From Thermocoleostomius sinensis A174 (GTDB lineage Bacteria > Cyanobacteriota > Cyanobacteriia > Elainellales > Elainellaceae), in the NCBI RefSeq assembly GCF_026802175.1, contig NZ_CP113797.1, forward strand, positions 1 through 64,000: DNA of 64,000 nucleotides, read 5' to 3'. A program made the position numbers and the translations under genes. Positions 1 to 64,000 of the stretch are shown here, piece by piece. Under the pieces are notes generated by a model. The model had not been told where the DNA came from, searched no databases, and saw nothing but the letters and a program-made list of their open reading frames with translations. Every line of letters begins with the position of its first letter. Positions within the stretch are counted from its first letter, which is position 1.

Positions 1-145
1 GTCGCATTAACGCTACCGTGCAAAATAATGGTTTGAGCATAAAAAAAGGGGGACTTACCACTGTACCAGCAGTAGAGAATTACCGAGGCCGTCACCAGCG
101 CATTCGTTAAGATAAAGTAACCGCTCAATGCGTCAATCATCAGGG
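1..145. repeat. Direct repeat, copy A (identical to 379-523)
   Basis: These 145 bases match 379-523 exactly, at an offset of 378 bp. The left limit is set by the window edge, so the true repeat may be longer. Right of the repeat the two copies diverge abruptly after CAGGG. Confidence 0.95.
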
Positions 146-710
146 CGATCGCTTCTGGCGGAGCACCACGCACACCAGCAAAGTTAAAAGAATGATGGGA
201 TTGATATACCAAGACTGCCCCAACCAGGTAGAACAGCATAGCCACATTACTGACAAACAAATAGCGCAAGCCTACCCAGATTGATCGATCGCTGCGGGAA
301 TAAGCGATTAACAAGAACGCGGCAATACTAATGACCTCTAGGGCAACATACAGACTAATAAAGTCTGAACAAACAAACGTCGCATTAACGCTACCGTGCA
401 AAATAATGGTTTGAGCATAAAAAAAGGGGGACTTACCACTGTACCAGCAGTAGAGAATTACCGAGGCCGTCACCAGCGCATTCGTTAAGATAAAGTAACC
501 GCTCAATGCGTCAATCATCAGGGTGACGCCGAAATGATCGAGTAGTTCCAACGTCAATGACGATCGATCGACAAACAATGACATTGCATATGCGCCAGAT
601 GCAACAGCCATGCCCAGGGCCAACCATCGATCGAGCTTGGGTAGCAGATAAATGAGGAATCCTACAAAAAACGGTAGGGCAATCCAGACAATCGTCAACG
701 TGCTAGTCAT
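1..710 (-). CDS. Mrp/NDH-type cation:proton antiporter subunit D, partial, with internal duplication
   Basis: Open from an ATG at 710 to the window edge (236 codons seen; C-terminus missing). The translation begins MTSTLTIVWIALPFFVGF and is strongly hydrophobic, with several predicted membrane helices. It resembles the proton-translocating MnhD/NdhD-like subunits that cyanobacteria use in Mrp-type sodium/proton antiport at the membrane. It starts 7 bp after the subunit-C-like gene, as in mnhC-mnhD operons. Odd feature: residues from MIDALSGYF onward occur twice because a segment of 378 bp (126 codons) is tandemly repeated in frame; at the second junction the sequence after GAPPEAIAL returns to MIDALSGYF instead of continuing into the next helices. 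Family assignment is from memory; subunit identity is likely but not certain. Confidence 0.75.
   Translation of the reverse strand, partial: MTSTLTIVWIALPFFVGFLIYLLPKLDRWLALGMAVASGAYAMSLFVDRSSLTLELLDHFGVTLMIDALSGYFILTNALVTASVILYCWYSGKSPFFYAQTIILHGSVNATFVCSDFISLYVALEVISIAAFLLIAYSRSDRSIWVGLRYLFVSNVAMLFYLVGAVLVYQSHHSFNFAGVRGAPPEAIALMIDALSGYFILTNALVTASVILYCWYSGKSPFFYAQTIILHGSVNA
379..523. repeat. Direct repeat, copy B (identical to 1-145)
   Basis: Second copy of the 145-bp exact repeat inside the antiporter D gene. The offset of 378 is a multiple of three, so the reading frame is kept across both copies. Confidence 0.95.
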
Positions 711-717
711 GGTGTGC

Positions 718-1059
718 TCAGGGCGTATTGTTCTTCTCGATCTCGCGGCTTTCCAAGGTTGGATTTTCCCGTGCCAACTTCATGACGCCAACGAGCATGA
801 GAGCTTGAATGGAAAACCCAATGACGATCGCCGTTAGGATCACAGCCTGGGGGACTGGATCAGAATAAGCGACAGGTTCAACCGTTGCAGTCGAGGCGAT
901 GGGTGTGAAAAAGCCTTCTCGTGCTGCAATCAACACGTAATAGGCAATGACACCCGTACTCATGACATCCATGGAGATGATTTTCATCACCAGGTTTTTT
1001 TTGAAGATAATGCCAAAAAAGCCACACAGAATGGTGGCAAATACACATGCTTCTAACAC
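718..1059 (-). CDS. Mrp/NuoK-type antiporter subunit C
   Basis: 113 residues from a GTG start (1059). Three hydrophobic helices, roughly residues 2-15, 24-46 and 70-96, give the size and topology of MnhC/NuoK/NdhE subunits, which form part of the proton path in Mrp antiporters and complex I. The segment MKIISMDVMSTGVIAYYV and the helix around AVILTAIVIGFSIQALMLVGV fit this family. It lies 7 bp before the D-subunit gene and must be co-transcribed with it. No clear ribosome-binding site precedes the GTG, so the start is less certain than the family. Nothing resembling subunits A/B lies upstream (1060-1539), so this may be the first gene of the operon. Confidence 0.75.
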   Translation of the reverse strand: MLEACVFATILCGFFGIIFKKNLVMKIISMDVMSTGVIAYYVLIAAREGFFTPIASTATVEPVAYSDPVPQAVILTAIVIGFSIQALMLVGVMKLARENPTLESREIEKNNTP

Positions 1060-1539
1060 GAGACTTGCCTGTTGGGGTAGGGGGAACTAGAAGGCCTTGC
1101 GATCGCCGCAAAGCAGTACTCTAAATGCAGAAAGTCACTATATCCTTTCCCGAAACTGATTTCAGCGATCGGATTTTAGAGACTTTTCATAGATTTAATT
1201 CAATGGAACTGCTTGTTTAACTAGATTTATATCTATAATACGGCACAACTGCTTCTATAGTTCGTGAAATCTAAATTCATTTGAAACAAATTTTTCTCAA
1301 GCCTTTTAGACTCTGCTTGTTGAAGTAGAAACTTAATTAAGCCCTGGCTTTTAGGGTTTATATTACTTAGAATTATGGGTTAAATAAGAGCGGAGAATTA
1401 TATAGATCGGGGAATTGATAGCTGGTGCAGGCAATGGCGATGCGTGCTCCTGCTATCAATCGCTAAAGCTGCCACCAGAAATCAATGCTACGATCATCGC
1501 CTCTACGGACTGGCTTGGGAATTATTGCTATTCTGCCAT
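1060..1539. other. Intergenic region with a 9-bp inverted repeat
   Basis: AT-rich stretch with no supportable gene. It holds the presumed promoter of the antiporter genes and, at 1414-1422 and 1452-1460, a perfect inverted repeat (ATTGATAGC / GCTATCAAT, 29-nt loop) lying downstream of nspC. There is no T-tract on the minus strand, so it is not a clear intrinsic terminator. Confidence 0.5.
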
Positions 1540-2676
1540 CTAGGACAATCGTCGTTTGTAGTCGTTGTAGTCAAACACTCGAATTAATTCAAACTGATTA
1601 TCCGCACGCATTATGCCGATCGATGGATGTTTGATGCCATTGAAGCAAGAGGTTTTCACCATCGTGTAGTGAATCATATCTTCAAATAGAACGGTGTCAC
1701 CCACCTCAAGCGGCGTTGCAAAGTAGTAATCACCCATGCCCATCACATCTCCAGCTAAACAGGTCAACCCACCCATGCGATAGGTGGGTTCTCCAGGCTG
1801 CGGATCGCGAGCACCCCGGATGCGCGGCTTGTAGGGCATTTCCAAGCAATCGGGCATATGGGCTGTAAAGGACACGTCTAGCATGGCGATCGTCGGACCG
1901 GGGGTGGGAATCAAATCCAGTACGGTGGCCCGCAGAAACCCCGTTTCCCAAGCGATGGCGGAACTGGGTTCCAAATAGATTTGCAACTGTGGATATCGCT
2001 GTTTAAAGTCTGTGATGAGATCGACTAAGTGATCAACATCGTAGCCTTGGCGAGTCATCAAATGCCCACCGCCTAGGTTAAGCCAGCGAATCTGAGGTAG
2101 ATGGTGTCCAAATCGCCGTTCAATTTGCTTTAGGGTTTCTGCAAGGGCAAAGGAATCGCTCTCGCATAGGTTATGACAATGCAAGCCCTCAATACCCTTT
2201 GGCAAGGTATTGCCCAACGTTTCTGCCCGGATACCCAACCGAGACAGGGGTGCAGCCGGGTTATAGATATCCTGCTCTACGGGCGAATATTCGGGATTGA
2301 TACGCAAACCGGGAGAGAGGTTCGCGGCGATCGTCCGGTTTTTGAACCGCTGCCACTGGCTCAGGGAATTAAAGGTGATGTGGGTGGCATTCTGGATCAG
2401 ATCGGCAAATTCAGCGTCCTGGTAGGCGGGCAAATATAAATGCAGATCGCCACCAAATTCCTCTCGCACCAAATTGGCTTCAAACAGAGAGCTAGCTGTA
2501 GCCCCCTTTAAGTAGCGTTTGACAATAGGAAAGGCGCTGAACATGGCAAATCCTTTCAGCGCCAACAATACCGTGATGCCTGCCCGCTGCTGCACAGAAT
2601 CAATTAGTTCCAGATTGTGAATCAGCTTGACCTCTTCCAGAACATAGCACGGTGAAGGAATATGCGAATCTATCAT
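1540..2676 (-). CDS. nspC: Carboxynorspermidine/carboxyspermidine decarboxylase
   Basis: 378 residues, close to the usual family length. PLP-dependent fold-III (alanine-racemase-like) enzyme that decarboxylates carboxyspermidine or carboxynorspermidine to the free polyamine. The PLP-binding lysine is in LLALKGFAMF near residue 41; the glycine-rich WLNLGGGH and the HCHNLCES segments fit the cofactor pocket, and the C-terminal VKTSCFNGI contains the cysteine of the active site contributed across the dimer. An ATG at 2676 was chosen: it follows the dehydrogenase stop by 7 bp and has GAGG upstream. A TTG at 2691 would overlap the upstream gene by 8 bp. It is the last gene of the agmatinase-dehydrogenase-decarboxylase operon. 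Confidence 0.92.
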   Translation of the reverse strand: MIDSHIPSPCYVLEEVKLIHNLELIDSVQQRAGITVLLALKGFAMFSAFPIVKRYLKGATASSLFEANLVREEFGGDLHLYLPAYQDAEFADLIQNATHITFNSLSQWQRFKNRTIAANLSPGLRINPEYSPVEQDIYNPAAPLSRLGIRAETLGNTLPKGIEGLHCHNLCESDSFALAETLKQIERRFGHHLPQIRWLNLGGGHLMTRQGYDVDHLVDLITDFKQRYPQLQIYLEPSSAIAWETGFLRATVLDLIPTPGPTIAMLDVSFTAHMPDCLEMPYKPRIRGARDPQPGEPTYRMGGLTCLAGDVMGMGDYYFATPLEVGDTVLFEDMIHYTMVKTSCFNGIKHPSIGIMRADNQFELIRVFDYNDYKRRLS

Positions 2677-2683
2677 CGATCGA

Positions 2684-3886
2684 TCACGCAACCTCGAACT
2701 CAGATGGCTGATTGATTACCTCATGCCAAGGTAAGCCGAAACTGCCTAACTTTTCCAAAAATGGATCAGGATTCAGTTGCTCGACGTTAAAGACTCCAGC
2801 TTCGCTCCACTGACCTGTCAGCACCATTAAGGCTCCCAACATAGCAGGTACACCTGTGGTATAGGAAATGGCCTGTGCTCCTACTTCACGATAGGCAGCC
2901 GCATGGTCGCAGTTGTTGTAAATATAGTACGTCTTTTCCTGCCCGTCCTTGATGCCGCGAATGTGACAGCCGATCGAGGTTTGCCCCTCGTAATTTTCGC
3001 CCAGCTTAGACGGTTGCGGCAGTACTGCTTTCAAAAATTGTAGCGGGACGATCTTATGCCCTTCATAGTCAACCGGATCGATGCGAGTCATGCCGACGTT
3101 TTGCAACACGCGCAGATGCGTTAGATACGTCTCAGAAAAAGTCATCCAAAAGCGTACTCGCTTCAGCGTTGGGATGTGTTTAACGAGAGATTCTAGTTCT
3201 TCGTGATAGAGCAGGTAGGACGATCGCGATCCAATGTCAGGATAGGTAATCGATCGCTGCATTGAGAAAGGTTCGATCTCAATCCACTGACCATTCTCAT
3301 AATAGCGACCCTTCTGGGTGATTTCGCGAATATTGATTTCTGGGTTAAAGTTGGTTGCAAACAAATGTCCGTGATTGCCCGCATTGCAATCCACAATGTC
3401 GAGATAGTGAATTTCGTCGAAATGGTGTTTCAGCGCGTAGGCTGTAAAGATACCTGTAACACCTGGATCAAATCCACATCCTAACACTGCCATGATTCCC
3501 GCTTGCTTGTAGCGTTCATGATACTCCCATTGCCATTTGTATTCAAACTTGGCTTCATCGGGCGGTTCATAGCTAGCGGTATCAAGGTAGTGTACGCCTG
3601 TCTCTAAACAAGCATCCATAATTGGTAGATCTTGATAGGGCAGCGCCACATTGATGACGATATCGGGTTGAAAATCACGAATCAAGGCGACGACTTCGTT
3701 GGACTGGTTGGCATCTACTTGGGCCGTTGCCAGAAACGGGTGATCGATCGATTGAGCAATTGCATCGCATTTTTCCTTGGTGCGGCTGGCCAGCAGAATC
3801 TTGGAAAATACTGATTCAGCCTGAGCACACTTATGGGCAACAACGTTGCCCACACCTCCTGCACCAATAATGAGAACTTTAGACAT
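2684..3886 (-). CDS. Carboxynorspermidine (carboxyspermidine) dehydrogenase, saccharopine dehydrogenase family
   Basis: 400 residues. Catalyses reductive condensation of putrescine (or diaminopropane) with aspartate semialdehyde to carboxyspermidine (or carboxynorspermidine), NADPH-dependent, in the cytosol. The N-terminus MSKVLIIGAGGVGNVVAHK is a Rossmann dinucleotide-binding motif (GAGGVG). The rest matches the Lys1-like fold, with GCGFDPGVTG and the GNHGH segment typical of this branch. The start is the ATG at 3886, preceded by a strong AGGGGGTGAT ribosome site; an in-frame upstream extension lacks such a site. The product feeds NspC encoded directly downstream, and its substrate putrescine can come from the agmatinase encoded upstream. 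Confidence 0.92.
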   Translation of the reverse strand: MSKVLIIGAGGVGNVVAHKCAQAESVFSKILLASRTKEKCDAIAQSIDHPFLATAQVDANQSNEVVALIRDFQPDIVINVALPYQDLPIMDACLETGVHYLDTASYEPPDEAKFEYKWQWEYHERYKQAGIMAVLGCGFDPGVTGIFTAYALKHHFDEIHYLDIVDCNAGNHGHLFATNFNPEINIREITQKGRYYENGQWIEIEPFSMQRSITYPDIGSRSSYLLYHEELESLVKHIPTLKRVRFWMTFSETYLTHLRVLQNVGMTRIDPVDYEGHKIVPLQFLKAVLPQPSKLGENYEGQTSIGCHIRGIKDGQEKTYYIYNNCDHAAAYREVGAQAISYTTGVPAMLGALMVLTGQWSEAGVFNVEQLNPDPFLEKLGSFGLPWHEVINQPSEFEVA

Positions 3887-3992
3887 ATCACCCCCTGTGA
3901 TGAATTCGATCGGGTTTAGTTGGATAAACTGGGTCTGATTGAGACCAGACTCTTTATCATCGCACAAGCATCCTTGCTCATGCACTATTTTT

Positions 3993-5045
3993 CTACAGTT
4001 GTGGCTGTGATAAGCTCATCAGATTGCAGAGTTTGTAGACAGTTCGCGCTCCTACATTGCCGTCCCACTCGTCATTTCCAACTTCTGAGACATCAAATCC
4101 AATGATGGTGCGATCGCTGTTGACAACTTCACGGAACAAGCAAAAGGTTTGTTCCAGTTCCAGCCCGCCCGGAACAGGTGTGCCTGTATGAGGACAAAGC
4201 TTTGGATCGAGGCCATCGACATCGAAACTAATATAAACGTGTTGCGGCAGGTCTGCCACAATTTGTTGGCAAAGGTCTATCCAGGAAGCTCCACCATACA
4301 GCTTTTGTTTTAGTACCGGATCATAGTGGGCTGTAATGCGCCCCTGGGACTGGTTAATGACCTCAACTTCGTCATGGCACAGATCGCGAATGCCCACTTG
4401 CACTAGCTTCGATACCTGTGGTAAGTCTAGAACGTTGTACATGATAGAGGCATGGGAAAAGGTGAAGCCCTCGTAAGCTTGCCGCAAATCTGCATGGGCA
4501 TCAATGTGCAAAATTCCGAATGCTGGATACTGGTCAGCCAGGGCTTGAATGCAGCCCAGTGGCACACTGTGATCGCCACCAATGACAGCCGGGCGCTTTC
4601 CTTGCTGTAGTGCGGCTCGAACTTGCTCATACAACCAGCGATTCAGCGATCGGCATTCGTCATTAATTCGATCGAGTACAGCCTTGAGTTTTGGATGATC
4701 GGCCACAGAGCCGCCTTGTTCTAAGTGATCAATCAGGTGCGCCGCTTGTTCTCGCAACGTATGGCTAGTTTGCAGAATCGATTCAGAAATCGCTGGCATG
4801 AAAATGCCATGTTTCCAACCATCAGGATAGTCAAAGTCGTACAGATCGAGTTGGCGCGATGCGTTGAGTACCGCTTGGGGGCCCTGTGCCGTCCCTGCTC
4901 CATAGGAAACCGTCACTTCCCAAGGCACGCCAAACACGATCGTCTCAGCAGTATTGTAGTCAAACGGTAGTCCTAGCAGGTTGCCGTTGTCTAACCCAAT
5001 ACCACTGGGATTAAACGCAGAAAAAGAATGGTCGATCGCAGTCAT
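3993..5045 (-). CDS. speB: Agmatinase / ureohydrolase family protein
   Basis: 350 residues. Mn-dependent ureohydrolase; in this context most likely converts agmatine to putrescine and urea. Metal-ligand motifs are all present: GGDHS (about 156-160), DAHAD (about 182-186) and SFDVDGLDP (about 273-281). An insertion around residues 60-135, with WKHGIFMP, makes it longer than E. coli SpeB. The ATG at 5045 was preferred over a longer upstream reading because MTAIDHSF begins the conserved part. It lies 106 bp upstream of the carboxyspermidine dehydrogenase and is probably in the same operon. Alternative: cyanobacterial guanidine hydrolases belong to the same superfamily, but the polyamine neighbours favour agmatinase. 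Confidence 0.85.
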   Translation of the reverse strand: MTAIDHSFSAFNPSGIGLDNGNLLGLPFDYNTAETIVFGVPWEVTVSYGAGTAQGPQAVLNASRQLDLYDFDYPDGWKHGIFMPAISESILQTSHTLREQAAHLIDHLEQGGSVADHPKLKAVLDRINDECRSLNRWLYEQVRAALQQGKRPAVIGGDHSVPLGCIQALADQYPAFGILHIDAHADLRQAYEGFTFSHASIMYNVLDLPQVSKLVQVGIRDLCHDEVEVINQSQGRITAHYDPVLKQKLYGGASWIDLCQQIVADLPQHVYISFDVDGLDPKLCPHTGTPVPGGLELEQTFCLFREVVNSDRTIIGFDVSEVGNDEWDGNVGARTVYKLCNLMSLSQPQL

Positions 5046-5167
5046 TGGCCAGTTGCTTTGATTCAAGAAACAGGAGTCCAGCCCCCTTTGATTTGTGCTA
5101 GACCCACTCGTAATTTTAAAGCTTTTACTGGTTGTGTTGGGGAGGGGTGGCGATCGGTCAGCGGAGC

Positions 5168-7741
5168 CTAGGGTTGAATCCGAGACAGGGCTTGCCAATC
5201 GCGAACAGTGGCATCTTTCCACAACCAGTTGCGCTGAAGCACATCTGCCCGGAAGTTGTTGGGATCTTGTTGCTGCACCATCTGGTAAAGCCTAGCGGCT
5301 TTGCGAATCAGATTCTCTTGCTGTGCAGGCGACTGACCGATCGAAGCATCCCACAATGCCAAGGCAATTCCTGCATAAACCGTCAACCGCTCTTGGAGGG
5401 CTGTCTCTTCAGCCGCAACCATGTTAGCTGAACTAGTATCAGCAGCGGCCAAGGTCACAGCAGGCGCTTGCTCCAGGGTATTCAACGCCCTGTTCCAGGT
5501 TTGCATGGCTCGCAGTGGTTGATTTTCTGCATAATAGGCAAATCCCAAAGCTTCCTGATACTTAGGATTATCGGGAGCCGCATTAGCCGCCAGTTCCCAA
5601 TAGCGACGCGCATCGGCTAGCGTGTGCACAGGACTACCCGTATCAATTCCCTGCCAGGACAAGCGCCCCCAGAGGTAGTTAATCTCCGGCGTATCTACGC
5701 TGGTCGGAACGGCTGCCAAGGCTTCAGCAGCAGCCTGAAGCTCGCCTCGATCGAGCAAGGCAGTAACAGCCGCTTCACCCTCAGCATATTGTTGACGGCG
5801 AAAATGGTTGATGGCAAAGGTTTTTACTGCTTCCGAATCCGCTGTTTGTAGGTTAAGAGACCCAACAATGGGCAGCGAAGAGTTGTCTGGAAACTGAAGC
5901 CCTAGACCGCCACTTTGAATTTGAGAATATGACCAAATACCGATCGCCACAACTGCCGCTGCACTCAAGGTTCCTACTACTGGCTTAAGCAGCCGTCGCC
6001 GGGCTGAAAGGGGTTCTGTCTGATTGGATTCAACCGCTGTAGGAGTTGCCACGGCTAAGGGAGCCGCCTCTGGTTGCCGTTCTGCAATCACCGCTGTGGG
6101 AGGTTTGTCTTGCTGCATTACCGGATTAGCAACAGGCGCAGAGGTGGGTTTAGCAACAGGCATAGCCACAGGAGCAAGGGGAGAAGCCGTTGATCCGGGC
6201 AAGGCAGCATCAGAGGAAGACAGTTGCCGCAATAAGTCTGCGACAAGGCTGGCATCTTCTTCGTATGTCTGCTCTAAGTCTGCTGTGTCGTTAGTCCAAT
6301 CTGAAGCTTGATGGGTTGATGTTAAAGATGGCTGTACCGTATCATACGGCGATCGTGCTGGCCAGACAGGACGGGATATAGGCATTCCATCTTCAGCCCC
6401 GGTGAGGGAGAACGCCCCATAGAGTTGTGGCAGCAGCACCAACCGCTCAGCCGGGTTCGCCACGGGTTGAATTGGAATCACATAGCCATCAAATTCCGGA
6501 TGCAAGTATAGAACCGGGAGGGCCCAATACAGTTGATGCGAGCTATAGGCTGAGATCAAGCCTTGACGCGCCCGGCTTAAGCTGAGATCGATCGGATAGC
6601 CCAATTTCAAGTTGCGATAGAACAGCCAGGTTAGCGTCAACGCCACATTGTCTGGAATTTGTTCGGCCATGGCCAGCACTGCCGGAATACCGCGACTGAC
6701 CAAAGTTTCGGCCAAGTTGCGCTCCTGTGGCTGATTAGAGTTGGACGCAGCCGTGTAGGCCCCTCGGCAGGAGTTAAACACCGCTAAACGAATGCCATTA
6801 TTGACCAATAGCCCAGCTAAATCGTTGCCAGTCAGAATTTCTGTCAAGCCAGTGCGAGGGTTCACCAGGTACAGACTCCCGCCGTTTGCCCCTAAATCAC
6901 TATGACCTGCATAATGAAGAACCTGATAGCGACCTTGTTCCAGTGCTTGCGTCAGTTGTTCACGTCCGGGTTGCTTCAGAATCGTCAGTTGCACATCCGG
7001 TAAAGGGGTCGCTACCGCATCGGGTGTTGGAGCCACTTGATTTTGCAATTCTTGCTGAAGGCGGGTAGCTTCCTGTTCTAGTTTCAGGCGTTCGCGATCG
7101 GTTGGAGCGGCAATCACCATCAGTACCCGCAACGGCTGATTAGGCTCTGGGGTTGAGATCAAACTTTCCACAGCCAACCGTACATTGGGCTGATAGCGCG
7201 AAAAAATCACATGGGTGCCTGCGGTCAGCGGACGAGAAGCGGCTCCCACGCTGCCTGGTTGTCGTTCGGCCGGAGTATCGTTAGCATAGAGCACTTCCCA
7301 CGGCAACCGCAGCACTTGCTGCCCCTTCAGTCCTAACCGCAGCCGCAGTGTTTCGTTGCGATGCTGGGCAATGCCTTGGGCTGTCACCCAACTATCGCGC
7401 AACGTGCCTTGAAATAGTGCACTATAAAGCTGCTGACCAAGCTCAACCAAGCTGAACGACGGATGCGAGTCTGGTAATCCTACACTGGATGAAACACCGT
7501 TAGGTAATGAGACGGTCGAGGACAAGCCGGAGCGATCGCGCAGGGTACTAGCCGGAGCGTGACCTTGCAGCAGTCCCATCAGCGGATCGTTCATAAGTTG
7601 ACGGGCTTGAACCAGCCATTTCTCGATCGGCCATCGAACTTGCTCTTCAGCCAGCGGCACTCCGGGTGCAACACGCTCGGTTCGCACTAGGTATTCATCT
7701 TGTCCAACTGGGGTTACAGAGATATCAAATTCTTGAGTCAC
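5168..7741 (-). CDS. CHAT-domain (caspase-like) protease with membrane helix and C-terminal TPRs
   Basis: 857 residues. Domain order: an N-terminal region typical of cyanobacterial CHAT proteins (about 1-200), the CHAT caspase fold with the His of HYAGH (H280) and the Cys of VFNSCRGA (C325) as the expected catalytic dyad, a proline/alanine-rich linker (about 500-580), one membrane helix (about 587-606, VVGTLSAAAVVAIGIWSY), then TPR-like repeats to the C-terminus. The catalytic domain thus lies on one side of the membrane and the TPRs on the other; orientation is not determinable here. CHAT proteins are peptidases used in signalling, stress and some defence systems; no CRISPR or gasdermin gene lies beside it. 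It ends 122 bp upstream of the agmatinase start and may or may not be co-transcribed. Confidence 0.88.
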   Translation of the reverse strand: MTQEFDISVTPVGQDEYLVRTERVAPGVPLAEEQVRWPIEKWLVQARQLMNDPLMGLLQGHAPASTLRDRSGLSSTVSLPNGVSSSVGLPDSHPSFSLVELGQQLYSALFQGTLRDSWVTAQGIAQHRNETLRLRLGLKGQQVLRLPWEVLYANDTPAERQPGSVGAASRPLTAGTHVIFSRYQPNVRLAVESLISTPEPNQPLRVLMVIAAPTDRERLKLEQEATRLQQELQNQVAPTPDAVATPLPDVQLTILKQPGREQLTQALEQGRYQVLHYAGHSDLGANGGSLYLVNPRTGLTEILTGNDLAGLLVNNGIRLAVFNSCRGAYTAASNSNQPQERNLAETLVSRGIPAVLAMAEQIPDNVALTLTWLFYRNLKLGYPIDLSLSRARQGLISAYSSHQLYWALPVLYLHPEFDGYVIPIQPVANPAERLVLLPQLYGAFSLTGAEDGMPISRPVWPARSPYDTVQPSLTSTHQASDWTNDTADLEQTYEEDASLVADLLRQLSSSDAALPGSTASPLAPVAMPVAKPTSAPVANPVMQQDKPPTAVIAERQPEAAPLAVATPTAVESNQTEPLSARRRLLKPVVGTLSAAAVVAIGIWSYSQIQSGGLGLQFPDNSSLPIVGSLNLQTADSEAVKTFAINHFRRQQYAEGEAAVTALLDRGELQAAAEALAAVPTSVDTPEINYLWGRLSWQGIDTGSPVHTLADARRYWELAANAAPDNPKYQEALGFAYYAENQPLRAMQTWNRALNTLEQAPAVTLAAADTSSANMVAAEETALQERLTVYAGIALALWDASIGQSPAQQENLIRKAARLYQMVQQQDPNNFRADVLQRNWLWKDATVRDWQALSRIQP

Positions 7742-8282
7742 GGGATTAGCGCACTCCTCGCTCTAGCACATACACCTTACTGATGGATTCACTCGCAAAT
7801 CGCCAGTTCCGAACGGAGCCTTAGACAATCTGTAGCGATCGCTCTCACTCACTTGTTCTCGATCGATCGGAAATTTTCAGGAACTTTTCCAAATCAACGC
7901 TTGCCAGAATGAGATGAGGGTCTATCTCATTATGAACAGCCTTTGTTTCTATCTCCACCCAACGGCAGAGAATTGGTCAATTCTTTAAGACGAAGCCGAT
8001 TTCAAAAAGTTACCTCTTTGGAAAGATTTTTAAAATCGATTTCTACAAAAATTTCCGGACGTTAACTGGCTGCTTTAGAACAGTGAAGTGGTAGATGCAC
8101 CCTGATTCGATACCCCTGGCTCACTAGTTGGGTCGGGGGATTCTTTATTCCTGGATCTTAACCTCTGGATTGACTGCACTGGTATTATTCCCGGATGGAC
8201 TAATTTCTTAGCCTCCAAAATCTATTTCACAGAATCGTAATCCTTTGTTACAATCAGCAAAAGTAACGAAAGGATTGGAAAT
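7742..8282. other. Intergenic region between divergent genes with an 8-bp palindrome
   Basis: About 540 bp without a supportable gene, serving as promoter space for the CHAT gene (minus) and psb34 (plus). A perfect 8-bp inverted repeat, AATGAGAT (7908-7915) with ATCTCATT (7924-7931), could be an operator or a small hairpin. No T-tract follows it. Confidence 0.4.
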
Positions 8283-8453
8283 ATGCCCTATACAACTGAA
8301 GACGGTGGACGTTTAAATAATTTTGCTGTAGAACCCAAAGTCTATAAAGCTGAGCCACCGACGCAAAAGCAAAAAGTTCAGTACTTAATTATGGGACTGG
8401 GTGCTGTAGCACTGGTAGGCGGACTGTTGGTGATTGCGGTCTCTGTTTCCTAG
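8283..8453 (+). CDS. psb34: Psb34-type photosystem II assembly protein (Ssl1498 family)
   Basis: 56 residues, one C-terminal membrane helix (YLIMGLGAVALVGGLLVIAV). The N-terminus MPYTTEDGGRLNNFA with the following EPKVYKAEPPT is characteristic of the Ssl1498/Psb34 family, single-helix thylakoid proteins that bind the CP47 module during photosystem II assembly. An AAGGATTGG ribosome site precedes the ATG. Length matches the family. It is monocistronic, divergent from the CHAT gene and convergent with the DUF1622 gene. Confidence 0.9.
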   Translation: MPYTTEDGGRLNNFAVEPKVYKAEPPTQKQKVQYLIMGLGAVALVGGLLVIAVSVS

Positions 8454-8585
8454 AGAGATGGAAGCCGTTTAGCGCTGCCCCAACCCCGATAAATTAATCT
8501 GGTTTTCATAGAACGACCGTCGTTATTGTAGCCAGGTAGCCATGATTCAGGTGCCTGGTTTTTGAGTTGTTGAGGATTAGACAAG

Positions 8586-9026
8586 CTAGACTTCAGACCG
8601 GCTGAACGGGGTGGGTTGAGTTGAGGCTGTGGTGGAAATGCCATTGGGCGACTCATCGGAGTCCTGAATGCGATCGCTGTTGCGGATAGCTTGCAGCAGC
8701 AGATGGTTGAGAACGGTTCGCACGGTAATGATGGCGGCTAGTTGAGCAATATCCTCCCAGCGGCTAGAATTCATGGTCTTTAGAATTGTGGCCCCCACCA
8801 AAAAGCTTAGCCCCAGCGAAAAGGCATACCCCATCGTCAAACGGCTTTGTTGAAACGCTTCTGCGGAAGGCAGGTGAGTGATCAGTCCTCTAAGATAAAT
8901 CAGCAAGGCACGGCTGACTCCAACGGCAATGACAAACAGCGCCAGTAGTTGACAAACGCTAATCAGGATGATGTCTAAGCGCTTGACGATTGTGGCTGCT
9001 AGGCTTCCAACTGCTTCTAGATCCAT
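8586..9026 (-). CDS. DUF1622 family membrane protein
   Basis: 146 residues with three predicted membrane helices (about 17-45, 67-84, 94-112). Sequence features such as LRGLITHL followed by FSLGLSFLVGATILKT and ITVRTVLNHLL are typical of the DUF1622 family, small inner-membrane proteins of unknown function. It lies 30 bp downstream of the GH1 gene on the same strand and is probably co-transcribed with it. The C-terminal tail (about 120-146) is polar and Ser/Thr-rich. Confidence 0.8.
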   Translation of the reverse strand: MDLEAVGSLAATIVKRLDIILISVCQLLALFVIAVGVSRALLIYLRGLITHLPSAEAFQQSRLTMGYAFSLGLSFLVGATILKTMNSSRWEDIAQLAAIITVRTVLNHLLLQAIRNSDRIQDSDESPNGISTTASTQPTPFSRSEV

Positions 9027-9056
9027 TTTGTTGTGCCCCTCTAATCATTCCTGAGT

Positions 9057-10667
9057 CTAGCGTTGATCTGTGGCAGACGGTGAGCGCCTAATTTCTGCTT
9101 CAACTTGGATATTTTGAATCAACCGAGCATAGGTTTCAGACGGTCGATCGCCTAAATGGTCGATCATCAAGCGATCGCTACTCTGTTCAAAGTCAATAGT
9201 GAACAAGCCAAAACGGGGCGTATACGACCCCCATTCATAATTATCGGTCAGCGACCAGTGCATATAGCCCACCAAGGGCACCCCCTCATGAATTAGCCGC
9301 TGCACCTGTTGTATGTGTGCCTCTAGAAACTCGCTGCGATGCAACTGATCGCCTCGGCGGCTAGCCACGCTGTTATCGGGTTTGCGTCGCAGGGCCATGC
9401 CGTTTTCAGCAATCAGCAACGATTGATTGGGATATTCCTGAGCATAATACTTGCAAAAGAAGTGCAATCCCTCTGGCAAACTGCGCCAATCCCACCATTT
9501 ACTGGTGATGCCATTCATTAGCCAGGCCCGTAGCCCTTTACTGGCAAACTCAAAGTCAGAAAACATCGGTAAGCGCAGCGTATGAGCAATAAACGGATCG
9601 TAGTAGTCGATCGCGACGTAATCAAATACGCGGGAACGGGGCGACGTGTTGAGCGTGGTCAAGAAAAGATCGAGTTGCTCTAAGTCGAACGATCGATAGC
9701 CAAAAGAGTTTGAGACAAAGTGCACTAATCGTCCCAGTTGATAGGGGAGATCACGCCGAAATGGCAGCTTGGCATTGCGCAGTGCTGCCTCTAGCTGATT
9801 GGCTTTGCTGTGGATATAGTCTCGTAGGTGCGTCGGTTTAATGCCTTGCTGAACATGGTTCAATAGGTCCCAAATTACCTTTTCAGACCAGTACAAATCG
9901 CTGCAATAGGTGTTGAGTGACACCAACGGAGTAACCCAGCCTTGTGCTTCATAGATATCGTGAATGCAGTTATAGGCCAACACGTGCGCCGTTAGTAAAT
10001 GGTTATAGGCCCGCAGAATGGTTTTCGGCCCAGGCAACACATCACTGGGAAACTGCCGCCCTAAGTAGGTGTTCAACACCAGAATATTTGGCTCGTTGAT
10101 GGTGATGTACCAGTAAATTGGCGGTAATTGATACTGACTGACTAAGCGGCGATTGATGTGCATAACGCTAATGCGCACATAGTCCACAAACTGATCAATC
10201 GTGGCTTCTTCCAGCCAAGCATCGGTTCCAAGCCAAGCCGGGTGGGTGAAATGGTGTAGCGTGACGATCGGCTCTAGTCCTGCTTGACGACAGGCGGCAA
10301 TGCGATCGGCATAGGCGTCCAGCGCTTGAGCATCAAAGCTGGGTGGGGGAGCTATACCCGGTTGGAGCGAAGGTTGAATGCGGGCCCATTCTAGCCCTAA
10401 GCGAAAGCTATTTAGTCCCATCTGCCGACAAGTCTGAAAATCCTCAGCATAGCGATGCCAAAACTCAGCGGCTTTACCTGTGCGCATCACCAGTTCTCTG
10501 GCTTCACTCAACGACCAGTTGTTCTGAGGTTGCCCGTTACCGTTATAGCCGCCTTCACTTTGGTAGCCTGATGTGGCCACGCCCCATAAAAACGGGTGCT
10601 GGGTTGTATTCGTGGATTGGCCGGCCGCGCTGGCTAGGGTTGGAGGGGGATTCAAATCATTCGCCAT
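9057..10667 (-). CDS. Glycoside hydrolase family 1 (beta-glycosidase)
   Basis: 536 residues. Retaining beta-glycosidase fold: LWGVATSGYQSEGG at the N-terminus, FRLGLEWARIQP, the HHFTHPAWL segment, the acid/base glutamate in ITINEPN (about E192) and the nucleophile in IAENGM (about E421), and the aglycone-side WSLTDNYEWG. All catalytic signatures are intact. No signal peptide, so probably cytosolic. It starts 74 bp after a GT28 glycosyltransferase and precedes a DUF1622 membrane protein. Known GH1 roles include beta-glucosidase and, in plants, the galactolipid transferase SFR2; the GT28 neighbour makes a glycolipid substrate conceivable, but that is inference. Confidence 0.9.
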   Translation of the reverse strand: MANDLNPPPTLASAAGQSTNTTQHPFLWGVATSGYQSEGGYNGNGQPQNNWSLSEARELVMRTGKAAEFWHRYAEDFQTCRQMGLNSFRLGLEWARIQPSLQPGIAPPPSFDAQALDAYADRIAACRQAGLEPIVTLHHFTHPAWLGTDAWLEEATIDQFVDYVRISVMHINRRLVSQYQLPPIYWYITINEPNILVLNTYLGRQFPSDVLPGPKTILRAYNHLLTAHVLAYNCIHDIYEAQGWVTPLVSLNTYCSDLYWSEKVIWDLLNHVQQGIKPTHLRDYIHSKANQLEAALRNAKLPFRRDLPYQLGRLVHFVSNSFGYRSFDLEQLDLFLTTLNTSPRSRVFDYVAIDYYDPFIAHTLRLPMFSDFEFASKGLRAWLMNGITSKWWDWRSLPEGLHFFCKYYAQEYPNQSLLIAENGMALRRKPDNSVASRRGDQLHRSEFLEAHIQQVQRLIHEGVPLVGYMHWSLTDNYEWGSYTPRFGLFTIDFEQSSDRLMIDHLGDRPSETYARLIQNIQVEAEIRRSPSATDQR

Positions 10668-10741
10668 GAGTGGGTGGATGTGAGAAGGGAGGACAATTAA
10701 TCAGTAGTGTGAGCAGCCGTGTGAGCAGCAGTGCCACTTGA

Positions 10742-11911
10742 TTACACAGGTTGAGGCACGGTTTCACCACTTGGCTGTGTGCGCGATCGCCAGTCATCCA
10801 TGACTCGCTCGGCAATGGTGAGGGCGGCGCGGGGTTGCCCAATTAACCGAGCACGATCTCGCATAAACGATAACTGTTCTGGATTGTTGAGCAGATGCAA
10901 CACCGTTGGCGGTACCATCTCCGGCAGGCGCAACTGTACTCCGGCTCCATAGGCGGCAATGGCATCGGCATTCCATTCTTCTTGACCAGGGAATGGATCA
11001 ATAATCACCATCGGGGTTCCGCGTGCGGCTACTTCACTAGTAATTAGACCACCTGCCTTGGTGATGACTAGATCGCTCGCCGTTACCAAATCATCGACGT
11101 AATCAATCATGCCTACCTTGCGCAACTGCATTTGCGGCCCGTTTTCTAGATCTTCGATGGCTTCTAACAGTTCTTCGTTGCGGCCTGCTGCTACTACCAA
11201 CACGCCTGGACGGTTGCTTTCGAGTAACTGTGAGACTACCAGGCGTACGCGCTTACGGTGTAGTCCGCCGCCAAACAAAGTGATGACCGGACGATCGATT
11301 GGCAAGTCATGCCGTAGGCGCATTGCATCCATTGCTTTTGGCTCGGCGATTTCTAGCTTCACTGGAATCCCTGTCACATGCAGCAGTGATGGATCAACTC
11401 CGCGCCGCACCAATACATCCGCTGTCAGTGCGCTCGGCAGAAAATATCCCGTTACCCCATAGTTAATCCAAGTACTATGGGCAATGACATCGGTGATCAC
11501 GACGTAGTGCGGTTGGGGGAGTTCCTCAGCTTGGTTGAGAAGTTGCAAAATACGACTGGGGATTTGCTGAACACAAATGATGATGTCTGGATTGGTCTGT
11601 TTAACCAAGTTTTCTAGGCGTTTAAAAAACGGTCGCTCTAGTTGAGCCAGCACTAGATTACCGTTCATAGAATCTTCTAGATCGTCAATATCGCTGCCTT
11701 CGTAGATCACGCGATAAAGTTCTGGAGCCTTTTCACTGAGCCGCTTGTAGAGCCGAGTCAACGTTTCTCTCAGAATTGGACTCGCGTAGTCAAACGCATC
11801 TTCAATTTGCAGTTCCACATCTGAGTAGTGAGCAAAGGCTTGTTCTAATGCCTTCGCAGCATGAAGATGACCCGATCCTAAAGAGGCATATAAAATTAAA
11901 ATCCGTGGCAT
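10742..11911 (-). CDS. GT28 family glycosyltransferase (MGDG synthase / diacylglycerol glycosyltransferase-like)
   Basis: 389 residues. The N-terminal ILILYASLGSGHLHAAKALEQ is the signature of the MGDG-synthase/UgtP branch of GT28, which transfers hexose from UDP-sugars to diacylglycerol at the membrane surface. A glycine-rich loop (TLFGGGLHRKR), the ASDLVITKAGGLITSEV block and the PGQEEWNADAI motif in the C-terminal nucleotide-binding half fit the family. The ATG at 11911 begins the conserved start; upstream in-frame codons do not resemble the family. Cyanobacteria normally make glucolipids with a GT2 enzyme, so this GT28 gene is additional. It is probably first in an operon with the GH1 and DUF1622 genes. 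Confidence 0.85.
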   Translation of the reverse strand: MPRILILYASLGSGHLHAAKALEQAFAHYSDVELQIEDAFDYASPILRETLTRLYKRLSEKAPELYRVIYEGSDIDDLEDSMNGNLVLAQLERPFFKRLENLVKQTNPDIIICVQQIPSRILQLLNQAEELPQPHYVVITDVIAHSTWINYGVTGYFLPSALTADVLVRRGVDPSLLHVTGIPVKLEIAEPKAMDAMRLRHDLPIDRPVITLFGGGLHRKRVRLVVSQLLESNRPGVLVVAAGRNEELLEAIEDLENGPQMQLRKVGMIDYVDDLVTASDLVITKAGGLITSEVAARGTPMVIIDPFPGQEEWNADAIAAYGAGVQLRLPEMVPPTVLHLLNNPEQLSFMRDRARLIGQPRAALTIAERVMDDWRSRTQPSGETVPQPV

Positions 11912-12032
11912 ATTGGAGGCTCCTAGATAGTGGGGCTGACCACAAGCACTCAAGCATTTCATATCGGGCTTGCCCCCTTAGCGTCAACCCCCTTTAGGTG
12001 AAAAGGGGATATGCCTCCTCAATTGAAGTAAG

Positions 12033-13028
12033 TTATTCTACCGCGATCGCCCGATCGCCAATTTGCAGTCCCGCGCCATTAATGATGGTGCCGACCCCCG
12101 ATCGTTCATCCACTTCGGTTAGTTGAATCCGTCCTACTGGCGTTGTGACCGTGCGAATCACTTCTCCGGTAGTGGGATCGGTCACTTCCCGCGTGACACG
12201 CTCTACTGAGAGGATCATGCCTGTGCGGAACCCATCGCGGCTACCTTTGTTAATAATTACCATTGAACCGGCAACGTCTGCCACGATCGCCTCTACCGTG
12301 GGCAACACAGCAGCGACGGCTGTGGACAATGTGGGAGCCGCGGCCGTCAGTTGGGCAGCCAGTTCAGCAACCGCCTCTGCTGCCGCGTCGCTGGCAATCT
12401 CATCATCACTGCGGCTGCCTCCTCCAATACTGCCGAAGGGGGTAGAGATGCGTCCGCCCCCTCGATTGGCCGCCCCAGACCCGCTTGCTGTCGCCATGAT
12501 CTCGCCGGTCGTCGTATTGACCAATCGAGCCGTCAGTTCCACAACCGCGCCACGCGAATCACCGCCGCCGCCAATGCCCAAGATTGAGACGCTGCCACCA
12601 TTGTCTTCAAAATTGAAGCGAGTGATTGAGCCAATCACCACAGCATCGGCCCCAAGTAAGCGTCCCACTTCAGCGGCAGTACTAGGGCTAATGCGTCCAG
12701 ATTGCCCCAAATCTTGCTCAAATAAAATCTCTGCGATGCGGCTGCGTTCAATCAAGGTATATTGCCCGTTCTCGACTAGCTTATTAGTTAGCAAATCGCT
12801 GACCCCCTGGGCAGGACTGGCATAGCCCCATAGACTGTAAGTTAGTCCTGTGTTGGCGTACTCAAAATCTAGAACTGCGACCCGCAGTCGGGTTGGATTG
12901 GCTTGTGCGATCGTCAATGCTTGAGCCATCACTGGGGGAGCCAGTGGCACGGATAAGCAGCAACCACTTACAACCAATACTGCACAGGAGATACGGGCAA
13001 TCTTACAAAGATTTAAAGAGTAAGTCAT
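12033..13028 (-). CDS. CsgG/HfaB family protein
   Basis: 331 residues with an N-terminal signal sequence (hydrophobic about 12-35, VSGCCLSVPLAPPVMAQA; the CC pair could be a lipobox-like site). The domain LRVAVLDFEYANTG through LIERSRIAEILFEQDLGQSG and LLGADAVVIGSITRF is the CsgG fold, which in curli systems forms the outer-membrane secretion pore. Cyanobacterial members often carry, as here, a C-terminal beta-rich domain (about 245-331, with KGSRDGFRTGMILSV). No curli subunit gene is near, so its cargo is unknown. Divergent from the copper chaperone gene. Confidence 0.85.
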   Translation of the reverse strand: MTYSLNLCKIARISCAVLVVSGCCLSVPLAPPVMAQALTIAQANPTRLRVAVLDFEYANTGLTYSLWGYASPAQGVSDLLTNKLVENGQYTLIERSRIAEILFEQDLGQSGRISPSTAAEVGRLLGADAVVIGSITRFNFEDNGGSVSILGIGGGGDSRGAVVELTARLVNTTTGEIMATASGSGAANRGGGRISTPFGSIGGGSRSDDEIASDAAAEAVAELAAQLTAAAPTLSTAVAAVLPTVEAIVADVAGSMVIINKGSRDGFRTGMILSVERVTREVTDPTTGEVIRTVTTPVGRIQLTEVDERSGVGTIINGAGLQIGDRAIAVE

Positions 13029-13286
13029 ATTGTTTCTCGGTGGTTCTATAACTATCGTTCCCGTTCATGGATGTAGACACTCTGTCGCATAGCAGCTTGT
13101 CATGGCTGAGACGCTGAGGCGATCGAGAGTCCTTGCAATTTCTTGTATAGAAGTTGTATCCAAAACCTTCACGCCAAAGATCTTCACACTGGAATCAACC
13201 GCTTACTGAAGCTTGCCACCAGGTTTATAGAAGTTTTATAGAAACTGCTCGACAAACCGACAAAAGAAGTAAGAAACATCGTGGAC

Positions 13287-13314
13287 TTGACATTTGCCTA
13301 TGAACACTTAATTA
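13287..13314 (+). promoter_or_regulatory. Possible sigma-70-type promoter for the copper genes
   Basis: A consensus -35 box TTGACA (13287-13292) is followed after 16 bp by TAATTA (13309-13314), about 80 bp upstream of the chaperone start. It sits in the divergent region with the CsgG-like gene. Prediction only. Confidence 0.4.
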
Positions 13315-13396
13315 AAATCAAATGCATTTAGCCCCTTGACTCTCCAGTTCACTGGATAGTTCAACATAGGAGATGTTCCTTACAACGGTGCCAATC

Positions 13397-13591
13397 ATGA
13401 CCCTTCAGTTCACAGTTCCCAATTTGGCCTGTTCTGCTTGTGGAGACACGATCGCCACTGCAATCAAAGCGATTGATTCGACTGCTATCGTGCAAGCTGA
13501 TCCCAAAACCAAGCAAGTCAGCGTCGAAACTCAACAATCGGAAGCAACCATTAGACAAATTATTACTGAAGCGGGCTATACCGTGAGCTAG
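13397..13591 (+). CDS. Heavy-metal-associated domain copper chaperone
   Basis: 64 residues, a single HMA ferredoxin-like domain: MTLQFTVPNLACSACGDTI, where the two cysteines of CSAC bind Cu(I), ending in AGYTVS. Equivalent to Atx1-type chaperones that hand copper to P-type ATPases. The internal ATG at 13397 matches the family N-terminus; an ATG at 13373 abuts AGGAG with no spacing and would add eight residues. The copper ATPase begins 52 bp downstream, so the pair are functional partners in copper delivery or export. Confidence 0.88.
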   Translation: MTLQFTVPNLACSACGDTIATAIKAIDSTAIVQADPKTKQVSVETQQSEATIRQIITEAGYTVS

Positions 13592-13643
13592 CTAGGTGAG
13601 GCAATGAAAGGCAGGGTGCTGAGGCAAAGAATGAGGAAAAAGC

Positions 13644-15923
13644 ATGGATACAGTCACTCTAAAGCTGCAAGGTATGAGTTGTGCCGCCTGTGCTAACAAC
13701 ATTGAAGCGGCAATCCGCTCGGTTCCGGGCGTTGAGGTTGGACACGTCAACTTTGGGGCAGAACAGGCAACGGTGCACTATGATCCTCGGCGAACGAGTC
13801 CTGAAACAATTCAGCAGGCGATCGAAGTGGCGGGCTATGCGGCCTGCTTGCTCCAAGAACAAGAACCAATCACAGGCGAAACAGATGCCGAACAAGCTGC
13901 CCAACAAGCCGAATCGCGCAAATTGAAACGACGGCTGCTGTTTGGTGGAGTTGTCACCACAATCCTGATCATGGGTGGCTTACCGATGATGACCGGATTA
14001 CCGTTGCCCTGGATTCCCATGTGGCTGCATCATCCTGTGTTTCAGCTAGTTCTTACTACCCCAATTCAATTTTGGAGTGGCGAATCGTTCTACACTGGAG
14101 CCTGGAAAGCCTTCAAGCGCCATACGGCTACAATGGACACCTTGGTCGCTTTGGGAACCAGTGCTGCGTTTTTCTATTCGCTTTTTCCTACTTTCTTTGC
14201 TGAATTTTTTCTGCACCAGGGCTTGTCGCCGGATGTTTATTACGAAATCTCGGCGGTGGTGATTACGCTGATCTTGCTGGGGCGATTGCTGGAAAACCGG
14301 GCCAGGAAGCAAACCTCTGAGGCAATTCGTAAGCTGATTGGGTTGCAAGCAAAAACGGCCCGAGTAATTCGCAATGGTCAGGAGATAGATATCCCGATCG
14401 CAGAAGTGAAATTGGGAGAGATCATTCTGGTGCGTCCCGGCGAAAAGATTCCTGTTGATGGAGAGATTGTAGAGGGTGCTTCCACGATCGATGAAGCAAT
14501 GGTGACGGGAGAAAGTGTTCCCGTTAAGAAACAGCCAGGTGATGAAGTCATTGGTGCGACTATCAACAAAACGGGAAGCTTTAAGTTTCGGGCTACGCGA
14601 GTTGGAAAAGATACCTTCCTAGCGCAAATTGTGAAACTCGTACAACAAGCTCAGGGATCTAAGGCTCCGATTCAAAAGCTGGCAGATCAAGTAACTGGAT
14701 GGTTTGTCCCGGTCGTGATTGCCATTGCAATCTTCACGTTCGTTCTCTGGTTCAACCTGATGGGCAATGTCACGATGGCATTGATTACCACTATTGGTGT
14801 GCTGATCATTGCTTGCCCATGTGCGCTGGGATTGGCTACCCCCACCTCAATCATGGTTGGCACTGGTAAAGGAGCCGAGAATGGTATTTTGATTAAAGGA
14901 GCGGAAAGTTTAGAACTGGCTCACAAAATTCAAACAATTGTTTTAGATAAAACCGGAACCATTACCCAAGGAAAACCAACGGTGACGGATTTTATATCAG
15001 TGAATGGAACAGCCGATCGCAATGAATTGAAGCTGTTACGTTTGGCGGCCTCACTGGAGCGCTACTCTGAGCATCCCTTAGCAGAAGCAGTGGTGCAATA
15101 TGCTCAATCCCAATTGCTAGGAGACGATAGTGATGCGCTTTTGATCGATGCTAGCCAGTTTGAAGCAATTGCAGGTAGCGGTGTCCAAGGCTATGTATCC
15201 GATCGCTGGGTGCAAATTGGAACTCATCGCTGGATGAATGAGTTACACATTGACACTACTAGTTTGCAACAGTCATGGGAACGATTGGAGTATTTGGGAA
15301 AAACTGTGATTTGGATTGCAATCGACGGCAAAATTGAAGCGATTATGGGAATTGCTGATGCCGTTAAATCCTCATCTGTTAGTGCCATCCGAGCCTTGCA
15401 AAAGCTGGGACTGGAAGTCGTGATGCTCACCGGAGATAATCAGCGTACTGCTAATGTCATTGCACGGGAAGTAGGCATTCAGCGCGTCTTTGCCGAGGTT
15501 CGCCCCAATCAAAAGGCGGCTACAGTGGAAAACCTGCAATCAGAAGGCAAGATTGTAGGCATGGTGGGAGATGGCATCAATGATGCACCAGCGCTGGCTC
15601 AAGCTGATGTGGGTATGGCGATCGGCACGGGGACCGATGTGGCCATTGCTGCCAGTGATATTACGCTGATTTCTGGAGATTTACAGGGGATCGTCACCGC
15701 CATTCAACTATCCCGTGCAACGATGCGCAACATTCGCCAAAATTTATTCTTTGCTTTCATCTACAACGTGGCAGGTATTCCGATCGCTGCTGGTATTCTT
15801 TACCCCGTTTTTGGTTGGTTGCTTAGCCCGATTGTCGCAGGTGCAGCTATGGCATTCAGTTCTGTGTCAGTTGTGACGAATGCCTTGCGGTTGCGGCGTT
15901 TTAAGCCAGTAGGTGTCCGGTAA
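13644..15923 (+). CDS. Copper-translocating P1B-type ATPase (PacS/CtaA/CopA family)
   Basis: 759 residues, full length. One N-terminal HMA domain ([10 protein letters not shown], Cys13/Cys16), eight predicted membrane helices, the metal-site CPC at 391-393 ([16 protein letters not shown]), the actuator TGES (288-291), the phosphorylation motif DKTGT (D435), the HP motif in SEHPLAEA, and [10 protein letters not shown] in the hinge. It exports or delivers Cu(I) using ATP. In cyanobacteria CtaA is in the cytoplasmic membrane and PacS in thylakoids; the sequence alone does not separate them, though the adjacent chaperone fits either. Confidence 0.95.
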
Positions 15924-16001
15924 TGGGGAATCGGATTGAAATTTCTACTTGGGTGTGATGTTCGGTTGGATGAGGAATAGCTGGATAGGAGAGAATTTCT
16001 A

Positions 16002-16322
16002 ATGGAGAAGAACATAACAACGATCGCTAGCTGTATTGCCAATGTAGGGTTGGTGTTTGGGGTTGTAACTGCAAGTGCTGTGGCACAACTGCCCCATGAT
16101 ATGACCAATATGCCTGCTGCAACTCAGCAAACAGAACAGTTTCGCCCAATTGAACAACCACTTGGTATCAAAGCGGCAGTAACAGTAGGTGGATTAGGAC
16201 TGATTGGGTTGGAATTATGGTGGTTTTTGTTCAGTAAACCCACATCAAAACAGGCGGCAGTAGCAAGCAGAATCAAGGAAGTTACGGTGACGAGAGCATC
16301 TAGGGAGACTACCACTCAGTGA
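16002..16322 (+). CDS. Signal/anchor protein, apparently a cupredoxin precursor lacking its cupredoxin domain
   Basis: 106 residues. A signal-like segment (about 8-28), a short linker (FRPIEQPLGIKA), one membrane helix (VTVGGLGLIGLELWWFLFS) and the basic stretch SKPTSKQAAVASRIKEVTVT. I recall the same linker-helix-EVTVT arrangement in membrane-anchored cyanobacterial cupredoxins encoded near copper ATPases, where EVTVT leads straight into the copper-binding beta-sandwich. Here the frame ends 10 residues later, and no cupredoxin-like sequence is visible in the next 200 bp in any frame. It may be a truncated gene or a distinct small membrane protein. It lies 78 bp after the copper ATPase, so a copper role is likely. 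Confidence 0.6.
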   Translation: MEKNITTIASCIANVGLVFGVVTASAVAQLPHDMTNMPAATQQTEQFRPIEQPLGIKAAVTVGGLGLIGLELWWFLFSKPTSKQAAVASRIKEVTVTRASRETTTQ

Positions 16323-16523
16323 TGTTGGCTCATCCTCGATGCTTCTGTCAGCTTTCTGCAAGCCAGATATCATCATCAAGCCAGTGAAATGGAATAAAAG
16401 AGGAATGAATCAAAACTAATGGTTTCGTATTCTAGAAATTAAGCGAAAGCTACTCAGTTATACAAACGCGAAAGCCAATGCATACTGAGTTGTACATATC
16501 GATTTCATCTATCGGAGAATCTT

Positions 16524-16685
16524 ATGGAAATGTCTGAAAACAAGGACATGTTTACCGAACTAACCGCTGATGAGACAGCCGCACTGAACGGTGGTCGCTA
16601 TTGCTACTACTACTGGGCTTACCGCTGCTACTGGTACTACTACCGTTACATTTGCCGCTATTTCCGTTACATTTACTGCTACTAA
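16524..16685 (+). CDS. Double-glycine-leader peptide with Tyr/Arg/Cys-rich core (candidate RiPP/bacteriocin precursor)
   Basis: 53 residues from the ATG at 16524; GGAGA lies 7 nt upstream. The acidic N-terminal half ends in ELTADETAALNGG (residues 12-24), a typical leader for C39-type peptidase processing. The predicted 29-residue core starts RYCYYYWAYRCYWYYY and ends YIYCY. It holds 14 Tyr, 5 Arg, 4 Cys and 2 Trp. The cysteines at 27, 35, 44 and 52 are spaced 8, 9 and 8 residues. The strict frame, ribosome site and downstream terminator (16805) support a real gene. No modifying enzyme or peptidase/ABC exporter is encoded nearby; the next gene is a two-partner-secretion transporter. Core function and modification are unknown. 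Confidence 0.8.
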   Translation: MEMSENKDMFTELTADETAALNGGRYCYYYWAYRCYWYYYRYICRYFRYIYCY

Positions 16686-16804
16686 TGGTTGTGATTTGTC
16701 ATCTGGAAACTTATATCTAGAATGACACAGCAACTAGGGGATATGGTTTCACTTGACTCTTTCACGTGCTCTATAGAGTACAAACATTGACAAACTCATT
16801 GCAT

Positions 16805-16837
16805 GGAGCATCTTTTGACGGGGGTGCTCCTTTTTTT
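16805..16837 (+). terminator. Rho-independent terminator after the Tyr-rich peptide gene
   Basis: GGAGCA (16805-16810) pairs with TGCTCC (16825-16830), with further pairing toward the loop, followed at once by seven T. It ends the peptide transcript and separates it from the outer-membrane transporter gene. Confidence 0.8.
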
Positions 16838-17014
16838 ACAGTGCCCAAAGCCAGACAATCCCTTATTCATGGTCTCTCTGCTGCCATCTGCTTAAAAGAC
16901 AGGTATCAACAATGAACCTCGAAACTAGGTAATGAAGTTTACATAAAACCTATCAAATTGTCTCAAGTTTAGCCTTATCCTGCCTATAGATGAATTCTTA
17001 AGCAAAATTTTAAA

Positions 17015-18883
17015 ATGAGGGTGATTTCAAACCAACTTGCTCTGGCGGGTTCCAGCAGTCTCGTGCTCTTGAGTACGTTCACTAATACAATTCCAGGTGC
17101 GATCGCTCAACCCTTGCCTCCCGGTGCTATTGATCCATCTACCATCGATCCAACGGATATTCCCGATCGGCAACTCGACTTGCCACTGCCACCGCCTATT
17201 CCGCAACCACGCCCCTCTGATCTGCTAGAGCCACTGCCCGACCAACCGCCAGCCTCCCCCCCAGATCCAGAGTTGCAAACGCCCGATTCAACGATTCCCT
17301 CCATCGATCCAGCCATCAGCGCCAGCTTTTTTGTAGAAACGATTGAAGTCTCCGGTAACACGGTTTTAAGCGACGAAATTGCAACCCTGACAGCAGCCTA
17401 CGAAAATCGGGATGTTACCTTTGAAGAATTGATAGCCTTGCGATCGCAAATCACCCAACTGTATTTTGATAATGGCTACATTACCTCCGGCGCATTCTTG
17501 CCCAATAATCAGGATTTGAGCGACGGCACAGTTGAAATTCAAGTGATTGAAGGGGAAATTGAACAGATAGAAGTGTGCTTGTTGTCGCCTCGGTCTGGAC
17601 TCGTTGATGCAGAATCCGAACAATCGCCCGATGCAGAAGAGCCATCCGCCACGCCTGCCCAACCTCGCTGTGGATCGGCACGGTTGCGCGATGCCTATGT
17701 ACGCGATCGCCTCCGGTTAGCCAGCGGCACGCCTGTCAACCAACGTCGCTTAGAAGAAGCCCTGCAACTGCTGCAACTGAATCCGCTGATTACCCAAGTC
17801 AATGCTGAGTTAACCGCAGGCAACGCTCCGGGACGTAACGTTCTGCGGGTACAGGTGCGAGAAGCGCCAGCGTTTCATGCGGGGATCGGAGTAGACAATT
17901 ACCAGTCCCCTAGCATTGGTTCAGTTCAGTTGGGCGTCTTTGCCAGCTACGACAATGTGCTGGGATTTGGCGATCGAATCAGCGGCGGTTATAGCTTGAC
18001 CGAAGGACTTGATTCCTATGACATTGGCTATGCTTTTCCCGTCAATGCCCTCGATGGTACCTTGCAAGCCCGCTATAGTCGCGATGACAGCATCATTGTG
18101 CAAGAACAGTTTGAAGATCTGGAGATTCGCAGCGAGTCTGAAACCTTTTCCTTTGGCTTCCGGCAGCCAATTGTCCGTCGCCCTCAAACTGAATTTGCCC
18201 TAGGACTCACCTTTGACTTACGCCGCAGCCAAACTTTTATTTTGAATGATATTCCCTTTTCGTTTTCGGAAGGGCCAGACGATGGCGAATCCAAAGTGTC
18301 CGTGTTGCGGTTTTCGCAAGAGTGGGTCGATCGCAATGCCAGACAGGTTCTTGCTGCCCGATCGCAGTTTAGCGTTGGATTAGATATCTTCGATGCCACC
18401 GTCAACGATATCGGCACAGATGGTCGCTTTTTTGCCTGGTTGGGACAGTTTCAATACGTGCAGCAACTGAATTCCGCTGGTTGGCTCCTGCTGGCGCGGG
18501 TCGATACGCAACTAACGCCCGATTCTCTCTTGCCCCTCGAACAGTTTGCGATCGGCGGAGCCGGAACAGTACGCGGCTATCGCCAAAACCAATTCGTGAC
18601 AGACAACGGCATTTTAGGTGGACTGGAATTCCGCATTCCCCTCACCGACGATCCTCAAGAACTGCAACTCACCCCGTTTGTTGATGTTGGCTATGGTTGG
18701 AACAACCGCACTCCTGACCCAAATCTGGCTCTTGTCAGCACGGGGCTGGGCGTGCGTTGGCAAGTGACTCGAGATTTGAATATGCGCTTAGATTACGGCA
18801 TTCCGCTCGTTGCCATTGAAGGGCGCGGCGATTCGCTTCAAGAAGATGGGTTTTTGTTCTCCATCCGCTATCAACCATTTTAA
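17015..18883 (+). CDS. ShlB/FhaC/HecB-type outer-membrane transporter (two-partner secretion, Omp85 superfamily)
   Basis: 622 residues. Signal peptide (about 1-31), a proline-rich linker (about 32-95), a POTRA domain (FFVETIEVSGNTVLSD through EGEIEQIEV, about 105-190) with a Cys-flanked acidic insertion, a second POTRA-like part (about 225-280), and a 16-strand barrel to the terminal aromatic residue (IRYQPF). The FAIGGAGTVRGYRQN block contains the conserved VRGY of the plug loop. It exports large TpsA proteins across the outer membrane. No TpsA exoprotein gene is in the window. It begins about 180 bp after the terminator of the Tyr-rich peptide gene. Confidence 0.9.
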   Translation: MRVISNQLALAGSSSLVLLSTFTNTIPGAIAQPLPPGAIDPSTIDPTDIPDRQLDLPLPPPIPQPRPSDLLEPLPDQPPASPPDPELQTPDSTIPSIDPAISASFFVETIEVSGNTVLSDEIATLTAAYENRDVTFEELIALRSQITQLYFDNGYITSGAFLPNNQDLSDGTVEIQVIEGEIEQIEVCLLSPRSGLVDAESEQSPDAEEPSATPAQPRCGSARLRDAYVRDRLRLASGTPVNQRRLEEALQLLQLNPLITQVNAELTAGNAPGRNVLRVQVREAPAFHAGIGVDNYQSPSIGSVQLGVFASYDNVLGFGDRISGGYSLTEGLDSYDIGYAFPVNALDGTLQARYSRDDSIIVQEQFEDLEIRSESETFSFGFRQPIVRRPQTEFALGLTFDLRRSQTFILNDIPFSFSEGPDDGESKVSVLRFSQEWVDRNARQVLAARSQFSVGLDIFDATVNDIGTDGRFFAWLGQFQYVQQLNSAGWLLLARVDTQLTPDSLLPLEQFAIGGAGTVRGYRQNQFVTDNGILGGLEFRIPLTDDPQELQLTPFVDVGYGWNNRTPDPNLALVSTGLGVRWQVTRDLNMRLDYGIPLVAIEGRGDSLQEDGFLFSIRYQPF

Positions 18884-18895
18884 CTTACAGTTGGA

Positions 18896-19248
18896 ATATT
18901 ACTCGGAATCGATTTGGGAACCAGATCAACCAAAATTTTGTTACTATTGGTTGATGATGTTGTCATAGCTGACGCATCCAGTCCTTACCTGGCGCAGGCT
19001 CCCATTCTGGCTGGGCAGCAACTGCTCCGGTGGTGTGGTGGTCGGCGGTGGGTGTGGCAGTGAAAAACTGATGGGTCCGCGCTCAACTCGGCTTTAGCTG
19101 GTCGCAGGTGTATGCTGAAGCGCTGTCTGTCGTCACGCCAGAACCGGGGCAATGTAGCTTGCGTCGCTACTTGACCCGATATAACAATTTGCTGCGAGGG
19201 TTGGTCACGATTATCACCCAACGCAACACAAATCGGTTCTGTGTGTAA
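18896..19248 (+). pseudogene. Decayed FGGY-family carbohydrate kinase fragment
   Basis: The first frame reads ILLGIDLGTRSTKILLL, then VDDVVIADASSPYLAQAP, the N-terminal phosphate-binding region of xylulokinase-like FGGY kinases. After about 19001 the similarity continues in another frame (HSGWAATAPVVWW, SAVGVAVKN), matching the usual PGWaEqdPe.WW block, then hits a stop. The rest to 19248 is not recognisable. It has a frameshift, a stop and no C-terminal domain, so it is a relic. Confidence 0.7.
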
Positions 19249-19359
19249 GTATGTGTAACTATTGGTTAGAGGCTACTTGGTGATGAACGATCGACAGACT
19301 ACAGACTACCTGATTGATTAGGCTAGTCACATTGGCTTATTGAGTTTAGGTGAGAATGG

Positions 19360-21306
19360 ATGACAACTGCACACATTGCCCCCTATGGTTCTTGGAAATC
19401 TCCGATTACATCTGACCTCATCGTGGCAGGGAGCCTGCGCTTAGGAGAAATTCGCCTGGACGGTGCGACGATTTATTGGAGCGAAGGCCGACCGCTTGAG
19501 GGGGGACGCAACGTCATTGTGCAACGATCGCCCGATGGTCAAACCAGAGACATCACCCCAGCGACTCCCTTCAATGTGCGAACACGGGTGCACGAATATG
19601 GCGGCGGCGCTTACCAAGTAGCCAACAGCACAATTTATTTTTCTAACTTCATCGATCAGCGGCTCTACAAGCAACCTGTGGGCGAAGACCCTCAACCGAT
19701 TACACCCGAAGCCCCGTTTCGCTATGCCGATGCAGTAATTGACCCATCGCGCCACCGTCTAATCTGCGTGCGCGAAGATCACAGCAACGGTGAACACGAA
19801 CCCATCAACACGATCGTTTCTGTCTCACTCGCAGGATCAGACGATGGTGGCACAGTAATAGTATCCGGCAGTGATTTTGTTGCATCGCCCCGCCTCAGTC
19901 CTGATGGATCGCAACTTACCTGGATTAGCTGGAACCATCCATTCATGCCGTGGGATGGCACACAATTGTGGGTTGCCCCCGTGCAGGCAGATGGCTCGTT
20001 GGGGACGGCTCAATGTATTGCCGGAGGCGAATCTGAATCGATTTTTCAACCGGAATGGTCGCCAGATGGCCGCTTGTACTTTGTGTCCGATCGCACAGGC
20101 TGGTGGAACTTGTATCGCTGGAATTCCAATGACTCAAACCCGATCGAAGCGCTGTGCCCCAAAGCGGCTGAGTTTGGTTTGCCGCAGTGGGTGTTTGGTA
20201 TGACCACCTATGGCTTTGAGTCAGCAGAATCCTTAATTTGTACTTACATTGAAGCTGGTGTGCAATACTTGGCACGATTAAATTCGCAAACTTTGGAACT
20301 TACGGCGATTGACACTCCCTACTCTAGCATTGGCGGCTTGCAGGTTAGGTCCGGATATGCCGTATTCGTTGGTGGTTCTGCGCTACAACCCAGCGCCGTT
20401 GTACGGCTCGATCTGCAAACAGGCGCAATCGACGAACTGCGACGCTCTAGCAATATGGAGGTGGATGCAGGCTATTTGTCGGAACCCGAAGTAATTGAGT
20501 TTCCCACTGAAAACGGGCGCACTGCCTACGGGTTCTACTATGCCCCGCGCAACAAAGATTACACTGCCCCTGCCGACGATCGCCCCCCCTTACTAGTGAA
20601 AAGTCATGGAGGTCCAACCGCCGCCACCTCTGCCTCGTTCAATCCGGCTATTCAATATTGGACAAGTCGCGGTTTTGCCATTCTAGATGTAAACTATGGC
20701 GGCAGCACTGGTTATGGGCGGGAGTATCGCGAACGGCTGAAGGGCAACTGGGGCATTGTTGATGTGGATGATTGCGTCAATGGTGCACAGTATCTTGTGC
20801 AAAAAGGGTTAGTAGATGCCGATCGGCTCTGCATTGATGGTGGCAGTGCCGGAGGCTACACAACGTTGGCCGCGCTAATTTTCCGGGATGTGTTTAAAGC
20901 TGGGGCTAGCTACTATGGCGTCAGCGATCTAACAGCGCTTGCTAGAGACACGCACAAATTTGAATCGCGCTACTTAGATGGATTGATTGGTAAGTATCCC
21001 GAACAAGCCGATCTCTACATTGCTCGATCGCCCATTCATTTTGCCGACCAGCTATCGTGTCCCGTGATTTTCTTGCAGGGTGACGAAGACAAAATTGTGC
21101 CGCCCAACCAAGCTGAAACGATGGTGGAGATTTTGAAGGCAAAAGGACTGCCCGTTGCTTATGTCTTGTACGAAGGTGAACAGCATGGCTTTCGCAAAGC
21201 TGAAAATATCAAACGTACCCTTGATGGTGAACTTTATTTTTACTCTAGGGTGTTTGGGTTTGAGCTAGCCGATGCAATTGACCCTGTGGCGATCGAAAAT
21301 TTATAG
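19360..21306 (+). CDS. S9 family peptidase (acylaminoacyl/prolyl oligopeptidase type)
   Basis: 648 residues. An N-terminal beta-propeller (about 1-380), seen as repeats such as [22 protein letters not shown], gates a C-terminal alpha/beta hydrolase. The catalytic Ser is in [10 protein letters not shown] (about residue 496), the Asp in [13 protein letters not shown] (about 578) and the His in [13 protein letters not shown] (about 610). No signal peptide, so probably cytosolic, cleaving short peptides. Length and motif order match the DAP/acylaminoacyl peptidase branch. Confidence 0.93.
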
Positions 21307-21317
21307 CGCTCGATCGC

Positions 21318-21473
21318 CTATTGTGACAAAAAGCCCGTAATCATGAGTGGAATTAACAGCAAGGCCACAATGATGAACACAATCGTAGCTGGTTCCACTC
21401 GGATGGTGTTGCGCTTAATGCTGTTTGGATCAGGGTTTTGGGTAGTTTCCGTTTGCTTAGGACGATCGTTCAT
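21318..21473 (-). CDS. Small single-helix membrane protein
   Basis: 51 residues from the ATG at 21473. A polar N-terminus (MNDRPKQTETTQNPDPN) is followed by one C-terminal membrane helix (ATIVFIIVALLLIPLMITGF). I do not recognise the family. It lies tail-to-tail with the S9 peptidase and about 100 bp downstream of the conserved hypothetical gene on the same strand. Confidence 0.55.
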   Translation of the reverse strand: MNDRPKQTETTQNPDPNSIKRNTIRVEPATIVFIIVALLLIPLMITGFLSQ

Positions 21474-21576
21474 GGTCAAACTCCATTCAGACGCTATCAA
21501 CGATTCACGACCACGGTTGTGGGTTTAATTAACGTTTCTCTTGGTATTGTTTGGGTTCATTATTGCATTACCAAAC

Positions 21577-22182
21577 TTATCGCATCGCTGCCATTGTGTT
21601 TTTCCAAGCTAGTTCTTTACATAAAATCTCCAGTGCCCGTTGTTCAGCCCCAGAAAACAACTGGCTATCCGCTAATTCTGTTAAGACTTGTTGGGTTAGT
21701 TGCGCGGCAAACCCTCCTCCACACTTCAACAAATGGCTGTAGTAATAAAACTGTGGACATCCTACTTCATTTAAATGGAATTGATAAATTTCATCACGAT
21801 TCATTAACGAAACAGCCGCATTCACCGGAACCACCATACGGGGAATTCCATGAAACCCATACGTGCGATCGAAGTCCTGAATCAAATATCCAATTAATGC
21901 CACTCCCAACAGTGTCCGCGTTTCGGTAATTAGATCGGGTGTGAACATCGGATCAGGTTCGCTCGACAAGCGCGGTCCGTTGCTCAAAAATAACGGATTA
22001 AACAACTGAGAATTGTAAATCACTCCAACAGCCTTGTGGCGAAGGCTGGGTTCTTCTAGCTTGACGAAACAGCCAAATCCATAATCATCGGCCGTGGGAG
22101 GATCAATCACATCCATTTGATCATCAAGCTGTACAATGTAATCGCAGTGAGAATTAGACTTAACCACCTTACCCAATCGCAT
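21577..22182 (-). CDS. Conserved cyanobacterial hypothetical protein
   Basis: 201 residues, no signal or membrane helix. It begins MRLGKVVKSNSHCDYIVQLDD and contains AVGVIYNSQLFNPLFLSNGPRLS, then an alpha-rich C-terminal half. I recall similar cyanobacterial proteins encoded beside HerA-like ATPases, but none is present here. Function not known; the AAQLTQQVLTEL and EQRALEILCKEL segments suggest a helical bundle. Confidence 0.7.
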   Translation of the reverse strand: MRLGKVVKSNSHCDYIVQLDDQMDVIDPPTADDYGFGCFVKLEEPSLRHKAVGVIYNSQLFNPLFLSNGPRLSSEPDPMFTPDLITETRTLLGVALIGYLIQDFDRTYGFHGIPRMVVPVNAAVSLMNRDEIYQFHLNEVGCPQFYYYSHLLKCGGGFAAQLTQQVLTELADSQLFSGAEQRALEILCKELAWKNTMAAMR

Positions 22183-22439
22183 ACAGGTTCTCCTTGCTAG
22201 TCGTTATTGAGCACGAATAGCTATCAGCATACTGTGGTTAGTTCTGATTGGAGATAGGGAATTCTAAGTTCGTGGCATCAACACGGAAAAAGTCCTGAAA
22301 CCTGTTAACCGGAGCGAATAATCCAATGTTGGGTATGAGATGGCGTCTCGGTTGTTCCCGGTTGTTTATGGTATCGACAATCGCGTCCCAGTCCACTTCG
22401 TCGATCGAAACAAAGAATAGGGTATTGGGTGATAGACAT

Positions 22440-22898
22440 ATGACTGATAATCGTGAATCTCCAGTTGCACAGACATATGACTCTCGTGACTCTCATTCGG
22501 AGAACTTTGCTCAGCCAATAACCTCTCAGGTGCAACCTTCTGCCTCCCCCCACCCAGATCCGCCCGCCGCTGATCCGCCAACCCTCACTTCATCCGAAGG
22601 TATGGTAACAGTTGCCCTACCAGTTGACATCCTAGCGGCACTGACCCAACACGAAGAGCAGTCAGGACAAACCCCAACCCAAGTCATTCTCGCGGCATTG
22701 CGATCGGCGCTTGGTTTATCGTCTCCCCCCTCCCAGTCTGTTGCCGTTAGTGAACCTCCCCTCTCTACGTTTGATACATCTGAGCTTCCATCGGCGACGC
22801 TCCTAGCAGAAATTGAATCCCTCAAAGCTCGCCTGTGCCAACTAGAAACCGTGATGCAACGGGTAGAAGCGCTTGAGGGAAAGTCGATCGCCTTCTGA
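22440..22898 (+). CDS. RHH-like/coiled-coil protein, zero-frame product of a frame-split gene
   Basis: 152 residues from the ATG at 22440. A disordered N-terminus is followed by a segment with ribbon-helix-helix character (about 55-91: VTVALPVDILAALTQHEEQ, then TPTQVILAALRSALG) and a coiled coil (about 120-148: LLAEIESLKARLCQLET, then VMQRVEALEGK). The zero frame stops three codons after the coiled coil breaks (SIAF). Reading in the -1 frame from 22877, the heptad pattern continues (ALEGKVDRLLSES) into the zinc-ribbon reading frame that ends at 23284. The natural product is therefore probably the 281-residue fusion, made either by programmed frameshifting or lost through an indel. Function unknown. 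Confidence 0.6.
   Translation: MTDNRESPVAQTYDSRDSHSENFAQPITSQVQPSASPHPDPPAADPPTLTSSEGMVTVALPVDILAALTQHEEQSGQTPTQVILAALRSALGLSSPPSQSVAVSEPPLSTFDTSELPSATLLAEIESLKARLCQLETVMQRVEALEGKSIAF
22877..22883 (+). promoter_or_regulatory. Candidate -1 ribosomal frameshift site GGGAAAG
   Basis: In the zero frame the heptamer reads G GGA AAG, the X XXY YYZ pattern for -1 slippage to GGG AAA. Slippage joins the two open frames exactly and keeps the coiled-coil register. A run of G and A is also a place where a real or sequencing indel could occur. Confidence 0.45.
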
Positions 22899-22948
22899 GT
22901 GAATCTGCTGCTCATACTCAGAAGGCAACCCCTCATGCAGACGCTCAT

Positions 22949-23284
22949 TTGATCAATGTAGCAACCGATTTACCACCCCATACTACTCCGTCCCCTACGC
23001 CGCCTTCACTGCCTGCCTTACCATGTAACCTAGATTGCACCGAGCCGTCTACTCTCTCAGAAGTAACTTGTTGCCATTCATGGACCGAACAAGCCATCAC
23101 AATTAATCCCGGTTCAGCCGTGGCCGCTCTTTGGATTCGCACCAGCCTCGATAACCATCCACCCATCTCTGTACCGCGTCCTGTGCTACCTGTGCAAACT
23201 TGCCCTCGCTGTCACCATAGCCTGAGTGCACCATTACATCCTTCTGGACTACAAACTTGCGCTCATTGCAACTGGGTTGGTTGA
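22949..23284 (+). CDS. C-terminal zinc-ribbon part of the frame-split gene (-1 frame)
   Basis: The -1 frame is open from before 22877 to 23284; taken alone it could start only at a TTG (22949), with no convincing ribosome site. It is proline-rich and then carries a zinc ribbon: CPRCHHSL and CAHCNWVG give four cysteines as two CxxC pairs near the C-terminus. It is best read as the second part of the preceding gene, not as a separate protein. Zinc ribbons of this type commonly bind nucleic acid or protein. Confidence 0.5.
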   Translation: MINVATDLPPHTTPSPTPPSLPALPCNLDCTEPSTLSEVTCCHSWTEQAITINPGSAVAALWIRTSLDNHPPISVPRPVLPVQTCPRCHHSLSAPLHPSGLQTCAHCNWVG

Positions 23285-24200
23285 AGCTACGACTGGTGTT
23301 CAATAAATCCGAAATGGATTCTTAACGAGTGAATTAGTAGTGGAAAACCGTTGAGATTTAAGAGACAAACAGATAGAAGCAATATAGTTCTGTTGTGCCT
23401 TGTCAAACTCCTTCGATCGCACTCAACAGCAAGCGTAATGCATTATTTACACTGCCTTTGCGTAACGCGGTCGCCAACATACTCTACAGAAAAGGCGTAA
23501 GTGCATCCCACTTTGGTATTGGGATTGCCGTATCTGCCCTCATCCCCCCTGCCCCGGCTCTCATCTTGGGTAACGGGGAGTTAGAGCGCTACCCGCGGCT
23601 CTAGCCAACCCCATTCTTTCGGCTCCTAGCTTAGAGAGAGGAATTGAGAGTGAGGACTGCCTGGAAGGCTACCTAAATGAGATGCACCCAAAAGCGTTCT
23701 TTCAAGTTGCCCAATGCTCAGGCGCTTGTGATGTTAATTCATTGCGAAAATCATTGAAAATCCTTAAGAATCAGACACAAACTGCCATTTCATAGATTAG
23801 GATTTGCTTCTGTCTGTTAATTGATCACATGATTGATCCTAGCCATTTGGAGATTCCTGTAGGCAAATTGACTGCAATAAACTCAAATTTCTTGGATGGT
23901 GATATTAACCTGGCAATGGTTGTCAATCCCTCTACCTTCACCCTAGATCCCTCTCCCAAAAGGTGAGAGACTTTATCCGGCTCCTTTCTCCCAAATGGCG
24001 GGAAGAAGGAGTTGCGAGATGAGGGGTAGGCTTGCAACCGTGTTATTCCCCTGAAAGGGTTGGGGAATGAGGGTAGTTCGGGAGCAAGATCAACTACAAG
24101 ATCAACGGTTGCCAGGCTAATCGCAAGCGGTATATCAGTCTGTTATCCAAAGGAGCGCAACAAGTCGTAATCAAAACGCATTTACAAGGAAATCATTAGT
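23285..24200. repeat. Long intergenic region containing a cyanobacterial intergenic repeat (about 23925-24050)
   Basis: About 900 bp with no supportable gene. At 23925-24050 there is a dispersed-repeat-like block: CCCTCTCCC motifs on the left and GGAGTTG...GATGAGGGG on the right, the two halves partly complementary. Related blocks lie in the three MITE-like elements described below. A TAGAGC/GCTCTA hairpin lies near 23583-23604. The rest holds no recognised signal. Confidence 0.5.
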
Positions 24201-25859
24201 ATGCTCGGACGATTAAAACGATGGCAGGTCGCCCTGTGTACCTTGGCGGCTGTCTTGACTGTAACGATTTCAAACTGTGCTCAACAACCCTCAACCACAA
24301 CAGAGGGAGCACCCACCACCAGTTCGCCAACTGCAAACGCCTCAACGTTGGTTTTTGGCTCAGGAGGAGATCCGGCCAGTTTAGAACCTGGCAATATTGA
24401 AGATGGCAACTCCATCTACGTCCAACACCAAATATACGATCGCCTGATTGACTACAAACCCGGTACAACCGAACTGGAACCCGCGTTGGCGACCGAATGG
24501 GAAGCCTCGGATGACGGTTTAACCTGGACATTTAAGCTGCGTGAGGGCGTCAAATTTCATGACGGCACAGACTTTAATGCCGAAGCCGTTCGAGTCAACG
24601 TGAACCGTTGGTGGGACCCAGCCGATCGGTTGGGCTTCCGGGACGCTGGCAAAAACTACGCCATTTGGGAAGGGTTGTTTGGTGGCTATAAGGGCAGCGA
24701 GGAATCCACCTTGCAATCAATCAATGTAGTAGACGATACGACGATCGAATTCACCCTAAAAGAACCCTTTGCAGCTTTTCCGGCGGCAATCGCGTCTGGT
24801 TACTTTGGTATTGCAAGCCCTACTGCCATTGAGCAAGCCGGAGCCGACTATGGAACTGCCAGTGTTCCTGCCATTGGTACTGGTCCCTACAAATTTGTGG
24901 AGTGGCGCATTGGCGATCGAGTGGTGCTAGAGCGTAATCCCGACTATTGGAAAGACGGCTTTCCCAAAACCGATCAGTTGGTGATGCGCTTCATTAAAGA
25001 ACCCTCAGCACGATTGGCTGAACTGCGAGCCGGTAGCATTGACTTTACCGTAGACATTGCCCCAGATCAATTGAATGAATTGCAAAGCGATTCCAATCTA
25101 CAAGAAGTACGACGCCCACCGTTCAATGTGGGGTACTTGGCGCTGAACACGAGCTATGAACCTTTGGCGAATAAAGAAGTGCGACAGGCGATCGCGATGG
25201 CGATCAACCGGAAAGGCATTGTGGATTCGTTTTGGTCTGGTTTAGCCAGCAGCGACTCTCACTTTACACCTCCATCAATGGATAAGTATCAGGACTCTAG
25301 TTTCCTGGACTATGAATATAACCCAGAACGCGCCAAGCAAATGCTAGCCGAGGCGGGCTATCCGGATGGATTTCCCCTCGAACTCTGGTACATGCCCGTA
25401 TCGCGTCCCTATTACCCCACACCAAAGCCGATCGCCGAAGCCTTTGCCGCTGACTTAGGTGCCGTTGGCATTAATGTCACCCTCAACACCAAAGACTGGG
25501 CCGCTTACCTAGCCGATCGCCTCAAAGAACCGGGATACCAAGCTTTTATGCTGGGCTGGACAGGAGACTATGGCGACCCCGACAATTTCCTCTACTATCA
25601 CTTTGGGGTCGGTGGCACTACCGATATCGGCGGTTGGAGAAACGAGGAAGTATTTAAACTGCTAGAAGACGCTCGCAAAGAAACCGATGATGCCAAGCGC
25701 GTCGAGCTTTACCAGCAAGCAGAAAAGATCATTCACGACGAAGCCGTTCGGATTCCCGTTGTCCACTCAGAACCGTTGAACGCCCAACGATCGAACATCT
25801 CGGATTGGGTCCCTAGCCCCCTAGGTTCAGAATCCTTTGAGACCGTTACCAAGAGCTAA
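24201..25859 (+). CDS. ABC transporter substrate-binding lipoprotein, dipeptide/nickel type (SBP family 5)
   Basis: 552 residues. A lipoprotein signal with lipobox Cys at about residue 26 (VTISNCAQQP) anchors it at the outer face of the inner membrane. The family-5 fold is clear from LVFGSGGDPASLEPGN, EWEASDDGLTWTFKLREGVKFHDG, GTGPYKFVEW and the long C-terminal domain (YNPERAKQMLAEAGYPDGFPL, GWTGDYGDPDNF). It captures di- or oligopeptides (some members bind nickel or glutathione) for the two permeases encoded just downstream. Confidence 0.93.
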   Translation: MLGRLKRWQVALCTLAAVLTVTISNCAQQPSTTTEGAPTTSSPTANASTLVFGSGGDPASLEPGNIEDGNSIYVQHQIYDRLIDYKPGTTELEPALATEWEASDDGLTWTFKLREGVKFHDGTDFNAEAVRVNVNRWWDPADRLGFRDAGKNYAIWEGLFGGYKGSEESTLQSINVVDDTTIEFTLKEPFAAFPAAIASGYFGIASPTAIEQAGADYGTASVPAIGTGPYKFVEWRIGDRVVLERNPDYWKDGFPKTDQLVMRFIKEPSARLAELRAGSIDFTVDIAPDQLNELQSDSNLQEVRRPPFNVGYLALNTSYEPLANKEVRQAIAMAINRKGIVDSFWSGLASSDSHFTPPSMDKYQDSSFLDYEYNPERAKQMLAEAGYPDGFPLELWYMPVSRPYYPTPKPIAEAFAADLGAVGINVTLNTKDWAAYLADRLKEPGYQAFMLGWTGDYGDPDNFLYYHFGVGGTTDIGGWRNEEVFKLLEDARKETDDAKRVELYQQAEKIIHDEAVRIPVVHSEPLNAQRSNISDWVPSPLGSESFETVTKS

Positions 25860-25924
25860 TTTAGCCATCAGAAGTCGGAGGGGGGAAAGCTTAAAGCAAA
25901 CAGGTTACGTTTGTGAACCAAACC

Positions 25925-25980
25925 TTGAACCTCCCCCTTCCCGACTCCCCCTTCTCGACTCCCCACTCCCCACTCCCTAC
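25925..25980 (+). repeat. Heptanucleotide-type short repeats (CCCGACT/CCCCACT)
   Basis: A pyrimidine-rich run made of variants of ACTCCCC and GACTCCC separates the binding-protein gene from the permease gene. The same units occur inside chlD, inside moaC and upstream of bcsA. Confidence 0.7.
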
Positions 25981-25985
25981 CCACC

Positions 25986-26990
25986 ATGTTGCGCTACATC
26001 GCCAAGCGTCTCCTCGATCTCATCCCCGTCATTTTGGGTATCACGTTACTGGTATTTTTATTTCTGCAACTGATTCCCGGCGATCCGGCGATCGTGCTGT
26101 TGGGACAGCGAGCCACACCTGCCCAAGTGGAAGCGCTGCGAGAACAACTGGGGCTCAATCAACCCTTACCGTTACAATACCTAGCGTTTCTAGGAAAACT
26201 ACTGCGATTGGATCTGGGGCGCAGCATCATCAGCGGTATTCCCATTACCCAAGAAATTGCAACGCGCTGGCCAGCTACGTTTGAACTATCGGTGGCCGCC
26301 ATGATTGTAGCCATGTTACTGGGAGTGCCAGCAGGAATTATTGCGGCGGTTCGGAAAAATGGCTGGATTGATAATCTCACCATGAGCACCTCGCTGTTGG
26401 GAGTGTCAATGCCTGTGTATTGGTTGGGGCTGCTGCTAATTTATTTGTTTGCGGTAAATTTGCGTTGGCTGCCTCCTAGTGGTCGTCTCAGCATTGGCGG
26501 CACGTTTCAACCCATCACCGGATTTTATCTGCTGGATTCGCTGTTGCAGTTCAACCTAGCCGCTTTTGGTGATGTGGTGGCGCACCTAATTTTGCCTGCC
26601 ATTACCGTCGGTACGATTCCCCTTGCAATTATTGCCCGCATCACTCGTAGCGCCATGCTAGAGGTCTTATCGCAAGACTACATTCGCACTGCCCGCGCCA
26701 AAGGACTGCTGGAACGTTGGGTGATTCTGAAACATGCCCTGAAGAATGCGCTGTTGCCCGTTGTCACCATTATTGGCTTACAATTTGGCACATTGCTCAG
26801 TGGCGCAATCCTCACTGAAACCATCTTCTCTTGGCCCGGTATTGGTTCCTGGATTTATGAAGGGATTTTGGCTCGCGACTATCCTGTTGTGCAAGGTGGC
26901 GTTGTGTTTGTAGCGATCGTGTTTGTGTTAATTAACCTGCTGGTTGATATTTCCTATGCCTTCCTCGACCCCAGAATTCAGTTTAAGTAA
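25986..26990 (+). CDS. Dipeptide-type ABC transporter permease, DppB-like
   Basis: 334 residues with six predicted membrane helices. The N-terminus MLRYIAKRLLDLIPVILGITLLVF is typical of DppB/OppB, and RTARAKGLLERWVILKHALKNALLPV is the EAA loop that contacts the ATPase. It pairs with the DppC-like gene 65 bp downstream. No ATPase gene is in the operon, a common arrangement in cyanobacteria, where a shared ATPase is encoded elsewhere. Confidence 0.94.
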   Translation: MLRYIAKRLLDLIPVILGITLLVFLFLQLIPGDPAIVLLGQRATPAQVEALREQLGLNQPLPLQYLAFLGKLLRLDLGRSIISGIPITQEIATRWPATFELSVAAMIVAMLLGVPAGIIAAVRKNGWIDNLTMSTSLLGVSMPVYWLGLLLIYLFAVNLRWLPPSGRLSIGGTFQPITGFYLLDSLLQFNLAAFGDVVAHLILPAITVGTIPLAIIARITRSAMLEVLSQDYIRTARAKGLLERWVILKHALKNALLPVVTIIGLQFGTLLSGAILTETIFSWPGIGSWIYEGILARDYPVVQGGVVFVAIVFVLINLLVDISYAFLDPRIQFK

Positions 26991-27015
26991 TGGCTAATGG
27001 CTAGTGGCTGATGCC
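26988..27015 (+). repeat. Four tandem heptamers (TAATGGC family) overlapping the dppB stop
   Basis: TAATGGC, TAATGGC, TAGTGGC, TGATGCC in direct succession. The TAA of the first unit is the stop codon of the DppB-like gene, so the array begins exactly at the end of the coding sequence. Confidence 0.8.
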
Positions 27016-27055
27016 TTCTCCTTTTTCTTAATCTTTCATTCTTCGTTCTTTCCCC

Positions 27056-27976
27056 ATGGAATCTCTGCAAGCATCTCCCGACATCCAACCCTCTTCATTT
27101 CGCAAAGTATCTCAGCGGTTTCTGCGATCGATTTCTGCCAGGGTCGGGCTGGTGCTTACGGTAGTGTTGGTGGTGTTGGCGGTGTTGGCTCCGATTCTCA
27201 GCCCCTTCGATCCGGCTACAGCGCGAAACTTTGCTGAGCGGCTTCAACCTCCCAGCCTGAATCATTGGTTTGGTACCGATGGTTTAGGGCGAGATATTCT
27301 CACGCTTGTGTGGCACGGCATTCGTATTTCTCTGCTGGTTAGCCTTGTTTCAGTGAGTTTGGGGCTACTTATTGGCACGTTATTAGGATTAGTAGCAGGC
27401 TATTTTCGGGGTTGGCTGGAAACAGGTATCGGCTGGCTGACCGACATTCTACTGTCGTTCCCCTCCATTTTGCTTGCCATTGCTATTGCCTCGATCGAAA
27501 TTAGACGCCTGCTACCTCCGTTTGTGACATCCATTGTGAACCCTGATTTGCTTAATGTCATGATTGCGGTCGGCGTTGTACAAATTCCTATCTTCATTCG
27601 CCTAACCCGCAGTATGGTGCTGTCGTTGCGAGAACAAGCATTTGTGCAAACGGTGCGAGCGTTTGGGGCCCGATCGGGACGTATTATCTTTCGCCACATT
27701 TTGCCCGCCAGCTTGGCTCCATTGGTGGTGCAAGCCACCTTGTCGATTGGGACGGCCACCCTAGAAGCCGCCGGACTTGGATTTCTTGGACTGGGAGCCA
27801 AACCTCCTACCCCAGAACTGGGCACAATGCTATCTGACTCATTCACCAACGGCTATGCCCTTTCCCGTCCTTGGACAGTGCTAATGCCCGGACTAACGAT
27901 CACCCTGATTGTATTAGCCTTTAATTTGCTGGGGGACGGCTTACGCGATAGCTTAGACCCGCGAGCAAATCGATAG
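27056..27976 (+). CDS. Dipeptide-type ABC transporter permease, DppC-like
   Basis: 306 residues with six predicted helices. N-terminal hydrophobic segment VGLVLTVVLVVLAVLAPILSP, then HWFGTDGLGRDILTLVWHGIRISL (the DppC/OppC signature) and the EAA loop VRAFGARSGRIIFRHILPA. Forms the membrane channel with the DppB-like subunit. It ends PRANR, as is usual for the family. Confidence 0.94.
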   Translation: MESLQASPDIQPSSFRKVSQRFLRSISARVGLVLTVVLVVLAVLAPILSPFDPATARNFAERLQPPSLNHWFGTDGLGRDILTLVWHGIRISLLVSLVSVSLGLLIGTLLGLVAGYFRGWLETGIGWLTDILLSFPSILLAIAIASIEIRRLLPPFVTSIVNPDLLNVMIAVGVVQIPIFIRLTRSMVLSLREQAFVQTVRAFGARSGRIIFRHILPASLAPLVVQATLSIGTATLEAAGLGFLGLGAKPPTPELGTMLSDSFTNGYALSRPWTVLMPGLTITLIVLAFNLLGDGLRDSLDPRANR

Positions 27977-28047
27977 GGTTTTGATGGGCAAGATTATCTG
28001 AATCGAGGTTGATCAAAACTGCTTGATCAAGACTGAATCGAGACAGC

Positions 28048-28875
28048 TTACACTTGGGAGCGATCGGTCAAAATTTCACACCCCTCTTCCGTCACCAAAA
28101 CCGTGTGTTCAAATTGAGCCGAGAGGGATCGATCAACGGTCACTACTGTCCAGCGATCGGATAGAGTGCGGGTGTGGCGAGAACCCGCATTGAGAATGGG
28201 TTCAATGGCTAGTGTCATTCCCGATCGCAGCTTGGCATTAGGCAGATCGTAGGTGCGAATATTGAAAACCGACGGTTCTTCGTGCAGGTTGCGCCCCACA
28301 CCATGCCCAGTAAATTCCTCCACAATTTTGAAGCCATGCGCTTCAGCATAGTCTTGAATGGCGCCAGCAATGTCCATGAGATATTTGCCAGCCTTAACTT
28401 GCTCAATGCCTTTATAAAGCGTTTCTTCAGCCACTCGAATCAGTCGAGCCGCTTCAGGTTTGACCTCGCCTACTGCGATCGTAATGCAAGAATCGCCATG
28501 AAAGCCTTGATAGTAAGCGCCTGTGTCTACCTTCAGCACATCTCCTTGATGAATTGTTTTCTTGGTGCTGGGAATGCCGTGCACAACTTCATCGTTAATG
28601 CACGAACAGATGGAACCGGGAAAACCATGATACCCTTTAAAACTTGGCATTGCACCCATTTCACGGATACGCTTTTCCGCATAGGCATCGAGGTCGGCTG
28701 TTGTCATGCCGGGCTGCACCAACGCAGAAATCTCTTTAAGAACCGTCGCCACAATGCGGCTAGCTTGCCGCATAATTTCAATTTCCTGGGGCGATTTGGT
28801 TTCAATGCCGCGCCGATTACGTTTGATGCGAGGGGCCGGATTGGGCTTAGGAATCAGGTTAGAGAGAATATTCAT
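28048..28875 (-). CDS. map: Type I methionine aminopeptidase
   Basis: 275 residues. Removes the initiator methionine from nascent proteins. Metal and substrate residues are all present: the His of [20 protein letters not shown], the Asp of [14 protein letters not shown], the His of [14 protein letters not shown], the Glu of LAIEPI and the Glu of AQFEHTVLV. It has a short N-terminal extension (about 25 residues, basic) ahead of the catalytic domain. Cyanobacteria usually have several map genes, so it may be one paralogue. Convergent with the ABC permease operon. Confidence 0.95.
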
Positions 28876-29044
28876 GCGTAGGTGAGTTGAAAAGAATCAA
28901 TCGGAACAAGCAACTTCAAGTAGAGTTTGCTCTTTAGCATTCGCTTTATTTATCTTAAATCGTGGTTTCAGTGTCTGGGAGATGGCGCAAAAAGAGCCGC
29001 AGAAAGAACTGCAAAAAATATCAGCGGGCCTAGCGTCGGAGTAG

Positions 29045-29518
29045 CTATTGAATCGTCAGTTCACCTATCATGCCCGCTTCGGCGTGGCCAGCGATCGAGC
29101 AGTGTAGCTCGTAGGTTCCGGGTTTCAGCGGAATAAACACCCACTCTGCGGTGGCTCCGGGCTTTAGCTCCAATTCGTGGATAGCCCCTTTGACTTCGAC
29201 GTTGCCCGCTTCGACTTTCTGAGACCAGATGCTATCAGCAAAGTCCTTGGCGGTAAAGTAGTGTTTTTGAGGACTGGGATTAGACAGCCTCAGCTCATAG
29301 CGCTGCCCTGCTTCAAAACTGAGATGATCTGGCACAAACACCAATTCTCCCGTTTCGTTGCCCAACGACACTTGAACAGCGGTGGCGGGTTGCTGACTTG
29401 GCGCAGGGGCAGAGAAAGCGTTTTCGGTTGCGCTCAACCAAACGATTCCATAGGACAGCAGACCAATCACCAGGCTGAGCATCCGAAACCAGACTCGATT
29501 GCCACTAGAACTGTACAT
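29045..29518 (-). CDS. Plastocyanin/azurin-like cupredoxin
   Basis: 157 residues. N-terminal hydrophobic segment (about 10-35, MLSLVIGLLSYGIVWL) as signal peptide or anchor, then a cupredoxin beta-sandwich. Copper ligands are visible as His in PQKHYFTAKDF and Cys/His/Met in ELHCSIAGHAEAGM. The ATG at 29518 has AGGAGG six bases upstream. It may act in periplasmic copper binding or electron transfer. It is not next to the copper ATPase cluster. Confidence 0.88.
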   Translation of the reverse strand: MYSSSGNRVWFRMLSLVIGLLSYGIVWLSATENAFSAPAPSQQPATAVQVSLGNETGELVFVPDHLSFEAGQRYELRLSNPSPQKHYFTAKDFADSIWSQKVEAGNVEVKGAIHELELKPGATAEWVFIPLKPGTYELHCSIAGHAEAGMIGELTIQ

Positions 29519-29646
29519 TACCAACCTCCTACGGGCACGATCGGGTAGTTGCAGTCATAGTTGCAGTATAGAGTCAATTGACCCACTGCCAATTGCTTGC
29601 TTGACCCAAACCACCGATCGCTGTCACAAATCTTTGCTGTAAGTCA

Positions 29647-30909
29647 TTACTGAGCCGGTCGCCGCTGTTGCACCATGCGATCGAGGGACTGCAAAATTGC
29701 TACGATAATGATCACACTGAACGCTGACACCACCCAAAATCCGTCTGTAAACCATTGGGGTTGATCCATAGCCCAGCCGCCAATGGTTGGGCCAATAAAG
29801 TACCCAACAGCCCAGCACAGCGAGTTAATCGAAAGATACACCCCCCGCATCGAGTCTGGAGCTAAACCAACCACTAGCGACGCCGCAGGCGGATTGTAGG
29901 CAGCCGTCGCCAGAGCCATCAAGGCCAAGGCTAAACCAGCCCAAACCACATGCCCGATGGAGGCTATCCCGGTCAACCACACCAGCCCAAAGCCAAGACC
30001 CCATGCTAAGGCTGAGAAACTGAGCGCTTGAGGATTGCGGAAGCGTTTGAGAAAGCGAGCGATCGGCAGTTGACAAAGCACCGTCAGCGTGATGTACCAC
30101 GTGAACAAGGCGCTAAGCAGGGTGGGACTAAATCCAGCACCCGTAGATGGCAGCGAAATACGGTTGTTGAAATAGATGGGTAAAGCACTATTAATCAAGG
30201 CCAGATAGGTCGTGAATAAACTATTGACCAAGCTGAAGACCAATAGCGGGCGATCGCGTAGGGCCGTGATCCAACCGTGCAACATCGGTTGCGGAGTTTG
30301 ACGTTTGTTGAGGGTTTCTTCAATAGCGCCATAAATGATGCCAAAGAAGACCAAGAACGAGATCCCGTCAATGACAAACAGAAGCCGGAATGCTCCGGTG
30401 GCTGCAATAATCCAACCGCCCCAAATCACTCCTAGTCCTAGCCCGATGCTGTCTGCCAATCGTGTCAAAGCATAGGCCTCATTGCGTTGATCGATCGTGG
30501 TGATATCTGCTACAACGGCCTCCGTAGCAGGCCAATATAGCCCGATGCCAAGCCCCATCAGCAAATTGCCAGCTAGAAACAAGGGAAAGTTGTTGCTAAG
30601 TGTCAGCAATACATCCGCGAGAGCCGAGATTGCCGCTGAGAACAGTAACACCTTGCGACGTCCCCAACTTGGCGCATCTGACAGCGATCCACCCAAAATG
30701 CGACCTACCACTCCAGAAATAGACTGACTGCCCAAGCCAATGCCCACGGCGGTAGCCGATAGCCCCACTTGATTGACAAATACAATCGCAGCATAAAATA
30801 GCACGAATCCCGTACCCACTTGCGATAGCAGCCGTCCGGCCATCAAAATCCAAATGCGGCGATCGAGGGTGGGCAAACTAGCAAACATTTTTTTGGCGAG
30901 CGATTTCAT
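29647..30909 (-). CDS. MFS transporter
   Basis: 420 residues, 12 predicted membrane helices. The loop between helices 2 and 3 reads GRILGGSLSDAPSWGRRKVLL, the MFS signature, and the DRPLLVFSL loop separates the two halves. Drug/sugar-efflux-like, substrate not deducible. Probably monocistronic; starts at an ATG at 30909 and is divergent from the phosphorylase-like gene. Confidence 0.88.
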   Translation of the reverse strand: MKSLAKKMFASLPTLDRRIWILMAGRLLSQVGTGFVLFYAAIVFVNQVGLSATAVGIGLGSQSISGVVGRILGGSLSDAPSWGRRKVLLFSAAISALADVLLTLSNNFPLFLAGNLLMGLGIGLYWPATEAVVADITTIDQRNEAYALTRLADSIGLGLGVIWGGWIIAATGAFRLLFVIDGISFLVFFGIIYGAIEETLNKRQTPQPMLHGWITALRDRPLLVFSLVNSLFTTYLALINSALPIYFNNRISLPSTGAGFSPTLLSALFTWYITLTVLCQLPIARFLKRFRNPQALSFSALAWGLGFGLVWLTGIASIGHVVWAGLALALMALATAAYNPPAASLVVGLAPDSMRGVYLSINSLCWAVGYFIGPTIGGWAMDQPQWFTDGFWVVSAFSVIIIVAILQSLDRMVQQRRPAQ

Positions 30910-30963
30910 GTGTTAGACGGAGCAATGGCAGAAGGGAGATTGGTTGCCTGGTGAAAATCTTGT

Positions 30964-31107
30964 TGATTGACTGACAACTCTTTGTCCCCTCATCCCCCTA
31001 CCTCTTCTTCCAAGCAAGTATGAGAGCAGGGGGGAAGGGCTTCAACGTCCTCTCCGGCTCTGGGAGCAGAATTCAGGTGAGGGTCATCGAGTGTTGTTAG
31101 TCAATCA
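30964..31107. repeat. MITE-like element, copy 1
   Basis: About 144 bp with near-perfect 15-bp inverted ends: left TGATTGACTGACAAC, right GTTGTTAGTCAATCA (one mismatch). The interior has CCCCTCATCCCCC on one side and AGGGGGGAAGGG on the other, giving a foldback. No open frame; related copies at 35158 and 38386. Confidence 0.65.
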
Positions 31108-31411
31108 GGACAATCTCGTCAAGCGTATCAGACTTTTGGTGATGCGAGAACCCAAATGTCCGATGAGGCGAATCGGGTGGCTGTATATCGGAAAACTTCT
31201 TTTTTTCTGAATTTTTGAGATGATTGTGTGTTAGGGCGTTGTTGATAACGCTTGTCAAATTTCACCTGGTGATAACGACTGGCATCATTCTGGACTTTCT
31301 CGATTTGGGCTTTCTCAATGCTTGAAGCAAACTAAAAGTAACGTTCCTTTCATACTTTGTTCAGCCAAGGACATCGTTAGAAGAATCTGTATGCGAGCTT
31401 AGGAACGGCGT

Positions 31412-34400
31412 TTGCGGACTGTTCGCCACATCATAAGCCGTATGAATGACTTTAACGACCTATGGATATTACCAGTCGTCTTATTAGGACTAGGAGTTTT
31501 TCTAATGTCGCACCGCAATGAACCTGCTGTGGACGAAAACCTTGAGATGAAATCCAACTCAGATCATACTCAAAGGCCTGATGGCGAACCAGCTACACAG
31601 AGTCTTGATCAAAAAGAGATGATTGACGAGTCGATCGAAGATTTGGAAAAAGAATCGTCAATAGAAACTTCAGTAAAAAAAGATGAACTATCTGATCATG
31701 AACTATCTGATCAATCATCCATTCAATATGGTGTTGAGGTGACTGATTCTTTGTCAGTGAGTGATGACGAAGTATCGATCGAGAAACTGAATGAATTAAC
31801 AATTGATGAAATTCAGAATGAAACACTGAAAGAACTTCCTGATAATACAAACTCTATAGACTCTACAGAGTCTAATGATAGGCTATCTGAAGCAATTGAG
31901 ACTGGCAACGAGCAATCGATCGATCGAGTAGCGACTGAAGCAGGTGAAACATTGTCGATGGAGCTAGAAGACGAAATACCAGAAATCCCAAAGGAAGAAA
32001 TCAGCGAGCTAGGTTGTGCTTCCAACAGAGATTCCGGCGTTGAGATTGAGGCTGCGATGCCTAGTGTAGCCGATGTTCCAGCACAGCCGACTACCACTTC
32101 AAAATTACCGATAACTGAATCGACTGTACCATCGAGTACCTCAACCCTGCGAGTCAAGGTTCCACCGCTTGGCGATCGAACAACGTTTCAGGCAGCACGA
32201 TTTCAGCAGGCGTTTACAGAAGCACTGTCTCAGCAGGGGCAAACGTTGACAACAGTGACGCCTCAAGTGGGCTACAGTATTCTAGCGAGCATGGTTCAAG
32301 AGCAATTGCGGTTGCTGAGTTCCCCGGATCGATCACAGGCAGAGCGCATAACAGTACAAGTGGCGATCGACATACCCCTGGATCAGTCGTTGGAAAGCTA
32401 CTTACTGAATCTGGGGGTTTTGGAGTCTGTCCGTCAAGCATTCGATGAGCTTAATCTAAACCTGGATGCATTGTTGACTCTAAGAACTTCATCGCCACCA
32501 CAGCTAAGCGATTGGCAAGCGCAATTTGTCACCGATGCGCTGGAAGCATTGACAACAGCACAGTTACCTGCGATCGGCTATTGCCTGCGGCAAGATAGCA
32601 ATACTAATGTAACGCTGTGGGAGATTCAACGGCCAGAGCACCAGGTTACCGTTGCCTTCGGCGGTGATACACAGCTATACACTGGACGTGATGGACGGTT
32701 GCGCGTTCGTTGGACGCCCCAAGATACAATCACAGCTATTCCTTATGACGCGCTAATTTCTGGCTATGCAGCTAAGTGCACGACACCGCTACGCCGCTGG
32801 CAAATTAAGGCTTCAAGAACCACTCAAGCCAATTTAGAGCAGGTAGATTCTGGCGCGATCGAAGTACCGAAATCATTAGCAGTTGCATCATCAAATGAAG
32901 AAAAACGGTTGCAACAGCATTTTGTTTTGGTGGCTTGCGTTGTGGCAGATGTCATGCGGCTACACCAACAATCTGGCTTGCCCATTGACACGTTACCCAA
33001 ACGAGTTGCTATTCATCTCAACGGTACAGCCACGGGACTAGCAATTGTGGAGTTGATGCGCTGGCTCATAGACGAGTTTGATTTAGAGTGGGCAGCCGCT
33101 TGGCGGCTCACTCAACAGACTTTTTCTGGTCGATTTCAGGATGACATAGAAGACGATCGGTGGTCAATTGCGGTTTTAGAACGTTTATTGCCTCGACATC
33201 TAGAAATTATTTATGAAATCAATCGGCGCTTTTTGGATGAACTGAACGTGAATGGAGTTGAGACGATCGAACGCATTCGACAACTATCGCTCATTGATGA
33301 AGAAGGCGATCGCTCTTTGCGGGTGCACCAGCTTATTTATTTAGGATGCTGCTCGGTCTACATATCCACATTGTCACTAAAGCCTCTATCAGCATCCGTG
33401 CATTCGTTAGTTGAAGTCTCCGATTCATTTTCCGAGTGGCTGAAAGCGAAGATCAAGCCGTATCCCATCAGCATCAATGCTCGTCGATATTTGCTGCAAG
33501 CCAATTCGTCTTTGGCGGCATTGATTACTCAGTGGATCGGGGAAAGCTGGATTACGAATACCGAATATCTAAAGCAATTGGAGGGCTTAGTGCAAGATCG
33601 GCAGTTCTGTGCCGAATGGTGGCAGGTGCGCCGCACACTTAAACAAAATTTGATTCATCTCATTCAGCAACAAGCCGATAGTTCTATTCCTGTCAATTCA
33701 CTCATTGATGTTCAAGTTGCGCCGATCGGTATTGCTTCACGACAGTTGTTGAATATTCTCCACATCATCACACTCTATATTCGGCTCAAAGTTAATTCCA
33801 GCACAGATACAATTCAACACTTTACGCATCGATCGGTTCCACGTAGCTGTATTCTCGTAGGCAACTTAGATAATGATGACGCAATGGCTAGTTCGATTCT
33901 GTATCTCATTCGGTCAGTAGCAACCACCATCAACAATGATCCAGATGTACAAGGCAAGTTGCAGGTAATTGTTCTAGAGCAGCCCCGTGAACCAATTCTG
34001 CGTGCGCTCTATGCTGCTGATGTGATTGAATCGCTGGCACGAGCAGATCAAGCGGTAATGCCCACGACCCCCTTGGGCTTTGCGCTAAACGGTGCTCTAA
34101 CAATTGGCACGCTGACCCAGCCCAATCTGGAACTGCAACAGGCAGTTGGCGGTAAAAACTGCTTTCTGTTTGGCATGACCGCGACCACCGCTAGCACTCT
34201 TACCAGCCAAGGCTATGTCCCAGCATCTTATTACAGCCGCAATGCTGACCTGAAACAGGCAATCGATGCGATTGCCTCTGGCTATTTCTCGTTTGGGGAT
34301 ACAAACGCCTTCAAGGCATTGGGAAATTGGTTATTCACCCAAGATCCCGGACTAGTCCTAGCCGATTATGAGGCATATATGGATTGCCAGGAGCGCGTCA

Positions 34401-34510
34401 GTCAAAGCTTTCAAGATCAAAAGCATTGGACGCGGATGTCTATTTTGACCACAGCCCGTATGGCGTCGCTATTAACCGATCGGGTGGTTGCGGCCGATCG
34501 TGACAGTTGA
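31412..34510 (+). CDS. Membrane-anchored glycogen phosphorylase-like pseudoenzyme
   Basis: 1032 residues. One N-terminal membrane helix (about 18-33), then an acidic Ser/Asp/Glu-rich segment (about 40-240), then a GT35 phosphorylase fold (about 245-1030). Family landmarks are clear: LPAIGYCLRQ, AIHLNGTATGLAIVELMRWLID, LERLLPRHLEIIYEINRRFL, LAALITQWIGESWIT, RQLLNILHIITLY, NNDPDVQGKLQVIVLE and FALNGALTIGTL. The catalytic residues are missing. The loop normally KRIHEYKRQ reads APIGIASRQ (about 770-778). The pyridoxal-phosphate lysine of GTGNMKFALNG is Gly (PLGFALNG, G889). LNDTHP is LNGTAT. It therefore cannot be an active phosphorylase; a glucan-binding, scaffold or regulatory role is possible. 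The TTG start at 31412 has AGGA upstream; an ATG at 31442 is the alternative. Confidence 0.8.
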   Translation: MRTVRHIISRMNDFNDLWILPVVLLGLGVFLMSHRNEPAVDENLEMKSNSDHTQRPDGEPATQSLDQKEMIDESIEDLEKESSIETSVKKDELSDHELSDQSSIQYGVEVTDSLSVSDDEVSIEKLNELTIDEIQNETLKELPDNTNSIDSTESNDRLSEAIETGNEQSIDRVATEAGETLSMELEDEIPEIPKEEISELGCASNRDSGVEIEAAMPSVADVPAQPTTTSKLPITESTVPSSTSTLRVKVPPLGDRTTFQAARFQQAFTEALSQQGQTLTTVTPQVGYSILASMVQEQLRLLSSPDRSQAERITVQVAIDIPLDQSLESYLLNLGVLESVRQAFDELNLNLDALLTLRTSSPPQLSDWQAQFVTDALEALTTAQLPAIGYCLRQDSNTNVTLWEIQRPEHQVTVAFGGDTQLYTGRDGRLRVRWTPQDTITAIPYDALISGYAAKCTTPLRRWQIKASRTTQANLEQVDSGAIEVPKSLAVASSNEEKRLQQHFVLVACVVADVMRLHQQSGLPIDTLPKRVAIHLNGTATGLAIVELMRWLIDEFDLEWAAAWRLTQQTFSGRFQDDIEDDRWSIAVLERLLPRHLEIIYEINRRFLDELNVNGVETIERIRQLSLIDEEGDRSLRVHQLIYLGCCSVYISTLSLKPLSASVHSLVEVSDSFSEWLKAKIKPYPISINARRYLLQANSSLAALITQWIGESWITNTEYLKQLEGLVQDRQFCAEWWQVRRTLKQNLIHLIQQQADSSIPVNSLIDVQVAPIGIASRQLLNILHIITLYIRLKVNSSTDTIQHFTHRSVPRSCILVGNLDNDDAMASSILYLIRSVATTINNDPDVQGKLQVIVLEQPREPILRALYAADVIESLARADQAVMPTTPLGFALNGALTIGTLTQPNLELQQAVGGKNCFLFGMTATTASTLTSQGYVPASYYSRNADLKQAIDAIASGYFSFGDTNAFKALGNWLFTQDPGLVLADYEAYMDCQERVSQSFQDQKHWTRMSILTTARMASLLTDRVVAADRDS

Positions 34511-34564
34511 CAACATACATTCACCGAGTGTGTTAACTAAATTGTGCTGTGCGAGGTTTGACAA

Positions 34565-34996
34565 CTAATTTCGTCTTGACATTCCCGGTGGCTGCTGATT
34601 GGGGGGCATCATGGGCAAGATGGGGCTACCGTGTCGATGAACGAGTCGCCATGCTTCGGGGGTGCGGGCAAAAACGTTGGTGGCGATCGACTGCACATCC
34701 ACCGATCGCCCTTGAATCACCTGAGACAGCTTTTCTAACAGCACCACATAGGCAATGTTACCGCTTACACCAGCAGCGATCGTCTCTGTGGTTAATTGAA
34801 TAGAGTCGGTGTTCTTAAAAATTTCGTCCCAGGAGGTGCTGATGCGCTCCCATCCTTTTAGAGGAGGGCGACCCGGATGAATGCAAACACTATTGTCGCC
34901 TTTTAGCCAAATGGCGCTAAGGGCTTCAAGGTTTTTCTGCTCAAATGCACGATAGAAAGCCTGGTTTGCTGCAAGCACAGCTTGGTTATCAGACAT
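34565..34996 (-). CDS. NTF2/SnoaL-like protein
   Basis: 143 residues, a single cone-shaped NTF2-like domain: AANQAFYRAFEQKNLEALSAIW, CIHPGRPPLKGWERISTSW, and WRLVHRHGSPI at the end. Such proteins of this subgroup resemble the ketosteroid-isomerase-like DUF4440/SnoaL fold; function unknown. Convergent with the phosphorylase-like gene (54 bp between stops). Confidence 0.85.
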   Translation of the reverse strand: MSDNQAVLAANQAFYRAFEQKNLEALSAIWLKGDNSVCIHPGRPPLKGWERISTSWDEIFKNTDSIQLTTETIAAGVSGNIAYVVLLEKLSQVIQGRSVDVQSIATNVFARTPEAWRLVHRHGSPILPMMPPNQQPPGMSRRN

Positions 34997-35157
34997 GGGG
35001 CTAATCAATGTAAATTTTGGAGGTAAAAGTCAATCCAGAAGCAGAAAAACAATCGATCGCGGTGTCGGTTATTGTCTTTCGTTGGATGGTCTTTCGTTCA
35101 ATACGTTAACCCACTTCGCCAGAAATGACGCATTTCCTTTTAACAGGTCTCTAACTT

Positions 35158-35278
35158 GGTTGACTGACAAAACTCTGTTGCTCTCACCCCAAACCCCTCT
35201 CCGACTCTAACTCCCCTTGTCCTCATGTGGGAGAAGGAGTTGAGGGATGAGGGGGAAAAGATTTGGCAGTCAATCAGG
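35158..35278. repeat. MITE-like element, copy 2
   Basis: About 120 bp ending in GGTTGACTGACAAA on the left and TTTGGCAGTCAATCAGG on the right, the same inverted ends as the element at 30964. The interior carries CTCACCCCAAACCCCTCTCC opposed by GGGAGAAGGAGTTGAGGG. No coding capacity. Confidence 0.65.
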
Positions 35279-35290
35279 GTCTCCGACTTT

Positions 35291-36493
35291 TCAGTCTGTA
35301 GCAGCTTTAGCTAAAGCCGGAATTTGCAACCCTGGTGGATAAGCACCTTCTTCCTTGATTTGCTGAATCAGTGAATCGGGCACTGAAATGTTAAGTTTGG
35401 TGGCAATCGCTCGAACGATATCGCCGCGATCGATCACGCCAGCCACAGCCCCAGCGGGCGAAAGTACAGTCACTCGACGTATCTCTTGGGTTTCCATCAC
35501 ATTGACCACTTCAGTCAGAGCAGTAGATTCGCTCACCGATGGAATATCAGACAGCGGATGCACGATCGTTTGTAAGGTTTGAGTCTCCCACAAGCTGCGT
35601 TCGACGTGGTGCAAATCCTCGGCCCCAACCAATCCACGATAACGTCCGTTAGAGGCGGCATAGTAAACCGTCGAGTGGGAAGTTTCGCTGAGTAAATAAT
35701 CGTCGGCAAATTGCCGCAACGTCAAATTGGCATCCAGCACACGAAATTCCCGTGTCATGGCATCGGAGGCAGTCAGTTGCAACAGCGCTTCTTGCAGGTC
35801 AGTTACCTGACCATAGGCCGTAGCATTGCGAACGCCAAACCAGCCGATGAGTGCCAACCAAAGTGCTCCAAAACTAAACGAGGTGAGGTAAGCTGTGACA
35901 CCAAGAATGATCGCAGTCCACCCCAACAATTGCCCCACTCGGGCCGCCCAACGAATGCCCTGAAGCCGATTGCCTGTAACTTTCCAAATTAATGCTTTTA
36001 AAACCTGTCCACCGTCTAAGGGTAAGCCAGGAATCATATTAAACAGGGCCAGTACTAGGTTGATCCCCCATAACAAGTCCACCACTTCGCGCACAGGGGG
36101 CGACAGCGGTAGCGATCGGCTGACTCCAAATAGCACAATGGCCAGTGCCAAGCTGACAGCCGGGCCAGCAATGGCTACCTGAAAGGCTTGACCAGGGGTT
36201 TTCGATTCCCGATCGATCGAGGCGATGCCACCAAACACAAACAACGTGATGGAATTGACCTGAATTCCTTGCGCCTTGGCCACCAAGCTATGTCCCAATT
36301 CATGCAGTAATACCGAGACAAACAGCAACAGGGCAGCCGCAAAGCCCGCAATCCAGCCCCAATCAGCACCCCAGTCTTCTTGCTGCCAGCGAGCGCCATA
36401 CAGAAACGTAATCAGACCGAGGATGATGAACCAGGAAGAATCCAGAAGTAAAGGAATGCCAAAAAGAGCGCCAATTCGCCAACCTGATCGCAT
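35291..36493 (-). CDS. Site-2 protease family membrane metalloprotease with CBS domains
   Basis: 400 residues. Multi-spanning M50 protease: zinc-binding HELGH (about 64-68), FNMIPGLPLDGGQVLKAL (second ligand Asp, about 152-165) and six predicted helices, then two C-terminal CBS domains (about 240-365; TREFRVLDANLTLRQF and VSESTALTEVVNVMETQEIRRVTVL) that may sense adenine nucleotides. The ATG at 36493 is the start of the conserved RSGWRIG segment. Likely cleaves membrane-anchored regulators such as anti-sigma factors. Confidence 0.92.
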   Translation of the reverse strand: MRSGWRIGALFGIPLLLDSSWFIILGLITFLYGARWQQEDWGADWGWIAGFAAALLLFVSVLLHELGHSLVAKAQGIQVNSITLFVFGGIASIDRESKTPGQAFQVAIAGPAVSLALAIVLFGVSRSLPLSPPVREVVDLLWGINLVLALFNMIPGLPLDGGQVLKALIWKVTGNRLQGIRWAARVGQLLGWTAIILGVTAYLTSFSFGALWLALIGWFGVRNATAYGQVTDLQEALLQLTASDAMTREFRVLDANLTLRQFADDYLLSETSHSTVYYAASNGRYRGLVGAEDLHHVERSLWETQTLQTIVHPLSDIPSVSESTALTEVVNVMETQEIRRVTVLSPAGAVAGVIDRGDIVRAIATKLNISVPDSLIQQIKEEGAYPPGLQIPALAKAATD

Positions 36494-36724
36494 GAGATAT
36501 GTTCCTGAGTGTGGGTTGATGGAAAGTTGAGCACCACACAAACGCTTCACTTGCTCTATCTTCCAGTCTATCGTGCAAGACCTTGAGAAGATGTGGCAAC
36601 GAGTGGAACTTAATATCTCAAAGAACCGATCGAATCGAATCAGACGTGGGTCTTTTCATCTTTAATGCCTGTGCCCACGTCAACAAGGAACACTAAGAAA
36701 CACTGAAGTACCTTGATACTACCC

Positions 36725-37855
36725 TTATCTCCGAAAAGCTGGCTTGTGGCGAACTAATTGACTCGGTTGATTGCCAGAGCAGGTTTGCCATAAGTAATTA
36801 GCCAATTTGCTAGAGAAAGTCTCTAGGTTGAATCGGCTCTCTGCTAACCGACGCGATCGTCTGCCCATTTCTCGTGTAATTTCAGGATGTTCTAACAGAT
36901 AAGTCATGGCATTGTGCCATCCGTTGACATCATTAGGGTCAACCCAAAGACCGATTCCCTCTTTTTCTAAATCGATTCCTACATAATCGTTGCGAGTCAT
37001 CACAATTGCATTGCCAGTCGCCATTGCCTCTGTCAAGGCTGTAAGTCCGATCGCATTCTTGAACTTATTGGCACTATTTTCTAATGGAATAGCCACTGCA
37101 TAAGCCCGTTGATAGAGTTTGATCAACTTCTTCCAGTGAATCATGTCTTCAATTAAGGTGACATTGGTAGGAAGGGGTTCACTTGAAGTATCGAGATGCG
37201 TTGCCCCTGCTCCACAAATAATCAATTTGCAATCCACAGATTGAAAGGCTTCGATTAACGTTGGATAGTCCCGATAGGTTTTACCAGGACTCAAAATAAA
37301 CGGTTGAGCTTTACTACCCGGCGATCGATTGCTGGGAGCACCAAACTCATAGAACTTTAAATCTGTTCCCCATTCAATTAGCTCTAATTTTTGTTTAGAA
37401 ACTCCAAACTCTTCTAAATCCTGGCGGAGTGACTCACTTAAGCAGAGAATTTTGTCGTTTCCTGCAATGAATACCTTGGTGAATAGTTTCCAAAAAAAGG
37501 TTTTCTCTTGAGGAGCTTGATAGGCAATTGCAACAATCGGCTTACTAAACAGCCCAACCAAGCGCAAGAACGACAGCAATAGCGTTGTGAGATGATGAGC
37601 GGAATAGATGACATCGTAGCGTTTGTGTTGCATTAACAATCGCAGTTGCTGATCAAGATCACCGAAGATTTTGAGCTTTTTGCTAATCTTCTTCAGATAG
37701 GTATATTTCTGAAACGGAAGAATTTCAACCGACATCCGCTGATTATTTAAAGGTAGATATCCCCACAGATGTTGTGCCGGAGCATCACCTTTTTCTTGTT
37801 TTAAAGCATCTAGAATATCAAGCAGATCGTAGTTGTTAATTAAGACGACTCTCAT
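36725..37855 (-). CDS. Family 4-type (GT-B) glycosyltransferase
   Basis: 376 residues. GT-B fold: N-terminal MRVVLINNYDLLDILDAL, the inter-domain linker SPGKTYRDYPTLIEAF, and a C-terminal nucleotide-binding domain with NAIGLTALTEAMATGNAIV, the EX7E-like region. Donor and acceptor unknown. The ATG at 37855 follows AGGAAG. No polysaccharide-cluster neighbours, so it is an orphan enzyme. Base composition is more AT-rich than the neighbours. Confidence 0.82.
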   Translation of the reverse strand: MRVVLINNYDLLDILDALKQEKGDAPAQHLWGYLPLNNQRMSVEILPFQKYTYLKKISKKLKIFGDLDQQLRLLMQHKRYDVIYSAHHLTTLLLSFLRLVGLFSKPIVAIAYQAPQEKTFFWKLFTKVFIAGNDKILCLSESLRQDLEEFGVSKQKLELIEWGTDLKFYEFGAPSNRSPGSKAQPFILSPGKTYRDYPTLIEAFQSVDCKLIICGAGATHLDTSSEPLPTNVTLIEDMIHWKKLIKLYQRAYAVAIPLENSANKFKNAIGLTALTEAMATGNAIVMTRNDYVGIDLEKEGIGLWVDPNDVNGWHNAMTYLLEHPEITREMGRRSRRLAESRFNLETFSSKLANYLWQTCSGNQPSQLVRHKPAFRR

Positions 37856-38308
37856 CTTTTTCTTCCTTTGATGGCCTGTTTGCTTCAAGGTGAAGTTATC
37901 TTCATTAGAAGATTGATTTAGATGAGTAGATGTTCCCTAACCCTTCAGAAGTTTTCAAAAACTTTTAGATACAAATACACTTTATTAAACCCAACTTCCG
38001 GACTAGACCTATGTTTAAACTTCTCTATTGATTTGAGCTTATAAACTTAAAACTCTTGGTGATGCAAGGCGGAAAGCAAGGTTTACAAATAATACTGTAT
38101 CTACATTCAACCAATTATTATGCTTCTCTTCAGCAGAGAAATTCACCCTTGGATAGATCTTGCTTCACTGACGATGTGAAGTCCATCTTGTTTGATCGAT
38201 TTAAGATGCAATTGAACTAAGAAACGATCGATTTTTTTTGAACGGCTGTGATCTGACATAGTCATTGCATCCCTTGAAAGCGAATAAATAACAGAAATTG
38301 ATTGAAAT

Positions 38309-38331
38309 AAAAAAGGTAGGCACTGCCTACC
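38309..38331 (-). terminator. Rho-independent terminator downstream of psaK
   Basis: On the minus strand GGTAGGCA and TGCCTACC form an 8-bp perfect stem with a one-base spacer, followed by six T (AAAAAA on the plus strand, 38309-38314). It is placed to end minus-strand transcripts coming from psaK, about 240 bp downstream of its stop. Confidence 0.7.
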
Positions 38332-38385
38332 CTAGGGTCTTATTCATGATGGACATGTCACGCTTGCGAGTCTAACCCTTATCTC

Positions 38386-38534
38386 CTGATTGACCGATTT
38401 TTTCCTTCATTCCTAAATTCCTTGCCCCATACGAGGCAACGGGAGTTCAACCCAGATCCTGGATGGAACGTCCCTCACCTGCTCTGGCAGAGGGGTTGGG
38501 AGATGAAGAGGCAACGATTTGTCAATCAATCAGG
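38386..38534. repeat. MITE-like element, copy 3
   Basis: About 149 bp bounded by CCTGATTGACCGATTTT and CGATTTGTCAATCAATCAGG, inverted and related to the ends at 30964 and 35158 though more diverged. It lies between psaK and its terminator, so psaK transcripts read through it. Confidence 0.55.
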
Positions 38535-38569
38535 TAAACTGCCCTTTTTTCTTGGAGTTGGCACTGTGC

Positions 38570-38836
38570 TCACAGAACTCCGGCATTACTCAATCCCAGA
38601 ATCACTCCGGTTCCTAGCAAATGTCCAAAGCTGGCCGTTGCTAGAAGTTCTGGCACGCCAAACCCGGTGAACATTGCGGGCATTTCAACGGGTAGTTTGG
38701 GCCCCACTCCACGTTTTTGAATGGCGTAATATCCAATGGCAATGGCAAACAGATTGCAGGTAATCATAATCAGCCCCACACTGGGCGACCACGGCACAGT
38801 ACGGGCAACGGTTGCAAGTAGGTTGGCGTCTATCAA
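38570..38836 (-). CDS. psaK: Photosystem I subunit PsaK
   Basis: 88 residues, two membrane helices (about 18-36 and 58-82) joined by a loop KRGVGPKLPVEMPAMFTGFGVPELLATASFGHLLG, which is the PsaK signature. It lies at the edge of photosystem I and helps attach antennae and state-transition partners. A TTG at 38836 is preferred because GGGAG lies 8 bases before it; a TTG at 38851, which would add five residues, has no such site. A -1 ATG is absent in both cases. Confidence 0.88.
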   Translation of the reverse strand: MIDANLLATVARTVPWSPSVGLIMITCNLFAIAIGYYAIQKRGVGPKLPVEMPAMFTGFGVPELLATASFGHLLGTGVILGLSNAGVL

Positions 38837-38989
38837 GGCTTCTTCTCCCAAGATTGAAACGAGGTTGAATCACCAGGATTATAAAGAGAGATTGTGATGG
38901 AATAAGATTTTGTTTGAAGAGTTAACAATTGTTGGGGTTGGGGTTGGGGGGTTGGCAAGATGGGGACTTTAGATTTTTACAGGAGATGA

Positions 38990-39682
38990 ATGCGAGTTAA
39001 GATTTGCGGAATTACTAAGCCTGATCAAGGCCGATCGATCGCTCAGTTCGGAGCAACAGCACTGGGATTTATTTGTGTGCCATCGTCGCCACGCTATGTT
39101 ACCCCAGAGCAAATCCGGGAGGTGGTTTCGGCTTTGCCGGATGGAACGGACTCGTCGATCGATCGTGTTGGGGTGTTTGCCAATGCAGCAGTTGAAGAGA
39201 TTTGCCGAGTGGTGGTGGCGGGCGGCTTGAATGCAGTGCAGCTACATGGACATGAATCCCCTCAAATGTGCCAGCAAATACGAGCGGCTTTGCCCACGGT
39301 GGAACTTATCAAAGCTCTCCGTATTCGTGATGCCGACGCATTACAGCAAACAACAGTCTATGAAACGGCAGTTGATGCACTGCTGCTAGATGCCTATCAC
39401 CCCAATTTGCTGGGTGGAACTGGCCATACGATCGATTGGTCTACCCTACAGTCTTTTCGTCCGTGCTGTCCGTGGCTATTGGCGGGAGGACTGACGCCAG
39501 ATAATATCCAAATAGCCCTGCAACTGGTTAGGCCCGATGGCATTGATTTATCGAGTGGGGTAGAAGTGGCTCCAGGAGACAAGGATTTACGCCAAGTCGA
39601 ACGCTTATTTGAGCAACTGCGCAACTGCCGCGATCGATTCGGTCACGATCGATTCGTCAGCCCGAAGCAGCCAATCTCTTGA
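38990..39682 (+). CDS. trpF: Phosphoribosylanthranilate isomerase
   Basis: 230 residues. TIM-barrel enzyme of tryptophan synthesis converting PRA to Cd[13 protein letters not shown] carries the catalytic Cys7; [48 protein letters not shown] (catalytic Asp) and [10 protein letters not shown] are all conserved. AGGAG sits just before the ATG. The last about 15 residues ([13 protein letters not shown] region) are a tail past the family end. No other trp gene is adjacent. Confidence 0.95.
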
Positions 39683-39723
39683 TATGCTGACTGGATAGGC
39701 TGAGAATCTGAATCCTTGAAACC

Positions 39724-41865
39724 ATGTCTGCATTGATCGAGAGTCCTACCTCTACGGCTTTTCCCCTGTCTGCGATTGTGGGGCAAGCGGCTATCAAACT
39801 CGCTTTACTCCTGGCGGCGATCGATCCTGGTTTGGGTGGTGTGGTCATTGCGGGACGACGCGGTACAGCTAAATCGGTGATGGCACGGGCGATTCATGCC
39901 CTGTTGCCGCCGATCGAAGTTATCGATGGCTCTTGTTGTAACTGCGATCCCGATCGTCCCAGTGAGTGGGATGATGAAACCATTGAAAGGTTTTTAGGCA
40001 TTCGGGAACAGGACTTTGAGGTTGCTTATCAAGCACAAGATATTGGCTCATCCCCCATTCCCCACTCCCCCATTCCCACCAAAATCATCCCCGCTCCCTT
40101 CATTCAAGTTCCGCTGGGGGTGACGGAAGATCGGTTGCTGGGTTCGGTCGATGTGGCCCAGTCAATCAAACGCGGCGAGACGGTGTTCCAAGCAGGCTTA
40201 TTAGCCGAAGCCCATCGGGGCGTGCTGTATGTCGATGAAATTAATTTACTAGACGATCAAATTGCCAATCTGCTACTGACGGCGTTGACCGAGGGACGCA
40301 ATCAAATTGAGCGCGAGGGCATCAGTTTTCAGCATCCTTGTAAGCCGCTGTTGATTGCTACCTACAACCCAGAAGAAGGAGAACTGCGAGAACATTTGCT
40401 CGATCGCATCGCTGTAGCCCTGTCGGCGGATGCTGTGTTGGGGTTGGATGAACGAGTGGAAGCTGTGGATCAAGCGACTGCGTTTGCCGATTCGCCACAG
40501 GTGTTTCTTCAGCAGTATGCCGAAGATATCGATAATCTCAAGACACAGATTATTCTGGCTCGAGAATGGCTCAAAGATGTACAGATTACCTCCGAGCAGA
40601 TTGCTTATTTGGTTAAGGAGGCGATTCGGGGTGGTGTTAAAGGTCATCGGGCTGAATTGTTTGCTGTGCGTGTGGCGAAAGCTCATGCGGCGTTTAATGG
40701 TCGAACAGAGGTCATTGCTGAGGATTTGCGTCGGGCGGTGGAACTGGTGATTGTGCCGCGATCGACGATCGTGCAGACGCCGCCAGAGGAAGCTCCGCCC
40801 CCGCCCCCACCTCCACCTCCACCTGAAAATCAAGAAGAATCCCCCCAAGATCAAGACGATCCGGAAGACGAAAATGAAGAAGATGAATCAGAGCAAACAC
40901 CGCCCAACATTCCTGAAGAATTTGTGTTTGATCCTGAAGGGGTGATTCTTGATCCGTCCGTGCTGTACTTCGCTCAGATGGCCCAGCGACGCGGTAACTC
41001 AGGGGCGCGTAGTCTGATTTTCTCGGACGATCGCGGTCGCTATATCAAGCCCGTCTTACCTAGGGGCAAAGCGCGACGAATCGCGGTTGATGCCACATTG
41101 CGAGCGGCGGCTCCCTATCAAAAAGTGCGGCGACAACGATATGAACAGCGCGATCGGGAACCGGGAGTTAGGAATCAGGGACTTACCTCGGCTGCGAATG
41201 CTCGGAAACGAGTGTTTGTGGAAGCGGGTGATATTCGGGCTAAACGGTTGGCGCGTAAGGCAGGAGCGTTGATTGTGTTTGTGGTGGATGCCTCTGGATC
41301 AATGGCGCTGAACCGCATGAACTCGGCCAAGGGGGCTGTGATGCGCTTGTTGACCGAAGCCTACCAAAATCGCGATCAAGTAGCGTTGATTCCGTTCCGA
41401 GGTGAACAAGCCGAAGTGTTGCTGCCCCCTACCCGATCAATTACCTCAGCGCGACGACGGCTAGAGCGAATGCCCTGTGGAGGGGGGTCGCCGTTGGCCC
41501 ATGGTTTAACCCAAGCCGTCCGCGTCGGCACTAATGCTCAGCAGTCGGGCGATATTGGGCAGGTGGTGATTGTGGCGATTACCGACGGTCGCGGCAATAT
41601 TCCCTTGGCTCGATCGCTAGGCGAACCCATCCTGGACGAACAGAAGCCTGATATCAAGGCAGAACTGCTTGATATTGCTGGTAAAATTCGCGCGTTGGGT
41701 ATTCAGCTATTGGTCATCGATACCGAAAACAAGTTTGTCTCCACCGGATTTGCCAAAGAAATTGCCAAACAAGCAGGTGGCAAGTACTATCACCTGCCTA
41801 AAGCCACCGATCAGGCAATTGCAGCCATGACCAAAGGGGCGATCGCTGACATGAAAACCCGGTGA
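39724..41865 (+). CDS. chlD: Magnesium chelatase ATPase subunit D
   Basis: 713 residues, somewhat longer than the approximately 680 usual in cyanobacteria. AAA+ domain with degenerate Walker A GRRGTAKS (44-51), [10 protein letters not shown], an acidic/poly-proline linker (about 355-395), and a C-terminal von Willebrand A domain with MIDAS motif DASGSM (about 522-527). Works with ChlI and ChlH to insert Mg into protoporphyrin IX for chlorophyll. Two insertions come from short dispersed repeats: about residues 106-119 ([14 protein letters not shown]) and about 478-492 ([15 protein letters not shown]). Both keep the frame and lie outside the conserved motifs. Confidence 0.96.
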
Positions 41866-41987
41866 GGGGAGATGAAGGTCGTCCTGCTCTGCTTCAAGTC
41901 TTCCTTTGATTCGTTGAACCCGCAGTAGGGTATTGACTGGAAGAATGCTCTATACCCAAGGTGGTCTAACCATCGCATTCAGTGCTT

Positions 41988-42638
41988 ATGCCGTCTAATC
42001 TCTCTCCTGATCTTTCTTCTGTTGCCTCTCCTGCTGATTTTCTGACAACGCTAGCTCAGGCGGCACACAGTCTGCACCATAAAACCGATCGACCGTCAGC
42101 CCCATCCGTAGTAGCCGCGCTGCTAGCCGCAGAAAAAACAGCAAAGCAACAGCGGCTTAGCTTTCCGGCAGCAGCCTTACTGGGGCGATGGCAACTTTGG
42201 TTTACGGCTCCACGCAACGCACACTTCAAAGAAAATGTGGCAACGGGGCGAGGTTTTTATGTGCCGCAGATTGCCCCCGCTGAGATTTCGTTTAGTTCTG
42301 TGGACTCATCACCAGAATGCAGGTTTAGCCAACTGGCGATCGGCAATCAAGTGCAAGTTGGGGCGTTGCGCTTAAAGCTGACAGGGCCAGCCCGCTACCT
42401 TGGCAAGAAGAACCTGCTAGCCTTTGATTTTACTGAATGGCAACTCAGCGCGTTTGGTCGCCCCCTCTACCGTCGTGAGTTTCGAGGCGGGCGCACCACA
42501 GCAGAGAATTTCGCCAACCAACCGATCGCCAAGCTTCCCTTCTTTGCGTTTTTTCTGATCACGGAAGATTTTATCGCGGCTCGAGGACGGGGGGGTGGGA
42601 TAGCTCTGTGGGTACGCCAAGGAGAACCAACAGCTTAG
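41988..42638 (+). CDS. Plastid lipid-associated protein (fibrillin)-like
   Basis: 216 residues, no signal peptide. The core LLGRWQLWFTAPRNAHFKEN, GRGFYVPQIAPAEISFS, LTGPARYLGKKNLLAFDFT and the C-terminal KLPFFAFFLITEDFIAARGRGGGIALW resemble the PAP/fibrillin family of lipocalin-like proteins on thylakoids and plastoglobules. The ATG at 41988 lies two codons inside a GTG alternative. It may act in photoprotective lipid storage; exact role unknown. Confidence 0.82.
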   Translation: MPSNLSPDLSSVASPADFLTTLAQAAHSLHHKTDRPSAPSVVAALLAAEKTAKQQRLSFPAAALLGRWQLWFTAPRNAHFKENVATGRGFYVPQIAPAEISFSSVDSSPECRFSQLAIGNQVQVGALRLKLTGPARYLGKKNLLAFDFTEWQLSAFGRPLYRREFRGGRTTAENFANQPIAKLPFFAFFLITEDFIAARGRGGGIALWVRQGEPTA

Positions 42639-42782
42639 GTGGTAAGGAGCTTGAGTGACAAGGCTATAGTCGATCGAAAATGGGCTTAACAAACTGCAAT
42701 CATTTTAAAAATTCGGCATGATAAAAATACAGCAAAGGACTCGTTTGCTCATTTTTTATCTGTCATAACCTAGCGTAGAACT

Positions 42783-44051
42783 TTGAACGTTTTTAGAACC
42801 TTTCCGGCCAGCGTACGGCGAAATTTGGGGATATTATTTACGGCTGGTCTTTTATTTTGGTCTGGATTGGCGGCGCTGTTGCCGACTCTTCCCCTCTACA
42901 TCAAAGCGACAGGCGCAACCGATCAAACCGTTGGTTTTGTCATGGGAGCTTTTGCCATTGGGCTAATTCCATCGCGAGGCTGGCTAGCTCGTTTGGCTGA
43001 CAATCGCGGTCGTAAAATTGTTTTACTAATTGGTATGTCGGCGGTTGCCTTTGCTCCTCTCGGCTACATCACAACTCAAAGTATTCCGGCACTGATGGCG
43101 ATTCGCGCCTTTCATGGTCTTAGCATTGCCGCCTTTGCCATTGCCTATAATGCTCTGATTGTGGATTTGGCTCCGCCCCAAAATCGGGGTGAAGTGATTG
43201 GCTATATGAGCTTGGTGACACCAATCGGTATGGCAATGGGGCCGGCGATCGGGGGCTTCTCGCAAGCGTGGTTTGGCTTTACACCCATGTTCTTGATTGC
43301 CTCCAGCTTGGGCATGTTGGGGTTGGTCTGTACTAATCAGGTCCAAGAAACCTTTCAAGCTGAAACGTCTATCTCTAATCGACCAAAATCGAAGCAATTA
43401 TTTTGGCGATTATTAGCCAGCCCTCGCATTCAAACGCCGGCGATCGTCCTGATGCTGATTGGATTAACCTTTGGTTGTCTCAGTACGTTTGTGCCGCTGT
43501 TTATCCGCGATGCAGAGGTAGATCTCAATGTGGGGTTATTTTACACAGCAGCAGCAATGGGCAGTTTTAGCGCTCGGCTGTTGGTGGGGCCGGCGTCCGA
43601 TCGCTATGGGCGTGGCGTGTTCATCAGCCTAAGTTTGGTACTGTATGTAGTGTCGATGGTGATGCTGTGGCGAGCGCATAGTGCCAGCATGTTTTTGTTA
43701 GCCGCAGTTGTTGAAGGTACCGGAGCCGGCACCCTCATTCCTATGATTTCAGCATTAATGGCCGATCGCTCGTATGTCGATGAGCGCGGTCGCACTTTTG
43801 GGATTTGTATGATTGGGTTTGATACGGGAATTGCCATGGCTGGGCCATTACTAGGCACTGTTGCGACCTACCTTGGCTACCGATCGCTGTTTGGGATTTC
43901 GTCAGGATTGGCATTTTTGGGTCTGCTGATTTTCCTGACCTGCTCTAATAAAACCGTGTTTCACTCGCTTCGCTTTGCCTTGGGAGTGGGGGCAGATACG
44001 TTTGCTGTTGAAGCCATCGATCGAACAGCAAGTCTGCAATCCAGCAAGTGA
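42783..44051 (+). CDS. MFS transporter
   Basis: 422 residues, 12 predicted helices. Signature loop SRGWLARLADNRGRKIVLLIG after helix 2, and LLVGPASDRYGRGVFISL in the second half. Substrate unknown. Starts at a TTG (42783); an internal start is possible. It ends 11 bp before the minus-strand tRNA-Arg. Confidence 0.88.
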   Translation: MNVFRTFPASVRRNLGILFTAGLLFWSGLAALLPTLPLYIKATGATDQTVGFVMGAFAIGLIPSRGWLARLADNRGRKIVLLIGMSAVAFAPLGYITTQSIPALMAIRAFHGLSIAAFAIAYNALIVDLAPPQNRGEVIGYMSLVTPIGMAMGPAIGGFSQAWFGFTPMFLIASSLGMLGLVCTNQVQETFQAETSISNRPKSKQLFWRLLASPRIQTPAIVLMLIGLTFGCLSTFVPLFIRDAEVDLNVGLFYTAAAMGSFSARLLVGPASDRYGRGVFISLSLVLYVVSMVMLWRAHSASMFLLAAVVEGTGAGTLIPMISALMADRSYVDERGRTFGICMIGFDTGIAMAGPLLGTVATYLGYRSLFGISSGLAFLGLLIFLTCSNKTVFHSLRFALGVGADTFAVEAIDRTASLQSSK

Positions 44052-44061
44052 TGGGTTGAAA

Positions 44062-44135
44062 CGGGCGAGGAGGGATTCGAACCCCCGACACCGTGGTCCG
44101 TAGCCACGTGCTCTAGTCCACTGAGCTACACGCCC
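44062..44135 (-). tRNA. tRNA-Arg (anticodon ACG)
   Basis: 74 nt. On the minus strand: acceptor GGGCGTG/CTCGCCC, D-stem GCTC/GAGC, anticodon stem CGTGG/CCACG with loop CTACGGA (anticodon ACG), T-stem and TTCGAAT loop, discriminator G. CCA is not encoded. Position 6 pairs with 67 as a T-T mismatch, and the base after the anticodon is G; both are unusual and suggest some drift. Confidence 0.92.
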
Positions 44136-44169
44136 TTGCCAGAAACTTATGTTAGCACATAGATTTGCC

Positions 44170-44751
44170 ATGTCACACAACAATTCGCCGATTTCTCAAA
44201 ATTTTTCGGAAGCGTCTAAACCGGAGGGCGCGTTGTCTCATCTTGACTCTCACGGTCAGGCACAGATGGTGGATGTATCCGGGAAATCTGTGACAGTACG
44301 CACCGCAATCGCGGTAGGACGGGTGCGAATGCAGTTGCCGACGTTCGAGACGATTCAAGCGGGCAATGCTCCTAAGGGTGATGTGTTGGGAACGGCGCGG
44401 CTAGCAGGAATTATGGCAGCGAAGCAAACAGCCAACCTAATTCCCCTCTGTCATCCTTTGCCCATTCAGAAAGTTGAAGTACAAATTATGCCCGATCGCG
44501 AGTTGCCGGGATATCATATCCAAGCCGAAGTCAAAACTAAATCGGAAACCGGGGTGGAGATGGAAGCACTGACGGCGGTGTCGATCGCGGCTCTCACACT
44601 CTACGATATGGCCAAAGCGCTAGAGAAATCGATACAGATTGAGGCGATCGGACTGGTACGCAAAACGGGGGGTAAGTCGGGAGAATGGAGAGTGGAGAGT
44701 GGGAAGTCGGGAGTCGGGAGTCGGGAGTCGGGAGTCGAAAGCTCTGCCTGA
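44170..44751 (+). CDS. moaC: Cyclic pyranopterin monophosphate synthase
   Basis: 193 residues. With MoaA it makes the precursor of molybdopterin. [15 protein letters not shown] (substrate loop), [20 protein letters not shown] (with the catalytic Lys/Asp region written as [21 protein letters not shown] here) and the [21 protein letters not shown] start all fit. The ATG at 44170 matches the family start. The last about 27 residues (from about 167) are a Ser/Gly/Glu-rich tail encoded by GGGAGTC-type repeats, not part of the normal fold. moaA is not in the window. Confidence 0.94.
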
Positions 44752-44871
44752 ATTTGGTAACTCCTTCAAACTTGCTGGTTTCTAAGGTCTTGATCCGCTA
44801 ATCTAGTAGGCGCTATGGCTAAATCATTCGCCTTGAAATACCCGATCGAATACGCTTATACGCTTAGCTTT

Positions 44872-45738
44872 ATGGATCTCCAGTTTTTGCAACTGATTAT
44901 TAATGGCATTGCCGTTGGCAGCATCATTGCGCTGGCAGCGGTGGGGCTAACGTTGACCTATGGCATTTTGCGATTAGCTAATTTTGCCCACGGGGATTTG
45001 ATGACGTTGGGCGCGTATTTTGCACTGGTGGTCAATCTCAGCGGCATCAATATCTGGATTTCGATCGCCATTGCAGCGGTGCTGACGAGCGGGGTGGCGC
45101 TAATGACCGAAAAACTGATCTGGTCGCCCATGCGCGATCGACGAGCCAGTGCTACCACACTGATTATTATTTCGATCGGGTTGGCATTATTCCTCCGCAA
45201 CGGCATTATCTTGATTTGGGGAGCCGCCAATCAACGCTATAACCTGCCAGTTGTGCCTGCGCTCAACATCTTCGACTTGAGAATTCCGCAAAATCGATTG
45301 GTGGTGTTCGGGTTGGCCATTGCGGTAATTGTAGGGTTGCACTGCCTGTTGCAATACACCAAAATTGGCAAAGCCATGCGTGCTGTAGCAGATAATGTAG
45401 ATCTAGCTAGGGTTTCTGGAATTAATGTCGATCGCGTGGTGATTTGGACATGGGTGATTGCAGCAGGGTTGACGGCGATCGGCGGTGGCATGTATGGCAT
45501 GATTACGGCGGTGCGCCCCACGATGGGTTGGTTGCAAATTTTACCCATGTTTGCAGCAGTGATTCTAGGTGGCATTGGCAACCCTTACGGAGCGATCGCT
45601 GGCGCATTTGTGATTGGCATTGCCCAGGAAGTGTCAACCTATTGGATTTCGACGGAATATAAGTTGGGTGTGGCGCTCCTGATGATGATTGTAGTGCTGC
45701 TGTTCCGCCCGCAGGGCATTTTTCGCGGCACCTTCTAA
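44872..45738 (+). CDS. Branched-chain/neutral amino acid ABC transporter permease (LivH/NatD type)
   Basis: 288 residues, about eight helices. MDLQFLQLIINGIAVGSIIALAAVGLTLTYGILRLANFAHGD is the conserved LivH/NatD N-terminus; the internal ATG at 44872 matches it. The EAA-like loop is AVADNVDLARVSGINVDRVV. In cyanobacteria NatD works in the N-I neutral amino acid importer. No binding protein, second permease or ATPases lie nearby. Confidence 0.9.
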   Translation: MDLQFLQLIINGIAVGSIIALAAVGLTLTYGILRLANFAHGDLMTLGAYFALVVNLSGINIWISIAIAAVLTSGVALMTEKLIWSPMRDRRASATTLIIISIGLALFLRNGIILIWGAANQRYNLPVVPALNIFDLRIPQNRLVVFGLAIAVIVGLHCLLQYTKIGKAMRAVADNVDLARVSGINVDRVVIWTWVIAAGLTAIGGGMYGMITAVRPTMGWLQILPMFAAVILGGIGNPYGAIAGAFVIGIAQEVSTYWISTEYKLGVALLMMIVVLLFRPQGIFRGTF

Positions 45739-45820
45739 AAACTGGTTGCAAGCGAGTAGACTGCTAGAAAAGTTGCTTAAACCAAGGCTAAAGAACAAAA
45801 GCCGAAAATCAATAAATTCG

Positions 45821-45855
45821 CCTTTATTCTTCAGCCTTTATTCTTCAGCCTTTAC
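45821..45855 (+). repeat. 14-bp direct repeat (CCTTTATTCTTCAG, 2.5 copies)
   Basis: Copies at 45821-45834 and 45835-45848, then CCTTTAC. Lies just downstream of the psaX stop (minus strand). A related CTTTCAGCC motif recurs near 63650. Confidence 0.75.
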
Positions 45856-45873
45856 CGCCGTTGCGGGTGCGCT

Positions 45874-46008
45874 CTATCGAAGAATGCCAAAATAGAAGGC
45901 TGCTACGATGAAGTTGATAGCCAGCAGCAGCAAGGCCCAACCCGTACGAAAGGCATAGGGGGGGTGTCCCGAAGGAGTCATAGGGGGAATGTCTCTCTTT
46001 GTAGTCAT
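45874..46008 (-). CDS. psaX: Photosystem I subunit PsaX
   Basis: 44 residues. The C-terminal single helix YAFRTGWALLLLAINFIVAAFYFGIL matches PsaX, a small subunit at the edge of photosystem I. The N-terminus (MTTKRDIPPMTPSGHPP) is longer than the roughly 29-residue thermophile version. AGGAGA lies 8 bases upstream of the ATG. Too short to be noticed by common ORF length cut-offs. Confidence 0.85.
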   Translation of the reverse strand: MTTKRDIPPMTPSGHPPYAFRTGWALLLLAINFIVAAFYFGILR

Positions 46009-46451
46009 TAAAAAGTTCTCCTCTTAATTCATAAATGACGTGAAAATGCAAGCCTGACTAGCACCCGAGGACGATCGGGTTGAATCCTAGAGTGGCTCAC
46101 AAAGGCATTAACCGCCTTAAGCATCTAGCAGTTCACATCCAGAATCATCTCTCGGAAGTGCAGTTGTCAACTTAATCTTTGATTAATTATTGACTAAGAG
46201 ATAGTGCAGGTCGATCGCCGCGCAGCAAAACTTAGCAGGAAACAAATCAGGAAACAAATGTAGACAAACCATCGTGAGCTATCAACAATTCCTTGCATTA
46301 AGATTACGAATTTCTTGACATACAAAATTTCGATCGCGCCAATTCGCACCCCATCAAGCGATAGGATAAATTGTTAAGCGATTGAAACGTAGCCTGCGTT
46401 GTTTATCCATACTGCTTGACTGTGCTGTTAGTTGTGAGAGGTACTTAGGTC
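46009..46451. other. Intergenic promoter region, psaX / phosphoketolase
   Basis: About 440 bp without a supportable gene. A perfect inverted repeat TTAATC-TTT-GATTAA (46172-46186) could be an operator. The phosphoketolase-like gene starts with a good ATG at 46452. Confidence 0.4.
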
Positions 46452-48653
46452 ATGGTTGCCGTTAGCCAACAGATTCCCGCCTTTTGCGAAGGAATTCAAT
46501 ATTTTGGCGAGTTGCCGCCACAGTTCGATTCCTATGGCAAAGCGCCTGCCATTGCAGAAGGTCAAACGGCCATTGCCGATCCAACTGATTCAACGGCTGC
46601 TTATCAAACGTTGCTATATGCCGATGCACTACGATACTTAATTCTGCAAATGACCGCCAGTAAGGCATCGGGACATCCAGGCGGGTTTGCCAGCCAAGCT
46701 GAAGCCTATGCTGGATTAGTGATGCTGGGCTACAAGAACATCGTCACCGAAGTGGGACACCATGCGCCTGGGTTCTATAGCGCTATGTTCCTCGATCGTT
46801 CCCTGGAAGACATGGGCATTGAAACCGTACAACAATTGCGCGATCGATTCCGCGAACGGCACGGACTCTTGGGACATCTTTCTGGCTATATTCCTGGGCT
46901 TCTGGCCCCGGCGGGCCCTTTGGGACAAGGACAACACTTTGCCATGGCAGGGGCACTGCTCCATAAAGATACCCTGTTTCCCTTCACCCTGGGCGACGGC
47001 GGCATGGGCGAACCCTACCCGATGAGCAGCATGGTCCATTTTCACACAGCCTTTCCCAACGTCACCAACTTCTTGCCTGTGCTGGTGTGGAACGGTTTCT
47101 CGCAAGAGCATCACAGTATGGTGTCGCTGCAAACCAACGAACAGATGATGGCATATTGGCACGGCAATGGCTTTGAGGAAGTGGTGTTAGTGGATGCTAA
47201 AGATTTTGATGATCAGAACCAGTCAGGCGCATTTGTAGACAGTACAGCTTTCTCCTTTGGGCAACGATTAGCCTTTACGAAAGCGGTGTTGATTGGGGTT
47301 GATGAAGCCGCTCGATCGGCTCTCAGCGGCAAGCTGACGGTGTTCATCATCAAACAACTGAAGGGTGCAGGCGTCCATGCTCGTGGGGCAAAGTCCCATA
47401 ACCTCTATGGCCACCATACGTTAGAGAATGCCGATATCATAGCGGGGTTGAAGGCCAATGCCCTGCCAGCAGAAGTCTGGAATCTGGTGCGCACTAACTG
47501 TGAACGGGCGGGCGGCGGCCCAGCCAGCAAAGTGGCGGTGACAGAATCTGTCTTACCATTACCAGAGTTGAAAGACTTACCGCTGGAAGAATATGCAGTG
47601 GGCGGTGACAAGAAAGTCTCTACCACTGCAATGGGGCAACTAGTGGCGCATGTCGGGCAGATCGATCGCAACTATTTAGTCACCAACGCCGACGGCAACG
47701 AAGCATCAGGGATCGGCAACATTAACCAAGCGCTGAAAATAATTCACCCCACTGAAGACTCGCTCTATAACCAAACCCCCAACGGGCAAGTGTATGAACC
47801 GCTGAGTGAAGATGCCTGTGCCGGATTGGCGGCCGGATTGGCGCTGTTTGGCGCTCGATCGCTGTGGTGTTCCTATGAATCCTTTGCTATCAACGGTTTA
47901 CCCATTTGGCAAACGGTTACCCAGGCAATGGCTGAATTGCGACGCCCTACCCCCTCCACCGTGACATTATTTACCGCCGGGGCATTGGAACAGGGGCGTA
48001 ATGGTTGGACACACCAACGTCCAGAGATCGAAGCCTATTTTGCTGCGATGATGCGCAACGGCAATGTGTTTCCCCTGTTCCCGCCCGATGCCAACAGCAT
48101 TCAGGTGTGTTATGAGTGGGCCCTCTCAACCGTGAATAAGGGCATTGTGATTACGTCCAGCAAATCGCCGCTGCCCATTCGCACCACGTTCGAGCAAACT
48201 CGGCAAGCCCTACAAGATGGCGCGATCGTCCTGCACAATTCCCCTAATGAAAAAACAATCGTCTTTGCGGTAGTGGGGGATATGGTGCTGATGCCTGTAT
48301 ATGAAGCGGCAACACAGCTACAGGAGCAAGGATTCGGTGTGCGAATTGTGTCGGTTATTAGCCCGCGCCGGCTTTATCGTCCCTCGGATGTGGCGTGGGA
48401 CATTTGCGCGGAACCCGATGGCGAATTTTTAGCGGATGCCAAATTTGAACAGTTTTTTGGAGGCGATGCCTTGATTGGCGTGACTGGAGGAGCTAGCACC
48501 ATGTTGGAGCCGATCATGCTGCGCAGCACCGCCAAGCGGGATACCTTTTGCTGGAAGCGGGGCGAAACCACGGCCACTCCTGCTGAGTTGATGGCTCTGA
48601 ACGGCATTACGGGCAACACAATGGCAAAACGGGCAATCGATCTGTTGAGATAG
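46452..48653 (+). CDS. Phosphoketolase-family ThDP enzyme (variant)
   Basis: 733 residues. ThDP-dependent: SGHPGG (about 73-78), cofactor motif GDGGMGEP to WN (GDG 181-183, N214) with LPVLVWNGF as in phosphoketolases, and the Pyr-domain segment LSEDACAGLAAGLALFGARSLWCSYESF that closely follows the LSEHQC...YEAF block of Xfp. The N-terminal substrate region differs from the usual RLLGHWGTTPG of Xfp, and it is shorter than the typical 800 residues. It likely uses a ketose phosphate to make acetyl phosphate, or has a transketolase-like reaction; the exact substrate is open. Confidence 0.82.
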   Translation: MVAVSQQIPAFCEGIQYFGELPPQFDSYGKAPAIAEGQTAIADPTDSTAAYQTLLYADALRYLILQMTASKASGHPGGFASQAEAYAGLVMLGYKNIVTEVGHHAPGFYSAMFLDRSLEDMGIETVQQLRDRFRERHGLLGHLSGYIPGLLAPAGPLGQGQHFAMAGALLHKDTLFPFTLGDGGMGEPYPMSSMVHFHTAFPNVTNFLPVLVWNGFSQEHHSMVSLQTNEQMMAYWHGNGFEEVVLVDAKDFDDQNQSGAFVDSTAFSFGQRLAFTKAVLIGVDEAARSALSGKLTVFIIKQLKGAGVHARGAKSHNLYGHHTLENADIIAGLKANALPAEVWNLVRTNCERAGGGPASKVAVTESVLPLPELKDLPLEEYAVGGDKKVSTTAMGQLVAHVGQIDRNYLVTNADGNEASGIGNINQALKIIHPTEDSLYNQTPNGQVYEPLSEDACAGLAAGLALFGARSLWCSYESFAINGLPIWQTVTQAMAELRRPTPSTVTLFTAGALEQGRNGWTHQRPEIEAYFAAMMRNGNVFPLFPPDANSIQVCYEWALSTVNKGIVITSSKSPLPIRTTFEQTRQALQDGAIVLHNSPNEKTIVFAVVGDMVLMPVYEAATQLQEQGFGVRIVSVISPRRLYRPSDVAWDICAEPDGEFLADAKFEQFFGGDALIGVTGGASTMLEPIMLRSTAKRDTFCWKRGETTATPAELMALNGITGNTMAKRAIDLLR

Positions 48654-48759
48654 ATCCTGTTGAGATAACGCTGCTAAGACAACGCTATCAGGAGCAATGC
48701 GTCGCTGGATTGATGTGAATAAATACTTAGCACAGAGGGACTGCCTCCGCACTGTATTT

Positions 48760-48790
48760 GCCGCATTTTGTTACTCAGCGGCGCTTTTTT
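48760..48790 (+). terminator. Probable rho-independent terminator after the phosphoketolase-like gene
   Basis: GCCGC (48760-48764) pairs with GCGGC (48778-48782), then GC and six T. It lies 107 bp after the stop codon. Confidence 0.6.
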
Positions 48791-49028
48791 CCTGGTTTAA
48801 AAGGGCTGTATAAAGAAATTGTGTAGTTTGTGATCAATCTCTTACAAAATCTGTGACCTGACCGGAATCAAATCGATCGACGTTGTAGACTTGAATAGAG
48901 ACCAATGAGTCGAAGCTTTCATTAAAGCAACTGAATAAATAGCCTTGGCTAGATTGCAACTTAGCAGCGTTCAATCTAGGCGGCCAGTTTCTCTGTAGAC
49001 TATGGTTGTTAACTGCCAGCTAGCAACC

Positions 49029-49051
49029 ACTCCACCGTTAAAAAGTGGAGT
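49029..49051. promoter_or_regulatory. 7-bp inverted repeat upstream of 49145
   Basis: ACTCCAC (49029-49035) and GTGGAGT (49045-49051) with a 9-base AT-rich loop, about 94 bp ahead of the hypothetical gene. It could be an operator or a leader hairpin; no T-tract. Confidence 0.35.
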
Positions 49052-49144
49052 AAGGCAGAGATGAGTCCTATACTGCGGGGCGCACTACCTCTCTGAAAGC
49101 TCAACCCTTATGTTCCTTATTGATTTAGCTTTGGAGCCGCAGCT

Positions 49145-49909
49145 ATGGGTAGATTGCATCTCAGGAATATTGTGTTCCCTGCTGTATTGCTATCGTGTTC
49201 AATTTTTTCCGCCCTGACATTACCCTTTGTTCTGTCAGATCCTAACCCGCTGACTGTAAAACTGCCACCTTTTTTTGACGGGGAAGTTGAGTCAATCTTC
49301 AAACAAGAAAACAAAACCCTGACCATTCGCTACATTGGCGCAGCGATCGTGCTTAGCGTTGGGGCCGGACTGGTGACAGTTGAAGTCTTGCGCCGAGTGC
49401 AAGCGTCTGACTCTGCCAATTCCACTGATTTGGCTCCGCCAGTGCTGCTGGGAGAAGCATCGTTGTTGGTCAACGCCATGCATGAAGCAAAGTTAGATGG
49501 ATTTGTGGCTGACCTCAATTCCACTGCAATCCCAACCTCAGCTAGGTCAGCATCGGCAACGGCTACAAAACCACTGGCAATGGCGCAAGTTGGTAGCCGC
49601 ACAGTTGGGTTCTCTCTCGACACAGCCGGGTATTCTGAAGCTGATGAAACTGATACCTCGATTCCAGTCTTGGATGAGCATGGCAATACGTGCCGGATTA
49701 AAACCTCCGAGTCTGAGCAAACGGCGTTTGCGTTGATGTGGAACGGAGAATATTATCGATTTTTCCGAGTGCGAGAAACCCAAGAGAAAGCTCTAGCGAT
49801 CGCCAAAAACTTAGTAAAACGCGGCGAACAGGTAGTCGTGTCTCATCTAGAGCAGGGTTACGCTGTTTGGGTGAAAGAAACAGGGCCCTTCACCGAGTGG
49901 ATGTCTTAA
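49145..49909 (+). CDS. Hypothetical membrane protein, conserved type
   Basis: 254 residues. Two predicted membrane helices (about 9-30 and 62-83), then a Ser/Ala-rich linker and a soluble C-terminal domain (about 155-254) with CRIKTSESEQTAFALMWNGE and VVSHLEQGYAVWVKE. I recall similar unnamed cyanobacterial proteins but assign no function. It lies 84 bp upstream of the pentapeptide-repeat gene on the same strand. Confidence 0.65.
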   Translation: MGRLHLRNIVFPAVLLSCSIFSALTLPFVLSDPNPLTVKLPPFFDGEVESIFKQENKTLTIRYIGAAIVLSVGAGLVTVEVLRRVQASDSANSTDLAPPVLLGEASLLVNAMHEAKLDGFVADLNSTAIPTSARSASATATKPLAMAQVGSRTVGFSLDTAGYSEADETDTSIPVLDEHGNTCRIKTSESEQTAFALMWNGEYYRFFRVRETQEKALAIAKNLVKRGEQVVVSHLEQGYAVWVKETGPFTEWMS

Positions 49910-49992
49910 GAACCAAGTTGAAACCCTTTCGTCAGGTGGACATTGTCCATCTAGACTGAAACACAGGGTGATGATTGACGGAATGAGCGACT

Positions 49993-50988
49993 ATGACAAA
50001 TGTGAATGAACTTTGGCAACAGTATCAGGCAGGGGAAAGAGAGTTTGCTGGTATCGAGTTGCAACATGCCGATCTCAGTCACCTGAGCCTACCGGGCATC
50101 GATCTATGGGCAGCGAATTTGCGCAACGCGAATTTGCGTGGAGTCAATCTGCGCGAGGCGAATCTGCGCGAAGCCAACCTAGAGAATACCAATCTACAAG
50201 GGGCCGATTTGCGCGGTGTGGATTTGCGTGAAGCCCAGTTGCAACAAGCCAATCTACAGGCTACTCGGTTGCAGGGAGCGCTGTACGATCGCACCACGCA
50301 GTTTCCGCCCAATGTTGATTTAGAAAGCAACGGCGCGTACTATATTGGTTCGGGGGCGCAGTTGCGCAACGCTGATTTGAGCGAGCTTGATTTAAGCGGT
50401 GTGGATCTTAGTTATGCCGATTTACGCACGGCTGATTTGGCACAAATCAATTTACTGGGAGCCAATCTAAGCCACGCCGACTTAAGTCAAGTCAATTTCG
50501 ACCATGCTGATTTGTCCGAGTGCTGCTTCAGTAAAGCCATTTTGATCGGAGCCAATTTTCAGTGGGCAACTCTCAACCATGCCGATTTGCGGCAGGCCAA
50601 TTTGTTTGGAGCCGACTTCCGCTATGCCAATCTTCAGTTTGCCAACTTTCAAGGGGCGTTGTGCAACCATACGACCCAGTTTCCGGCTCAGTTTGATCCG
50701 ATCGCTCATGGTATTGTGGTCATTCAACCTGGAGTATCACTGCGACAAGCCGACCTCAGCGAAGTCAGTTTAGCCGGAGCTGACCTTAGCAACGCCGATT
50801 TGACCGGGGCCAATTTGGTTGGGGCAGACCTCTGGGGAGTGACTCTCGATCGAGCAAATTTAACTGGAGCTAATCTTACGGCGGCTAACCTGTGGGGGGC
50901 GACGTTGATTGATGCCAATCTCTATGACGCCATTTTGACCGATGCCAACTTGCGCGAAGCCGACCTGACGGGAACAATATTGGCTTAA
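49993..50988 (+). CDS. Pentapeptide-repeat protein
   Basis: 331 residues, nearly all A(D/N)LXX repeats: three blocks (about 20-100, 125-225, 250-331), the first two followed by related YDRTTQFP / NHTTQFP spacers. Folds as a quadrilateral beta-helix. It begins at an ATG preceded by GGAATGAGCGACT. Function unknown; such proteins in cyanobacteria are numerous and some are lumenal, but there is no signal peptide here. Confidence 0.9.
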   Translation: MTNVNELWQQYQAGEREFAGIELQHADLSHLSLPGIDLWAANLRNANLRGVNLREANLREANLENTNLQGADLRGVDLREAQLQQANLQATRLQGALYDRTTQFPPNVDLESNGAYYIGSGAQLRNADLSELDLSGVDLSYADLRTADLAQINLLGANLSHADLSQVNFDHADLSECCFSKAILIGANFQWATLNHADLRQANLFGADFRYANLQFANFQGALCNHTTQFPAQFDPIAHGIVVIQPGVSLRQADLSEVSLAGADLSNADLTGANLVGADLWGVTLDRANLTGANLTAANLWGATLIDANLYDAILTDANLREADLTGTILA

Positions 50989-51068
50989 TTCAACACCCAG
51001 ATCGGTAAATACCCGGTTCGGTAAATCGGTATGAGTTTCGTAAGGGCGTTTCGTGAAACGCCCCTCCC

Positions 51069-51827
51069 TTACCGCAACAACTCTTCTTGACGCGGTGGCG
51101 CATCGGTCAAGCGCTCGGCCGGGAACTCTAAATTTGTGGGGTTTTGCGGCTCCTGCGGGATCAAGTATCGATCGCCCCAACCGAAGTTATCGTCTTCTGG
51201 ATTGGGGGTTGTTTGTCCGGTTGGTAATTCCACGGTCAAAGCGGCTTGCACTTGGGCATAGCGAAATCCTTCGGCAGTGCTGAGAATGCTGCCCTGCGGA
51301 AAGCGGACGCCACGTTTTGCCAGTTCTGCTTCTAAGCCAGAAAGATCATCAATCGGTGTGAGGGTAGCCAGAAACAGTACGGTTTCATTAGGAGCAAGCG
51401 ATAGACCTAATTTGTCTTGCTCAATTTGCCATGATTCTTGATAGTTCCCGTCGGCGTCTACTTGCCACAAATTCAAATTAGTTTGCCATTGTCCTTGTCT
51501 GACTTCAGCAGGCTGATAAGCCAAGATGGAATACGTAGGATTTGCGTTAAGTAATCTGGAGCGATTGTCTGGCTCTAGATAGCGTACAGCTGCTACTGAA
51601 ATCTGTGTGTTTTCGGGTAAATTTGCCCGCCCACTCACCGAATAGGTACCAGGAGTTGATGTGGGTTCAACCTGCATTTGTAGTTCTACATTAGACCATT
51701 GAAAAATAGATTGAATTTGTGCACAACTTGCAACCAATGGCAGCAATAGTAGCAATTTGACAACCTGAGATGAACGTTGAGCCAGTGCAATTCGGCAATG
51801 AAAGGATGACCCTATCCAATTAACCAT
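51069..51827 (-). CDS. Putative lipoprotein
   Basis: 252 residues from the ATG at 51827. The N-terminal hydrophobic segment VVKLLLLLPLVASCAQIQ ends in a lipobox (VASC). The mature part is beta-rich, with no recognised domain; VSGRANLPENTQISVAAVRYL resembles an immunoglobulin-like strand pattern. Convergent with the pentapeptide gene. Confidence 0.6.
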   Translation of the reverse strand: MVNWIGSSFHCRIALAQRSSQVVKLLLLLPLVASCAQIQSIFQWSNVELQMQVEPTSTPGTYSVSGRANLPENTQISVAAVRYLEPDNRSRLLNANPTYSILAYQPAEVRQGQWQTNLNLWQVDADGNYQESWQIEQDKLGLSLAPNETVLFLATLTPIDDLSGLEAELAKRGVRFPQGSILSTAEGFRYAQVQAALTVELPTGQTTPNPEDDNFGWGDRYLIPQEPQNPTNLEFPAERLTDAPPRQEELLR

Positions 51828-52687
51828 AGGTGATAACCTGTACAAATAATGCGATCGAATTAGGATGAACATTAAAGAATGCTCTCAAGGTTTTTGTGTT
51901 CATTCCTCTAGCTTATTTTTCCAATCTATAAGCAATGCAGCAGGAGCATTTGTAGTAGATTCAAGTAGATTTATCATTTCTTGACTAATTCTTTTGTCAC
52001 CGTTGAAGGCTGAAATACTTGGAATATCTTAGCTAGAAAAGAAGCGATAAATCTTGATTCTATCGGCTTGATCATGCTCGTCAGAAAACAGATCGTTTCT
52101 AGATTTTCTCTGCAACTTTATGGAGTGACTTCCGCTTCTTTATTAGTTCTTTACAGATAAATGGGTATAAATTAAGAGAGTCTTGGTAAATACTAGGAGC
52201 TTGGTGAAAACGATTGAATCGCGGGCGATTTTCTACCAACAGATGGAATCAGGAATGGCTAGTTGAATTAGTGAAACCGTTGAATCCTCATCAAGCTCAT
52301 TTAAAAAAACGATTGCCTCGTTGCGATCGCTTCAGTTCAAAAAAAATTAGCTGATTCTTCTAGTTTAAGTAGGCCGTCATGATGATTGGAATGATTTGAG
52401 CAGGAACTTATTGGTGATTCGTTCGGTCATCGCAGTCAGCTTCAGATCGGCAGAATTCGTTCACGGTTTCTTGCATCTACAGTCCACAGTTAACCGCATG
52501 AATTAGGTGATTTGCCTAATTTGCATTTAGGTCAGAGCGCTCAACTTCGAGTGCAGCGACTTGTTTCCTGTAGAAGTCGGTGATGTGTTTGAGTTTACGG
52601 CAGTAGTAAAACCGCAAGAATTATTTCGTTTAGGTGCGTTTTGCTAAGGCTAGATTTGGTGCGTTCTGGAGAATCTAGCGACAAGAT
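51828..52687. other. Long leader/promoter region upstream of the cellulose-type operon
   Basis: About 860 bp, AT-rich, no supportable gene. It must contain the operon promoter. I looked for a c-di-GMP riboswitch-like fold and did not find one; GCGATCGC sites occur but no longer motif. Confidence 0.4.
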
Positions 52688-54457
52688 ATGGATGTGACTA
52701 GCCCTGTTTATCGATCGTGTTTTATCCCGTTTCCCTCAACGTTTCTCAGTTTTTTAGCGTCTGTAAGTGCTACATCATTAGGCAGTTGGTTATTGTTGGG
52801 CAGTGCTGCCTATGGGTATTCGCAAACGACGATTATTGAGGATTCACAAGCAGCCATCGATCTCGCTGATACTCAGTTGGATCAAGATAGTTCGCAGATA
52901 AATTCACTCACCGTTTCACTCCCTTTTGCTGGTGCAGCGGACCTGTTGCACTTCGCTGATGCAGAGCTTGAACGAGGAACTGATCTAGAGCAAGAACCTG
53001 TTCAAATTGGTTCTTCGATCGCTGTATTATCGCCAGTAAATGACTCTCTGGTTAGTTCTGTTGTAATTGATGAATTCGATTCTACAACGAGTGATTCTAA
53101 TGTGGTTGACTTGATTCTTCAGCAAAATCAAGATTTAGTCGAAGTCTATGATACAGCTATTATGAAAGAATGGGAAATTCTATCTAAAGAATTATCCCAG
53201 GAAGTATCGCAGAATTTATCATCCTCCTCTCAAGATCCATTCATTGAAATTGTTGACACTAAGGAAATTGATTCCAGTTCTTCAGTTCTCTTAGAGTCGT
53301 ATCGATGGGAATCGATCGAAGCCAATGAAGATGAAAATCGTGCAGTAAATAATGAAGAAACTGATAATTTTGATTCCACGTATTCATCGCAACTATTTCC
53401 TCAATTCGTTTCTCGATCGACTCCTAATTTAATCACTCAATCTGAGTCTCAATCGCAAACATCTGCACAAGCTAGCGACTTAGGAGAACCAATTGTCACG
53501 GCGCAAGGCGTGTATTTGCTGCAAGGTGCGGAATCGTCAGCCCGTGCTCGCTTGTCAGCTAGCTATGCCCTCACCCCCAACGTTTTGTTTGGTGCAACGC
53601 TGGATTTCACAACGGGTGATGCCTTGACCAATTCTTCAGGCGATGGGGTAGATCTGAACGAACTATTTGTGACAGTGTCTCCGCCAACGGTTCCTAGCCT
53701 CAGGCTTACGCTGGGCATGATCGATCTCACCTCCTATTTCGATCGCAACAGCTTTGCTAAAGATGCGGCCACTCACTTTTTCAATCCGGTCTTCCAAACC
53801 AACCCGGCGTTGGCGGCGGCAGGCATTGGCTCTCGGCCGGGGGTGTTGGTGAATTGGGATGTAACCGATCACTTGTCGATGCGAGGAGCCGCTTTCTCGT
53901 CCGATCGCGATTTGGATGAGTTTGCCTTCGACGGGGCGGCGGCGGAAGTGGCGCTGCGGTTGGGCAATTTAATTGTACGCGGCACCTATGCTACTGGTCG
54001 CGATGCCGGGCAAGATAGCGGCTTTAATGAGATTTTCCAGTTCCAACGCGAAGGCGATGAGTTTGGCTTGCAGCCGAATGATCGCGAAGTTGCCTACGGC
54101 ATCAATGCCGAATACTTTATTCCCGCTATCAATCTTGGCTTGTTTGCCCGCTACGGCTGGTACGAAAACCAGACCCTCGATCGCGGTGGCAATACCTACA
54201 GCGTTGGACTAAACGCTTTGGATTTGTTCTTTGCGGACGATCGACTGGGATTGGGCTACGGTCGCGCCTTATCGAATGACAGCCTGCGGCGCGATCGAGA
54301 TGACGAAATTCCTGACGTGTGGGAACTGTTCTATGACGTGCGGCTGACTCGTAACTTTCGGGTAGGTGCATCGCTGCAAGCGCGTGAGGCTTTTTCAGAA
54401 ACCGTCGCTGGCTTGCGAATTCGGGCTGATTTCAATCTTTCAGACCTGTGGAGGTAG
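52688..54457 (+). CDS. Outer-membrane beta-barrel protein of the cellulose-type operon (porin-like)
   Basis: 589 residues. A signal-like segment (about 15-45), then a 200-residue acidic Ser/Asp/Glu-rich disordered region (about 50-260), then a C-terminal barrel of alternating hydrophobic strands (about 265-589, ARLSASYALTPNVLFGATLDFTTG, MRGAAFSSDRDLDEFAFDG, LGLFARYGWYENQTLDRGG). It resembles the carbohydrate-porin-like barrels of cyanobacteria. Its stop overlaps the region of the TPR gene start by only two bases' spacing, so it is first in the operon. Likely the outer-membrane export pore for the polysaccharide. Confidence 0.75.
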   Translation: MDVTSPVYRSCFIPFPSTFLSFLASVSATSLGSWLLLGSAAYGYSQTTIIEDSQAAIDLADTQLDQDSSQINSLTVSLPFAGAADLLHFADAELERGTDLEQEPVQIGSSIAVLSPVNDSLVSSVVIDEFDSTTSDSNVVDLILQQNQDLVEVYDTAIMKEWEILSKELSQEVSQNLSSSSQDPFIEIVDTKEIDSSSSVLLESYRWESIEANEDENRAVNNEETDNFDSTYSSQLFPQFVSRSTPNLITQSESQSQTSAQASDLGEPIVTAQGVYLLQGAESSARARLSASYALTPNVLFGATLDFTTGDALTNSSGDGVDLNELFVTVSPPTVPSLRLTLGMIDLTSYFDRNSFAKDAATHFFNPVFQTNPALAAAGIGSRPGVLVNWDVTDHLSMRGAAFSSDRDLDEFAFDGAAAEVALRLGNLIVRGTYATGRDAGQDSGFNEIFQFQREGDEFGLQPNDREVAYGINAEYFIPAINLGLFARYGWYENQTLDRGGNTYSVGLNALDLFFADDRLGLGYGRALSNDSLRRDRDDEIPDVWELFYDVRLTRNFRVGASLQAREAFSETVAGLRIRADFNLSDLWR

Positions 54458-54459
54458 CT

Positions 54460-56775
54460 GTGAATAATCCAATGAATGATTTGGGGAATCGCTACTCAAC
54501 ATGGCAGCAGATTGTGGGCGGAGTGGGTGTGACGGTGGTAGTGATGACAACTGTGGGCGGAACTGCGCCGATCGCCCAAGCTCAGGCTAGACCAACCTCT
54601 GTCAGCGAAGGCTACACGCTCCTAGAACGCGGCTGGGTGGCGGATGCAATCGTCGCGTTTCGTCAGGCAATTCAGCAGTATCCACAATCGATCGAGGCCC
54701 GATTGGGATTGGCAATTGCCTATCAGCGCAACGGGCAAGATGCCGAGGCCTGGGCTGCCTATCAGCAAGTATTGACCCAAGCCCCAACCAATCAAACGGC
54801 ACTCGCCGCAGTGGGTATGATGGGCAGCTATCGTCCAGAGTGGCAGCGATCGGGCATTGCCGCCTTGACAACATTGTTGGAACAAACGCCGCAAAACCGG
54901 GAAGCCCGTGCCCAACGCGCCCTCCTATATGGTTATCAAGGGCAATTTGCCAACGCCATTGCCGACTACGACGTACTATTAGCCGATAATCCGGCTCCCG
55001 ATGTGCTGTTGGGAGCCGCGCAGGTCTACACCTATAGCGGCAACTATCCGCAAGGATTGGCGCTATTTGAGCAATATTTAGCCGAGGGTGGCACGCTGTC
55101 TAATGATGTGATTGCAGCCTATGCCTTGGCATTGCAGGAAAACGGTCGCCCAGATTCAGCGGTGGAGGTGTTGGCATCCCGCCTGCAATCCTTTCGAGCA
55201 GTGGATGCTACAGCGATTCAAATCCGCGCGGCGTTGGCGATCGCCTATCAAAAAACTGATCAACTGGATGCTGCCCTAGCCACCCTAGCCCCCTTGCGCA
55301 ACGAACCCTCGGCAACGCTGTCCCTAGCGCGGGCATTGAGTGCAATCGGACGGGCGGAAAATGACAAAACTGTTTACGCCGATGCGGTGGCATTGTATCA
55401 GCAAGTTTTAGAGCAAACACCAGTAGCATCGATCGGGCTGCAAACCGAAATTGCCGATGTCTTCAGCGAATACGCCATGACTCATCCGCAAGCCTTGATG
55501 TTGTATGACCAGTTGCTAGAGCAGCAACCCACTGATCAGAGCTTGCAGATTAAGCGCTTGTTGGTGTCCCAGCGGTTAGGGCAATTGTCTCAGGCGGATT
55601 TGCACGAGCAGTTACAAGCGGTGCTGCAAAACTTGCCGTCCGATGCTGTAGCGCAACGATCGATCGCCCAAGCCTTGATTCGCGTTGATCCGCCTGCCCC
55701 CAAGTTGTTGCCCGTCTATCAAGTGCTGGCCCAAGCTGGAGCCGATCCATTTTTGGATTTTCGCATTGCCCAAATCTACCTGCGACAGAGCGATCTAGAA
55801 GCTGCTAAACAAGCCATTACTAGCTACCTATCCTCGCCGATTGGTGCACAAGATTATGCCCCGGAATTGTTACTAGCAGACATTGAACGGCGAGAGGGTA
55901 ACTTAGACGCCAGTGCTCAGCGCTATGAAGGAATTCTAGCAGCGAACCCAGCGGCTCGAATTCGCACCGACGCCCAACGGGGACTGGCTGGCGTTCGCTT
56001 GGCCCAAGGACAACTCAATGCCGCTCTGACAATTTACGATCGCCTGTTAGCCACCAATCCCGATGACTTGGCTAGCCAACTAGGGCAAGCCAGCATTCGC
56101 TATCAAACCCAACAAATTTCGGAGACTGAAGCGGAAGCGGTGCTCGATCGCTGGTTACGCACGGAACCTGTGCCAGAGCCGTCGCCGGAACTATTTAGCT
56201 TGGTGGGGGCACTGCCGCCTGCGATCGGGCGGCAACCGCTGTATGAGTCGCTGTTAACGGTAGAACCAGATCATGTGGCAGTAAATCGCCGCTTGGTGCA
56301 GGTATTAGCCACTCTCGATCCCGATCGGGCTAGAACCCAAGTAGCGCAACTGGTGCAAGACAATCCTGGTAATCTCAATGCCTATTTTGTCCAGGCAGAA
56401 CTGGCGCAAGCGTTGGGTGATTTGGACTGGGCCGGGCAAAGCTACGAACGGATCTTGCAGCAACAGCCCAATCGTATCGATGCCTTGTCCGCCTTGGGTG
56501 GGGTGCGATTCCAGCAGCGGCGCTATGCCGAGGCGACCGAGCTATACAACCAAGTGTTGGCCCTGCGTCCGGACGATGGGGAAACGCAACGCGTGTTAGC
56601 CGAATTGAAAGCGGCACAAGATCAGCCCTATGTAGCGATCGACGAACTGCGTCAAGTACAACAGAGGCAGACTGAAACCGGAGAAGCGGATTCGCGAGTC
56701 GATCGTCGAATTCGACAACTCCAGCTTGATGTGCTCAGGCGGCGCGGCTTTCAACCTGCCTGGGAGCGCTACTAA
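54460..56775 (+). CDS. TPR-repeat scaffold, BcsC-like
   Basis: 771 residues. Signal peptide (about 12-40, ending AQAQA), then about 15-18 TPR-like helical hairpins through the whole protein (for example VAIDELRQVQQRQTETGEADS at the C-terminal end). The GTG at 54460 has GGAGG five bases upstream, directly after the barrel gene's stop. It lacks a beta-barrel, unlike E. coli BcsC, whose C-terminal barrel is here provided by the preceding gene. It probably spans the periplasm and guides the glucan. Confidence 0.8.
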   Translation: MNNPMNDLGNRYSTWQQIVGGVGVTVVVMTTVGGTAPIAQAQARPTSVSEGYTLLERGWVADAIVAFRQAIQQYPQSIEARLGLAIAYQRNGQDAEAWAAYQQVLTQAPTNQTALAAVGMMGSYRPEWQRSGIAALTTLLEQTPQNREARAQRALLYGYQGQFANAIADYDVLLADNPAPDVLLGAAQVYTYSGNYPQGLALFEQYLAEGGTLSNDVIAAYALALQENGRPDSAVEVLASRLQSFRAVDATAIQIRAALAIAYQKTDQLDAALATLAPLRNEPSATLSLARALSAIGRAENDKTVYADAVALYQQVLEQTPVASIGLQTEIADVFSEYAMTHPQALMLYDQLLEQQPTDQSLQIKRLLVSQRLGQLSQADLHEQLQAVLQNLPSDAVAQRSIAQALIRVDPPAPKLLPVYQVLAQAGADPFLDFRIAQIYLRQSDLEAAKQAITSYLSSPIGAQDYAPELLLADIERREGNLDASAQRYEGILAANPAARIRTDAQRGLAGVRLAQGQLNAALTIYDRLLATNPDDLASQLGQASIRYQTQQISETEAEAVLDRWLRTEPVPEPSPELFSLVGALPPAIGRQPLYESLLTVEPDHVAVNRRLVQVLATLDPDRARTQVAQLVQDNPGNLNAYFVQAELAQALGDLDWAGQSYERILQQQPNRIDALSALGGVRFQQRRYAEATELYNQVLALRPDDGETQRVLAELKAAQDQPYVAIDELRQVQQRQTETGEADSRVDRRIRQLQLDVLRRRGFQPAWERY

Positions 56776-56783
56776 CTTCACTC

Positions 56784-58211
56784 ATGGAGATGATGTTCTC
56801 AATGCTGCCGACACGACTCTTGATGCCGATTGTCCGTGCCAATCGCTGGGTGTTGCTGAGCGCCTTGGCTTGTTTGATGGTCCTGATTCCTTGCTTCTCA
56901 CAACCTGGATTGACACAGCCCGACGTACAGGTTTGTTTACAACCTGCAATCGAGACCTCATTAACTAATTTTTCCAAGGATATTTCATTGCTCTCCCTAC
57001 CATCCGTGACATCGCCGGAAACCTTCGCAGTTTTACAGCAAAGTTGGTTAGCCTATCGCGATCGCTTTATTCAGGCGGATGGGCGCGTCATCGATCGAGA
57101 AATGGACGATCGCACCGTCTCTGAAGGACAGGCCTACGCCATGCTGCGTGCCGTGTTGATCAATGATGCCGATACCTTTGCCCGCACTCTCACGTGGGCT
57201 GAAAACAACCTCAGCCGCAAAGATGAAAAGGGTGAACGCACTGATTCGCTGTGGGCCTGGAAATGGGGACGGCAGACGAATGGGGAATGGCAAACGCTCG
57301 ATGCCAACTTTGCCAGCGATGCCGATGTGGATGCGGCAGTGGCGCTCATTTTGGCGGCCCGGCGGTGGAACTGTCCGGCTTATGCCGATCTGGCGCACGC
57401 TAAGCTGAAAGACCTGTGGAACCTTTCTACGATTCGGATCAAAGGCAAGCGCTATCTTCTACCTGGCCCCAATGACTCCTTCCGGCAAGCCAAAGATCTG
57501 GTAGTGCTCAATCCCTCCTACTTTGCGCCCTATGCCTTTCGCTTATTTGACCAAATCGATCGCCGCAATTGGTCACGCTTAGTAGATACCAGCTACAGCG
57601 CCCTAGAAGAATCGGCCAGCTTATCAGCAGTAGGGCTACCCGGTGATTGGATTGCTCTCAATCGCAAAACGGGCAAATTTGAACCCGTGCAAGAAACTGA
57701 AACGCTGCGATCGAGCTATGGATTTGATGCCTATCGAGTTTGGTGGCGAATTGCTTGGGATTTAGCCTGGTATGGCGAACCACGGGCTGAAGAATATTTG
57801 AGTCAACACTTATCTCACTTGCAACAGCGCTGGCAAATGACTCAAACCATTCCCGCTCGCATTAGTTTGCAGGGAGATGCCTTGGTTGATTATGAAGCCA
57901 CGTCCCAGTATGCCATGTTGTACTATGCCTTTCGCCTAATCGATCGTCCAGTGGCAGAGCAAATCTATCAACAAAAGCTAGAACCCGCCTATCAGGATGG
58001 TTTCTGGGATAATGATTCTGCTTACTATACGCAAAACTTGGCTTGGTTTGGGCTATTGCCGTTTACCGTTTCAGAGGATTTGATGCGGGCCCAATCGCGC
58101 TGCATTAACTTTTTAGGATCAATTCCTAATTATCTTTTAGATGAACCTGCTTCACCTCCTCACACTCAGGGAGACACTGGAGGTCTCTTTGCTTGTCGAT
58201 CGTTATCTTAA
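56784..58211 (+). CDS. bcsZ: Glycoside hydrolase family 8 endoglucanase (BcsZ-like)
   Basis: 475 residues. N-terminal membrane/signal segment (about 12-40), then a GH8 (alpha/alpha)6 barrel: the catalytic acid Glu is in RTVSEGQAYAMLRAVL (E114), and DADVDAAVALILAARRW corresponds to the conserved DAD region. In cellulose operons BcsZ trims the nascent glucan. It starts 8 bp after the TPR gene. The C-terminal tail (about 440-475) is proline-rich. Confidence 0.9.
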   Translation: MEMMFSMLPTRLLMPIVRANRWVLLSALACLMVLIPCFSQPGLTQPDVQVCLQPAIETSLTNFSKDISLLSLPSVTSPETFAVLQQSWLAYRDRFIQADGRVIDREMDDRTVSEGQAYAMLRAVLINDADTFARTLTWAENNLSRKDEKGERTDSLWAWKWGRQTNGEWQTLDANFASDADVDAAVALILAARRWNCPAYADLAHAKLKDLWNLSTIRIKGKRYLLPGPNDSFRQAKDLVVLNPSYFAPYAFRLFDQIDRRNWSRLVDTSYSALEESASLSAVGLPGDWIALNRKTGKFEPVQETETLRSSYGFDAYRVWWRIAWDLAWYGEPRAEEYLSQHLSHLQQRWQMTQTIPARISLQGDALVDYEATSQYAMLYYAFRLIDRPVAEQIYQQKLEPAYQDGFWDNDSAYYTQNLAWFGLLPFTVSEDLMRAQSRCINFLGSIPNYLLDEPASPPHTQGDTGGLFACRSLS

Positions 58212-58249
58212 GGTTTTGTTTTAATTTTTCCTAATCTACCTCTAGCCGT

Positions 58250-60682
58250 ATGAAATATCGTCACCGCTCTACCCGTTCATCTGCTCGCGATCGTCTCTTG
58301 CGAAATCGCATTTCTGGTCATGACATCAGTTGCAAATCGCATCATCGTGTTTCGCGATCAATAGTTTCTCAAAAACTAGCGATTCTACTCACCTGTGTAT
58401 TGACTAGCAGTCTTATTGCTGTCACTTTGCCGCTGATTTCTACGGCTCAGGCTCAGCGTGAACCTGAACCGGCATCCATCTCTCAACCATCTCCATCTAC
58501 ATCCCTATCTCCATCACCTACCTATGTTCTGCCCTCGTCAACTGATGTTCCAGTTGTGGAGCCGCCCGCTGGTGGACAATATGTACTAGAATTTAACCGC
58601 AGTCCAGTCGTGGGCAATCGTCTACGTCTGGAAAGTATTTATGATGAAGTGCGCTTGGGATTCACGCGACCGCGCAACTGGACCCCGGAAAATGTTCAAG
58701 TACTGCTGCGCTATCGCCATTCAGCAGCGCTCTATGCCAGTCGTTCAAACCTGACCGTGTTGGTGAATGGAACGAGCATCGGTAGTGTCCCGCTGAACAA
58801 GCCGCGGGGCGAAATTGGTAGCGTTACGTTGAGTGTGCCAAAGGATTTGATCCAGGACTACAACGAAGTAGTGGTGGCGGCGCTGCAAAACAACTCGCCG
58901 ACGTGTACCCAAGATCCCTACGATCCGTCCTTGTGGTCAGAGATTTTACCAGACTCTAAGATTGTGTTTGATTTTCAGCCACAACCTGTGGCAATGGACT
59001 TCAACCGCTACCCCTATCCAGTTTACGATACGCTGAGCTTGCAAACTAATCAGGTAGCCTATTTACAACCAGAAACCTTAAACGAGGCGTGGCTGACAGC
59101 AGCAACTCGCTATCACGCCTCCCTCGGTCGAGTAGCAGACTATCGTGCCCTCGATACCCGTTTGGTGCAATCGTTAGATGAGGTGGAAGAAACCGATCGG
59201 CTTGTTATTATTGGTACACCAGAGAATCAGGCGGCTTTGTCCTCGCTCGATTTGCCCCTGCCGCTACAAAACGGACGCATTTTAGACGCCGAGCAAAAAG
59301 TACTGCCGCCGGATGTGGGTGTGCTGATGTTAACGACGACCGCCGATCGACGAGTTCCTGTTTTGGTAGCAACCGGAAATGGAGATGCGGGTGTCACCAA
59401 AGCCGTGCAATTCCTAGTACAGGCTCAAGATCAAAAAATTGGTACAGGGAATGTCATTTTTGTAGAACAAGTTAATGAAATTCCTTCTCCCGCATTGCGC
59501 GAATGGCCCAATTACTTACCCATTGAAGATTCATTCAAACTGGCAGATCTGCGATCGTTCAATGGTGAACCCTACAACGATGTCACGGTGCGTGGCTCTC
59601 ATGCTCCTGCACTAGAGTTTGATTTTCGGGCATTACCAGACGATCAATTTTTGCCGGGAAGTTCCATGATCCTGCGCTACAGTTATGGCCCTCAAACGAA
59701 TCCCGTTACCTCACTGGTAGAAGTGGAACTTGACGGCATTCCCCTAGACGGACGCCGCTTGACTTCAACTAATGGCGCCAATCGACAAGAATTTCGTCTT
59801 GACTTACCCACCGATCGCATCAAGCCCAACTCTAAAATGCAGGTGAATTTTCGCCTTGATCCGCGTGAACGCCGTTCTTGTAGCCGCGTTACCGATCAGC
59901 AGCTTTGGGGCACAATTCATGCGGATACCAGTTTCAGCTTGCAGCGGCAAAACGTGGTGCGCCTGCCCGATCTAGAGTTATTTCGCTATGGTTATCCGTT
60001 TGCGGCTCCGCAGGATCTGTCTGCCACCGCGATGGTTGTTCCTGATCAACCCAGCGATGCCGATCTATTGCTGTTGCTAGAAGCTAGCGAACGACTGGGG
60101 CGATTGAGCAAAGCTGATTCAATTAAACTCAATGCCTATCGTGCCAGCCAATTACCACCCGAAGCACGCAATCAAGCTCATTTAATTGCGATCGGCACAC
60201 AGGCTCAGTTTCCTTTCCCCGAAGCCTTCCAAGGTAGTGGATTTGCACTGAACGCTGCTTCGGTGCGCCAGTGGCAACAGAGCCAAATTCAAACCAACCC
60301 CGATCGGGGCGGCGTCGTGAAACAAATGGTATCGCCGTGGAATCAAGAGCGAGTGTTGCTGGTGCTGACCGGACAAACCGATGCAGGACTTGAGCAAGTG
60401 CGCCATCTCATTGGGCAAGATCCGCTGTTCTATCAACTAGAGGGAGACACAGTGCTGATTAGCGCCAACCGCGATAACCCATCTCCCTATGAAGCCAACG
60501 ACTACAACCTAGAGTTTTTGCAGGAATCGCCCCAGCGTCAAATTGTAGGCGATCAGAGAAGTTGGTGGTTATTGCTACGAAGCAACTGGTTTATTTTGGT
60601 TCCCGCTGTCGTGGTAGCTGCCCTCTTCCTTTATGGCGTCGCGCAACTGTACCTGAAACGAGTCGCCGTCCAGCAGCGCTAG
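58250..60682 (+). CDS. bcsB: Cellulose synthase subunit BcsB-like
   Basis: 810 residues. N-terminal signal/hydrophobic segment (about 42-70), four-module periplasmic region with two carbohydrate-binding-like domains (for example RNWTPENVQVLLRYRHSAAL and YSYGPQTNPVTSLVEVELDG), flavodoxin-like parts, and a C-terminal membrane helix (about 775-798, WFILVPAVVVAALFLYG) that packs against BcsA. It is 38 bp after the GH8 gene. Confidence 0.9.
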   Translation: MKYRHRSTRSSARDRLLRNRISGHDISCKSHHRVSRSIVSQKLAILLTCVLTSSLIAVTLPLISTAQAQREPEPASISQPSPSTSLSPSPTYVLPSSTDVPVVEPPAGGQYVLEFNRSPVVGNRLRLESIYDEVRLGFTRPRNWTPENVQVLLRYRHSAALYASRSNLTVLVNGTSIGSVPLNKPRGEIGSVTLSVPKDLIQDYNEVVVAALQNNSPTCTQDPYDPSLWSEILPDSKIVFDFQPQPVAMDFNRYPYPVYDTLSLQTNQVAYLQPETLNEAWLTAATRYHASLGRVADYRALDTRLVQSLDEVEETDRLVIIGTPENQAALSSLDLPLPLQNGRILDAEQKVLPPDVGVLMLTTTADRRVPVLVATGNGDAGVTKAVQFLVQAQDQKIGTGNVIFVEQVNEIPSPALREWPNYLPIEDSFKLADLRSFNGEPYNDVTVRGSHAPALEFDFRALPDDQFLPGSSMILRYSYGPQTNPVTSLVEVELDGIPLDGRRLTSTNGANRQEFRLDLPTDRIKPNSKMQVNFRLDPRERRSCSRVTDQQLWGTIHADTSFSLQRQNVVRLPDLELFRYGYPFAAPQDLSATAMVVPDQPSDADLLLLLEASERLGRLSKADSIKLNAYRASQLPPEARNQAHLIAIGTQAQFPFPEAFQGSGFALNAASVRQWQQSQIQTNPDRGGVVKQMVSPWNQERVLLVLTGQTDAGLEQVRHLIGQDPLFYQLEGDTVLISANRDNPSPYEANDYNLEFLQESPQRQIVGDQRSWWLLLRSNWFILVPAVVVAALFLYGVAQLYLKRVAVQQR

Positions 60683-60721
60683 AAGCAAAGAGGAGAGGTG
60701 AAGGATAAAAGAAAAGATGAA

Positions 60722-60762
60722 ACATGCCCCACTCCCGACTCCTCGCCCCCCAGTTCCCACAG
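60722..60762 (+). repeat. Heptanucleotide-type repeat upstream of bcsA
   Basis: CCCCACTCCCGACTCC with related units, the same family as at 25925 and in chlD and moaC. It lies between the bcsB stop and the bcsA ribosome site. Confidence 0.6.
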
Positions 60763-60784
60763 CCGATCGCAACAGGAGCATTTG

Positions 60785-63412
60785 ATGGTCAGTCCTTCTT
60801 CCAAGCCGCATCGAACCCCAGCATGGCTCGATCGATTTAAGGAAAATTTTACACATTGGCTGGTAGACGATATTCCACAGCTATTTGATTGGCTGTTGCA
60901 GTGGTTAAGCCGTCGCCAGTTAATTGTGCTATTAAGCTGTTTGTTGTGGCTCTTCACCCCGCTCATCTCAGTGCGTCCAACACTTTGGCAACAGGGATTT
61001 GTGGCACTGTTGTTAATTAGCGTAGGACGGTTTTTGCTGCATTTAGAAGAACGACAGCGACGATCGACAACGAGCGAGCAGTTACATTTACTGTTGATGT
61101 GCCTGAGTGTGATGGTGACATTGCGGTACTTCTATTACCGCACAATTTATACCCTCAACTTTGATACGTGGGTGAATACAGTTTTTTCTGTTCTGTTATA
61201 TATGGCAGAGATGTATGCTATCGCTACGTTGATGTTGGCATACTTTCAAACGGCCCGAATTCGACATCGGGAACCGATCGACATTTCTACCATTCCTGAG
61301 AACAACTTACCCACGGTTGATGTCTACATTCCCACCTATAACGAAGATGTAGAAATTGTACGGAAAACCATCCTGGGTGCATTGGCGATCGACTATCCAG
61401 CCGCGAAGAAACGAGTGTATGTGCTAGATGATGGCCGCAAGTTTCACGATCGCCGTATTCACCTCTATCGCATTTGTGAAGAGTTGGGCTGTACACTGTT
61501 AACCCGAACTAATAACGATCATGCGAAAGCGGGGAATATCAACACAGCACTGCAAAAAACGCACGGCGATCTGATTTTGATTCTTGATTGTGATCACATT
61601 CCCTCGCGCCCATTTCTACAAGAAACGGTTGGATTTTTCTTAGATGAAAAAGTAGCACTGGTGCAAACCCCGCACTGGTTCTATAATCCTGATCCGTTTG
61701 AGCGCAACTTGAAAACGGGCGGACGTGTGCCTGTTGGCAATGAGTTGTTCTACAAAGTCTTGCAGAAAGGAAATGATTTCTGGAACGCGGCGTTCTTCTG
61801 TGGTTCAGCGGCGATCGTGCGACGTAAACCGCTGATGGAAGTGGGCGGCATTGCGGTAGAAACGGTGACAGAAGATTGTCATACCTCACTGCGGCTGCAT
61901 TCACTAGGCTACCGAACGGTGTATTACGACAAAATCATGGTGGCAGGATTAGCCCCCGAAAAATTCTCGGCCTATGTGGGGCAACAGGTGCGCTGGGCGC
62001 GGGGCATGGCGCAAATTTTGCGGCTAGAGCATCCCTTAGTAAACCCCAAACTGAAGCTCAGCATTGGGCAACGATTGTGTTATTTCAGTGCCACCTCTCA
62101 CTTCTTCTTTGGCTTTCCTCGCCTGATGTATGCCGTCGCTCCAACACTATTTCTGTTGTTTGGTATCAACTCAGTCCGTGGTTTGGGTCTAGAAACGTTG
62201 TTTTATGCGTTGCCGCACATTGTACTATCGATGCAAACCAACCACATTCGCTATCGACATGTCCGCTTTTCGTTCTGGAACGAAATTTATGAATTTGCCA
62301 TGTCGTTCCAAGCAGGAATTGTAACGATGCTGGCGATGGTGAATCCCAAACTCGGCAAATTTAACGTCACCGATAAAGGGTTAACCGTCACTGAACGTAA
62401 GTTTGACCTAGACTCGATTCGCTATTTGGTGATTTTGGGAGCTATTACCAGTGCCTCACTGATTGCAGTTCCGTTTTGGCTCTTGCTCAGCCCCCGCGAT
62501 ACAGAGGCGGTTCTAATTAATGCCCTATGGTGTACGTTTAATATTCTGCTGGTGCTAGCTGCCTGTTTAGCTGCATTCGAGCAACCCCAACTACGCAGTG
62601 CCCACCGTTTACCGCGCCAATTGACCGCCATTATCCACAGTGGCGATCACAGTTGGACCGGACGAACCATGAACGTCAGCGAATCCGGTGCGTCGATTTT
62701 GTTGGATGTTTGGCCCAATATTCCCGATCAGGTGCGGGTGGAGTTGATTGGCGATTTTGGCGCACGGGCGTTATTAGACGCAGAAGTGGTGCGCGGCATT
62801 GCCACCGACAGGCTAGAAACCGTACTCGCAGTGAATTTCATCAATGTTAGTCGTACTCAATTAGATGATTTGATTTTAGTGATCTTTTCCGATGTGCAAG
62901 AGTGGTACTCGCAGAAGCGCCGAGAGGCTGATAAGCCCCTAGATTCGCTGCGGTTCATTTCTAATAGCCTCAGACGAGCCTTTCGCGAATTTCGCCCAGA
63001 GATTGGGGTCAAGGTGCGCAAATATGTGGATGCTGATGTGCAGCTTTACTGGGAAGGCTGGGAAGGGAGTTCTTACAATGCTAAACTCACCGAGATGGGA
63101 CTACGAGAGTTGCGGTTGGAATATAGTGGGCCATCGATTTTGCACCTAGATGCTGTTCGAGTGACGCAACCCCTAGTTGCATTGGCTATGGGGCATGACA
63201 AAACTGACCCCTATGCCTATAGTTTGCTAGCCCAGGTACAAATGGTGGAAGAATTGCCGCCGCTTCCGGCTGATTATTTTTCCGAAACGTATGTACAACG
63301 AGTGGCGATCGAACTGCGCTTTCCCGAATTTCTCGATCGGCAGCAGCAGAACAAAATTCGGCGCATTTTGCAGTTGCTAGATAGTGAACGGGAAAATTCC
63401 CTGTCGGCTTAG
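60785..63412 (+). CDS. bcsA: Cellulose synthase catalytic subunit BcsA with PilZ domain
   Basis: 875 residues. Family 2 glycosyltransferase in the membrane: DVYIPTYNED, the DDGRKFHDR and DCDHIPSR (substrate/DxD), TEDCHTS (catalytic base TED) and QQVRWARGM (QxxRW) motifs, with several helices either side. The PilZ domain follows (RSAHRLPR as RxxxR, then MNVSESGASILL), so c-di-GMP should activate it. The start is the ATG at 60785 with AGGAG six bases before; an upstream GTG would include repeat-derived residues. Polymerises UDP-glucose to beta-1,4-glucan or a close relative. Confidence 0.95.
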   Translation: MVSPSSKPHRTPAWLDRFKENFTHWLVDDIPQLFDWLLQWLSRRQLIVLLSCLLWLFTPLISVRPTLWQQGFVALLLISVGRFLLHLEERQRRSTTSEQLHLLLMCLSVMVTLRYFYYRTIYTLNFDTWVNTVFSVLLYMAEMYAIATLMLAYFQTARIRHREPIDISTIPENNLPTVDVYIPTYNEDVEIVRKTILGALAIDYPAAKKRVYVLDDGRKFHDRRIHLYRICEELGCTLLTRTNNDHAKAGNINTALQKTHGDLILILDCDHIPSRPFLQETVGFFLDEKVALVQTPHWFYNPDPFERNLKTGGRVPVGNELFYKVLQKGNDFWNAAFFCGSAAIVRRKPLMEVGGIAVETVTEDCHTSLRLHSLGYRTVYYDKIMVAGLAPEKFSAYVGQQVRWARGMAQILRLEHPLVNPKLKLSIGQRLCYFSATSHFFFGFPRLMYAVAPTLFLLFGINSVRGLGLETLFYALPHIVLSMQTNHIRYRHVRFSFWNEIYEFAMSFQAGIVTMLAMVNPKLGKFNVTDKGLTVTERKFDLDSIRYLVILGAITSASLIAVPFWLLLSPRDTEAVLINALWCTFNILLVLAACLAAFEQPQLRSAHRLPRQLTAIIHSGDHSWTGRTMNVSESGASILLDVWPNIPDQVRVELIGDFGARALLDAEVVRGIATDRLETVLAVNFINVSRTQLDDLILVIFSDVQEWYSQKRREADKPLDSLRFISNSLRRAFREFRPEIGVKVRKYVDADVQLYWEGWEGSSYNAKLTEMGLRELRLEYSGPSILHLDAVRVTQPLVALAMGHDKTDPYAYSLLAQVQMVEELPPLPADYFSETYVQRVAIELRFPEFLDRQQQNKIRRILQLLDSERENSLSA

Positions 63413-64000
63413 GAAAGGGGGAGGTTGGCTTGCTTAAGCCTTACGACATCTTCACGCTTGCAGCCTAGATCTTCACAAACCCATCCTAGAAACATGGAAT
63501 AGATTTGATAGGCTAGGTGAAAGATTACCTATGCAGTCGTTAATTCGTTCATTGATCGCTAATTGAAGCGATCGTTGACTTCTGTGAAGCGTTTCGTAAC
63601 AGCTTCCACCTCAAGTTTTTAGGGACGCGCTACCACAGCTATCTTGTCGATTTTCTCTTTCAGCCTTTTTTCTTTCAGCCTGTTGATGACAGTTGTGCAA
63701 TCGTCTGACCTCAGTTGGCTCACGGTCGATCGCAATTCATCATCTCTTTAAGATTCATGCCATTCTGCTGAGCTATTGATGAGAAGCTTGATTTCAAAAT
63801 TGGCAGTGTTATTTTCGGCAGAAGTTGACTGATGAAGGTGATTTCGCTTGAAAAATGTTCAAGGTAGCTGTTACTAGTTTCCATCTACTGTTGAAGCTTG
63901 TCCTAATTTAAGTTTAATTTGTAACTTTTAATGGGCAGATTACAGCAATTACCATTCAACTCATTCAACCCACATTGTTTCAATTTCATTCCCAAACTTA
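63413..64000. other. Intergenic region, no feature recognised
   Basis: About 590 bp, AT-rich toward the end, without a supportable gene, hairpin or repeat beyond short CTTTCAGCC motifs near 63650-63680. Confidence 0.5.

Follow-up and report, generated by a model that had tools for sequence, protein, structure and literature searches.

Cyanobacterial double-glycine leader peptides with mirror-placed cysteines, a candidate family of exported disulfide-laddered hairpins

The clearest result of this analysis is a family of small cyanobacterial precursors in which a conserved double-glycine (GG) leader is followed by a core with cysteines placed as mirror images around its centre. The starting member is a gene of 53 codons (16524–16685, forward strand) in the window, i.e., the first 64,000 nucleotides of contig NZ_CP113797.1 of Thermocoleostomius sinensis A174, and it has homologues in six other genomes. 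We favour, with moderate confidence, the explanation that these genes encode an exported and probably antimicrobial hairpin peptide with laddered disulfides, served by a C39-peptidase ABC exporter/HlyD route and by a dedicated thioredoxin. Recognition and cleavage of the acidic GG leader would be the task of a C39-peptidase ABC exporter whose gene is located at 5.2945 Mb on the same chromosome. Before export, a thioredoxin-domain protein of the cytoplasm that serves these peptides specifically would keep their cysteines from oxidation, and after export the core would fold into one long antiparallel beta-hairpin with two nested cross-strand disulfides (3-28 and 11-20, counting the residue after GG as 1). 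This folded core, cationic and rich in aromatic residues, would most probably be antimicrobial, attaching to the membranes of other microbes and perturbing them.

The window gene has a ribosome-binding site, GGAG (16514–16517), 6 nt ahead of its ATG and an intrinsic terminator with an 11 bp stem and a T7 tail (16805–16837), so that the precursor looks like a single-gene unit. The original prediction of a 53-residue frame with a ribosome site and a 29-residue core was borne out by translation, composition and cysteine spacing included. The leader MEMSENKDMFTELTADETAALNGG (16524–16595), with a putative C39-peptidase cleavage after GG that is suggested by the alignment of nine members, precedes the core RYCYYYWAYRCYWYYYRYICRYFRYIYCY (16596–16682), which contains 14 Tyr, 5 Arg, 4 Cys (spacing 8, 9, 8) and 2 Trp. 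Searches of Pfam, NCBIfam and PADLOC placed the window precursor in no family, five precursors gave no match up to E = 10 to the bacteriocin families of NCBIfam, including those of NHLP or Nif11 type, no RNA element was found with Rfam, and a search for plasmid copies of the precursor gave no match. Upstream are found a small frame resembling a heavy-metal-associated domain and then a P-type metal ATPase gene, by its look of the copper type (together 13373–15923), apparently unrelated to the peptide, and between the ATPase gene and the precursor there is a 106-codon frame (16002–16322) whose N-terminus resembles a signal sequence and which has one more hydrophobic segment.

When the single sequence was used as query, one homologue each was found in G004 and G005, which belong to the same taxonomic family as the window genome, and a profile search added G224 and G289 (another taxonomic family) and later G484 and G442 (a third one). 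The 5.81 Mb genome that contains the window has two further paralogues on the minus strand (5295272–5295442 and 5295555–5295728), giving nine precursors in seven genomes. With the single sequence the E values were 1e-7 to 1e-10, and with the family profile, in which the homologues themselves are included, they were 1e-26 to 1e-30. These homologues are full-length, covering both leader and core, which indicates that the window frame is more than a chance reading frame. A lack of homologues in related genomes, which had been named originally as a ground for refutation, does not apply here. The family is real but rare: precursors were present in five of 390 genomes sampled across the class and in two more among 391 genomes of one large order, two partly overlapping draws that represent only part of the class. 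A scan of GTDB contigs gave no match with the single sequence, and with the alignment only Cyanobacteria bacterium FACHB-502 was recovered, at the same contig position as the precursor of G004.

Throughout the family the leader is conserved and the cores are divergent, changing fast between species. Six leader residues (L13, E17, L21, N22, G23 and G24) are invariant in all nine members. The core is under purifying selection between G224 and G289, where we counted 10 synonymous differences over 17.7 sites (pS 0.57) against four non-synonymous ones over 69.3 sites (pN 0.058), and their leaders had zero non-synonymous differences. All nine cores, 29–34 residues long, carry a net positive charge of +4 to +10 provided by Arg (there is one Lys in all nine together), lack Asp and Glu altogether and have an aromatic content of 26–59%.

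The main evidence for a hairpin comes from the placement of the cysteines. In the window peptide they are found at core positions 3 (16602–16604), 11 (16626–16628), 20 (16653–16655) and 28 (16677–16679), where 3 would pair with 28 and 11 with 20, both sums being 31; the Cys at 3 is invariant, as is the C-terminal Cys-Tyr. The two paralogues of the same genome have cysteines at 3, 11, 24, 32 and at 4, 12, 25, 33, the members of G004, G484 and G442 at 3, 13, 18, 28, those of G289 and G224 at 3, 9, 22, 28 and that of G005 (locus L033, 382–540) at 3 and 28 alone, i.e., the inner pair is absent and only the outer one is kept, a situation that parallels the animal hairpin peptides with one disulfide. 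Mirror pairs, in which the sum of the two positions is constant (31, 35 or 37), are thus present in all eight members with four cysteines, with three to four kinds of inner register (11/20; 11/24 or 12/25; 13/18; 9/22). The near-regular spacing that had been noticed originally holds in the window peptide, but as a description it was understated, since the pattern is a mirror symmetry of the whole family. The outer pair is simply conserved; the informative part is the inner pair, which shifts from rung to rung but always on both strands together.

If the cysteines were placed at random, a symmetric inner pair would be expected with a probability of about 0.04 each (about 1 in 23 to 27), and the joint chance of the symmetry is 1.3e-7 when five groups of close relatives are considered, or 8e-5 with the count restricted to three distinct registers. 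The rule was derived from the first seven sequences and recorded before the G484 and G442 members turned up, and both of these later finds obey it (3, 13, 18, 28) and carry the thioredoxin gene. Among background GG peptides only one core had exactly four cysteines, in a non-symmetric arrangement, too small a number (n = 1) to serve as a control. The distance between outer and inner cysteines is always even (6, 8 or 10), which would place all of them on one face, and the mirror centre coincides with a turn-like motif (TWYG, TWFG, YWYG, NWYG, YGFY, VGYF or YYYR). In the window peptide this centre is Tyr15-Tyr16 of the core (16638–16643), the predicted hairpin turn; the turn Gly is absent there, and relatives have xWYG at the same centre. 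Mirror cysteines, even spacing and a central turn are what an antiparallel hairpin with cross-strand disulfides would require. AlphaFold2 models built with a two-sequence alignment placed strands at residues 27–37 and 42–52 of the window peptide and at 27–38 and 41–52 of the G004 peptide, in both cases matching the register predicted from the cysteines. The models, of moderate quality (mean pLDDT 68.6, pTM 0.33–0.34), are support for this register and not proof of it, as AlphaFold2 may readily draw aromatic, beta-prone sequences as hairpins. Foldseek searches returned no significant match, and in the PDB there was no meaningful neighbour in sequence or fold and no detectable sequence homology. 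Altogether, we consider a core folded as a hairpin with laddered disulfides to be quite probable, and disulfide linkage, one of the two options proposed for the cysteines originally, is their best reading given the mirror placement across the family.

This predicted architecture has well-known counterparts in animals, where peptides such as arenicin, tachyplesin and protegrin act by binding and disturbing membranes. The likeness to these peptides and to capitellacin would extend to the single antiparallel hairpin and the nested cross-strand Cys pairs, both predicted here, and it includes the richness in Arg and aromatic residues and the near lack of acidic ones; in the NMR structure of capitellacin the ladder is formed by Cys5-Cys18 and Cys9-Cys14 (PMC7761999). 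According to a 2026 review (PMC13001179), natural beta-hairpin antimicrobial peptides tend to be cationic with a preference for Arg over Lys, and all the members reviewed have 11–25 residues. The cores described here match these traits (Arg charge, aromatic content, no Asp or Glu) with the exception of length, and the match leads us to favour a membrane-active secreted peptide; with 29–34 residues we liken the family to the beta-hairpin antimicrobial peptides and do not class it as a member. The excess length counts against an antimicrobial hairpin, as do the moderate quality of the models, the negative Foldseek result, the high Tyr content and missing turn Gly of the window copy, and the TPS adhesin genes beside five of the seven loci (see below), which would point to a surface or matrix role; we also recognised no immunity gene. 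We would give the antimicrobial role of the exported peptide about an even chance. Biosynthesis also differs, as the animal and plant hairpins are made with a signal peptide and a prodomain instead of a GG leader, a C39 exporter and a dedicated thioredoxin.

The genes next to the precursors are consistent with this export route. The original prediction had taken the double-glycine leader as a signal for a C39 ABC exporter and had suggested looking for one elsewhere in the genome. Besides the conservation of the leader in nine of nine members, a C39-peptidase ABC exporter (5294485–5294883) was found directly downstream of the two paralogous precursors, together with HlyD. It is 66–70% identical to the exporters of G004, G005, G224 and G289 and 57% identical to another C39 exporter of its own genome. 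The order precursor, C39-ABC, HlyD, thioredoxin is found as an operon in the six other genomes. Next to a second C39-ABC exporter of the window genome (locus L067, 3.795 Mb) there is, upstream, another GG-leader precursor (5452–5727) with an Arg/Asn/Pro-rich core (GGRRRSNTNTRRRRRPARRPRRR...).

The thioredoxin gene is a fusion in G004, G005, G224 and G289, with an N-terminal domain and a C-terminal thioredoxin domain that has a CEPC motif, and in the window genome this fusion, with CQPC as its motif, is encoded at 580.7 kb and is not linked to the precursors. G484 and G442 have instead a plain thioredoxin of 132 residues in the same operon (CQPC in G484). Genes with the fusion-type N-terminal domain, which has the motif Y-x-[CM]H-[LF]-T-[DS]-x-R, were located at L086 7666–8550, L032 4435–5325, L033 4537–5418, L098 7958–8584 and L099 7760–8386. 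The domain was detected in seven of the 390 genomes, and five of them are exactly those with precursors. The other two, G117 and G135, were not counted as fusion-thioredoxin genomes, as the domain is found there without thioredoxin and without nearby GG precursors, adjoining psaA/psaB-like genes. As reducing thioredoxins typically have a CxPC motif and the partner proteins show no obvious signal peptide, we infer that these proteins hold the cysteines in the reduced state ahead of export.

The same neighbourhoods bear on two other readings. Tyr, Trp and Arg of the core could be joined by radical-SAM or P450 enzymes, as the enzyme-made cyclophanes contemplated originally, and a leader followed by an aromatic-rich core would suit such a product. 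However, at the linked loci no neighbouring gene was recognised as coding for a radical-SAM, P450 or other maturation or crosslinking enzyme, the one recurrent extra enzyme there being the thioredoxin, and the alignment conserves the outer cysteines and the mirror rule but not the aromatic positions, which makes a crosslinked product very improbable. The exported hairpin could also be sensed by kin cells as a signal, given that pheromones too use GG leaders and C39 exporters and that the cores diverge fast between species. We regard this as improbable, since the loci have no recurrent neighbour that codes for a receptor or a histidine kinase (a response-regulator-like gene is present in G005 only) and cationic, aromatic cores of 29–34 residues are unlike the short pheromones.

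A second kind of neighbour belongs to two-partner secretion (TPS). In G004 and G224 the precursor operon has TpsA and TpsB genes on its flanks, and in G005 and G289 a TpsA gene (some of these genes were assigned from N-terminal similarity only). The gene that follows the precursor in the window (17015–18883, forward strand) codes for an outer-membrane transporter of the TpsB/ShlB type (PF03865, 1.6e-33). It has 60–62% identity to its TpsB counterpart in the G004 cluster and matches that protein better than does the other TpsB-like locus found in this genome. TPS genes thus adjoin the precursor in five of the seven genomes (G004, G005, G224, G289 and the window genome), with none beside the G484 and G442 loci. 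The linkage to TpsB, like the mirror placement of the cysteines and the cognate family in other genomes, goes beyond what had been originally predicted. In G004 a gene whose product has RTX calcium-binding repeats (L032 10028–10906) separates the precursor from TpsA, and in the window genome a gene that resembles it (L067 12568–13356) is found downstream of the 3.80 Mb C39 exporter.

From the resemblance of its TpsB to that of the G004 cluster, the window locus looks like a fragment of an ancestral cluster whose parts have been dispersed. The window copy could then be a stray duplicate, no longer expressed, left from the break-up of an ancestral precursor-exporter-TPS cluster. It is the most Tyr-rich member and stands alone beside TpsB, the exporter and the paralogues being located at 5.29 Mb and the thioredoxin gene at 0.58 Mb. 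Its frame and leader are intact, though, and the four mirror cysteines, the ribosome site and the terminator have been kept, so that we deem such decay improbable.

The strongest rival to an antimicrobial role comes from these same TPS genes. The peptide could be part of a biofilm or sheath matrix, in which Tyr/Arg/Cys hairpins, joined to one another by disulfides or stacked into amyloid-like sheets, would assemble by themselves and work on the cell surface together with the filament adhesins of TPS. Long aromatic beta-hairpins tend to aggregate, and the five loci with adjoining TPS genes would fit such a partnership. There is also a precedent in Synechococcus elongatus, where the small GG-motif proteins EbfG1-4, exported by the C39 transporter PteB, are required for biofilm formation and EbfG1-3 form amyloid (PMC4997328, PMC9981879). 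Their cores contain Tyr as well. The mature EbfG proteins, however, have 6–7 kDa and, by the account of the paper, lack homology to proteins of other cyanobacteria (PMC4997328). Against the matrix role, the G484 and G442 loci have no adjoining TPS genes, the Cys register appears tuned within each molecule, as expected of intramolecular and not of intermolecular bonds, and membrane-active peptides typically have such a strong and uniform positive charge. We therefore consider a matrix function unlikely, although clearly less so than the other alternatives, and retain the exported antimicrobial hairpin as the preferred reading.

GG-leader clusters of cyanobacteria were catalogued in 2011 as groups I–VII (Wang, Fewer and Sivonen, PMC3140520). 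The loci described here share with those double-glycine bacteriocin clusters the small GG-leader precursors, the short-type C39-ABC exporter and HlyD. However, the main text of that work makes no mention of thioredoxin, cysteine or disulfide, and the cores of our family match no NHLP or Nif11 model. Another group with similarities is formed by the GG-leader arrays of Nostocales-like genomes (e.g., G616, locus L117), with a leader of the form LFTDLSxEESAxINGG, Tyr/Arg-rich cores often ending in Cys-Tyr and a C39 exporter nearby; they differ in their long, low-complexity, Gly-rich cores with few cysteines, and at the G616 locus no thioredoxin gene was seen. Such arrays, with long Tyr/Arg/Gly-rich cores many of which end in Cys-Tyr, were observed in L117 (9037–11101, G616), L106 and L113. 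The Tyr/Arg/Gly-rich GG peptides of the large order, recovered as weaker search matches, are perhaps distant relatives of the family.

The mirror Cys pairs of these cyanobacterial peptides recall the hairpin antibiotics of horseshoe crabs and lugworms, and bacteria may have invented such peptides too. To the knowledge of the authors of the 2026 review, natural beta-hairpin antimicrobial peptides are restricted to Animalia and Plantae, and they ask whether these peptides are truly rare or merely unfound (PMC13001179). We tentatively propose, at somewhat less than even confidence, that the family described here is the first prokaryotic one of beta-hairpin antimicrobial peptides with laddered disulfides, of independent origin in cyanobacteria, with C39-ABC/HlyD export, a thioredoxin of its own and an inner disulfide that slides between rungs from species to species. 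Should the peptides build matrix instead, they would tie C39-exported peptides to two-partner-secretion adhesins. If the antimicrobial reading is true, an antibiotic fold that ranks among the most potent would have arisen convergently in bacteria, together with dedicated machinery for export and thiol handling, and the combination of a GG leader and mirror cysteines would provide a sequence rule for mining as well as a natural bacterial route to such peptides.

Follow-up and report, generated by a model that had tools for sequence, protein, structure and literature searches.

The locus and the encoded protein

An open reading frame of 1032 codons runs from 31412 to 34510 on the + strand of the window, the whole 64,000-nucleotide stretch of Thermocoleostomius sinensis A174 DNA that was analysed. 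It contains no stops, as expected from the earlier note, which had described a gene intact over 3.1 kb. The frame opens with a TTG at 31412; the probable start is the in-frame ATG at 31442 (codon 11), which we prefer because both relatives of the protein, described below, have the corresponding Met as their first residue (MNDFNDLW / MNFLDFLW / MKFVDVLW), and the coding sequence would then span 31442..34510 and specify 1022 residues. The product begins with a single predicted transmembrane helix, FNDLWILPVVLLGLGVFLM (31451..31507, + strand; residues 14-32, hydrophobic), whose flanking charges suggest an N-out/C-in topology. It continues with an acidic, Ser/Thr-rich segment (31511..32146, + strand; residues 34-245; 55 D/E and 14 K/R), predicted to be mostly disordered and modelled by AlphaFold2 with low confidence over most of its length. 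The N-terminal membrane helix claimed in the earlier note thus stands as a prediction, while the 200-residue acidic "tail" proposed there is in fact a linker between the helix and the folded domain.

The remainder of the protein (32162..34507, + strand; residues ~251-1032) adopts, in the AlphaFold2 model, an intact glycogen-phosphorylase fold with pLDDT mostly near 90. Pfam PF00343 covers residues 400-1027 with 446 bits, and NCBIfam TIGR02093 scores 435.6 bits, below its cut-off of 552.9. The best solved structural matches of the domain are glycogen phosphorylases, and 752 residues align with the Crocosphaera enzyme 9wvu at 3.0 Å (Z 44.6), in full agreement with the original assignment to this family. 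The genes next to it code for an MFS transporter, a SnoaL-like protein and an M24 peptidase; they offer no clue to function, and the genomes that carry a relative (G019 and G223) do not share this neighbourhood. Scans for sigma-70 promoters and terminators around the gene gave nothing above chance, and Rfam has no match there.

Active site and dimer interface

Residue numbers here are those of what we take to be the equivalent positions in rabbit muscle phosphorylase, assigned via the conserved motifs. We scored 28 active-site positions in an alignment of 90 cyanobacterial phosphorylases. The resulting signature shows at most two differences in 71/71 canonical phosphorylases and is exact in E. 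coli MalP, but is missing from the window protein. Where the enzymes have the glycine loop (EPGLGNGGLGRL; here 32495..32527, + strand, by alignment), NGGLGRL is lost and SDWQAQF is found; the KAAPGY segment is lost as well. LNGTAT replaces LNDTHP (33017..33034, + strand), and GRFQDDIEDDR replaces TNHTLLPEALER (33128..33160, + strand), with loss of His377; the exchange of NHTLLPEAL for RFQDDIEDD bears out the reported loss of HTVLPEAL to acidic residues, and turns NH377 into FQ. Asn484 is Ile. The KRIHEYKRQ motif, which contributes Lys568, Arg569 and Lys574, reads APIGIASRQ (33719..33745, + strand), and the codon for the PLP lysine, Lys680, specifies Gly (residue 889; 34076..34078, + strand), the surrounding GNMKF having become TPLGF. 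The substitutions named in the earlier note are all present, and none of the alternative alignments of the window protein brings back the catalytic residues.

Two other proteins, which together with this one we refer to as the window type, belong with it. Twenty enzymes have 227 invariant columns in common, and the three proteins preserve 67 of these; the sugar-site residues (glycine loop, His377, Asn484 and Glu672) are not conserved among them. A new loop is conserved in the trio, as is a Pro at position 569. An 8-residue insertion in the segment STDTIQxFxHRSVPR (33797..33841, + strand) is confined to these proteins, being found in 3/291 class genomes, all of them with the window type. The old active site of the window type contains no new constellation of conserved polar residues. 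Sequence comparison thus strongly supports the view that the window protein is non-catalytic.

A further loss concerns quaternary structure. The 250' loop and tower helix correspond to rabbit residues 248-276 (PMC10116597), and the tower helix is a conserved dimer-interface element of GlgP (PMC2837607, PMC10116597). Measured as the residue count from LRLW to LRLxQQ, the tower region is exactly 56 residues long in 71/71 enzymes and in E. coli GlgP, as against 27-44 in the window-type proteins; in the window protein a segment of 44 residues (32789..32920, + strand) lacks both the 250' loop and the tower helix. Since the helix is missing, the window protein probably stays outside the canonical dimer.

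Relatives, fusions and ancestry

The window type occurs in three genomes, G000, G019 (Microcoleus sp. FACHB-1515) and G223, among 388 genomes of the class and 36 of the family; a scan of genome contigs with an alignment of two members picked up Microcoleus sp. FACHB-1515 alone. The two relatives (L043 in G019 and L121 in G223) belong to genera different from that of the source, and all three proteins carry the N-terminal helix. The window protein and L121 have clearly acidic linkers, in contrast to that of the Microcoleus copy (12 D/E, 10 K/R). With only three known members, the set is joined by long branches, and the window and Microcoleus copies share 44% amino-acid identity. The shortened tower region and the loss of the sugar-site residues extend to both relatives. 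The Microcoleus gene is intact; that of G223, known from a draft assembly, is broken up over three neighbouring frames. Selection was judged from codon positions and stop simulations and not from dN/dS, since synonymous sites are saturated. Identity between the window and Microcoleus genes is 0.54/0.65/0.34 at the three codon positions, with saturated 4-fold sites; neutral simulation over half the distance between them left 0/200 sequences stop-free; and codon usage is coding-like (0.66 versus 0.59-0.61 off-frame). Judged on these patterns, the gene is under strong purifying selection, though its rate is high, and not in decay.

Going beyond the earlier note, we find that the window gene falls in a clade with fusions of a PBP domain to a pseudo-phosphorylase. 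Fused phosphorylases were found at 14 loci in 14 genomes, with frames mostly of 1150-1660 aa; with two further loci bearing the fusion signature (G174 and G239), the total is 14-16, in two cyanobacterial families. The complete fusions examined consist of a signal peptide, a PBP_like_2 domain, a TM helix, an acidic linker and a phosphorylase domain. One of them lies in the source genome itself (L038:1236-6089, + strand; genome 528-533 kb), with a PstS-like PBP domain and Ile for the PLP lysine. In all fusions checked, Ile, Met or Ala stands in place of the PLP lysine and Asp in place of His341, and Lys568 is lost throughout; with few exceptions they retain the glycine loop, Asp339, His377, Asn484 and Glu672. 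Their tower region measures 30-33 residues. The fusions (for example L038, L042 and L082) are thus like the window protein in their TM helix, acidic linker, shortened tower region and loss of the PLP lysine and Lys568, and form its sister or parent group. Unlike them, the window protein has no periplasmic PBP domain at its N terminus, has lost the sugar-site residues, has gained the 8-residue insert and is not followed by genes for 131-aa or DUF4912 proteins. The fusions L077, L080, L081 and L082 adjoin genes for phosphoketolase and a D-lactate-dehydrogenase-like protein, or for acetate kinase and transaldolase, company that hints at a connection with fermentative carbon metabolism and acetyl-phosphate.

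In a tree rooted with an E. coli outgroup, the window type and the fusions form one clade (support 100/99; 100/100 with the G223 copy), which sits inside the cyanobacterial GlgPs. The AU test rejects a tree with the window type at the base (p 0.0004), and monophyly of the fusions relative to the window type has support of 72-95. In the simplest history suggested by these sequences, a GlgP ancestor lost the PLP site and the tower helix and became tethered to the membrane; the window type either would have been without the PBP domain from the outset or would have lost it later. The closest catalytic relatives are the cyanobacterial GlgP1/GlgP2 enzymes (GT35), such as Crocosphaera 9wvu, which share the whole fold; the window protein differs from them in lacking the PLP lysine, the KRIHEYK loop, the glycine loop and the tower helix, and in adding the N-terminal membrane helix and the linker.

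Other degenerate phosphorylases were also met with. The soluble pseudo-phosphorylases L004 (source genome) and L096 (G010), each beside an RNA uracil-methyltransferase-like gene, resemble the window protein in their degenerate active site, with Pro for Arg569; unlike it they have no membrane helix, and L096 retains the PLP lysine. An unrooted tree had placed 19 pseudo-phosphorylases in a single clade, which we rejected, as it contained the very long branches L101, L004 and L096. The E. coli outgroup puts L004 and L096 among canonical GlgPs, and tests reject their grouping with the window type or with the window type plus fusions (AU p 0.0002-0.007); they are treated here as a lineage of separate origin. 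This second, independent lineage of degenerate soluble proteins is represented at L039:5369-7780 (-) and L130:7273-9774 (-), transcribed in both genomes divergently from the methyltransferase-like gene, with the PLP lysine kept in the L130 copy. L129 (G037:C1, ~734-736 kb) is a very divergent phosphorylase homologue in which the PLP lysine is Cys and the tower region is of full length.

Several of the fusions are followed by a gene for a 131-aa beta-domain protein. The gene after that, in some genomes, codes for a PBP-TM-DUF4912 protein with the 131-aa domain at its C terminus. Members of this domain family are found at L038:6156-6551, L139:656-1051 and 1215-4145, and L042:4776-5171. The protein is modelled as mostly beta (pLDDT 88), and the domain has no match in Pfam, NCBIfam or PHROGs and no confident one in the PDB. 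The window-type gene of G223 adjoins a gene with two 131-aa domains, and stand-alone two-domain versions are found, among the 36 family genomes, only in G000, G019 and G223. This one neighbourhood and the co-occurrence in three genomes of the same family, the latter confounded by relatedness, are suggestive of a tie between the window type and the 131-aa protein. Tandem small ORFs with a ~73-aa repeat (DVVCLAPIRTxIRREEEIxLxRKVRKVEE) also adjoin the two-copy 131-aa-domain gene (L136 ~7017-8265, that is G000:C1:867017-868265; L137:820-1702; L121:1-105); such ORFs are present in 10/388 genomes.

A probable non-catalytic role at the membrane

The loss of the PLP lysine, the intact frame, the signs of purifying selection and the two relatives in other genera lend good support to the proposal, already made from the sequence of the window, that the gene is kept for a non-catalytic role. 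On balance, we lean modestly towards a membrane-tethered adaptor or decoy, derived from the transmembrane pseudo-phosphorylase family and serving in the same carbohydrate-signalling module as the fusions. The single helix, to judge from its sequence and the charges that follow it, would insert N-out/C-in in the inner membrane, and the dead phosphorylase domain would be held in the cytoplasm on the long acidic linker. There it might bind proteins as an adaptor or decoy, with neither catalysis nor a periplasmic sensor of its own. That it would work in the membrane-associated module of the fusions is suggested by the phylogeny, the common layout and the one neighbourhood. A more elaborate arrangement is conceivable, if rather doubtful, in which the fusions couple their PstS-like periplasmic domain to a dead phosphorylase on the cytoplasmic side, which would sense a sugar, phosphate or glucan signal, with the window protein as a sensor-less adaptor working with the 131-aa and DUF4912 proteins.

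The two roles put forward in the earlier note, regulation of a true GlgP and anchoring of glucan, have both become less likely. The source genome codes for two catalytic GlgPs (L001 and L002), with which the window protein could form a direct regulatory hetero-oligomer at the membrane. There is, moreover, an analogy with plant BAM4 and BAM9, amylase paralogues that are inactive and have a regulatory function (PMC12892837). It is an analogy only: like the window protein they are inactive paralogues of alpha-glucan-degrading enzymes, but they are plastidial, soluble and of an unrelated fold. Ordinary pairing with a GlgP is made unlikely by the deletion of the tower helix, a conserved part of that enzyme's dimer interface (PMC2837607, PMC10116597), and we regard this role as unlikely overall. 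As a membrane anchor for glycogen, which seems quite improbable, the protein could use its retained phosphorylase fold, with glucan bound perhaps at a secondary site on the surface; the old active site is unlikely to serve, given that the sugar contacts are gone, and Pfam reports no carbohydrate-binding domain.

The long branches and the broken frames of the G223 relative are what might be expected of a decaying, functionless remnant. Such an origin is very hard to reconcile with the codon-position pattern, the intact ORFs in two genera, the conserved new insert and the coding-like codon usage, and has little to recommend it. Least credible of all is that the protein has gained a different catalytic activity; the new loop and the Pro at 569, conserved in the trio, might be read in this way, but the PLP lysine is gone and no new set of conserved polar residues has taken its place.

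Among allosteric PLP enzymes, glycogen phosphorylase is a textbook case. In the open-access literature searched we found no description of a pseudo- or inactive phosphorylase, an absence that is no proof, and the available text of a 2026 review of alpha-glucan catabolism in phototrophs deals only with catalytic cyanobacterial GlgPs (PMC12892837). From its sequence, the window type appears to be a pseudoenzyme branch of GT35 with no matching description in the literature searched. Caution is warranted in annotation, since proteins matching PF00343, or in the case of the fusions even TIGR02093, are not always enzymes. A maintained clade of membrane-tethered phosphorylases devoid of the PLP lysine and the tower helix would constitute a new group of pseudoenzymes, one that opens to direct test whether a periplasmic ligand might be coupled to glycogen metabolism in the cytoplasm.
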